Origin: a virus
Direction: 5' to 3' (one strand)
Length of the DNA: 30,333 nucleotides
Virus record (IMG/VR): IMGVR_UViG_3300030104_002258
Span: 1-30,333 of that record
Below the pieces are notes generated by a model, which worked only from the letters and a program-made list of their open reading frames with translations, had not been told where the DNA came from and ran no database searches. Below, one piece after another: positions 1-30,333 of the stretch. How positions within the stretch are numbered: position 1 is the stretch's first letter; every line of letters starts with the position of its first letter. Position numbers and translations under genes: made by a program.

Positions 1-1
1 A

Positions 2-136
2 CCAGCAGAAGATTACGATCAACAAATACAACAATCGTTTGTTAGAGATGTAGATAGTATTGTGCAAAAACTAAATACTACCTATCAACAAGATTTAAAA
101 GACGAGGCAGAAGCGGAGGCATACTTCTTTGGCTAA
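2..136 (+). CDS. C-terminal end of a virion-module protein (partial)
   Basis: An open frame enters from the left edge and runs 44 codons to TAA at 134-136; the start lies outside the window. The visible tail is acidic and Gln-rich (PAEDYDQQ, then FVRDVDSIVQKLNTTYQQDL, ending EAEAYFFG) and looks helical. Its last bases contain the GGAGG (115-119) that serves the next gene, and it overlaps that gene by 8 bases, so the two are translationally coupled. Position upstream of other structural genes suggests a virion component, but the visible part has no diagnostic domain. Confidence 0.6.
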   Translation, partial: PAEDYDQQIQQSFVRDVDSIVQKLNTTYQQDLKDEAEAEAYFFG

Positions 137-470
137 TTCATTCGTAAATAAAAAGGTAGATTTAACAACTACGTCAACAACAACACTATATACAGTGCCT
201 TCAGCAACTACCGCTATTATAAAATCTATATTGGTATCTGAAGACTCTGGTAATGCTGACACCATAACAGTGACTATTACTGATGCATCGGACGCTGTAT
301 TCAGCCTTTTTAAAACAAAGTCTATATCCGCCAATGGCACAACAGAATTATTATCAGCACCTTTAGTTTTAGAAGAAAGTGAAGTATTAAAAGTGGCTGC
401 AGCGACAGCTAATAGACTACATGTAGTCCTCTCGGCCTTACAATCTAAGCCTAGAGAGGTTACAACATAG
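129..470 (+). CDS. Small beta-rich virion-associated protein
   Basis: A 113-residue protein starting at TTG, with GGAGG at 115-119 nine bases upstream, which decides the start. The sequence is Thr/Ser/Val-rich with alternating hydrophobic residues (about residues 9-75) and no long helix, as expected of a beta-sandwich. Proteins opening with MANSF-like N termini and this kind of body occur in structural modules of marine phages, where they are thought to be decoration or tail-associated proteins; the exact role is not known. It overlaps the upstream gene by 8 bases. The 100 or so bases after it hold a weak inverted repeat (TACTTG/CAAGTA) and a TATAAT at 534-539 with no good -35. Confidence 0.65.
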   Translation: MANSFVNKKVDLTTTSTTTLYTVPSATTAIIKSILVSEDSGNADTITVTITDASDAVFSLFKTKSISANGTTELLSAPLVLEESEVLKVAAATANRLHVVLSALQSKPREVTT

Positions 471-575
471 TCTTGATTTACTTGTTAAAACCAAGTATTA
501 ATGTAAATTCAGGTGCAATCCCTGCCTAAATAGTATAATAAAACAATTGACACATATATGATTAACAGAGGTAAA

Positions 576-1715
576 ATGCCAAGACAGTTGCGTAATAAAG
601 GCGGGATAACAAACGTTACCCCTAGAACAAATTTTTTTCTTGGTGGTATTAAAAAAAGATTAAGAAAACTTATACCCAACGAACTATCGAGTATTGCAGT
701 CAAAGCTGCACCTTTCGTTGCACCATTCAATCCAGCCATCGCAGCGGCTATGGCAGGTATAGGTGGATTTGACAGAACAGGTAGAATAGGTTCTTCATTA
801 AAATCTGCAGCATTAACTTATGGTGGCGGACAACTTGCTAGACAGTTAGGTGGAGCAGACTTACAAGGTAATCCATTTAAACAAGGTGGCGCATTTAGAG
901 GTGGGCTGGAAGGATTAAAATCTGGTTTTAGTTCACCATTAAGTACAGGAAATATGGAAAAAGTTTTTGGTAAAGCAAGTGTCAAAGGCGTTCCTGATGC
1001 AATAAGTGGTGGAGGAACTGAAGGTATACTTAGTAAACTAGGTTTAACTGAAGGAGCAGGATCATTAAAACTAACAGGGCTTGGTAAGATATCAGCTGCA
1101 AGTTTAGCTAGTTACTTTGTAGCAAAAGGCGCTACACCAGATGAAGCACAAAACTTAGCTAAGGATGTGTACAGAGGTAAAGGCATTGGTTTTGATCAAA
1201 TAAGAGCAGACCTAGAAAAATACAAAAGCGGTGAATTTAGTCAAGCAGATATGTTTGATAAAAACTATAGATTTTTAACTCCTAGAAGTTTTCTTGCAAA
1301 AGACGGTGGTAAACCTAAAGATAAAATTATTATACCTCCTAAAAAACCTAAGTTAATGACTGAAGAAGAATTAGAAAAAAAATACCCAGGACTAGCTAGA
1401 GGTGAGATATATGATTATGAAAAGAAAAAAGCTGAGGCTAAAAAGAATAAAAAAGCAGAGGGTGGTATCATGAGTATGCCAACAGGTAAAATGAGAAAAA
1501 ATAGTGCTGGTGTTATGGAAAGAGACTATAGAGATGAAGGTGGTTTTGTGCCAGTGGGTGTTAAAGAAAAAGCAGATGATGTACCAGCTATGTTATCTAA
1601 GAACGAATTTGTAATGACGGCTGACGCGGTTCGAGGAGCGGGCAACGGGAGCATTGATAAAGGAGCACAGAAGATGTATAACACGATGAAAAGATTAGAA
1701 GGAATGGTAAAATAA
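576..1715 (+). CDS. Virion structural protein with conserved GGFVPVGV C-terminal motif
   Basis: About 379 residues, starting at the ATG that encodes MPRQLRNKGG. AGAGG at 567-571 lies 4 bases upstream, while an in-frame ATG at 558 has no ribosome site, so 576 is preferred. The N-terminal half is Gly/Ala-rich with amphipathic stretches (for example FVAPFNPAIAAAMAGIGG). After a Lys-rich linker, the C-terminal 85 residues hold EGGIMSMP, DEGGFVPVGVKEKADDVP, LSKNEFVMTADAV and IDKGAQKMYNTMKRLE, a combination I recognise from minor structural proteins of short-tailed marine phages. The function is unproven; an internal or portal-proximal virion role fits the position. The stop overlaps the next ATG by one base (TAATG). 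Confidence 0.75.
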   Translation: MPRQLRNKGGITNVTPRTNFFLGGIKKRLRKLIPNELSSIAVKAAPFVAPFNPAIAAAMAGIGGFDRTGRIGSSLKSAALTYGGGQLARQLGGADLQGNPFKQGGAFRGGLEGLKSGFSSPLSTGNMEKVFGKASVKGVPDAISGGGTEGILSKLGLTEGAGSLKLTGLGKISAASLASYFVAKGATPDEAQNLAKDVYRGKGIGFDQIRADLEKYKSGEFSQADMFDKNYRFLTPRSFLAKDGGKPKDKIIIPPKKPKLMTEEELEKKYPGLARGEIYDYEKKKAEAKKNKKAEGGIMSMPTGKMRKNSAGVMERDYRDEGGFVPVGVKEKADDVPAMLSKNEFVMTADAVRGAGNGSIDKGAQKMYNTMKRLEGMVK

Positions 1716-2626
1716 TGGCTGAAACAGTAACAAGAACATTACCCGCACAGTTTATAGAAGATCTGGGTAGAGACTACGGAACACAACTAGCAGCGTTAAC
1801 AGCGTTACCAGTTGATACAACTAAATTTGCACCAACAGTTGCAGCACAAGATGCTCTACAAACAGCAGCATACCAACAAGCAACTGATCCAACTAAAGGT
1901 TTAGGAGCATTTCAACCCTTTTTAACAAAAGCCGAGACAGCTGCAGATGCAGCAACAGGATTAACAGGCACAGGTGCGGGAGCAGCAACTCAAGCTGGTT
2001 CTATACAATCTTACATGTCACCTTACCAACAAGATGTTATTGATACAACGCTAACTGAATTTGATAGACAAACACAAGCACAGCAAGCTCAACAATCAGC
2101 AAGAGCATTAGGTGTACCAGGTGCATTTGGTGGAGGTAGAGAAGGTGTGTTACAAGCAGAATTTTTAGCTAACCAAGCTAGAAACAGAGCAGGTATTCAA
2201 GCTAACTTATTACAACAAGGATTTAAAGAAGCGGCAGCTAGAAGACAACAAGACTTTGCTAACCAACAAGCGATTGCAACACAGCAAGCAACATTAGGTG
2301 GTGGGTTACAAAACTTAGTACAACAACAAATATCTGGTTTAGGAAGACTAGGTGGTATACAACAATCTCAACAACAAGCTATTGAAGACGCAGCAAGACA
2401 AACTGCACAAACACAAGCTTACGAACCATATCAAAGATTAGGCACATACGGCACAGGAGTTGCACAATTAATTTCTGGATACCCTGGACAAACACAAATA
2501 GCACAAACACCACAAGCTAGTCCGTTACAAACTGCATTAGGTTTAGGTGCAGGTATTGCAGGTATCTATGGAGGACTAACAGGTAAAAATCCTTTTGCAC
2601 CAATTGCTAAAACATTAGGATTTTAA
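1715..2626 (+). CDS. Gln/Ala-rich virion protein, probable internal or ejection protein
   Basis: A 303-residue protein dominated by Gln, Ala and Gly. It has a long helical central region (about residues 100-245) with SPYQQDVIDTTL near residue 101 and GVPGAFGGGREGV near 133. It ends in a small hydrophobic, Gly-rich segment (ALGLGAGIAGIYGGLTG). This composition is typical of internal or DNA-ejection proteins of podovirus-like marine phages, which thread through the tail during infection; that role is inferred from composition and position. It starts in the TAATG overlap with the previous gene and is followed after two bases by the next virion gene. Confidence 0.7.
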   Translation: MAETVTRTLPAQFIEDLGRDYGTQLAALTALPVDTTKFAPTVAAQDALQTAAYQQATDPTKGLGAFQPFLTKAETAADAATGLTGTGAGAATQAGSIQSYMSPYQQDVIDTTLTEFDRQTQAQQAQQSARALGVPGAFGGGREGVLQAEFLANQARNRAGIQANLLQQGFKEAAARRQQDFANQQAIATQQATLGGGLQNLVQQQISGLGRLGGIQQSQQQAIEDAARQTAQTQAYEPYQRLGTYGTGVAQLISGYPGQTQIAQTPQASPLQTALGLGAGIAGIYGGLTGKNPFAPIAKTLGF

Positions 2627-2628
2627 TT

Positions 2629-3846
2629 ATGTCTAGAACTTTAACAAGACCAATGTTTAGAAAAGGTGGTGAAGTAAAAAGATCTAACTACATGGGCGGT
2701 GGTATTAAAGCTGTAAGACCTAGGTATATGGGTGGTGGTATGACTGGTATTATGTCAGGTATTATACCTGATGCAGGACTAACACCTAGAACTGGTTTTC
2801 AAGAAGGCACTACTATGTTTAATAGATTTTTAACTGAGACACCTTTTGGAAGAGAACTTCAAAAAATAGCCACAGCCACTAATAGAAACATAGCAGATGT
2901 AGTTACAGCTGTTTATGACATGGGTGGTGTTCCTGCAAATAAAATAACAGAATTTTTTACAGGAGCTAATCCAGGTTTTTCAGGAACAAGATTTACACAA
3001 CAAATACCTATCATAGGAGAATCAATCGCTGAAAGAGATCCTGATAAAGCATATTTTTTTGGAGCTACAACAGACGCGACACCTAAAGCAGGAATATTTG
3101 GAGAAGAAAAAAAACAAGAAATAGTTAAAGATGATAAACCAACAATTCAAAATATTCCAAAGCCAGATAAAAAAGAAGACCCAGAAAAATCTTTAATGGA
3201 TGTGTATGGTGAGAACAAAGGTATTATAGATCAAGTGTTAGGTAATTCTGACGACTCTACAAAAAGAGAAATATATCTACAGCTTGCTAGATTTGGTGCA
3301 GGACTAGCTGCGCAACCAGGTGGTGATTTAGTTGGGGCCATAGGAAAAGCTGCAGAAAAACCATTAGAGGGTGTTGGAGAAGTATTAGCTAAAAAAGACA
3401 AAAGCGAAAGAGACACTAAATTATTAGCGTTACAAAAAACATTTGATGATATGAAAGAACCTGAGCAAGTTAAATTAGTTAAAGCTATTCAAAAAGAATA
3501 TGGGTTTGATACATTCGCAGAAGCATATGACTTTATATCTAAACCTAAAAAAAGCTCAGCTGAAATAAACCAAGAAAATAAATTTTATAGAGAAACTGCA
3601 GCCGAAATGGGTGTAAGCACTGAGGGATTTAGAAGAGAAATGGAAAAATTAGATGAAAAGGGGTTTGGAAAATACATAGGTAATTTTACAAGACCTGATG
3701 CTCTTCTTCCAGATGATGCTGAAGATAGAGTAGATGGTGAATATTACATTACTCCTAAAGGTGTGGCTGTTAGAGTTGTTGGTGGTGCATTATACACAAT
3801 GGATGATCCTGAATTTGTTAAAAAAATAGAAACTAAAAAAGCGTAG
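2629..3846 (+). CDS. Virion structural protein with N-terminal YMGGG repeats
   Basis: A 405-residue protein. The first 45 residues are basic and Gly-rich, with RPMFRKGGEV and two copies of YMGGG (YMGGGIK and YMGGGMTG), then IMSGII and PRTGFQEGT, motifs seen in structural proteins of uncultured marine phages. The middle is mixed alpha-helical and charged (about residues 150-185 are Lys/Asp/Pro-rich), and the last third has a compact fold ending in GEYYITPKGVAVRVVGGALYT, which looks like a beta domain. No enzymatic motif is visible. Its place between two ejection-type proteins suggests an internal virion or tail role. AGGAGG just after its stop serves the next gene. Confidence 0.7.
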   Translation: MSRTLTRPMFRKGGEVKRSNYMGGGIKAVRPRYMGGGMTGIMSGIIPDAGLTPRTGFQEGTTMFNRFLTETPFGRELQKIATATNRNIADVVTAVYDMGGVPANKITEFFTGANPGFSGTRFTQQIPIIGESIAERDPDKAYFFGATTDATPKAGIFGEEKKQEIVKDDKPTIQNIPKPDKKEDPEKSLMDVYGENKGIIDQVLGNSDDSTKREIYLQLARFGAGLAAQPGGDLVGAIGKAAEKPLEGVGEVLAKKDKSERDTKLLALQKTFDDMKEPEQVKLVKAIQKEYGFDTFAEAYDFISKPKKSSAEINQENKFYRETAAEMGVSTEGFRREMEKLDEKGFGKYIGNFTRPDALLPDDAEDRVDGEYYITPKGVAVRVVGGALYTMDDPEFVKKIETKKA

Positions 3847-3855
3847 GAGGAGACC

Positions 3856-6800
3856 ATGCCTATTTCAGAAGCTGAAGCTTTTGGAGCTACAGCAACAGCT
3901 AAAAAGAAAAAAGCAGATGAAACTGGTTTTATTGAGTCAGCCTTAGCTGGAGTTGCAACCGGGCTTATAAATATACCGAAAGGTTTTATATCTTTAGGTG
4001 CAGAAATATTTGACCTTGTTGGTAACACAGATACAGCAACTTCTGTTGAAAAATTCTTTGATGACCTTAATCCTTTTGACGATGAGGCAGAGGCTAGAAC
4101 CATTGGTAAGATTACACAAGCGTTGGCGCAAATAGGTATACCCGCGTTTCAAGGTGCAAAGATAGGTATGGGCTTAGCTAAAAAAGCTATTGATGCCAGA
4201 AAAGTTGGTAACTATGCACAGCTAAGTAGGTTTGGAAAGATAATAAATAATGTAAAAAATTCTCAACTAGCCGCAGGTATAGGTGGAGCGGCGGCTGGGG
4301 AAGCTATTGTGTCTGATGAAGATATAGGGACATTGGGTGATATGTTAAGAGGAACTGCACTAGAACCTTTTGCAATTACTATGATGGATACTGAACAAAA
4401 AGAAGGAAGAGCAGAAGCATATCGTAGGTTAACCAATAGATTAAAATTTGGTGTAGATGGATCACTATTTAATTTAGGAATAGCTGGAGCAGGTAAAGGT
4501 ATATCTGCCATTAGAAGACCATCTAAAACTGGTTTACAAAGATATGCTGATAGTGATTTAAAACAAATTTATGAAAAGTATATTAAGTTTGGTTTAGGTA
4601 AAGCAGGTATGTTGGACGAAGCAACTTTTGAAATTAAAAGAGCGGGATTAGATGCAGCAGAAGCAGCTAAGTTTGAAGCAGGAGTTAGGGTAGATAAGTT
4701 ATTTGACTCTGTTAAAAAAGTAGTGCCACAAATAGAAACAAGTGTTTTTAAAAACGAGGAGGGTGTTTTAAAAGAAATACAAGAAATAATGCAACCGGTG
4801 CCTGGTAAAAAATTAGACAGTATTAAAATAGAAAATTTATCAGATTTAGTTGAAAAAAAATCTGGAATTGTAAACACTGCTAGAAAAACTTTAAAATTTG
4901 ATGACACATCTGGTTTTAGAAAATTAGTAACAGAAGAGGGCCCCGATGGATTATTTAGAGTTGACGATTATAAAATTACTGCTGGTGGTAAAATGGATAC
5001 ATTTTTAAAAAATATAGAAAAAACCACTAATAAAGAAACAGCTAATGAGTTTAAAACTATAATATTAGAAATGAGAAATGGTGTAGATAATATGACTGGT
5101 AGGTTATTACAAAAAAATTTACAAGCAGATTTATCTAAGAGACTTCAAGATGAAATAGGTAATTATTTAACAGCGGATTATAGACATTTTGATCAATCTA
5201 TATTTCCTTTTTTCAGAAATGCTGCAGCAAACTCTCAAAAACAAAAAGCTTTAAATTATTTTGTTGACAAAGAAGTAGCTGCAGAGGCAGTTAAAAGAAA
5301 TGTTAAGCCAGAAGAAGTATTGAAAGACATAGATTTTATAAATGCTACTAGAAAAAAAGGAGAAGACGTTATTGCTAAATATTTAACAGCTAAAAACATA
5401 GATGATGTAGAAGTAATAAGAGCGGGACAGACAGATGTTAAAGTTGGTGATGCACAAGAGGCATTAACAGGAAAACCTAGAAATAAAGCTGAGGCTAAAC
5501 TAGAAGACGAAGTAATTAAAGTTAATCCAGAAGTTTTAAAAAGTAAAAAATTAAATGAATTTGAAGAAATAATATTTGGAAGAATAACAGATCCAAAACA
5601 TACATATCTTTCTAGTATAAGTAAAATGGCTAGTTTAAATCATACATTAGAATTTATAGATGATGTAGGTAAGATAGGTTCTAAAAAAGGACCTAATCAA
5701 TTTATTTTTGGAGATGGCACAGAAGAGGGCGCTATAAAAGATTTATTAGGAATAGACCCTAACATAACAAAATTAAGTCCAGACCAATTAACTCAAGGTA
5801 GAAGAGTTTTAAATGACTCAAAACAATTTAAAAAAGTAGAACCTGTATCAAACAACAAACAATTAATTGGTTTAAATCCACTTGAAGGTAAATATATTAG
5901 AGCACCTATTTACGATGATTTATTTGAAACAACAGTGCAATTTTTAAATACAAATAAAATAGGAACTGTATATAAGTATGGAGTATTAGCACCTAAAGCA
6001 ATATCACAAGTTACTAAAACTATTCTATCTCCTATTACACACGCTAGAAACTTGATTAGTGCGGGGGCTTTTGCAGCAGCTAATGGTGCTATTGTGCCAA
6101 CGGGTGGAGACTTTAGTTCATTGTTACCTAAAAGTTTAGGGGGTAAAGTATTTGAAACAGCGGGGACTGGTCAAGGTTTATTAGAAACCGCAAAAAGGTT
6201 AAGTTATGGTAGAATTAGAGGAACACTTACTAAAGATGATGTGGCTCTATATAAAAGATTATTAAGAGCAGGAGTTGTACAAACACAAGTTCAAGCAGGA
6301 GAATTAAAAAGACTTGGTTTAGATTTTTACAAAAATGCTTTTGTTGACTCAGCTAAAACAGAAACAAAAGCGTTTAGAGGTTTAATAGAAGGTTTTAGAA
6401 AAGGTAAAAAAATATATGGCAAAATTCAAGACGCATATGTTGCAGAGGATGATTATTGGAAAACAATTACGTGGGGTTTAGAACGTAATCGTTACGAAAA
6501 TATTTTTGCAAAAAAAGGTATTAATGCAAACAATTTTCAAAATGCGTTACAGGGTAAAACAGTTAGTGAAGATATAGCAAAATATTTACAAAGTGGTGTT
6601 AAAAGAAATTACGATGCAGTAACTAAAACATACAACGGAACTTTTGAAGAATTTATGGATGAATTTGCTGCTAATTTATCTCGTAATTTAGTGCCGAACT
6701 ATTCTTATGTTGGTAGAACAGGGCAAGCATTAAGACTTTCTCCTTTTGGAAACTTTATAGCATTTCCATTAGAAATATTAAGAACAGGATCTAACATCAT

Positions 6801-8139
6801 AGAACAAGGGCTTAAAGAAAGAGCAAGTGGCATACCTGAAATTGTTAAATTAGGTAACAAAAGACTATTAAGTTTTGGCATAACTGTCGGTGGTATACCT
6901 AAAGTAACTCAAGAATCTTTTAAAGCAATGCATGACGTAAGCGATGAAGAAATGGAGGCATTGAGAAGAGTTGTTCCTAAGTGGTCTAAAAATTCTACAC
7001 TACTACCGATGGGTAGGGATAAAAATGGTTATTTAAAGTATGTAGATTTTAGTTACTCTAATGCTTATGACACATTAATACGTCCGTTTAATACTGTGTT
7101 TAATTCAATTGCAGATGGTAAAACAGACGAGTCATCGTTAAAAGAATCGTTGGGAGCAGGTCTTCAAGAATCAGCTGTTGAATTATTAAAACCATTTACA
7201 GAAGAATCTATTTTTACTGAGGCATTAGTTGATAGTACAATTAGAAGAGGTATAGGTAGAGATGGTAGAAGAGTGTGGTCAGAAGCAGATGATCCATTTA
7301 TTAAAATAATAAAAGGCGTGGGCCATATATCTAAATCATTTGAACCTGGTTCTTATAGACAATTAACAAGAATTGGAAACAGTTTACTTGGCAGAACAGA
7401 CCCAAAATATGGAAGAGAGTATGATTTGTTTGATGAACTACCGGGATTAGCTGGTTTTGGAATAAAACAATCAGACCCTGAAAGATCTTTAATATACAAA
7501 ACATCTGAGTTTAGTTCTAATTTAAAAAAAAGTGAAAATTTATTTACCACTCCTTTGTTAAAAGGAGGACGAGTTAGTCCTGAAGATATTATTAATGGGT
7601 ATCAATATTCAGAGCAATCAAGATTTCAAACATTAAAAAAAATGGCTAAAGATATTGAAGCTATGAGAAAACTTGGAATGCCTGATTATAAAATTAGAAA
7701 AGAATTAGATAAAAGAAGAGGTTTATCTAAAAAAATTATATCAGATTTAATGTTGGGTGTATACACACCTAAAAGACCAAGTGACTTTTTTATTACACGA
7801 ACAGGTGAAATAAACAGAGATTTAAATAGAAAAGAAGGTGTGTCTATACCTAATCCCTATATTAAGGCACTACCATCCTTAAACGGTATTATTAATAAAA
7901 ATAGAAGAATAGATTTAATAGATGGTGATTTAAGTATGTCAGATTTAATGTTTGAAAGATCTAAGCCTCAAACAATTGACCAACAATCAAACACTAATTC
8001 TGTAATAAAAAGCATTATTAGCGGAGCTAGTGCTAACCCTGCGGTTCTAGGATCTTCTGGCACAAATCAAAATTTAACAAAAGACTTTAGACAATTATCT
8101 AGCTTAGAAAAGGACCAAATATTGTTTAACAAAGCATAG
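3856..8139 (+). CDS. Giant internal virion / DNA-ejection-type protein
   Basis: The largest gene here, 1427 residues, preceded by a strong AGGAGG. Residues 1-110 contain hydrophobic helices (ESALAGVATGLINIPKGF, ALAQIGIPAFQGAKIGMGLA), followed by long charged helical regions. Three motifs recur in giant virion proteins of marine podovirus-like phages: SPITHARNLISAGAFAAANG near 725-745, AEDDYWKTITWGLERNRYE near 863-880, and VPNYSYVGRTGQALR followed by LSPFGNFIAFPLEILRT near 945-980. Size and order (last large gene before the S74 protein) match the largest ejectosome protein of T7-type phages, but I see no lysozyme or transglycosylase motif, so the analogy rests on size, position and these motifs. 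Confidence 0.75.
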   Translation: MPISEAEAFGATATAKKKKADETGFIESALAGVATGLINIPKGFISLGAEIFDLVGNTDTATSVEKFFDDLNPFDDEAEARTIGKITQALAQIGIPAFQGAKIGMGLAKKAIDARKVGNYAQLSRFGKIINNVKNSQLAAGIGGAAAGEAIVSDEDIGTLGDMLRGTALEPFAITMMDTEQKEGRAEAYRRLTNRLKFGVDGSLFNLGIAGAGKGISAIRRPSKTGLQRYADSDLKQIYEKYIKFGLGKAGMLDEATFEIKRAGLDAAEAAKFEAGVRVDKLFDSVKKVVPQIETSVFKNEEGVLKEIQEIMQPVPGKKLDSIKIENLSDLVEKKSGIVNTARKTLKFDDTSGFRKLVTEEGPDGLFRVDDYKITAGGKMDTFLKNIEKTTNKETANEFKTIILEMRNGVDNMTGRLLQKNLQADLSKRLQDEIGNYLTADYRHFDQSIFPFFRNAAANSQKQKALNYFVDKEVAAEAVKRNVKPEEVLKDIDFINATRKKGEDVIAKYLTAKNIDDVEVIRAGQTDVKVGDAQEALTGKPRNKAEAKLEDEVIKVNPEVLKSKKLNEFEEIIFGRITDPKHTYLSSISKMASLNHTLEFIDDVGKIGSKKGPNQFIFGDGTEEGAIKDLLGIDPNITKLSPDQLTQGRRVLNDSKQFKKVEPVSNNKQLIGLNPLEGKYIRAPIYDDLFETTVQFLNTNKIGTVYKYGVLAPKAISQVTKTILSPITHARNLISAGAFAAANGAIVPTGGDFSSLLPKSLGGKVFETAGTGQGLLETAKRLSYGRIRGTLTKDDVALYKRLLRAGVVQTQVQAGELKRLGLDFYKNAFVDSAKTETKAFRGLIEGFRKGKKIYGKIQDAYVAEDDYWKTITWGLERNRYENIFAKKGINANNFQNALQGKTVSEDIAKYLQSGVKRNYDAVTKTYNGTFEEFMDEFAANLSRNLVPNYSYVGRTGQALRLSPFGNFIAFPLEILRTGSNIIEQGLKERASGIPEIVKLGNKRLLSFGITVGGIPKVTQESFKAMHDVSDEEMEALRRVVPKWSKNSTLLPMGRDKNGYLKYVDFSYSNAYDTLIRPFNTVFNSIADGKTDESSLKESLGAGLQESAVELLKPFTEESIFTEALVDSTIRRGIGRDGRRVWSEADDPFIKIIKGVGHISKSFEPGSYRQLTRIGNSLLGRTDPKYGREYDLFDELPGLAGFGIKQSDPERSLIYKTSEFSSNLKKSENLFTTPLLKGGRVSPEDIINGYQYSEQSRFQTLKKMAKDIEAMRKLGMPDYKIRKELDKRRGLSKKIISDLMLGVYTPKRPSDFFITRTGEINRDLNRKEGVSIPNPYIKALPSLNGIINKNRRIDLIDGDLSMSDLMFERSKPQTIDQQSNTNSVIKSIISGASANPAVLGSSGTNQNLTKDFRQLSSLEKDQILFNKA

Positions 8140-8158
8140 AAATAAGGTAAAAGATATA

Positions 8159-10144
8159 ATGGGAATAAACAGAATTAAATTACAGAGTGGCTCGCAGCTA
8201 GAAGCGGAAGCTGCTGCAAAAGCTGCAGCTCAAGATCCAGAATTAAATTTAACTAGACAAAAGTTATTTGGTCAAAATTACATAGATGATCTGGCTAGAG
8301 GACAAGGTATTGCACAATATTACTCAAGCTTTGGCATACCTCCTGCAGCAGAGGCATCTGTTCCGGAAACAACAGCACCCGTTCCTATTACGCCAGTAGG
8401 TGGTGGTGCAGATATGGGGCAAGTAGACACTATACCATTTACACCTGTCGATGGAGGTCAAGGTAATGTGGTAAGCCCCACTACTCAACCAATAGATCCA
8501 ACCGGTATGTTACCTCAAATTCCTGAAGTCCCTTTTAGTTTTCCAATGGGGGGCGGTGCTGACATGGCAACTGTGCCTGCTGCGGACACAGGAGATATAA
8601 CAATAAGACCTGCGTTTGATACGTTAGGTCTACAAAATTCACAAAATCTTTATAACTATGCCACACAACTTATTGATCGAGGACAAGGAGATGTCTTAGT
8701 TAACACAGGAGATTCTTCACTAGGCACAATGTCTATAAGAGATTTGCAAAAACTTGCTAGCGATAAAATAAATGATGCTAGAATGCAATATAATGTTCTT
8801 AGTAAAGGTGCTTTAGATGAGACCATACCGGGTGTTACACCCATAGCAGATCTACCAATGGTTCAAACAATTCAAATAGGAGACAATGTTTACGATGCTG
8901 TGACTGGTGAATTAATAAGTGGAACAGGAGAGGCCGTAGATGAAGAAGGTTTTAACATACTAGACTTTTTACCTTTTGGAGAAAAATCTATCACTGGTGC
9001 ACTTTTAAGAGGTGCTAAAGAACTTTTACCTGAACAAGATCCAAGAGTAGGTATAATAGACGAGTTGTATGATAGAGACGATATAGGTAGAATTTCAGAA
9101 GGCGAGTTGATGGCAGGATACAATCCTGTATCAGGTGGTTTTTTAAATACAATATCAGGTGGTAGAATTGGAACGCCAACACAATATGGTTTACAAGATG
9201 CTTACCAGGAAAGAATAGATACAATAGAGAAAACATTAGCAGACAAATATCCCGATGGAGACTACAGCGGCACTCAGTTAGATGAAAGACTTGCTGCATT
9301 AAAAGAAGCAAAAGCAAAAGAAGCAGATGCATTAGGTATAACACAAGCAGATGCACAAAGAGATGCGGAGGCAAAAATGAGACAAACAATTGCTGATGCT
9401 GAGAGATTTAATTTAGGAGCAGAAGAATTAGGAGAGATGGACACCACTGCAGAAAATATAATAGTGCCTCCAGTAAAACCAAGCCGTGCAGAGAAAGCAG
9501 AAGAATTGTTTGAAGATATACAAATTGTGGACACACCTGGTGGTGAAATATACGTTAATACAGACAGTGGAGAGGCATTTTCTAGCGCAGCAGAAGCAAT
9601 AGAAGCTAAAGAAGCAGCGGCCGCAGCAGCAGAACAAGAACGAATACAAGCAGAGGCTAGAGAAGCTTTTAGAATAGCTCAACAAAGAGAAGCAGATCAA
9701 GCGTTTGCAGAACAAGCAGCTAAAGAAAGAGCAGAAGCTAGTGCAAGAGCCGCGCAAAAAGCAGCAGCGGAGCGAGCAGCAAAAGCAGCTATAGCAAAAG
9801 CAGAAGCAGAGGCAGCAGCGAGAAGACAAGATGATAATCGTGGCGGCGGAGGCGGAGGCGGTGGTGCTAGAAGCGGAGGAAGCAGTCGAGGGGGAACAAG
9901 CGCAACAAGTTCTGGTCTAGGAAACCTTGGCTTTAGTGATATTAGATTAAAAGAAAATATAGAGTTAATTGGCAAATCCCCATCTAACATAAATATCTAT
10001 AAGTTTAATTATAGAAATAATTCAACTGTTTATCAAGGCACTATGGCTCATGAGGTTCCTTGGGCAAGTGTTAAACATGCTAATGGTTATATGATGGTTG
10101 ACTACGATAAGGTAGATGTGGAGTTTAAAAAATATGCCAGCTAA
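8159..10144 (+). CDS. Virion protein with C-terminal S74 intramolecular chaperone domain
   Basis: 661 residues. Residues 1-200 are Pro/Gly-rich with repeated GGGADM motifs (near 81 and 130). About 480-557 is an Ala/Glu/Gln-rich coiled coil, then a Gly run (about 561-569) and a Ser/Gly linker. The last 69 residues are a Peptidase_S74 / ICE domain: SDIRLKENI at 593-601 carries the Ser-Lys dyad (S593, K598) that in endosialidase-type chaperones cuts the chain just before the Ser, followed by INIYKFNY and MAHEV (usually MAQEV). ICE domains normally trimerise a tail fibre or spike and are then released. No beta-helical spike is obvious upstream, so this is either an unusual fibre or an adapter. 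Confidence 0.8.
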   Translation: MGINRIKLQSGSQLEAEAAAKAAAQDPELNLTRQKLFGQNYIDDLARGQGIAQYYSSFGIPPAAEASVPETTAPVPITPVGGGADMGQVDTIPFTPVDGGQGNVVSPTTQPIDPTGMLPQIPEVPFSFPMGGGADMATVPAADTGDITIRPAFDTLGLQNSQNLYNYATQLIDRGQGDVLVNTGDSSLGTMSIRDLQKLASDKINDARMQYNVLSKGALDETIPGVTPIADLPMVQTIQIGDNVYDAVTGELISGTGEAVDEEGFNILDFLPFGEKSITGALLRGAKELLPEQDPRVGIIDELYDRDDIGRISEGELMAGYNPVSGGFLNTISGGRIGTPTQYGLQDAYQERIDTIEKTLADKYPDGDYSGTQLDERLAALKEAKAKEADALGITQADAQRDAEAKMRQTIADAERFNLGAEELGEMDTTAENIIVPPVKPSRAEKAEELFEDIQIVDTPGGEIYVNTDSGEAFSSAAEAIEAKEAAAAAAEQERIQAEAREAFRIAQQREADQAFAEQAAKERAEASARAAQKAAAERAAKAAIAKAEAEAAARRQDDNRGGGGGGGGARSGGSSRGGTSATSSGLGNLGFSDIRLKENIELIGKSPSNINIYKFNYRNNSTVYQGTMAHEVPWASVKHANGYMMVDYDKVDVEFKKYAS

Positions 10145-10331
10145 ACAAGACGCACTGCAAAGAATAGATTCACATGAAAAGTTATGCCGTATCATGCAAA
10201 AGCAAACTTACGATCGTATGCATGAACTACAAAGTCAAATAACTAGAATAGAAAGAATACTACTTGTATCCATGGGGGCTGTAATGACTGGCATGGGTGG
10301 TGTGATCGTAGTTCTATTACAAAAATTATAG
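10134..10331 (+). CDS. Small coiled-coil / single-TM protein, holin-like (XhlA-type layout)
   Basis: 65 residues from MPAKQDALQRID. The start at 10134 has GGAG at 10120-10123, ten bases upstream; an in-frame ATG at 10116 lacks a ribosome site. The N-terminal 40 residues are a charged coiled coil (HELQSQITRIERI), followed by one hydrophobic segment (ILLVSMGAVMTGMGGVIVVLL, residues about 42-62) and a short basic end. Coiled coil followed by one C-terminal membrane span is the layout of XhlA-type holin or haemolysin-like proteins and of several small phage membrane proteins. Holin function is an inference; the endolysin lies 13 kb away. It overlaps the S74 gene by 11 bases and converges with the SNF2 gene after 26 bases. 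Confidence 0.6.
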   Translation: MPAKQDALQRIDSHEKLCRIMQKQTYDRMHELQSQITRIERILLVSMGAVMTGMGGVIVVLLQKL

Positions 10332-10357
10332 CGCCTATACGTAAGTCCTACAATATC

Positions 10358-11791
10358 TTATATCCACTCTTTTAATTCTTCACCCATAACTTGACTAGCT
10401 ATATTTATTTTTTCACGTAAAGCTTTTACTATTCTTTCATCAACAGTATCTTTGCATATTATATCTATATAGGTCATAGGATATTTCTGACCTATACGAT
10501 CTATTCTGGCTTGAGACTGTGTTCTTTTTTCAAGATCATAACCATTAGAGTAATAAATCATATTACTAGCTGCAGTTAGTGTAATACCATAACCACCCGT
10601 TGCAGGTGTTCCAACAAAAAATCTACACTCAGGATCTGTTTGAAATTTATTTATATTACCTTGTCTTTCTTCTTTAGGTGTTAATCCATAATAATCTACA
10701 ACAGATTTTTCTCCATACTCTTTTACTATTGCTTTTATTATTTGGGTCATGTCTTTTTGCCAGTGGCCCCATATAACAACTTTACCTTCTATCTCACTTA
10801 ACACATCCACTAATTCGTCAATACGATTATTAGGTATCTCTTGAGTAGAACCATCGTCAGCTGTAAAATGTCCACAAGTTATTTGTTGTAATCTCATGAG
10901 TTGAGTCATTACAGTTGTGGTGCTAACCATCTTACCATTCAATACTGCTAAAGCTTTTTCTTTCATTTGTAAATATAGCTTAGATTGATCTGGGCTTAAC
11001 TGCACTATACGTTTAATAAATGTTTTCTCTGGTAGATCTAAACAATCATCTTTTAATACACGATAAGAAAAAGGTTCTAGCTTTGCAGATAATTCACCTA
11101 AGTTTCTATAACCAACAACAATCTGTACCGTCCTGCCATTAAAGTTTGCATTACGCATCACAGCATATCGTGTTCTAAATCCATAATAAGAAGCGTGTCC
11201 TAAGAGCCAAGAATCGAGAAACTGGCACTGTGTATATAAATCTAATGGTGACTTTGTTACAGGAGAACCTGTAAGTATTCTTCTATACTTAGAATTTTTA
11301 GCAAGATCTAAAATATTTTTTGTGCGTTTAGCACTAGGGTTTTTGATTGTAGTAGATTCATCTATTGCAATTAAAGTATTATGGCAGTTTAAAAATTTAC
11401 TAGCAAAGGCCACACCTTTTTTAGTAGAGAATGCTTCTACATTCATTATTAAAATATGTAACTCTTCTCCTGCTTCAAATAAAGTATCTAATTTTTTTTC
11501 TTGACTTTTAGTAATCATGGCTTGCCACAACACCATTTTTTTATCTATATGATCCACTAGGTGTGTAGGTATCTCAGAGTCGTGCCAGTTTTGATAAACA
11601 CCTTTTGGTGCTATAATTAAGGCAGCATTTATTTTACCTTTGTCGTAAAGCATTGATATATTGTCTATTAATACCTTTGACTTACCTGTACCCATTTCCA
11701 TAAAATAGGCGTAAACTTGTTTCTCCCAAGACTTTTCTAACGCAGTTAATTGATGCGCGTATGGCTTTGTCTTAAACTTATAATTAATCAT
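10358..11791 (-). CDS. SNF2-family (SF2) DNA helicase/translocase
   Basis: 477 residues with a full SF2/SNF2 motif set: MGTGKSK (Walker A, 33-39), DEST (Walker B, 144-147), LTGSP (motif III, 173-177), TGGYGITLTAA (motif V, about 398-408) and QSQARIDRIGQ (motif VI, 425-435). Motif VI with RIGQ is the SNF2/Rad54 signature. No accessory domain is visible, so it is a minimal ATP-driven dsDNA translocase, presumably cytoplasmic. Small phage SNF2 proteins may remodel replication or recombination intermediates or strip host proteins from DNA; which applies here is unknown. It is transcribed opposite to its neighbours from the divergent promoter at 11811-11843, with an 18-base leader carrying only a weak AGAAAGAAG ribosome site. 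Confidence 0.9.
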   Translation of the reverse strand: MINYKFKTKPYAHQLTALEKSWEKQVYAYFMEMGTGKSKVLIDNISMLYDKGKINAALIIAPKGVYQNWHDSEIPTHLVDHIDKKMVLWQAMITKSQEKKLDTLFEAGEELHILIMNVEAFSTKKGVAFASKFLNCHNTLIAIDESTTIKNPSAKRTKNILDLAKNSKYRRILTGSPVTKSPLDLYTQCQFLDSWLLGHASYYGFRTRYAVMRNANFNGRTVQIVVGYRNLGELSAKLEPFSYRVLKDDCLDLPEKTFIKRIVQLSPDQSKLYLQMKEKALAVLNGKMVSTTTVMTQLMRLQQITCGHFTADDGSTQEIPNNRIDELVDVLSEIEGKVVIWGHWQKDMTQIIKAIVKEYGEKSVVDYYGLTPKEERQGNINKFQTDPECRFFVGTPATGGYGITLTAASNMIYYSNGYDLEKRTQSQARIDRIGQKYPMTYIDIICKDTVDERIVKALREKINIASQVMGEELKEWI

Positions 11792-11810
11792 TTTTATTTC
11801 TTCTTTCTAG

Positions 11811-11843
11811 TTGACAATATAAATGAAAAGATTATATTGTCAA
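11811..11843. promoter_or_regulatory. Mirror-symmetric divergent sigma70 promoter pair
   Basis: A perfect 12-base inverted repeat (TTGACAATATAA at 11811-11822, TTATATTGTCAA at 11832-11843) with a 9-base spacer. Plus strand: TTGACA (11811-11816), 16 bases, TATATT (11833-11838). Minus strand: TTGACA (11843-11838), 16 bases, TATATT (11821-11816). Each -10 therefore overlaps the opposite -35. Plus drives the replication block, minus the SNF2 helicase. The plus start is predicted at 11845-11846, on the ATG of the first gene. The symmetry would also suit a dimeric repressor. Confidence 0.75.
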
Positions 11844-11845
11844 GC

Positions 11846-12232
11846 ATGAAAGAAAAGACACTAAACAATGAGCCGATAGTTTATCTGCTACAAGAAGTTC
11901 CTGGTACAAAAATTGGTCGTCCAAAATATAATATTGTTGGCGCACAAAAGTATGGCCAAATAAAAGTTCTTCTTAGAGAGGACACACAAATAGTTAGAAG
12001 TCCTGGTCCGATAACTTATCAGCTTAGAAGATTGCTAAAAGATTTTTCTGATAAAGATTATTTACTTTTATCTGGAGATCCAAAGGTTATTGGTTTGGCA
12101 ATTGCTGTTGCGTGTGATATTAACAACGGAAAGTATAAAACGTTAACTTGGGACAGGCAGGAAAAGATGTACTATCCAACTGAGTTTAACATACATGAAA
12201 GAGGTGAAATCGATGAGTCAAATAGACTATGA
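11846..12232 (+). CDS. Conserved early phage protein of unknown function
   Basis: 128 residues from MKEKTLNNEPIVYLLQEVPG. An upstream in-frame ATG (11750) would read back through the promoter and into the divergent gene, so 11846 is chosen. There is no ribosome site, and the -10 (TATATT) ends 7 bases before the ATG, so the message is probably leaderless. The sequence contains IVYLLQEVPGTKIGRPKYNI, VRSPGPITYQLRRLLKDF, DYLLLSGDP and LTWDRQEKMYYPTEF, a pattern I recognise from many uncultured marine phages without a known function. No catalytic or metal-binding motif is apparent. As first gene of the replication operon it may be an early regulator or replication accessory factor. Confidence 0.75.
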   Translation: MKEKTLNNEPIVYLLQEVPGTKIGRPKYNIVGAQKYGQIKVLLREDTQIVRSPGPITYQLRRLLKDFSDKDYLLLSGDPKVIGLAIAVACDINNGKYKTLTWDRQEKMYYPTEFNIHERGEIDESNRL

Positions 12233-12764
12233 ACAAGACAGAGTACAATCTGTAACTCAAGCAGACACAGCTGAAAGTTTGTCTAGTAAAGTTATAGAAT
12301 TAAAAAATTTAGAAGACGAGATTGCAAACGCAGAGAAAAGTGTTTCTAAATTAAAAGAACAAGCAAAACAATTATCTCAATTTGAAATACCTGAGATGAT
12401 GGAGAAAATGCATATTACAAAATTAAAGCTTAAGGATGAAGAAGTTATAGAAATAAAAAAATTCTATAGTGCCTCTATCTTACCTGAGAATCAGGAAAAA
12501 GCTTTTCAATGGCTTCGAAACAATGGCCTAGGTGACATCATTAAAAACGATGTTACCGTTACCTTTGGTCAAGGCGAAGACAACAAGGCGAGCAAATACG
12601 CGGACCTTGCAAAAGGTCAAGGATATGAACCAGTCCAGAAGATAGGGGTTCATGCCATGACACTTAAAGCAGTAGTCAGGGAGCGTCTCGAATCTGGACG
12701 TGAGATGCCCTCTGATCTATTTAAAACTTACGCGGGTAACAGTACAAAAATCACAAGGAGATAG
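12213..12764 (+). CDS. Conserved coiled-coil protein of the replication operon
   Basis: 183 residues from MSQIDYEQDRV. The start is set by AGAGG ending 8 bases upstream; an ATG at 12195 lies inside the previous gene and has no such site. Residues about 20-70 form a coiled coil (SSKVIELKNLEDEIANAEKS and on), then a globular half with QWLRNNGLGDIIKNDVTVTF, GQGEDNKASKYADLAK and MTLKAVVRERLESG. Proteins with this WLR..G.GD..KN..TV.FG.GED layout sit next to ssDNA-binding proteins in several phages; the function is not established. It overlaps the previous gene by 20 bases and the next gene follows after 2 bases. Confidence 0.7.
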   Translation: MSQIDYEQDRVQSVTQADTAESLSSKVIELKNLEDEIANAEKSVSKLKEQAKQLSQFEIPEMMEKMHITKLKLKDEEVIEIKKFYSASILPENQEKAFQWLRNNGLGDIIKNDVTVTFGQGEDNKASKYADLAKGQGYEPVQKIGVHAMTLKAVVRERLESGREMPSDLFKTYAGNSTKITRR

Positions 12765-12766
12765 AA

Positions 12767-13489
12767 ATGAGTGACGAGAAACAAGTAGCAATAAAAAAAG
12801 AGGCAGAGCTACCTTCAACAATATTGTTTGAAGATGATGCTGCATCAGGTTTTGAGAATGTAAAGACACAAAGTTTGGCTTTACCTATCTTGAAACTTTT
12901 ACAGAACGGCTCAGGAGAAGCACAGAAGCGTAATCAAAGTTATGTTGAAGGTGCGGAACCAGGCATGTTTTTAAATATAGTTACAAAAAAACTATATGAT
13001 GGAGCAAAAGGAATAGAAGTTATTCCCTGCCATTATAAGTTAGAGTACCAAGAGTGGGCTGATTTTGGAACTGGTTCTAATAGACCAGAGAACATATACG
13101 CCGATAACTCTGAGATTCTATCAAAAACCACTAAAGATGGATCTGGTAAAGACCGATTAGATAATGGTAATTATATCTTAACTGTTGGTCAGCACTATGT
13201 ATTGATCGTTGATGGAGATTCTATTGAACAAGCTTTAGTATCTATGAGTTCGTCTCAGGGTAAAATAAGCAGAGGATGGAACTCTATGATGTTGTCAATT
13301 ACCTTCAATGGTAAAAACGGACCATACAATCCATCATCTTTTAGTCACAGTTATAAATTAACTTCGGTTTTAAATTCTGGTAAAGGTAATCAATGGTATG
13401 GTTACAATGTTACTAAGATCGGACCAGTTAAAGATAGTAGTTTATATGAACGTGCTAAAAAATTTTACACTAGTTTAGCTAGCAAATAG
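12767..13489 (+). CDS. Probable single-stranded DNA-binding protein
   Basis: 240 residues with a strong AAGGAG upstream. The N-terminal 30 residues are acidic and disordered-looking (residues 20-29 include LFEDDAASGF), then a beta-rich body: LPILKLLQNGSGEAQKR, GMFLNIVTKKLYDG, GIEVIPCHYKLEYQEW, YVLIVDG and WYGYNVTKIGP. Phage proteins with the same ordered elements (LP.LKLLQ..S.E, then IEVIPC.Y...Y.EW) are annotated as ssDNA-binding proteins in marine and temperate phages. Its place just upstream of primase, helicase and polymerase supports this. There is no acidic C-terminal tail of the classic SSB type, so the assignment stays probable. A GC-rich hairpin follows its stop. Confidence 0.6.
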   Translation: MSDEKQVAIKKEAELPSTILFEDDAASGFENVKTQSLALPILKLLQNGSGEAQKRNQSYVEGAEPGMFLNIVTKKLYDGAKGIEVIPCHYKLEYQEWADFGTGSNRPENIYADNSEILSKTTKDGSGKDRLDNGNYILTVGQHYVLIVDGDSIEQALVSMSSSQGKISRGWNSMMLSITFNGKNGPYNPSSFSHSYKLTSVLNSGKGNQWYGYNVTKIGPVKDSSLYERAKKFYTSLASK

Positions 13490-13498
13490 TGTGAATAG

Positions 13499-13528
13499 TG
13501 GGCGGCCAATGGAGACGTAGGCCGCCCA
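13499..13528 (+). terminator. GC-rich hairpin between SSB-like gene and primase (terminator or attenuator)
   Basis: A perfect 8-base inverted repeat, GGGCGGCC (13500-13507) and GGCCGCCC (13520-13527), with a 12-base loop; a T-A pair extends it to 9. It stands out sharply in AT-rich DNA. Only ATGTTT follows, not a true T-run, so it may be a weak terminator, a processing site or an mRNA-stability element that lowers primase expression relative to the upstream binding protein. Confidence 0.5.
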
Positions 13529-13547
13529 TGTTTAATCAGAGAGCAAT

Positions 13548-15086
13548 ATGAAAGAGTTAAATAAATTTATATATATTTTTGAAGGTTTAGATATTGCCCA
13601 CGGCATTACCAAAAAAAGTAGTCAAGTAAATGAGAAGGGTAAAAATGAAACAAGATCTTTTACCGTGCATAAACCACCTATTGAAAAATTATGGCAAGAT
13701 CATTTAGAAGGTAAGGATCCTGGCTTAGGTATCATTCCTATTAACAGAGACAATAAATTAAAATGGGGTTGTATTGATGTAGATGTATACCCTGTAAATC
13801 ACCAAGACTTTATTAAAAAACTACAAGAAAAAAATATTAAAGCAATAGTATTTCGTTCCAAATCAGGTGGAGCCCACATATTTGTTTTTACAAAAACGTT
13901 TGTCCCAGCCATTGTAATGAGAGCCAAGTTAAAAATAATAGCATCAGAAATTGGTTATGCAAGAGCAGAGATATATCCTAAGCAGGATACTATCAACGTA
14001 GCTAGAGGAGACACAGGAAGTTTTTTAAATCTACCTTATCATAATTGCAAAGACTCAGTAAGATACGCATTTAATTCTAAGGGGATGAAAATGTCTCTAG
14101 AAGAATTTTTTGATTACCACAACGAAATGGCTATGACAGAAGAAGAGCTAACTAATTTTGCCATTGTAAATGAGAAAGAAAATTTAGATTATTTTAAAGG
14201 TATGCCTCCATGCTTAGTTACTTTATTAAGCGATGGAGTTCCAAACGGACAGAGAAATAATTGTATGTATAATGTTGGTGTATACCTTAAAAAAAGATAC
14301 ACACAAAACAATGAATGGAAAGGTCGTATGCATATATACGATGAAAAATTTATGAAGCCACCGCTGGGTGCAAATGAAATTGATGTATTAAAAAAATCTC
14401 TCGATAGTAAAGAGTATAGATACAAATGTAAAGATGAACCAATATCTAGTTTTTGTAATGCAAAAAAATGTGCAACAAAAGAATTTGGTATAGGAGAAGA
14501 TGGGCCTACTTTAGAAATTACAGAAATTAGAAAGTATGAATCTGAACCACCAATCTGGTTTGTTTCATTAGATGGTCCCACAGTAGAAGTAGATGGAGCC
14601 ACACTTCATGATGCAGAGAAATTTTCTGTGGCATGTATGGAACAGATTGGAAAACCTTTAATGCCCGTACCTAAACATGCGTGGCGAAAAGCATTAATAA
14701 AATTAATGGTAAATGCTAAACCAATAACTGCTCCAGAGTCCTCTAAAATAAGTGTGCAATTGACTGAGATTTTGTCAGAATATATTAATAAAACACCAGG
14801 TCGAGATAAAGAAGACATTTTAAGAGGTGTTGCCTTTACTGATAAAAACGGCATAACCATGTTTAAGTTCTCTAATTTTTGGAAATACTTACTAAGAACA
14901 AAAACTTGGGCAGACAAGACGTATCCAAAACAAAAAACATTAAGGATGTTGCAACAGTTATTTAAAGCAACAGAAACTAGTCCAAAAATAGATGGTAAGA
15001 CACATAGAGTTCTAGAAATGAACCACGTTAATTTAGATAAACCATCTACAAAAAAATATGAAATGGAGAAAGAACCATGGCAGTAA
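13548..15086 (+). CDS. Archaeo-eukaryotic primase (AEP) with PriCT-like C-terminal region
   Basis: 512 residues. The N-terminal domain has the AEP catalytic pattern: DVD at 77-79 (metal-binding acids), SGGAH at 106-110 (the S-x-H nucleotide-binding motif, preceded by FRSK), then EIYPKQD at 141-147 and LNLPYHN at 160-166, which resemble AEP primases of the TOTE-conflict and herpesvirus-like branches. Residues about 218-310 hold PPCLVTLLSDGVPNGQRNNC and a Cys set (C294, C303, C308, perhaps with C222) that could bind Zn. The rest is helical, as in PriCT regions that link primase to helicase. It should make primers for the PolA encoded 3 kb downstream. It overlaps the helicase gene by 10 bases. 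No helicase domain is fused to it, unlike T7 gp4. Confidence 0.8.
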   Translation: MKELNKFIYIFEGLDIAHGITKKSSQVNEKGKNETRSFTVHKPPIEKLWQDHLEGKDPGLGIIPINRDNKLKWGCIDVDVYPVNHQDFIKKLQEKNIKAIVFRSKSGGAHIFVFTKTFVPAIVMRAKLKIIASEIGYARAEIYPKQDTINVARGDTGSFLNLPYHNCKDSVRYAFNSKGMKMSLEEFFDYHNEMAMTEEELTNFAIVNEKENLDYFKGMPPCLVTLLSDGVPNGQRNNCMYNVGVYLKKRYTQNNEWKGRMHIYDEKFMKPPLGANEIDVLKKSLDSKEYRYKCKDEPISSFCNAKKCATKEFGIGEDGPTLEITEIRKYESEPPIWFVSLDGPTVEVDGATLHDAEKFSVACMEQIGKPLMPVPKHAWRKALIKLMVNAKPITAPESSKISVQLTEILSEYINKTPGRDKEDILRGVAFTDKNGITMFKFSNFWKYLLRTKTWADKTYPKQKTLRMLQQLFKATETSPKIDGKTHRVLEMNHVNLDKPSTKKYEMEKEPWQ

Positions 15087-16621
15087 TCAGAAAAAAAATA
15101 ATGGGTCCACCAGGCACAGGTAAAACTTACAGGCTTGTCAATCATTATTTAAACAAAGAGATTAATGACCTACATACAGATCCACAGAAGATAGCTTATG
15201 TTACTTTTAGTAGAGCTGCAGCTTTAGATGGTGCAGAAAAAATTCAAAAAGTTTTTCCCGAAGTTGAACTTTTATATGTATCAACGCTTCACGGCATAGG
15301 AACCAAAGAACTAGCAATTAATACTAAAGAAAAATTGTTAAACGGTAAGAAATGGAAACAGTTTAAAAATGTATTTCCAATTTATTCTGCCGTAAACTTT
15401 GATACTTTTATTAACGAAAGCGGAGCCACCATACATCAAGATAAGAATTTACAGGTTATAAATTATGCTAGAGCAAAATTGATTAGTCTACAAGAAGCTT
15501 CTATACAATTAAATTATCATCAAGGCTCTGTAGATATATTTTTTGTAGAACAATTAGAAAGAGATATTGAATATTATAAGAAATCAAATGTTATGTATGA
15601 GTTCTCTGACATGATTAAACTATTTGTTGAGGAAAAGAAACATCTTGCTCTCGATGCAATTTTTCTTGATGAAGCCCAGGATCTGAATCCTCTGCAATGG
15701 AATATGTTTTTTTACATTGAGTCAAGATGTAAACGATCTTACATTGCAGGGGACGACGACCAAACAATATATAATTTTCAAGGTGCAGACTCTAATATTT
15801 TTATAGACTTAGATGGAGAAAGAGACGACCAAGAAAAGTCTTACAGAGTTCCAAAAGCAGTGCATAGAAAAGCCTTAGAGATACTACCTTACATAAGTAA
15901 ACGAGTAGATAAGAAATGGTACCCTAAAGATGAAGAGGGAGAACTTATTGAAAACTGTTACTTAGAAGAGCTAGATTTTAATGAAGGAGAATGGATGATT
16001 CTAGCAACAACTAATAAATTACTAAAAGATTTTTCAGAGCATTTTTATAGAAAAGGTTTAAGAATTTTTGGTAAAGGAAACACTATCCTACCACAAAAAA
16101 CTTTAGAAGCTTATAGAACTTGGAACAAATTAAATAACGGAGAACTAGCAACAGTTGAAGAAACAAAAAATATGTGGACTTATTTAAACTACAATAAGAA
16201 TCATATTAAGTATGGTTATTCTAGCGGCAAAACATTAAGCAGTGAGGAAATAATATCTTTAGATATTTTAAAAAAGAAACATGGTTTGTTAATTGAAGGT
16301 GATTGGCAACAGTTAAGCTTTGATGAAGATGTAAAAAAATATATAAAAAGTATTTTAAAAAGCGGTGATGATTTATCAACAGATCCAAGAATAGAATTAT
16401 CTACCATACACGGAGCCAAAGGTAGAGAAAGAGAAAATATTGTTTTGTGTATAGACTACGGAACAGAAACACAATCAACAATGTTAGCACAAAAAGCAGC
16501 TGAAGATCCAGACTCAACACACAGATTGTTTTTTGTTGGAACAACACGGGCGATGAAAAGGTTGTATATTTTATCACCTTTAACAGCGCACTACTACACA
16601 ATAGGAGGACAAATAATATGA
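15077..16621 (+). CDS. UvrD/Rep-like superfamily 1 DNA helicase
   Basis: 514 residues with the full SF1A motif series: GPPGTGKT (10-17), TFSRAAA (43-49, motif Ia), DEAQD (198-202), GDDDQTIY (225-232), YRVP (256-259), LSTIHGAKGRE (441-451) and RLFFVGTTRAMKRL (483-496). It is shorter than UvrD or Rep (about 670-720 residues) because the 1B and 2B insertions are reduced. The reaction is ATP-dependent 3'-5' unwinding. Overlap with the primase and proximity to the polymerase suggest it is the phage's replicative or fork-restart helicase, since no DnaB-type helicase is seen; this is inference. GGAGG near its end serves the next gene. Confidence 0.9.
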   Translation: MAVIRKKIMGPPGTGKTYRLVNHYLNKEINDLHTDPQKIAYVTFSRAAALDGAEKIQKVFPEVELLYVSTLHGIGTKELAINTKEKLLNGKKWKQFKNVFPIYSAVNFDTFINESGATIHQDKNLQVINYARAKLISLQEASIQLNYHQGSVDIFFVEQLERDIEYYKKSNVMYEFSDMIKLFVEEKKHLALDAIFLDEAQDLNPLQWNMFFYIESRCKRSYIAGDDDQTIYNFQGADSNIFIDLDGERDDQEKSYRVPKAVHRKALEILPYISKRVDKKWYPKDEEGELIENCYLEELDFNEGEWMILATTNKLLKDFSEHFYRKGLRIFGKGNTILPQKTLEAYRTWNKLNNGELATVEETKNMWTYLNYNKNHIKYGYSSGKTLSSEEIISLDILKKKHGLLIEGDWQQLSFDEDVKKYIKSILKSGDDLSTDPRIELSTIHGAKGRERENIVLCIDYGTETQSTMLAQKAAEDPDSTHRLFFVGTTRAMKRLYILSPLTAHYYTIGGQII

Positions 16622-16857
16622 CACACAAAGATGACTTTAAAGAGATAGCTTATGATTCGTTAGAAAAACAGGTGGGTGGAAAACACTATCGATCTTTTAA
16701 AATTCAGCCAGCACAGTTTATAAATGAAAATGGGTTGAAATTTGCAGAAGGCTCGGCTATAAAATACATATGCAGACACTCCTCCAAGGGAAAAGAAGAA
16801 GATATTAAGAAAGCAATGCATTATTTAGAAATGATTTTAGAAAGAGATTATAGTTAA
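16618..16857 (+). CDS. DUF3310 family small protein
   Basis: 79 residues with the family's ordered motifs: KQVGGKHYRSFKIQPAQFI (residues 17-35), then FAEGSAIKYICRHSSKGK and IKKAMHYLEMILE. DUF3310 proteins are common in phages, sometimes labelled nucleotide kinase-like by neighbourhood, but have no P-loop and no proven activity. The gene starts in an ATGA overlap with the helicase stop and ends in a TAATG overlap with the polymerase, so it is co-translated with the replication proteins. A role in nucleotide metabolism or replication is inferred from context only. Confidence 0.85.
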   Translation: MTHKDDFKEIAYDSLEKQVGGKHYRSFKIQPAQFINENGLKFAEGSAIKYICRHSSKGKEEDIKKAMHYLEMILERDYS

Positions 16858-18812
16858 TGTACACTGCACAAACAGAATGGAATAGCCCCACTTCTTTTCC
16901 AGACTTAAAAGATCACAAGTATATTGCAATCGATTTAGAAACAAAAGACCCTAGTTTAAAATCACGTGGTTCTGGTGCGTTGATTGGAGAAGGTGAGATT
17001 GTTGGTATTGCGGTAGCTGTAGAGGGATGGTCGGGTTATTATTCTTTTGGACATTTAGAACAGAATCATTTTGATGAAGTCAGTGTTATGAGTTGGATTA
17101 AAGATGTATGTGCTTTACCTGCTACAAAATTATTTCACAATGCGATGTATGATGTTTGTTGGTTAAAAGCATACGGAGTTAATATTAATGGACACATTGT
17201 AGACACAATGGTAATGGCAGCATTGGTTGATGAAAACAAATTCTCATACTCACTAAACAGCGTATCATATGAATGGTTGGGTGAAGTTAAAGACGAGACA
17301 GCATTGAAAGAAGCCGCAGCTAAAGCTGGTGTTGACCCAAAAGCAGAGATGTGGAAGTTACCTGATATGTTTGTTGGTGCCTATGCAGAGAAAGATGCTG
17401 AATTAACTTTAAAACTTTTTAAAAAATTATCTGTAGAAATTAAAAAACAAAATCTTACAAATATATTTAATTTAGAAACTCAATTGTTTCCTGCGTTAAT
17501 TGATATGAAAATTAAGGGCGTTCGAGTGGACGTTGAAAAAGCTCATAAATTGAAGCAACAATTAGCATCACAAGAAGAAAAATTGCTCCTAGAGATAAAA
17601 AAAGAAACCAACCTAGAACCTCAAATATGGGCTGCAAGAAGTATTGCCAAAGTTTTTGATAAATTAGGTTTACCTTACGCAAGAACTGCAGCATCGAAGG
17701 CACCTTCATTTACTAAAAACTTTCTTCAAGAACATAAAAATCCTATTGTTAATAAAATCTCAAAAGCAAGAGAGATAAACAAAGCACATACTACATTTAT
17801 AGATACGATTATCAAGTATCAATATAAAGGTAGAATACACGCAGACATCAACCCTATTAGAGGTGAGGGTGGCGGGACCGTGACAGGTAGATTTTCATAT
17901 TCAAATCCAAACCTCCAACAAATCCCAGCGAGGAACAAGCAGCTAGGGCCTATGATTAGATCTCTATTTATACCAGAGAGTGGTCACAAATGGGGATGTT
18001 TTGATTACAGTCAACAAGAACCAAGATTAGTTGTGCACTATGCAGCTTCAAGTCAGAAACTTCGTAATGAAGAAGAAGTAAAAAAGATTGTGAATGAGTT
18101 TAATAATAACGAAGTAGACTTTCATCAGACTGTAGCAGACATGGCAGACATATCTAGGACACAGGCTAAGACAATTAATTTAGGTTTGTTTTATGGTATG
18201 GGTAAAGCAAAGCTACAAGCAGAATTAGGTTTATCGACAAAAGATGAAGCAGAGAAATTATTTAATAAATATCATGACCGTGTTCCATTTGTTAAAGATC
18301 TAATGAACAACACATCAAAAGACGGAGCAGCTTTAGGATATATTAGAACTTTACTTGGAAGAAAATGTAGGTTTGATAAATGGGAACTAAATGAATATAA
18401 CCCTGGAGTCTTTAGTCCTCCAATGACTGAAGCAGAAGCTAGAGAAGCTTCAATAGTTAAACAAAAAACAAAAGAAATAGAGAAACAAAAATATAAATTA
18501 GATCTAGGAGAAATCACAGAAAGCGAAATTTTAAAAAGTATAAAGCCAAATATAAAAAGAGCTTTTACTTACAAAGCTTTAAATAAATTAATTCAAGGTT
18601 CTGCAGCAGACATGACTAAACAAGCTATGTTAAATTTATATAGAGAGGGTATTGTACCGCACATACAAATACACGATGAATTGGATATTTCTGTAGAGTC
18701 AGACAAGCAAGCTAAAAAAATTATTGAGATTATGGAAGAAGCTGTTACATTAAAGATCCCCAATAAAGTTGACTATGAGTCAGGAGATAACTGGGGGCAA
18801 ATAAATGGATAA
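16857..18812 (+). CDS. polA: Family A DNA polymerase with 3'-5' exonuclease domain
   Basis: 651 residues, replicative polymerase. The proofreading domain has D26/E28 (IDLETKD), N95/D99 (FHNAMYDV) and Y176/D180 (YAEKD). The polymerase domain has motif A DYSQQEPR at 383-390 (usual DYSQIELR), motif B R434..K438..L442..Y446 (RTQAKTINLGLFYG) and motif C HDELD at 606-610. Leu442 aligns with E. coli Pol I F762, which is Phe, Tyr or Leu in viral PolA; Leu variants are common in marine viral DNA and have been linked to slower replication. A 5'-3' exonuclease domain is absent, as in T7 polymerase. No helicase or thioredoxin-binding loop is obvious. It starts in a one-base overlap with DUF3310. Confidence 0.95.
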   Translation: MYTAQTEWNSPTSFPDLKDHKYIAIDLETKDPSLKSRGSGALIGEGEIVGIAVAVEGWSGYYSFGHLEQNHFDEVSVMSWIKDVCALPATKLFHNAMYDVCWLKAYGVNINGHIVDTMVMAALVDENKFSYSLNSVSYEWLGEVKDETALKEAAAKAGVDPKAEMWKLPDMFVGAYAEKDAELTLKLFKKLSVEIKKQNLTNIFNLETQLFPALIDMKIKGVRVDVEKAHKLKQQLASQEEKLLLEIKKETNLEPQIWAARSIAKVFDKLGLPYARTAASKAPSFTKNFLQEHKNPIVNKISKAREINKAHTTFIDTIIKYQYKGRIHADINPIRGEGGGTVTGRFSYSNPNLQQIPARNKQLGPMIRSLFIPESGHKWGCFDYSQQEPRLVVHYAASSQKLRNEEEVKKIVNEFNNNEVDFHQTVADMADISRTQAKTINLGLFYGMGKAKLQAELGLSTKDEAEKLFNKYHDRVPFVKDLMNNTSKDGAALGYIRTLLGRKCRFDKWELNEYNPGVFSPPMTEAEAREASIVKQKTKEIEKQKYKLDLGEITESEILKSIKPNIKRAFTYKALNKLIQGSAADMTKQAMLNLYREGIVPHIQIHDELDISVESDKQAKKIIEIMEEAVTLKIPNKVDYESGDNWGQING

Positions 18813-18817
18813 TTATA

Positions 18818-19468
18818 ATGGCTTACTTAAACTCAAACATACCAGCGACTTATGCGCAAATAAGAAGAGAATATTTATACGATTGTAAAAAACATCATGG
18901 AGAAGTTGAAGACTGTATTATCTTTGGTATTAGCTCTATTGCAGGTAGCGCACTTTTATTTCATGCAATTATGGAGAATGGCGCAATCTTTTATAGACTA
19001 CCTATTACAGCTTTTATTCAAAGAGGATTTAAACCGGAAGATGTACCCACACGAAGACTTGATGAACTTCAGTTGTGGAATTGTTTTAGTTATTATCCTG
19101 CTGTTTGTTCTTGGGATATAATTCAAGGAACATCTGGTAAATACATAGGTAAAGATAAAAAATGGCATCACGGAAAATATTTATTTACCGTTGACTTTGC
19201 ACATCCAGAGAGTAATATATTAGACACCGAACATTCGGAGATACCGCACGAACATAAGTGCGCTCACATACTTGCTTTAAATGATGGCAACTATGCAGCA
19301 CAACCAAACAACAGACTGATCTGGGACTTACCTTCTTTCACAGTGAAAGATAATATTCCTGATTGGAAAGTTCAAACATCAGAGTGGAATGTAGAAGACT
19401 CTGGTAAATGGAAAACAGAAGATACTGATAATTTCTTTTATGAGATAGAGGAGAAGAAAAATGATTGA
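18818..19468 (+). CDS. Conserved phage protein of unknown function, His/Trp-rich
   Basis: 216 residues. The N-terminal half is hydrophobic and helical (CIIFGISSIAGSALLFHAIM, residues 33-52, then FYRLPITAFIQRGF). The second half is rich in Trp, His and Asp: WDIIQGTSGKYIGKDKKWHH, FTVDFAHPESN, HEHKCAHILALNDGNYAAQP and a Trp-containing acidic tail. Similar proteins follow the DNA polymerase in cyanophages and pelagiphages; I know no function. Clustered His and Asp could bind a metal, but no family motif is recognised. Spacing to the polymerase stop is 5 bases with a weak ribosome site, and it overlaps the next small gene by 8 bases. Confidence 0.7.
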   Translation: MAYLNSNIPATYAQIRREYLYDCKKHHGEVEDCIIFGISSIAGSALLFHAIMENGAIFYRLPITAFIQRGFKPEDVPTRRLDELQLWNCFSYYPAVCSWDIIQGTSGKYIGKDKKWHHGKYLFTVDFAHPESNILDTEHSEIPHEHKCAHILALNDGNYAAQPNNRLIWDLPSFTVKDNIPDWKVQTSEWNVEDSGKWKTEDTDNFFYEIEEKKND

Positions 19469-19565
19469 TAATATTTGGAAAAAAATAACAATGCCTGAGC
19501 AAAAAACTTTATTAGTTTACAGATGCATAGTAGTTGCATCAATAATAATACTTTACTTAGGTTAA
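19461..19565 (+). CDS. 34-residue single-span membrane peptide
   Basis: A short gene with a good ribosome site (GAGGAG) inside the end of the upstream gene. It encodes a basic N terminus (MIDNIWKKITMPEQK) and a hydrophobic segment (about residues 16-34: LLVYRCIVVASIIILYLG), so probably a one-span inner-membrane peptide with N-in topology. The stop overlaps the next ATG (TAATG). Being in a tight chain with correct start signals argues for real translation; the function is unknown, and small membrane peptides beside envelope genes can be holin-like or superinfection-related. Confidence 0.55.
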   Translation: MIDNIWKKITMPEQKTLLVYRCIVVASIIILYLG

Positions 19566-19660
19566 TGGGAAAAAAACTTTGTAGTAAATGTCATCATCCT
19601 TGCCATTGTGGTGAGGATAATGACTTACATGCGGACGAGTATGAGAACGAGGTTAAATAA
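19565..19660 (+). CDS. 31-residue Cys/His-rich (zinc-binding-like) peptide
   Basis: Starts in the TAATG overlap after the membrane peptide and ends in another TAATG overlap with the following gene. The first half is MGKKLCSKCHHPCHCG, a dense Cys/His cluster (C6, C9, C13, C15 and H10, H11, H14) able to bind one Zn ion; the second half is acidic (EDNDLHADEYENEV). It is too small for a named family. The one-base overlaps on both sides support translational coupling and a real gene. Confidence 0.5.
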   Translation: MGKKLCSKCHHPCHCGEDNDLHADEYENEVK

Positions 19661-20343
19661 TGGAGACTAGTAAGATGAATTATTATTTTACAGGCATACT
19701 AATTATTTTATTGTGTTTGATAGCATGGGTGGGACCAGCTTATCCAGGTTCAACACAAACAAATACTTCAGGATCTAACACAGCTATTGAGGGTGGTTAT
19801 ACATCAACTGCTACAACAACATACCAATCTGGGTCTAGTTCTAATAGCACAACAAACAGTACAACAAACTCTAATATTAAGTCTGCACCACCATCAGCTT
19901 CAGCACCATCCTACAACTCTATGACGCAAGACGTTTGTGCTGTTGGAGTATCAGCAGGTGTACAGACGTTTGGTGTGGGTTTAAGTGGTGGTAAACACAC
20001 GATAGACAAAAATTGTGAAAGATTAAAACTAGCAAGAATACTTAACGATTTTGGTATGAAAGTAGCTGCAGTTGCTATATTATGTCAGGATGAAAGAGTA
20101 TTTGAATCTATGATACAAGCAGGCACACCATGTCCAATAGATGGTAAAATAGGTAAAGAAGCAGAGGCTTTATGGTCTAAGTATGATCATGAAAGACCAG
20201 ACTATAAAACATATGTAAAACGTATGGATAATAGACAAAAGATTGATGAAGAAGAAGCTAAATTAAAAGCAGAACAAGAAGCAGCAGCAAAATATAAAGA
20301 AGACAATTATATAAAACCAGAGGACTGGCAAGGGCCTAGATGA
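19660..20343 (+). CDS. Exported or membrane-anchored conserved phage protein
   Basis: 227 residues. Residues 7-24 (NYYFTGILIILLCLIAWVG) form a signal-anchor or signal peptide, followed by a Ser/Thr/Asn-rich extracytoplasmic linker (about 30-75). Next comes a conserved domain with SAPPSASAPSYN, CAVGVSAGVQTFGVGLSGG, NCERLKLARILNDFGMKVAA, CQDERVFESMIQAGTPCP and IGKEAEALW, with four Cys that could form disulfides in the periplasm. The tail is a charged helix (about 185-220). Close relatives are widespread in marine cyanophages and pelagiphages with no proven role. GAGG seven bases upstream fixes the start. It overlaps the next gene by 4 bases. Confidence 0.75.
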   Translation: METSKMNYYFTGILIILLCLIAWVGPAYPGSTQTNTSGSNTAIEGGYTSTATTTYQSGSSSNSTTNSTTNSNIKSAPPSASAPSYNSMTQDVCAVGVSAGVQTFGVGLSGGKHTIDKNCERLKLARILNDFGMKVAAVAILCQDERVFESMIQAGTPCPIDGKIGKEAEALWSKYDHERPDYKTYVKRMDNRQKIDEEEAKLKAEQEAAAKYKEDNYIKPEDWQGPR

Positions 20344-20702
20344 AAATAAGCGAGAATACTTCTGTAAGTATGCCCGTCAAAAACATGCTCATGATAATCG
20401 CGGGCGTTGTGGCTGGCGTGTTCGCATACACAGAGATTACAGCTAGACTTACCTCGTTAGAAACGTCAAGAGAATTATTTCAAGCTGATCTTCTCAAGAA
20501 AAGTGAACAACTGCCCACGGATCAGGAGCAATACATGCTCTTAGAAGCACTTTTTTCTGACGTAGAAAAATTACAAAAAAATCAAGAGCAGAATATGACA
20601 AACAAAGTCAACATAGAATTTACTCAAAAACAATTAGAAAAACTATTATCTGATGTAGAAGCATTAAAAGATAAAGTTAGAGCAAACGGAAGTCACCAAT
20701 GA
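20340..20702 (+). CDS. Single-TM coiled-coil membrane protein
   Basis: 120 residues starting in an ATGA overlap. Residues about 12-32 (PVKNMLMIIAGVVAGVFAYT) form one membrane span; the rest is a long coiled coil (ITARLTSLETSRELFQADLL, then DVEKLQKNQEQNM to the end), probably periplasmic. The layout resembles i-spanins and other small phage envelope proteins, but no cysteine or lipobox supports a spanin partner here. It is co-translated with exported proteins on both sides. Confidence 0.65.
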   Translation: MKISENTSVSMPVKNMLMIIAGVVAGVFAYTEITARLTSLETSRELFQADLLKKSEQLPTDQEQYMLLEALFSDVEKLQKNQEQNMTNKVNIEFTQKQLEKLLSDVEALKDKVRANGSHQ

Positions 20703-20917
20703 CAGAAATGGTGGTAGCTTTACTTATGATAATAGGAGGAGAGATTAAGGAAGCTCGTATTCAAACTTCAATGTCTGAATGTTTAGCAGGGGCCCGCGTT
20801 GCTAAACGTGGTTTAAAAGTTGGTGGTAATATAAAATACCAATGTATAAAATCTATGGCAGAGTTAGAAACAAATATTGATGGATCTTTATCAATTAAAA
20901 AACTTATATTAAAATGA
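20699..20917 (+). CDS. Small conserved phage protein with hydrophobic N terminus
   Basis: 72 residues in an ATGA overlap with the previous gene and an ATGA overlap with the next. MTEMVVALLMIIGGEIKEAR gives a short hydrophobic N terminus that may be a signal sequence. The remainder has two Cys (MSECLAGARVAKRGLK and IKYQCIKSMAELE) that could pair in the periplasm. Relatives with the same MV..LL.I..GEIKE start and AECL..ARVA core occur in marine myo- and podoviruses; function unknown. Confidence 0.65.
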   Translation: MTEMVVALLMIIGGEIKEARIQTSMSECLAGARVAKRGLKVGGNIKYQCIKSMAELETNIDGSLSIKKLILK

Positions 20918-22725
20918 AATGGCTAATAGGACTTTTTATTATATTTCTTTTGCTTTTGTACTCAGTTGCAAGAGCTGATGTAATTACAACAGGTAACTTA
21001 CTTCCAAACGCAAACGATGGTGTAGACTGGGGATCTAGTTCCACGGATCAAATAAATCCTGGTGGATCTGGAACTGTATCTACTGGTTCTACAGTAAATG
21101 GATTTGATGTAACATGTCCTGCATCACAAGCTAATTGTGGGTATAAGTATAGTGTTGGTGGTGACTTTGAAGTAACGGGCACAGCCACTCTCTCTGTTGA
21201 TGACATTGCATTAACAAATAATAATATTACTCAAGAGATGTTAGACAATGGTGTAACTCTTAATAGTTATATTGATGTTGCAAACTGTGATAACCAAGCA
21301 GGTAATTGTGAAGGTAAAAGTGGAGCAACAGATTCCCATACTGTTGTTATAAAATTAAAAGATTCAACTGGTAATGTTTTATCTACAACTACACAAACAA
21401 GAAACAATACAGCAGGGTTTCAGGGAAACTGTAATGGCTATCCATCTAGTTCATCAGGTGGACAAACCGCAGGCTGTGGACAATACAATGATCAAGTAAT
21501 TTATAATAATCATGGATCAAACAAAGCTGATTGGTCTTGGACAGGTACAGATAACAATACAGGCACAGCGCAAAGGGGCGGACCAAACTTATTGGGTGCT
21601 AAACTTACAATGACTTACGATGATACTGTCTTAAATCAAGATGCATCAGATTCATTAGATCAAGTTCAAGATAACTTGGGTGATTTAGATGAACAAGTAT
21701 TTGACGATGTGCAAGAATTCTTTTTTGAAGAAGAGACATTTTCTTTTTACGAAGAGCCACCACAGTTTGAAATGAACATGCCGATGGAGATGGAAACATT
21801 TGAGTTTGTAAACGAGTATGTAGAAGAATTTTTTATGGATATGGGCCCGGAGTTTATGATGGAACCTGAAGGCATGGAGATGTCAGATGGCCCTATAATT
21901 TTAATGGCTGATGAACAGATGATGGAAGAGATGTATGAAGAGTCTAATGAAATTGTTGCATCGTTTTTACCTATGCCATCTGAAGAAATGATTAAAGAAA
22001 AACCACCTATGATGACCGAAACATTTCAAGAAGAAGAGATGATGGAGGAACAACCACCTATGATGACTGAAACATTTCAAGAAGAGGCATTTGAAGAAGA
22101 AGAGATAATAGAAGAGAGTCCGCCTATGATGAATGAAACATTTCAAGAGGAAGAGATGCCTGAAGAAAAACCTACAAAGATCGCCAAAGAAGAGGTAATT
22201 GAAGAGGAAGAAACTGTTGAAGAAAAGCCTACTAAGATGGTAAAAGCTACAAATGAAGAAAAAAAAGAAAAAGTTAAAGAAGAGAAACCCGATAGTAAGA
22301 CTGCTAAGAAGTCTTCTGTTCAGACAAAGAAAGTTGCCAAACAAGAAAAGGTACAGTCGAAAACAAAAACAACAAATGTTAAGTCACAGTCAAAGCTTAT
22401 AAATGTTGAAAAGGTAATGGCAAAAGTCGACAAGGATATTAAAAGTATTTCAAAAAATTTACAAATAAAAAATATTATTAAATTAGAGATAATGGCAAGT
22501 GATCAAGCATCATTAAATGCATATGCAAATACACAGTTTTATAAACCAAAAGATATATATTTAGATCAATTAAATATAATAGATACTAGACTTATTTATG
22601 CTGACAAGAGTCTTGCAACCTATACTCAAAATGATAAGATAGAAGTTCAAGCGCGTAAACTAGAAGAAATAAATTCTAGAAAACAAAAGCTTTTGATTGA
22701 ATTAGAGGTATTAAAAAATGGATAA
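20914..22725 (+). CDS. Secreted Met/Glu-rich repeat protein of unknown function
   Basis: 603 residues. A clear Sec signal peptide (MKWLIGLFIIFLLLLYSVAR, cut predicted after A21 at ARA-D). Residues about 25-240 are a beta-rich Cys-containing domain with Gly/Ser/Asn runs (NLLPNANDGVDWG, CPASQANCGYKYSVGGDF, GPNLLGAKLTMTYDD). About 260-350 is strikingly Met/Glu/Phe-rich (FEMNMPMEMETF, MGPEFMMEPEGMEM). About 363-415 has three PPMM-x-ETFQEE repeats, followed by a Lys-rich hinge (about 440-490) and a C-terminal coiled coil. It fits an exported adhesin-like or envelope-interacting protein; the N-terminal domain is known from marine phages without a function. Confidence 0.65.
   Translation: MKWLIGLFIIFLLLLYSVARADVITTGNLLPNANDGVDWGSSSTDQINPGGSGTVSTGSTVNGFDVTCPASQANCGYKYSVGGDFEVTGTATLSVDDIALTNNNITQEMLDNGVTLNSYIDVANCDNQAGNCEGKSGATDSHTVVIKLKDSTGNVLSTTTQTRNNTAGFQGNCNGYPSSSSGGQTAGCGQYNDQVIYNNHGSNKADWSWTGTDNNTGTAQRGGPNLLGAKLTMTYDDTVLNQDASDSLDQVQDNLGDLDEQVFDDVQEFFFEEETFSFYEEPPQFEMNMPMEMETFEFVNEYVEEFFMDMGPEFMMEPEGMEMSDGPIILMADEQMMEEMYEESNEIVASFLPMPSEEMIKEKPPMMTETFQEEEMMEEQPPMMTETFQEEAFEEEEIIEESPPMMNETFQEEEMPEEKPTKIAKEEVIEEEETVEEKPTKMVKATNEEKKEKVKEEKPDSKTAKKSSVQTKKVAKQEKVQSKTKTTNVKSQSKLINVEKVMAKVDKDIKSISKNLQIKNIIKLEIMASDQASLNAYANTQFYKPKDIYLDQLNIIDTRLIYADKSLATYTQNDKIEVQARKLEEINSRKQKLLIELEVLKNG
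22003..22155 (+). repeat. In-frame imperfect repeats encoding PPMM-x-ETFQEE
   Basis: Three copies of a unit opening with CC(A/G)CCTATGATGA start at 22003, 22054 and 22120 (spacing 51 and 66 bases, 17 and 22 codons). Each encodes PPMM-x-ETFQEE followed by an acidic spacer. A related EEKPTK unit recurs just downstream (near 22156 and 22216). In-frame unit spacing suggests the repeat number can vary without breaking the gene. Confidence 0.7.
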
Positions 22726-23071
22726 GATTAAAGGACAACTAGCAGGAGTCGCAGCATTACTAGGAGTTATCGCAGCAATAGGTGGTGGCTTTGTAAAGTA
22801 TGGTGAGATTGTAACTAAAATAGATGCATTAGAATCACAAGAATGGACAGCTGTAGATACAACGGGTATTGAAACATCTATCGCTGTGTTAGAAGAAAAA
22901 GTTGAGAAACTAGAAAACGCAGACACTTCACACTCACACAAACTACAAGACCATGATCACCCGGTTGAGCACTCACACACAAAAACTTTGGTCAACGAAA
23001 AAGAAATAGAACTACTAAAGGTACAAATAGAAGAAATAAAAGTTAAATCTTCTAATCCATTAGCAAACTAA
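22718..23071 (+). CDS. Single-TM, His-rich coiled-coil membrane protein next to endolysin
   Basis: 117 residues. Residues about 6-27 (GQLAGVAALLGVIAAIGGGF) form one membrane span, then a coiled coil (IETSIAVLEEKVEKLENA), a His cluster (SHSHKLQDHDHPVEHSH, about 70-86, seven His) and a second coiled coil to the end. The His cluster could bind metal. Lying directly before the M15 endolysin, with a gap of only 4 bases, it is a candidate holin or pore partner, though the single span and long soluble tail are unlike most holins. It overlaps the upstream exported gene by 8 bases. Confidence 0.65.
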   Translation: MDKIKGQLAGVAALLGVIAAIGGGFVKYGEIVTKIDALESQEWTAVDTTGIETSIAVLEEKVEKLENADTSHSHKLQDHDHPVEHSHTKTLVNEKEIELLKVQIEEIKVKSSNPLAN

Positions 23072-23075
23072 TTTG

Positions 23076-23552
23076 ATGAACCTTTCACGGAACTTCACTC
23101 TTCAAGAGTTAATTAAATCAGACACTGCTATTAGGAAGGGTATTGATAACAATCCTAATGCAGATCAAATAGAAAAACTAAAAGCATTGTGTGAAAATAT
23201 ATTGCAACCAGTGCGTGATCATTTTGGCAGGGTCAAAGTGACGAGCGGCTACCGCAGCGTAGAGTTGTGTATGGCTATCGGAAGTTCAGCGAACAGCCAA
23301 CATGCAAAATCAGAGGCGGCGGATTTCGAAGTGATGGGAACCGACAACGCTGAATTGGCTGACTGGATCAAGAATAACCTAGACTATGATCAATTGATAT
23401 TAGAATATTACACTCCTGGCGAACCAAATAGTGGGTGGATACATTGTAGTTATATACCCGAAGGTAGACGTGCATCTTTTCTACACGCTTATAAATCAGA
23501 GGGTAAAACAAAATATAAACCAATACTAGGTAGAGCGAAAGATTTAGTGTGA
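23076..23552 (+). CDS. Peptidase M15-type endolysin
   Basis: 158 residues from MNLSRNFTLQELIKSD. The ATG at 23076 is preferred to a TTG three bases earlier; the ribosome site is poor, so coupling to the upstream gene is likely. Residues 53-70 (VKVTSGYRSVELCMAIGS), SQHAKSEAADFE (75-86, Zn ligands H76 and D83), DQLILEYY (105-112, probable catalytic E110) and WIHCSY (121-126, Zn ligand H123) make the peptidase M15_3 active site. The enzyme should cut peptidoglycan cross-linking peptides in the periplasm at lysis; it has no signal peptide. Bases about 23220-23370 are visibly richer in G and C than flanking DNA. Confidence 0.85.
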   Translation: MNLSRNFTLQELIKSDTAIRKGIDNNPNADQIEKLKALCENILQPVRDHFGRVKVTSGYRSVELCMAIGSSANSQHAKSEAADFEVMGTDNAELADWIKNNLDYDQLILEYYTPGEPNSGWIHCSYIPEGRRASFLHAYKSEGKTKYKPILGRAKDLV

Positions 23553-23767
23553 AGAAATTAATTTTTGACTTTCACAATATAGACACAGTTACAGGTTACT
23601 GTAAACATTGTGAAGAGGACTCTATATTAGTGGCAATAGTATCTGAATTTTATAGATGCACAAATTGTGGTGCAGATACCAAACAACATATTAATGGTAG
23701 GATTAGTTATATACAACTTAGTGAAAGTGATAAAAAATTTTTAAAGAAACATGGCGAGAAAGTTTAA
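23549..23767 (+). CDS. Small zinc-ribbon protein
   Basis: 72 residues starting at GTG in a 4-base overlap (GTGA) with the endolysin stop. CKHC (about residues 18-21) and CTNC (about 37-40) form a four-cysteine zinc ribbon; the surrounding sequence (FDFHNIDTVTGY, DSILVAIVSEFYR) is well conserved in marine phages. Small ribbons of this kind can bind nucleic acid or RNA polymerase, but no target is known. The next gene starts within it, overlapping by 17 bases. Confidence 0.7.
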   Translation: MKKLIFDFHNIDTVTGYCKHCEEDSILVAIVSEFYRCTNCGADTKQHINGRISYIQLSESDKKFLKKHGEKV

Positions 23768-23882
23768 AGCATTTGTAGAGAGGCCAAAGCCTAGAAAACG
23801 TCCACGTAGGCACAGTAAAAAACTAAACAAAAACGTTAAAAGAAGTAGCAAAAAATACAACCGTCAAGGTCGTCCACAATAG
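23751..23882 (+). CDS. 43-residue highly basic protein
   Basis: Encodes MARKFKAFVERPKPRKRPRR, then Lys/Arg-rich sequence to the stop (SSKKYNRQGRPQ). Almost half of the residues are Lys or Arg, so it should bind nucleic acid. Similar tiny basic proteins (MARKFK..V.RPKP.KRP) recur in marine phages. It overlaps the zinc-ribbon gene by 17 bases with no strong ribosome site, so expression probably depends on coupling. A strong promoter starts right after its stop. Confidence 0.6.
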   Translation: MARKFKAFVERPKPRKRPRRHSKKLNKNVKRSSKKYNRQGRPQ

Positions 23883-23911
23883 TTGACTGTCCTCCCAAAA
23901 TATCCTATACT
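23883..23911 (+). promoter_or_regulatory. Sigma70-type promoter for the small-gene block
   Basis: TTGACT (23883-23888), a 17-base spacer and TATACT (23906-23911): five of six matches at each element with optimal spacing. The predicted start near 23918 gives a leader of about 46 bases that contains a possible small hairpin (GGGCA at 23933-23937, TGCCC at 23954-23958 in opposite orientation) just before the ribosome site AAAGGAG of the gene at 23964. Confidence 0.7.
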
Positions 23912-23963
23912 GATTCGTTCCTGGGCATGAACTAGATAATAACTGCCCGTAAGAAAGGAGCAT

Positions 23964-24173
23964 ATGAAAACAGTAACACTAAATGTTAACGGCATATCAC
24001 AAAGTCAGTGGTCTACATTTATATTAGAACTAAACTTAATGAAGAAGGCGTGGCGGCCTTATGGCGTGGATGTAGAGTTAAAAGCAAAAAGAATAAAAAG
24101 TATAATAGAACTAGGCACAAGAAATGCAGAAACAATTAGAAGAAATAGACGAAATAGCAAGAGATTGGGATAG
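23964..24173 (+). CDS. Small conserved marine-phage protein
   Basis: 69 residues with AAAGGAG upstream and a good promoter at 23883-23911. MKTVTLNVNGISQSQWSTFI, then LELNLMKKAWRPYGVDVEL, is a sequence I recognise from cyanophages and pelagiphages; the C-terminal part is basic (AKRIKSIIELGTRNAETIRR). No function is known. Its first position after a strong promoter suggests an early, abundant product; its size and basic tail would suit a host-takeover or nucleic-acid-binding factor, but that is a guess. Confidence 0.7.
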   Translation: MKTVTLNVNGISQSQWSTFILELNLMKKAWRPYGVDVELKAKRIKSIIELGTRNAETIRRNRRNSKRLG

Positions 24174-24330
24174 AACCAAAGACCCTAAGCTTAAAGATCT
24201 TTGGTATAAAAAAATAAAGGAGGTTGCAGATGGAATTAATACTTCTAAACGACGGGTTGTATCAATTAGTAGCTGTCACAAAGCAGATGACGGAGGGTAT
24301 GTTATTATTGGGAAAAGCAGATTGCTTTGA
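24124..24330 (+). CDS. Small acidic/basic helical protein, overlapping frame (tentative)
   Basis: 68 residues: MQKQLEEIDEIARDWDRTKD, PKLKDLWYKKIKEVADG and a short C-terminal region (DDGGYVIIGKSRLL). It overlaps the upstream gene by 50 bases and the downstream gene by about 100 bases in another frame. The ribosome site is weak. The first 40 codons look like real protein (DPK.KDLWYKKIKEV is familiar from marine phages) and otherwise nothing would cover 24174-24229, so it may be real although the tail could be a shadow of the next gene. Confidence 0.45.
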   Translation: MQKQLEEIDEIARDWDRTKDPKLKDLWYKKIKEVADGINTSKRRVVSISSCHKADDGGYVIIGKSRLL

Positions 24331-24442
24331 CCTCTGTGATATATTGAGACTACATCTTACAACTTATCATGACTATCCTGTTAACGCTCACGTTATGAAA
24401 GATGGTAGTGGTGAATTTTATGGATGTATGTGTAAAGATTAA
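24230..24442 (+). CDS. Small conserved phage protein of unknown function
   Basis: 70 residues from MELILLNDGLYQLVAVTKQM. AAAGGAGG ends 6 bases upstream, a near-perfect ribosome site that decides this start over an ATG six bases earlier. The sequence continues with LLLGKADCFDLCDILRLHL, TTYHDYPVNAH and GSGEFYGCMC, a compact mixed fold with four Cys. No family is recognised. Its stop overlaps by four bases with the end of the minus-strand gene that converges on it. Confidence 0.7.
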   Translation: MELILLNDGLYQLVAVTKQMTEGMLLLGKADCFDLCDILRLHLTTYHDYPVNAHVMKDGSGEFYGCMCKD

Positions 24443-24654
24443 GTAGTGATATCTTCTCTACATTCAAATAGAATAGTGGTTCTATATTTTTCCATGTCTT
24501 CAACAGACATGTTGTTTAATACATTTGATGAGTAATCATAACCAAACACTGCACAGTCTTTATAATTATCAAAAACTTTCTGTGTTACCACACCTGGTAT
24601 ACATTGTTGAGCAACGCTACTACACATCCACACGAATATAATAAATTTTGTCAT
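24439..24654 (-). CDS. Small exported protein, minus strand
   Basis: 71 residues from MTKFIIFVWMCSSVAQQCIP. AAGGGA six bases upstream on the minus strand supports this ATG over a TTG two codons earlier. The hydrophobic N terminus (FIIFVWMCSSVA) is a likely signal peptide; the body has DNYKDCAVFGYDYSSN and ends in TILFECRED, with Cys residues that could form a disulfide outside the cytoplasm. The pattern resembles tiny exported proteins of cyanophages. It is an isolated minus-strand gene inside a plus-strand run, diverging from the ribbon-helix-helix gene and converging with its left neighbour. Confidence 0.6.
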   Translation of the reverse strand: MTKFIIFVWMCSSVAQQCIPGVVTQKVFDNYKDCAVFGYDYSSNVLNNMSVEDMEKYRTTILFECREDITT

Positions 24655-24681
24655 TGACAATCCCTTAGAAAATTATATATT
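24654..24681 (+). promoter_or_regulatory. Sigma70-type promoter for the ribbon-helix-helix gene block
   Basis: TTGACA (24654-24659), 16 bases, TATATT (24676-24681): the same hexamers and spacing as the plus-strand half of the promoter at 11811-11843. The -35 overlaps the start codon of the minus-strand gene. The predicted start near 24688 gives a leader of about 25 bases with AAAGGA (24698-24703) nine bases before the ATG at 24713. Confidence 0.65.
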
Positions 24682-24712
24682 ATCCTACATCAAATATGAA
24701 AGGATACATTAT

Positions 24713-24886
24713 ATGACGGACATAAGCAAATACAAAAACGTATCACTGTCCACGGATACATATACTAAAGTAGATAAGATCAGGCGCATTATACAGCCAA
24801 ACACTATCTTAAGTAGAAGTCAGACTATAAATATTTTAGTGAATGAAAAAATAGAAAAGTTAAACGGAAAAGCGAAGGAGAAATAA
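24713..24886 (+). CDS. Ribbon-helix-helix-like DNA-binding protein (CopG/Arc type)
   Basis: 57 residues. DISKYKNVSLSTDTYTKVDK gives a short N-terminal strand (KNVSLS) and first helix, then IRRIIQPNTILSRSQTINIL and VNEKIEKLNGK supply the second helix pair, the size and layout of a dimeric ribbon-helix-helix repressor. Such proteins bind short inverted repeats. It is preceded by its own promoter (24654-24681) and so may be autoregulated; the palindromic promoter at 11811-11843 is another possible target, which is inference. The stop overlaps the next ATG (TAATG). Confidence 0.65.
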   Translation: MTDISKYKNVSLSTDTYTKVDKIRRIIQPNTILSRSQTINILVNEKIEKLNGKAKEK

Positions 24887-25032
24887 TGTTGCAGATGACA
24901 AAAGAACAAAGAGAACAGCTTTTAAAATATCTTATGGCAAAACCATACGCAGAAGTAGCACAAATTATTGCAATGATAGCATCGTTGAAAATAGTGGAAG
25001 AGAAAGATGACACAAAAAAAGATCTGTCCTAA
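24886..25032 (+). CDS. 48-residue helical protein
   Basis: Starts in a TAATG overlap with the ribbon-helix-helix gene, with AAGGAG five bases upstream. Encodes MLQMTKEQREQLLKYLMAKP, then YAEVAQIIAMIASLKIVEEK and a short acidic/basic tail. It looks like two amphipathic helices. Similar peptides (MTKEQ..QLL.YLM.KPYAEVA..I..IA) occur in marine phages without a function. It overlaps the next gene by 26 bases. Confidence 0.55.
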   Translation: MLQMTKEQREQLLKYLMAKPYAEVAQIIAMIASLKIVEEKDDTKKDLS

Positions 25033-25192
25033 TTGTTCTGGTAACGGTTTTGTTAAAGTTGGAAAGGCGGCTAACCCTGCAAACGATACAGTTATGCAGT
25101 GTGTTACTTGCAACTCACAAGGGGAGATACACGATAAAGAGTTTGATGAATACTTTGAATATCATCCTTTACTCAAGAAGCTGTATAATTAA
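25007..25192 (+). CDS. Small DnaJ-type zinc-finger protein
   Basis: 61 residues. CPNCSGNGF (residues 7-15) and CVTCNSQGE (about 32-40) are two CxxCxxxG knuckles like those of the DnaJ Cys-rich domain, together binding one Zn ion. There is no J domain. The C terminus (DEYFEYHPLLKKLYN) is helical. Such orphan knuckles are frequent in phages and may bind partner proteins; the role is unknown. It overlaps the previous gene by 26 bases, with GAGAAAG before the ATG. Confidence 0.65.
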   Translation: MTQKKICPNCSGNGFVKVGKAANPANDTVMQCVTCNSQGEIHDKEFDEYFEYHPLLKKLYN

Positions 25193-25194
25193 TT

Positions 25195-25386
25195 ATGAAT
25201 GATAGAGGACCTCACGATCTAGAAGAAAGAATAGATCAACTACAAAAACAAAAAGATATTCTTAAAACTGCATGCAAGAAAGCAGGAAAAAGGATCAAGG
25301 AGCTAGAAAGAGATAACTTAACTCAAGCGAAAGAAGTAGATCGATTGAACGAGTATATACAAATACTAGAAATGGAGAAAAGATGA
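25195..25386 (+). CDS. Small coiled-coil protein
   Basis: 63 residues, almost entirely a charged coiled coil (LEERIDQLQKQKDILKTACK, KRIKELERDNLTQAKEVDRL). No other domain. It begins two bases after the preceding stop and ends in an ATGA overlap with the next gene. Function unknown; a dimeric scaffold or accessory protein is plausible. Confidence 0.6.
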   Translation: MNDRGPHDLEERIDQLQKQKDILKTACKKAGKRIKELERDNLTQAKEVDRLNEYIQILEMEKR

Positions 25387-25601
25387 TAAAAACGTTAAAG
25401 ATAATCGCAGCTGAATTAAAAAGAGCTAACGATTTAAAAGAAAGAGATATTAAAAACAAGGAGACTTGGGGTTGGTATATAAAACCACCAGCTACAACAA
25501 GTCATCAAGTTGGAGATGATGTGAGATATCAAACAAGTGATCAAGTTAGATATGGCGATGTTCCTAGTGGTTACTCTGTTACAACAAAAGGAAGGTGGTA
25601 G
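25383..25601 (+). CDS. Small phage protein of unknown function
   Basis: 72 residues in an ATGA overlap with the coiled-coil gene. The N-terminal 28 residues form a basic helix (MIKTLKIIAAELKRANDLKE); the rest is polar with a repeated QVGDDVRYQTSDQVRYGD pattern (two V-R-Y elements) and a basic end. No family recognised. The overlap and the GGAAGG near its end, which serves the following GTG start, support a translated gene. Confidence 0.55.
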   Translation: MIKTLKIIAAELKRANDLKERDIKNKETWGWYIKPPATTSHQVGDDVRYQTSDQVRYGDVPSGYSVTTKGRW

Positions 25602-25604
25602 GTA

Positions 25605-26288
25605 GTGACAGAAAAAATACGTCTAGATTATCAGATGTTTAGATGGGGCCCGTTGTTGGTTAAGTTTAAAATACCTGATGATATACGTAAGAAACTTTTA
25701 AGCGAAGCACAAGCAAGTAGTAAAGACTACGAAAAGAATCTCGCAGGTGTCATCACCAAGGAGGTAGGGTTTAGAGATATAGAAATGTTTCAACCTTTCT
25801 TTCATACTGTCTTTGAGATGTATGCTAACGCGCAGTCTAAGTGGGCACCAGAGGTAGGTGCAACTATTGACACCTTTAGACAACAGTATCTAATCGAGGC
25901 GTTGTGGGCAAACTTTCAAGGACCCGGAGACTTCAACCCACCCCACGATCACGGTGGTAGTTTGTCTTGGGTTATATTCTTACAAATGCCGAAAGAGTTA
26001 ATAGAAGAGAATAAAAAATACCAAGGCCGTAGTGCTGGTCCTGGTGGATTAACATTTATATATGGTGAAGGATCAAGGAATTATATAAGTCATCATTCTT
26101 TTTTTCCTGAAGAGGGAGATATGTTTATCTTTCCTGCATCGTTAAAACATTGGGTGTTTCCGTTCAAGAGTGATTGTGTGCGTATATCTGTATCAGGTAA
26201 CGTCAATGATTCTATTAAATGGAAGGATCTTAAAAAGGTAAAGGAGGTTAAGAAAGATGAACAAGACAACAGTAAAGAGAGTGATTAA
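25605..26288 (+). CDS. 2OG-Fe(II) dioxygenase-like protein
   Basis: 227 residues from a GTG start (AAGGAAGG region upstream). The double-stranded beta-helix core shows FNPPHDHGGSLSWVIFL (H114, D115, H116), FIYGEGSRN, GDMFIFPASLKHWVFPF (H182) and R193 in VRISVSGN, the usual order of iron ligands (HxH/HxD, then H) and the 2-oxoglutarate-binding Arg. Phage members of this family, common in marine cyanophages, are thought to hydroxylate proteins or nucleic acids; the substrate is unknown. A second member lies at 29066. The C-terminal 30 residues are Lys-rich and overlap the next gene. Confidence 0.8.
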   Translation: MTEKIRLDYQMFRWGPLLVKFKIPDDIRKKLLSEAQASSKDYEKNLAGVITKEVGFRDIEMFQPFFHTVFEMYANAQSKWAPEVGATIDTFRQQYLIEALWANFQGPGDFNPPHDHGGSLSWVIFLQMPKELIEENKKYQGRSAGPGGLTFIYGEGSRNYISHHSFFPEEGDMFIFPASLKHWVFPFKSDCVRISVSGNVNDSIKWKDLKKVKEVKKDEQDNSKESD

Positions 26289-26475
26289 ACGTCAGTTTAA
26301 TGCTGTCATAGATGAGGAGAAGAAGTTACGTAAAGTCTTAAGTATGGAAACGAACGACGAGCATCCGGAGGCATTGTTTAGTGGTTTATATACGAGGGTC
26401 GAGCAACACCTAGATGAGATTAATAAACTACAAAATAGAATTGTAGTGTTGCAAGAAATAGCAGATCCTGAATGA
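26257..26475 (+). CDS. Small helical protein of unknown function
   Basis: 72 residues with AAGGAGG nine bases upstream, one of the strongest ribosome sites in the window, lying inside the end of the oxygenase gene (32-base overlap). The sequence is charged and helical (RQFNAVIDEEKKLRKVLSME, then RVEQHLDEINKLQNRIVVLQ), probably a coiled-coil dimer. No family recognised. It ends in an ATGA overlap with the LAGLIDADG gene. Confidence 0.6.
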   Translation: MNKTTVKRVIKRQFNAVIDEEKKLRKVLSMETNDEHPEALFSGLYTRVEQHLDEINKLQNRIVVLQEIADPE

Positions 26476-26894
26476 AGGATACTGACATAGCTTATATCGC
26501 TGGTTTATTTGATGGCGAGGGTAGTATTCAATACAAACAATACATGAGAAAGCGATCTCATAACAAGAAACCATACCCCACCTGGAGTATTAGAATGGAG
26601 ATGGCCATGACGGACCAATCTATTCTGCGTTGGGTCCACGAGGTGTTGGGTGTTGGCACAGTTGGTGAGAAGAGATACAAAACCCCCTATGCTGTTGGCT
26701 GGAAGAAGCAGTGGCGTTGGCGTTGTCAATTTAGAGACGCGTTCTATGTTTCTTGTGCTTTGTTTCCGTATGCTCATGTGAAGATAGAAGGTATACAAAA
26801 AATTATAAATCATTACTCAGACCGCAAATTAAAAGTATTAAACGATAAGGTAGTGTCTCTTGATGAATACAAACAATACATGAGTTTAGAATGA
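26472..26894 (+). CDS. LAGLIDADG-type protein (free-standing homing-endonuclease fold)
   Basis: 140 residues. IAYIAGLFDGEGSIQ (6-20) is a single LAGLIDADG motif with the acidic catalytic position in DGEG (D14/E16). Single-motif members act as homodimers that cut long asymmetric sites. The rest is basic and Trp-rich (GWKKQWRWRCQFRD), fitting DNA contact, and VLGVGTVGEKRYKTPY resembles the beta-strands of the DNA-binding saddle. It overlaps both neighbours by 4 bases (ATGA), so it is part of the operon rather than inserted in an intron; it may be a mobile endonuclease that has become a resident gene or a repurposed DNA-binding protein. Confidence 0.75.
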   Translation: MKDTDIAYIAGLFDGEGSIQYKQYMRKRSHNKKPYPTWSIRMEMAMTDQSILRWVHEVLGVGTVGEKRYKTPYAVGWKKQWRWRCQFRDAFYVSCALFPYAHVKIEGIQKIINHYSDRKLKVLNDKVVSLDEYKQYMSLE

Positions 26895-27577
26895 AGTGGA
26901 ATAAATTATATAAATACCCTAAGACCGTTAGATCTAATATAGACGGCACTAGGAGATATGAAGTGGGTGACGAGAAACTACCGTCTGTCACGACTATTAT
27001 AGCAGGGACGCAGAGCGAAGAGAAGACGGAGAGCTTGGCTAGGTGGAAAGATAGGGTCGGTGCTACGGAGGCCGATAAAATTAAAAATAAGGCTGCTCTA
27101 CGGGGCACCGCGATGCATAGTTATTTGGAAACTCACCTCAAAGGTGGCAATGTGCTAGATTTGACTGACTTGGGACAAGAAGCGAGAGGCATGGGACAGA
27201 TGATTATTGATAAAGGTTTTCCTGATTTAGAAGAGATCTGGGGTGTTGAGTGCACGCTACACTATCCTGGGTTGTATGCAGGCCAGACTGATATGTGTGG
27301 GATTTATCAGGGGCGCGAAAGTATAATAGACTTTAAACAATCGAACAAGCCCAAACGTGACGAGTGGATAGAAGATTATAAGATACAGCTGGTGGCATAT
27401 GCTATGGCCCACGACCAAGTCTACGGGACGAGCATCGAGCAGGGAGTGATCTTGATGTGTACACCAGATAATTTCTTCCAGCGTTTTATTGTCAACGGAG
27501 CAGAGTTTAGAAAATGGAAATGGGAGTGGTTGAGACGTATTGACGCATATTATGGCAAGAATACGGCTAAATCATAA
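26891..27577 (+). CDS. PD-(D/E)XK exonuclease, RecB/Cas4-like
   Basis: 228 residues with a textbook nuclease core: RGTAMHSYLE (H76), GVECTLHYPGLYAGQTDMCG (E120, D134), IIDFKQSN (D147, K149) and YKIQLVAYA (Q166, Y170). The metal-binding set H-E/D-D-K-QxxxY is that of RecB-type and Cas4-type exonucleases. There are no iron-sulfur cysteines, so it is not a true Cas4. The N-terminal LPSVTTIIAGT is usual for phage members. It probably acts on DNA ends for recombination, or degrades host DNA. It overlaps the LAGLIDADG gene by 4 bases and stops just before the TTCCACA-box region. Confidence 0.85.
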   Translation: MKWNKLYKYPKTVRSNIDGTRRYEVGDEKLPSVTTIIAGTQSEEKTESLARWKDRVGATEADKIKNKAALRGTAMHSYLETHLKGGNVLDLTDLGQEARGMGQMIIDKGFPDLEEIWGVECTLHYPGLYAGQTDMCGIYQGRESIIDFKQSNKPKRDEWIEDYKIQLVAYAMAHDQVYGTSIEQGVILMCTPDNFFQRFIVNGAEFRKWKWEWLRRIDAYYGKNTAKS

Positions 27578-27579
27578 AA

Positions 27580-27846
27580 TTGCCACAATCAAAAATGTGG
27601 AAGCTAGTGTCAAAAACCCGCATAAAATGAACATTTGCCACATTTTCCACATTTTTAAAATGGAAAATGTGGAAGCTAGAACCGTTGGTATATATAGCAA
27701 ATAGTATGTTTTCCACGTTTTCCACATTTCTCTTCCCAAAATCGGACCGAGGTAGGTGAAAAATATTTTAAGTATTAATGTAGAAATGTGGAAAGTGTTA
27801 TATACCAATGCTTTTAACAAAATGGCTTCCACATTTTTATGTGGAA
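27580..27846. repeat. Iteron-like cluster of about ten TTCCACA boxes; candidate replication origin or operator array
   Basis: The 286-base gene-free stretch between the exonuclease and the next gene carries ten copies of a TTnCACA-type core. Direct: 27580 (TTGCCACA), 27634 (TTTGCCACA), 27643 and 27718 (TTTTCCACA), 27709 (TTTTCCACG), 27827 (TTCCACA). Inverse (TGTGGAA): 27596, 27668, 27787, 27840. Pairs at 27634/27643 and 27709/27718 are contiguous 9-base tandem repeats. TTTTCCACA fits the relaxed DnaA box TTWTNCACA. An 11-base perfect inverted repeat (27645-27655 and 27664-27674) adds hairpin potential. Role as origin or repressor array is inferred. Confidence 0.7.
27592..27679. repeat. 16-base direct repeat pair within the box cluster
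   Basis: AAAATGTGGAAGCTAG occurs at 27592-27607 and again at 27664-27679, exactly 72 bases apart. Both contain the inverse box TGTGGAA extended by GCTAG. The perfect extension beyond the core implies a longer protein site or recent duplication. Confidence 0.75.
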
Positions 27847-27859
27847 GGAAATATATAAT
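27826..27859 (+). promoter_or_regulatory. Palindromic box pair abutting a TATAAT element
   Basis: CTTCCACAT (27826-27834) and ATGTGGAAG (27839-27847) form a perfect 9-base inverted repeat around TTTT, directly followed by a consensus -10, TATAAT (27854-27859). No TTGACA-like -35 is present; the palindrome covers that place, so a protein bound there would either recruit or block RNA polymerase. The next ATG is at 27864/27867. Confidence 0.5.
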
Positions 27860-27863
27860 TAGC

Positions 27864-28019
27864 ATGATGACAGAAAAAGATTTTTGGGATAAATTTAACT
27901 TTAAACACAATCCGAGATATTATCATGCCAAAAAGAAGACAGAAGAGAAAAACAAAAAGAAGAGTGAGGAACAAGAAAACTATCCCACTCAATTTAAAAT
28001 CTTTAGGAAACAAGATTGA
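27864..28019 (+). CDS. Small Lys-rich protein (tentative)
   Basis: 51 residues (or 50 from the adjacent ATG at 27867): MMTEKDFWDKFNFKHNPRYY, then a Lys/Glu-rich tail. An upstream in-frame ATG at 27756 would read through the palindromic boxes and is less likely. The ribosome site (AAGGAA) is 13 bases away. The last 95 bases overlap the next gene in another frame, and that part may be only a shadow of its Lys/Arg-rich start. The first 20 codons look like protein and lie just after a TATAAT element, so I keep it with low confidence. Confidence 0.4.
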   Translation: MMTEKDFWDKFNFKHNPRYYHAKKKTEEKNKKKSEEQENYPTQFKIFRKQD

Positions 28020-28269
28020 AGCATACCCATTTGTAGAAATAGAGTGGTGTGATATCGAGGGCGATGCAGGTTGGTCCGATACTAAATCATTAAACAAAGA
28101 AGAGTTACCGACTTGTGTATCAAAAGGTTATCTTGTTAGTCAAAAGAATGGCGTTACTAGAATATTTACTGACTATATAAAAACAAAAAATAAACCTACG
28201 TTTGATAGTATTGGTAATACAACCATCATTCCAACAGCCGTAATACAATCTATTAAAAAAATTAATTAA
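27925..28269 (+). CDS. Small conserved phage protein with basic N terminus
   Basis: 114 residues. The first 25 are extremely basic (MPKRRQKRKTKRRVRNKKT), likely to bind nucleic acid. The rest is a compact domain (YPFVEIEWCDIEGDAGWSD, LPTCVSKGYLVSQKNGVTRI, TTIIPTAVIQSIKK) whose VEIEW.DI..DAGW core is familiar from marine phages, without known function. It lies just downstream of the TTCCACA-box cluster, making it one candidate for the protein that binds there; this is guesswork. It converges with the terminase small subunit gene, overlapping by 8 bases, with no terminator between. Confidence 0.65.
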   Translation: MPKRRQKRKTKRRVRNKKTIPLNLKSLGNKIEAYPFVEIEWCDIEGDAGWSDTKSLNKEELPTCVSKGYLVSQKNGVTRIFTDYIKTKNKPTFDSIGNTTIIPTAVIQSIKKIN

Positions 28270-28786
28270 GTTTTTTTAGTTTTGGAAGTCTTGATTTTTT
28301 AACTTTTTCTTTTACTTCTTTGGTGATATCTTTTACTCCAACGCCTTCAAGTATAGGTGAGTATTGATCTACAATCTCTTTCATCCTCGTCTCTAGTTCC
28401 TCTGCACTCAAGTCATCAATCTTACCGGTCCTAATAATTTTCTGTTCAACGTAAAGTCCAGCAGCTTTACCACGTGCAACTTCTGCATTGGTTGCAGCAG
28501 AGAAGGCTCCTTTTCTTAATGCGTTTTCTCTAATCTTGGCAAGCTCCGTAATGTGTCTCTCAAAAGTAACGGCATACTTTTTTTGATTCTCTTCACGGAG
28601 TTCACCAATGTATTTAACTACGAGAGGGTACTTCTTGGGGTTCTGTAATTCATATGCTCTAATCCTTGCCGCCTCACCATATCCAGCCTCTTTAGCACAC
28701 TCTGTGCCATTCATTCGGCCTTCATTGGCGACAATTAATTGAGCAAATTTGATTTGCTTTTCAGTTAATCTTTTTGGAACTCCCAT
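28262..28786 (-). CDS. terS: Terminase small subunit
   Basis: 174 residues from MGVPKRLTEKQIKFAQLIVA. The frame opens 12 codons earlier, but the promoter's -10 ends 7 bases before this ATG, so the message is probably leaderless. The N-terminal part (LTEKQIKFAQLIVANEGRMN, then ECAKEAGY) is the helix-turn-helix of terminase small subunits that recognises the packaging site; residues 55-125 are the helical oligomerisation region (EENQKKYAVTFERHITELAK, GAFSAATNAEVARGKAAGLY), and IDDLSAEELETRM with a Lys-rich tail would contact the large subunit. It directs DNA packaging into procapsids. The large subunit is not in the window. Confidence 0.8.
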   Translation of the reverse strand: MGVPKRLTEKQIKFAQLIVANEGRMNGTECAKEAGYGEAARIRAYELQNPKKYPLVVKYIGELREENQKKYAVTFERHITELAKIRENALRKGAFSAATNAEVARGKAAGLYVEQKIIRTGKIDDLSAEELETRMKEIVDQYSPILEGVGVKDITKEVKEKVKKSRLPKLKKLN

Positions 28787-28789
28787 ATG

Positions 28790-28823
28790 TTGACGTATAG
28801 AGTAATTTAAGGTACAAGTCAAA
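28790..28823. promoter_or_regulatory. Second mirror-symmetric divergent promoter pair
   Basis: Minus strand: TTGACT (28823-28818), 17 bases, TATACG (28799-28794), ending 7 bases before the terminase ATG (28786). Plus strand: TTGACG (28790-28795), 17 bases, TACAAG (28813-28818), ending 8 bases before the ATG at 28827. The arms form an imperfect palindrome (TTGACGTATA against TTGACTTGTA). Each -10 overlaps the other strand's -35, as at 11811-11843. Neither gene has a convincing ribosome site. Confidence 0.6.
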
Positions 28824-28826
28824 TCA

Positions 28827-29066
28827 ATGATAGATGCAAAATTAATACGTCAAGTATTAGATAAGTTTTTGAAAGCAGAAAATGTTAAGTCTGCCCGTAT
28901 GCAGGTCATGACACTTGATGGTGTGTTTCATGATATTAAATCAATTAAACTTCTAGAAAATCAAATAATTGGTGCAAGAGAAACACATAGAATTGTTATT
29001 GAAGTCATACCTGAGAAGGCCCCCATGGGTAAAGTTATAAAAGATCACGGTGGAATTATACTTTAA
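28827..29066 (+). CDS. Small conserved phage protein of unknown function
   Basis: 79 residues: MIDAKLIRQVLDKFLKAENV, a beta segment (SARMQVMTLDGVFHDIKSIK) and GARETHRIVIEVIPEKAPMG with a polar end. It looks like a small alpha/beta domain. The only ribosome-like sequence (AAGG) is 14 bases upstream and the predicted plus-strand transcription start lies on the ATG, so leaderless translation is likely. It overlaps the next gene by one base (TAATG). No family recognised. Confidence 0.6.
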   Translation: MIDAKLIRQVLDKFLKAENVKSARMQVMTLDGVFHDIKSIKLLENQIIGARETHRIVIEVIPEKAPMGKVIKDHGGIIL

Positions 29067-29728
29067 TGAGTGATTTACACTCTTTCTCTTTATTCGATAC
29101 CATACTTTATAAAGCAGATCTTCCAGAGTATTTAAAAAATAAAGACTTCATGTCTGTTTGTGACGAATATACAGACAAGGCTATATCAAATAAACAAAAA
29201 TCAATTGATGAAAGAAATAAAAAATTTAAAACAGATGTTAAGGATCATGGTATGTCTTATCACTCAAGCGCTGAGATGTATAAGGATGAACGATTTAATA
29301 ATTTTGAATTGTTAATTAGAAACACGGCTAGAAATATATTAGAAAATCAAGGTTTTGATTTGTCAGATTACTCTATTGACTACACTGAGATGTGGATTCA
29401 AAAATTTGCGCATGAAGGTGGAGGTCATCAAGATACGCATGTTCATTGGGATAATCATATCTCAGGTTTTTACTTTGTTGAGTGTTCAGATCGAACCTCC
29501 AAGCCTGTGTTTCATGACCCTCGTGCAGGTCGTATGATGCTTAATCTTCCAATCAAAGATCATAGTAAGCTATGTCCCGCAATGGAACGGCAGATTGTTT
29601 CTGTAAAACCTGGTACATTGTTATTATTTAATTCTTGGTTGCCTCATCAATTTAGTGTCGACAATGGCATTGATCCGTTTAGATTTATACATTTTAATTT
29701 GCAAGCAAAAAGACATGGCCAGAAATGA
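29066..29728 (+). CDS. 2OG-Fe(II) oxygenase of the cyanophage type
   Basis: 220 residues. The C-terminal half holds the jelly-roll core: YTEMWIQKFAHEGGGHQDTH, then HVHWDNHISGFYFVEC (H125, H127, D129 as iron-ligand candidates), PVFHDPR, VKPGTLLLFNSWLPHQF (H194) and R206 in PFRFIHFN. HxHxxxxxSGxYYv with a late H and R is the pattern of the putative 2OG-Fe(II) oxygenases frequent in marine cyanophages. The substrate is unknown; proline or nucleic-acid hydroxylation are both considered. The N-terminal 80 residues are charged and variable. It is distinct in length and motif spacing from the oxygenase at 25605. It overlaps the nuclease gene by 14 bases. Confidence 0.8.
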   Translation: MSDLHSFSLFDTILYKADLPEYLKNKDFMSVCDEYTDKAISNKQKSIDERNKKFKTDVKDHGMSYHSSAEMYKDERFNNFELLIRNTARNILENQGFDLSDYSIDYTEMWIQKFAHEGGGHQDTHVHWDNHISGFYFVECSDRTSKPVFHDPRAGRMMLNLPIKDHSKLCPAMERQIVSVKPGTLLLFNSWLPHQFSVDNGIDPFRFIHFNLQAKRHGQK

Positions 29729-30083
29729 AAGTCAGTTCTGGCAGTATCTCAAAAGAAATACGCCTGCGATTAAGTGGACTAGGATTGAGAACACTAGTAG
29801 TCTAGGCACGCCTGATCTTCTTGGTTATATTAATAATTTTTTCTTTACGTTGGAACTTAAGGTAGTTCGATCTGGGTATAAGATCCGCCTGTCCCCTCAC
29901 CAAATTAGTTTTCATATACGCCACCCTGTTAATACGTTTATATTGGTTGATGATGTTAAGCGCTCCCGCCTGTGCTTGTATCTTGGTAAACAAGTGGAAG
30001 AGCTTGTCGCTTGCGGATTAAAGGCTACACCCATAGCTGAAAATCTTGAAGATTGTTTATCATGTTTAGAGAGGTTGAATTAG
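29715..30083 (+). CDS. VRR-NUC-like PD-(D/E)XK nuclease
   Basis: 122 residues from MARNESQFWQYLKRNT; an earlier in-frame ATG (29655) lies inside the oxygenase gene. The core reads RIENTSSLGTPDLLGY (E25, D34), FFTLELKVV (E47, K49) and LSPHQISFH (Q63), matching VRR-NUC and small phage Holliday-junction-resolvase-like folds with the E...GxPD...ExK...Q series. It likely cuts branched or single-strand-flap DNA, and being short may act as an oligomer. Together with the exonuclease at 26891 it gives the phage two PD-(D/E)XK enzymes. The start overlaps the oxygenase by 14 bases. Confidence 0.8.
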   Translation: MARNESQFWQYLKRNTPAIKWTRIENTSSLGTPDLLGYINNFFFTLELKVVRSGYKIRLSPHQISFHIRHPVNTFILVDDVKRSRLCLYLGKQVEELVACGLKATPIAENLEDCLSCLERLN

Positions 30084-30084
30084 T

Positions 30085-30318
30085 CTATTCCTCTACCTCA
30101 TACTCTAACCACCCGTTGCCTTCTTTAACACCCATCATAAAATATTTAAGTTGCTCTTCGTTTTCAAATCGGTAAGTTTTTTTGTTAAGTCCTATTTCAA
30201 CTGGGTCTATACCTTTAACTGCCTCTGTTCCCCAAATAATAGTAACTTTTTTCCGCTCATACGCTTGCGCCTTGTTCTTACTATCTCGATAGTCGTGTCC
30301 TTCATCTCGTTGTGTCAT
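30085..30318 (-). CDS. Small conserved protein, minus strand
   Basis: 77 residues. GGAGGA about 8 bases upstream of its ATG (on the minus strand, near the right edge) is an excellent ribosome site. MTQRDEGHDYRDSKNKAQAY is a polar N terminus; the rest (KVTIIWGTEAVKGIDPVEIG, KTYRFENEEQLKYFMMGVKE, GWLEYEVEE) looks like a small alpha/beta fold with an F.NEEQLKYFM.G...G.GW motif that suggests a conserved phage family without a known function. It converges on the nuclease gene, one base apart. It probably belongs to a minus-strand group continuing outside the window. Confidence 0.6.
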   Translation of the reverse strand: MTQRDEGHDYRDSKNKAQAYERKKVTIIWGTEAVKGIDPVEIGLNKKTYRFENEEQLKYFMMGVKEGNGWLEYEVEE

Positions 30319-30333
30319 TTTAATTATCCTCCA

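Follow-up and report, generated by a model that had tools for sequence, protein, structure and literature searches.

A repeat array with changing box words in a relative of HTVC023P-type pelagiphages is a candidate phage replication origin

The DNA analysed here (the window) is a 30,333-base fragment of a phage related to the HTVC023P-type pelagiphages; the Pelagibacter phages HTVC027P and HTVC023P match it at 68–74% at the DNA level, in short stretches. It contains an intergenic region (27578–27863, no strand assigned) that runs from the stop of an exonuclease gene (26891–27577, plus strand; phrog_298 in PHROGs) to a small basic ORF (MTEKDFWDKFNFKHNPRYY..., 27867–28019, plus strand) seen in many relatives. 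We set the limits of this gap at 27578–27863 because the small ORF of the relatives starts at 27864/27867. The ORF overlaps, in a different frame, the start of p114, a 114-aa gene (27925–28269, plus strand; phrog_25889) that forms the right neighbour of the gap and is followed by the gene of the terminase small subunit, TerS (28262–28822, minus strand; phrog_51). The p114 proteins fall into two classes, 79–100% or about 27–41% identical to that of the window, with HTVC023P intermediate (65%); the low-identity class also turns up where the exonuclease is 83–90% and TerS 92–95% identical, for example in L008 and L010. Directly 5′ of the exonuclease gene lies a LAGLIDADG-type endonuclease gene (26472–26894), which matches a PHROGs family named HNH endonuclease.

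The replication genes of the window include an SNF2-type SF2 helicase (10358–11791, minus strand), an AEP primase (AEP-TOTE; 13548–15086, plus strand) and a UvrD-type helicase (15077–16621, plus strand) adjoining the primase. Elsewhere, the window carries two distinct 2OG-Fe(II) oxygenase genes (25605–26288 and 29066–29728) and a gene at 18818–19468 whose PHROGs family is labelled ferredoxin, whereas the HTVC027P gene at the same place is annotated PurM; one of the two labels is likely wrong. The gap between the exonuclease and the small ORF had originally been described as the only sizeable gene-free stretch. It is the longest, yet the ORF list holds three further gaps between plus-strand ORFs treated as genes (24443–24712, 19469–19659 and 23768–23963), the first of which is possibly filled by a minus-strand ORF (24439–24660).

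Within the gap, positions 27580–27846 hold a dense array of short boxes on both strands: seven copies of TTCCACA, starting at 27645, 27720 and 27827 on the plus strand and at 27596, 27668, 27787 and 27840 on the minus strand, two copies of TTGCCACA on the plus strand (27580 and 27635), and one TTCCACG inside TTTTCCACG at 27709. The ten core copies on both strands of the original prediction are thus reached if the one-off TTCCACG is counted, and the architecture it described is likewise present. Two 9-base tandem pairs (27634–27651 and 27709–27726) are spaced 75 bases apart, an 11-base perfect inverted repeat with an 8-base gap occupies 27645–27655 and 27664–27674, and a 9-pair stem with a 4-base loop is located at 27826–27847.

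A longer form of the box, TTCCACATTT, occurs exactly six times in the window, every copy inside the gap: at 27593–27602 (minus), 27645–27654 (plus, second of a tandem pair), 27665–27674 (minus, on the left side of a core sequence discussed below), 27720–27729 (plus, second of a tandem pair), 27784–27793 (minus) and 27827–27836 (plus, left arm of the 9-pair hairpin). The first members of the tandem pairs are the variants TGCCACATTT (27636–27645, plus) and TTCCACGTTT (27711–27720, plus, on the right side of the core), and the right arm of the hairpin holds a further TTCCACA box (27840–27846, minus). In 2000 shuffles of the gap, TTCCACA occurred on average 0.063 times and at most twice. Across the whole window the word is found nine times against 4.4 expected, a count that was reached in 3 of 100 shuffles; thus, it is the clustering rather than the number that is unusual. 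The window thus shows the grouping of a single short word in one spot that characterises iteron-type replication origins. The gap is scarcely more AT-rich than the genome (GC 0.325 versus 0.354), and a 78% AT stretch lies within the array at 27757–27816.

We then compared the corresponding region in relatives. IMG/VR searches yielded 59 loci with the exonuclease as query, and of the 272 obtained with TerS the best 80 were used; p114 was found in 91 of 144 sequences (window included), and the DNA upstream of its homologue was taken. Thirteen duplicate loci and all loci without a p114 match were left out before counting, the regions of L097 (2 bases) and L004 (own array region used instead) were dropped, and those of W01, W03 and G063 were added by hand after their repeats had been seen. 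The resulting 79 regions, cut 700 bases before the p114 match and in some cases including a bit of p114, formed 50 non-redundant groups below 92% identity. A region was scored as significant if no more than 2 of 200 dinucleotide shuffles attained the count of its commonest 7-letter word.

A repeated word was found at the corresponding place in 31 of the 50 regions at this threshold (27 of 50 at 0/200), or in 28 of 47 without the three hand-added regions; the box enrichment that had been anticipated at the syntenic gap of relatives is thus borne out. The other 19 regions lay above the threshold; for six of these the value was 80/200 or worse, and the six include HTVC027P, in which boxes are visible by eye (array at about 14.8 kb) and the commonest word is without significance. 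About 14 different words can be read in the 31 regions: TTCCACA, TTACACA, TTCTACA, TTCTACT, TTGACAG, TTCGACACC, GCGACAT, GTCACCT, GTTGTAC, GTTACAA, ACTTACA, AGTTCCA, TTCCTAG (HTVC023P) and TGGCACA (023Pt_psg01). In the parts of 13 records that were covered, the local word, as taken from the array, was most densely clustered at the array itself in 13 of 13, and second clusters contained 0–2 copies, except for four in G045. HTVC023P additionally carries, between TerS and p114, a 33-base unit repeated three times in tandem (12469–12567), unlike its own box array, and L069 lacks about 116 array bases that are present in L065, a stretch with four boxes.

The words change on a scaffold that is partly conserved. 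Among TTCCACA types, box positions and strands mostly agree, with two layouts that have 43 or 52 bases between the boxes flanking a core sequence, TTGGTATATA. In the window, this core lies between inverted boxes (27685–27694, plus) and has a second, inverted copy (27799–27808, minus); in relatives, it is often flanked by inverted box sets. It occurs exactly in 13 of the 50 regions, compared with 0.25 in mononucleotide shuffles, and with at most one mismatch in 23, compared with 5.5 (maximum 12). Two further elements recur: TTGCCACAA (27580–27588, plus) has exact copies in 10 of 50 regions, among them TTGACAG types (mononucleotide shuffles 0.12, maximum 2), and CCGCATAAAA (27618–27627, plus) in 14 of 50 (0.05, maximum 1). 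All three sequences were picked by eye before counting. Since TTGCCACAA recurs across word types, the TTGCCACA copy at 27580 is probably a fixed element apart from the switching boxes.

One pair of genomes captures a change of word within an otherwise similar array. The arrays of the window and L060 are 84% identical, and the same third-letter C-to-A change is seen in five of the seven TTCCACA boxes, namely those at 27593–27602, 27645–27654, 27665–27674, 27827–27836 and 27840–27846, the last of which also has T1 changed to C; the C is kept in the two boxes at 27720–27729 and 27784–27793, which are the same in L060. When the six box differences were placed at random, an equally concentrated pattern arose in 0 of 200,000 trials. 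Independent drift can hardly account for such a concerted change, which would be explained by a shifted acceptance of the binding protein and equally by conversion among boxes. Taken together, the word switching, the shared elements and the concerted change argue for one sequence-specific binder of changing specificity that reads the array, and against the host DnaA; a reader encoded by the phage is favoured.

The best candidate for this binder is the AEP primase, through a predicted C-terminal winged helix (residues about 399–495; 14742–15032, plus strand). The AEP catalytic domain is recognised by Pfam (PF22548, E 2.9e-12), and an AlphaFold2 model of the protein shows an N-terminal AEP fold with a Z of 20.8 to CAPP Prim-Pol, a helical middle part and the winged helix. 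A PriCT_1 domain scores 17.2 bits, below the Pfam cut-off of 21.1, and is helical in the model. Predicted alone, the winged-helix domain reaches a mean pLDDT of 87.7 and a pTM of 0.81. Structurally, it comes closest to TcpK (Z 8.7 over 88 residues, 2.5 Å); next, at Z 6.7 each, are a cyclic-nucleotide regulator and Wadjet JetABC, followed by SaPIbov1 Rep (6.4) and SCCmec Cch (6.2); many ordinary winged helices are also among the matches. The similarity to TcpK and Rep is structural only (5–11% identity, Z 6–9, best Foldseek E 0.024), and as such Z values may reflect a common fold, it provides a lead rather than proof. Searched by sequence against PDB chains, the primase gave no match at E ≤ 10.

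We further asked how the box word relates to the replication proteins, using 15 genomes with a primase and a nameable box, among them HTVC027P on boxes named by eye only. An exonuclease was present in 4 of 25 further primase contigs, and a usable array in G063 only. In alignments of nine or ten genomes, box-group-specific columns are most numerous in the primase (18 of 512, including the start methionine), followed by UvrD (8 of 514, including two gap columns), SNF2 (7 of 477) and PolA (5 of 651); two smaller proteins have 4 of 240 and 4 of 216, and five proteins have none. Private primase residues number 20 in the same-box genome G063 and 14, 7 and 5 in three different-box genomes, a mild lean, and the corresponding numbers for UvrD are 11 versus 6, 1 and 1.

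Overall primase identity does not follow the box word across the 15 genomes, and covariation of the primase with the box is not demonstrable. The winged helices of G003 and G009, which have different boxes, are 57% identical, compared with 47% for G003 and G063, which have the same box. The window and G003 share their word, and by segment their primases are 62–69% identical, compared with 96% for the SNF2 helicases. A helix motif, YPKQKT, was noted by eye in five of six TTCCACA genomes and is absent from G063; many primases of unknown box contain it as well, and hence it proves nothing. The AEP primase and the UvrD helicase are the fastest-diverging replication genes, and their segment (13548–16621) resembles an exchanged block when compared with G003 (SNF2 helicase 96%, primase 64% and UvrD 52% identical). 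The p114 protein is an unlikely reader, as L008 has the same box at 34% p114 identity and L060 another box at 92%.

Our preferred reading is that the gap is a phage replication origin, with boxes read by a phage protein, the primase being the likeliest; we put its chances at about even. This reading is supported by the inverted boxes around an AT-rich core, by the single main cluster per record, by the location of the replication genes, which lie in the same block upstream of the array, and by a matching type of reader. Under this model, a phage-encoded sequence-specific protein would bind the many copies of TTCCACATTT in the cis-acting gap, where inverted boxes frame the shared AT-rich core TTGGTATATA. 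Loading of such an initiator would be followed by opening of the DNA, either at the core or in the 78% AT stretch, and the phage primase, helicases and PolA would then start at the opened site. The AEP primase itself may be recruited through its predicted C-terminal winged helix, in the manner of the C-terminal domains of SaPI Rep and SCCmec Cch2 on iterons. In evolution, box word and binder specificity would shift together while the scaffold stays.

The near-ordinary AT content weakens this reading, as do the 19 regions above the shuffle threshold, the lack of a clear array in 23 TerS loci without a p114 match, the weak agreement between primase and box word, and the GC skew. An inflection had been proposed as a check, and no overall turning point was seen at the array in HTVC027P, HTVC023P or 023Pt_psg01; this fits either one-way replication or the lack of an origin. 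A local skew dip of about 2–4 kb just right of the array, over minus-strand genes, is present in HTVC027P and 023Pt_psg01. From the original proposal of a phage origin or master operator, we retain the pair of readings and abandon the part that invoked host DnaA.

As an operator, the array would be bound cooperatively by a phage regulator that controls the small ORF, p114, the exonuclease and TerS, with no role in replication; we regard this as possible, if rather unlikely. Temperate phages are known to have operators with several sites and variable words. In the window, the array separates gene blocks and closely precedes the small ORF and p114, and six promoter-like sites are found in 27400–28000, compared with 2.3 (sd 1.6) in shuffles. 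However, Pfam revealed no HTH repressor in 30 of the 38 window ORFs treated as genes or in ten ORFs right of TerS in the relative G013, and neither Pfam nor PHROGs detected a phage repressor in the scanned proteins, with about half of the phage genome covered. In addition, second box clusters of at most two copies in 12 of 13 records give no sign of a regulon, and inverted boxes around a shared core are more origin-like.

A packaging site (pac or cos) bound by the nearby TerS is improbable. TerS is encoded in all listed loci but L009, L030 and L047, and in HTVC023P the array (11672–11776) lies directly 5′ of TerS, grouped with TerS and p114, with the exonuclease elsewhere. Yet the helix-turn-helix of TerS is near-identical (I/V changes) in TTCCACA types, in the TTACACA types L075–L080 and in the TTCTACT types L083, L084 and L023, and it varies within TTCCACA types (L012 and L013). 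TerS is thus an unlikely word reader, its helix-turn-helix being nearly unchanged across three word types. Moreover, 23 TerS-bearing loci without a p114 match have no clear array near TerS (300-base windows, judged without shuffles). Several loci of a more distant group have GC-rich GCTTGCG-like runs about 1.2–2.5 kb past the TerS start, for example at about 9250–9450 in L123 and 6800–7000 in L139; we set these runs aside as an array because of their high GC content and, in the single locus inspected, their overlap with ORFs.

It is more improbable still that the inverted boxes are stems of transcription terminators or RNA hairpins instead of protein sites: the 9-pair stem has a T-rich tail on the minus strand (27847–27826) and two terminator-like sites compare with 0.5 in shuffles, but boxes that are direct or widely spaced change in concert too. 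Finally, initiation of phage replication by host DnaA bound to the boxes is very hard to uphold, as the relaxed DnaA box TTWTNCACA, matched by the two copies of TTTTCCACA, occurs four times in the window against 5.6 by chance and fits only two array boxes, the conserved flank is 3′ (TTT) whereas a DnaA box has a 5′ TT, and the word is not kept in relatives, whose words include TTGACAG, TTCGACACC and GTTGTAC, even though DnaA specificity is, to our knowledge, nearly universal.

If the origin reading is correct, the array would mark the start point of replication for a widespread group of ocean phages, and its many words on one scaffold would offer material on how a winged-helix DNA code changes and how phage origins diversify. 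We tentatively extend it, with less than even confidence, to the proposal that HTVC023P-type pelagiphages and their relatives have about a dozen origin/initiator specificities on one scaffold, read by a primase that recruits itself to the tandem boxes through a TcpK/SaPI-Rep-like winged helix, and that concerted rewriting of this code recurs, possibly as an escape from satellites, homing nucleases or co-infecting phages. The LAGLIDADG homing-type endonuclease gene near the array (26472–26894) has only a putative connection to word switching. The main text of the HTVC023P-type genome paper, which reports 80 complete Podoviridae genomes, does not contain the terms "origin of replication", "intergenic" or "skew" (PMC9599517), and the four publications found to combine "pelagiphage" with "replication origin" concern other subjects, judging by their titles.

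Several known systems offer parallels. A possible driver of word switching, by analogy, is suggested by the phage ICP1 and its satellite PLE, where the origin-directed nuclease Odn is thought to select for change in iteron and initiator (PMC8263062); in contrast to the phage studied here, PLE is a satellite element with a RepA_N initiator, and an origin nuclease acting on this phage is hypothetical. The oriT of plasmid pWBG749 resembles our array in being one cis-site with several subtypes, with SmpO as the cognate binder; there, the specificity of the binder is not mirrored by its overall identity and can be switched by a single residue (PMC8136818). That system differs in that it serves plasmid transfer, has five subtypes and has a binder proven by experiment.

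Other parallels concern the reader. NrS-1 primase-polymerase is likewise a phage AEP primase and depends on an 8-nt recognition sequence, of which, unlike here, the genome has two copies and no array; it also has its own helicase domain (PMC7102993). Initiator primases such as ColE2 Rep and the RepE/RepS type share the AEP domain, a PriCT-1-like helical part and a C-terminal HTH/WH with the predicted architecture of our primase (PMC5862659). ColE2 Rep is reported to be able to unwind DNA with its PriCT-1 and HTH parts, and a C-terminal WH has been proposed to recognise origins in an AEP family with PriCT or Zn domains (PMC5862659); in our case, PriCT_1 falls below the Pfam cut-off and origin binding is a proposal. 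TcpK, the winged helix that the primase domain most resembles in fold, recognises a tandemly arranged 9-nt box in the transfer origin of pCW3, oriT, reminiscent of the tandem 9-base boxes here (PMC6137059). It differs in being a separate small protein of a conjugative transfer origin, with boxes 3 nt apart and 11% sequence identity. The SaPI Rep and SCCmec Cch2 origins have, like our array, multiple short intergenic repeats, and these iterons are read by the C-terminal domain of the replication protein. That protein is a helicase whose gene directly precedes the repeats, whereas the candidate here is a primase encoded about 12.5 kb away (PMC7581432).
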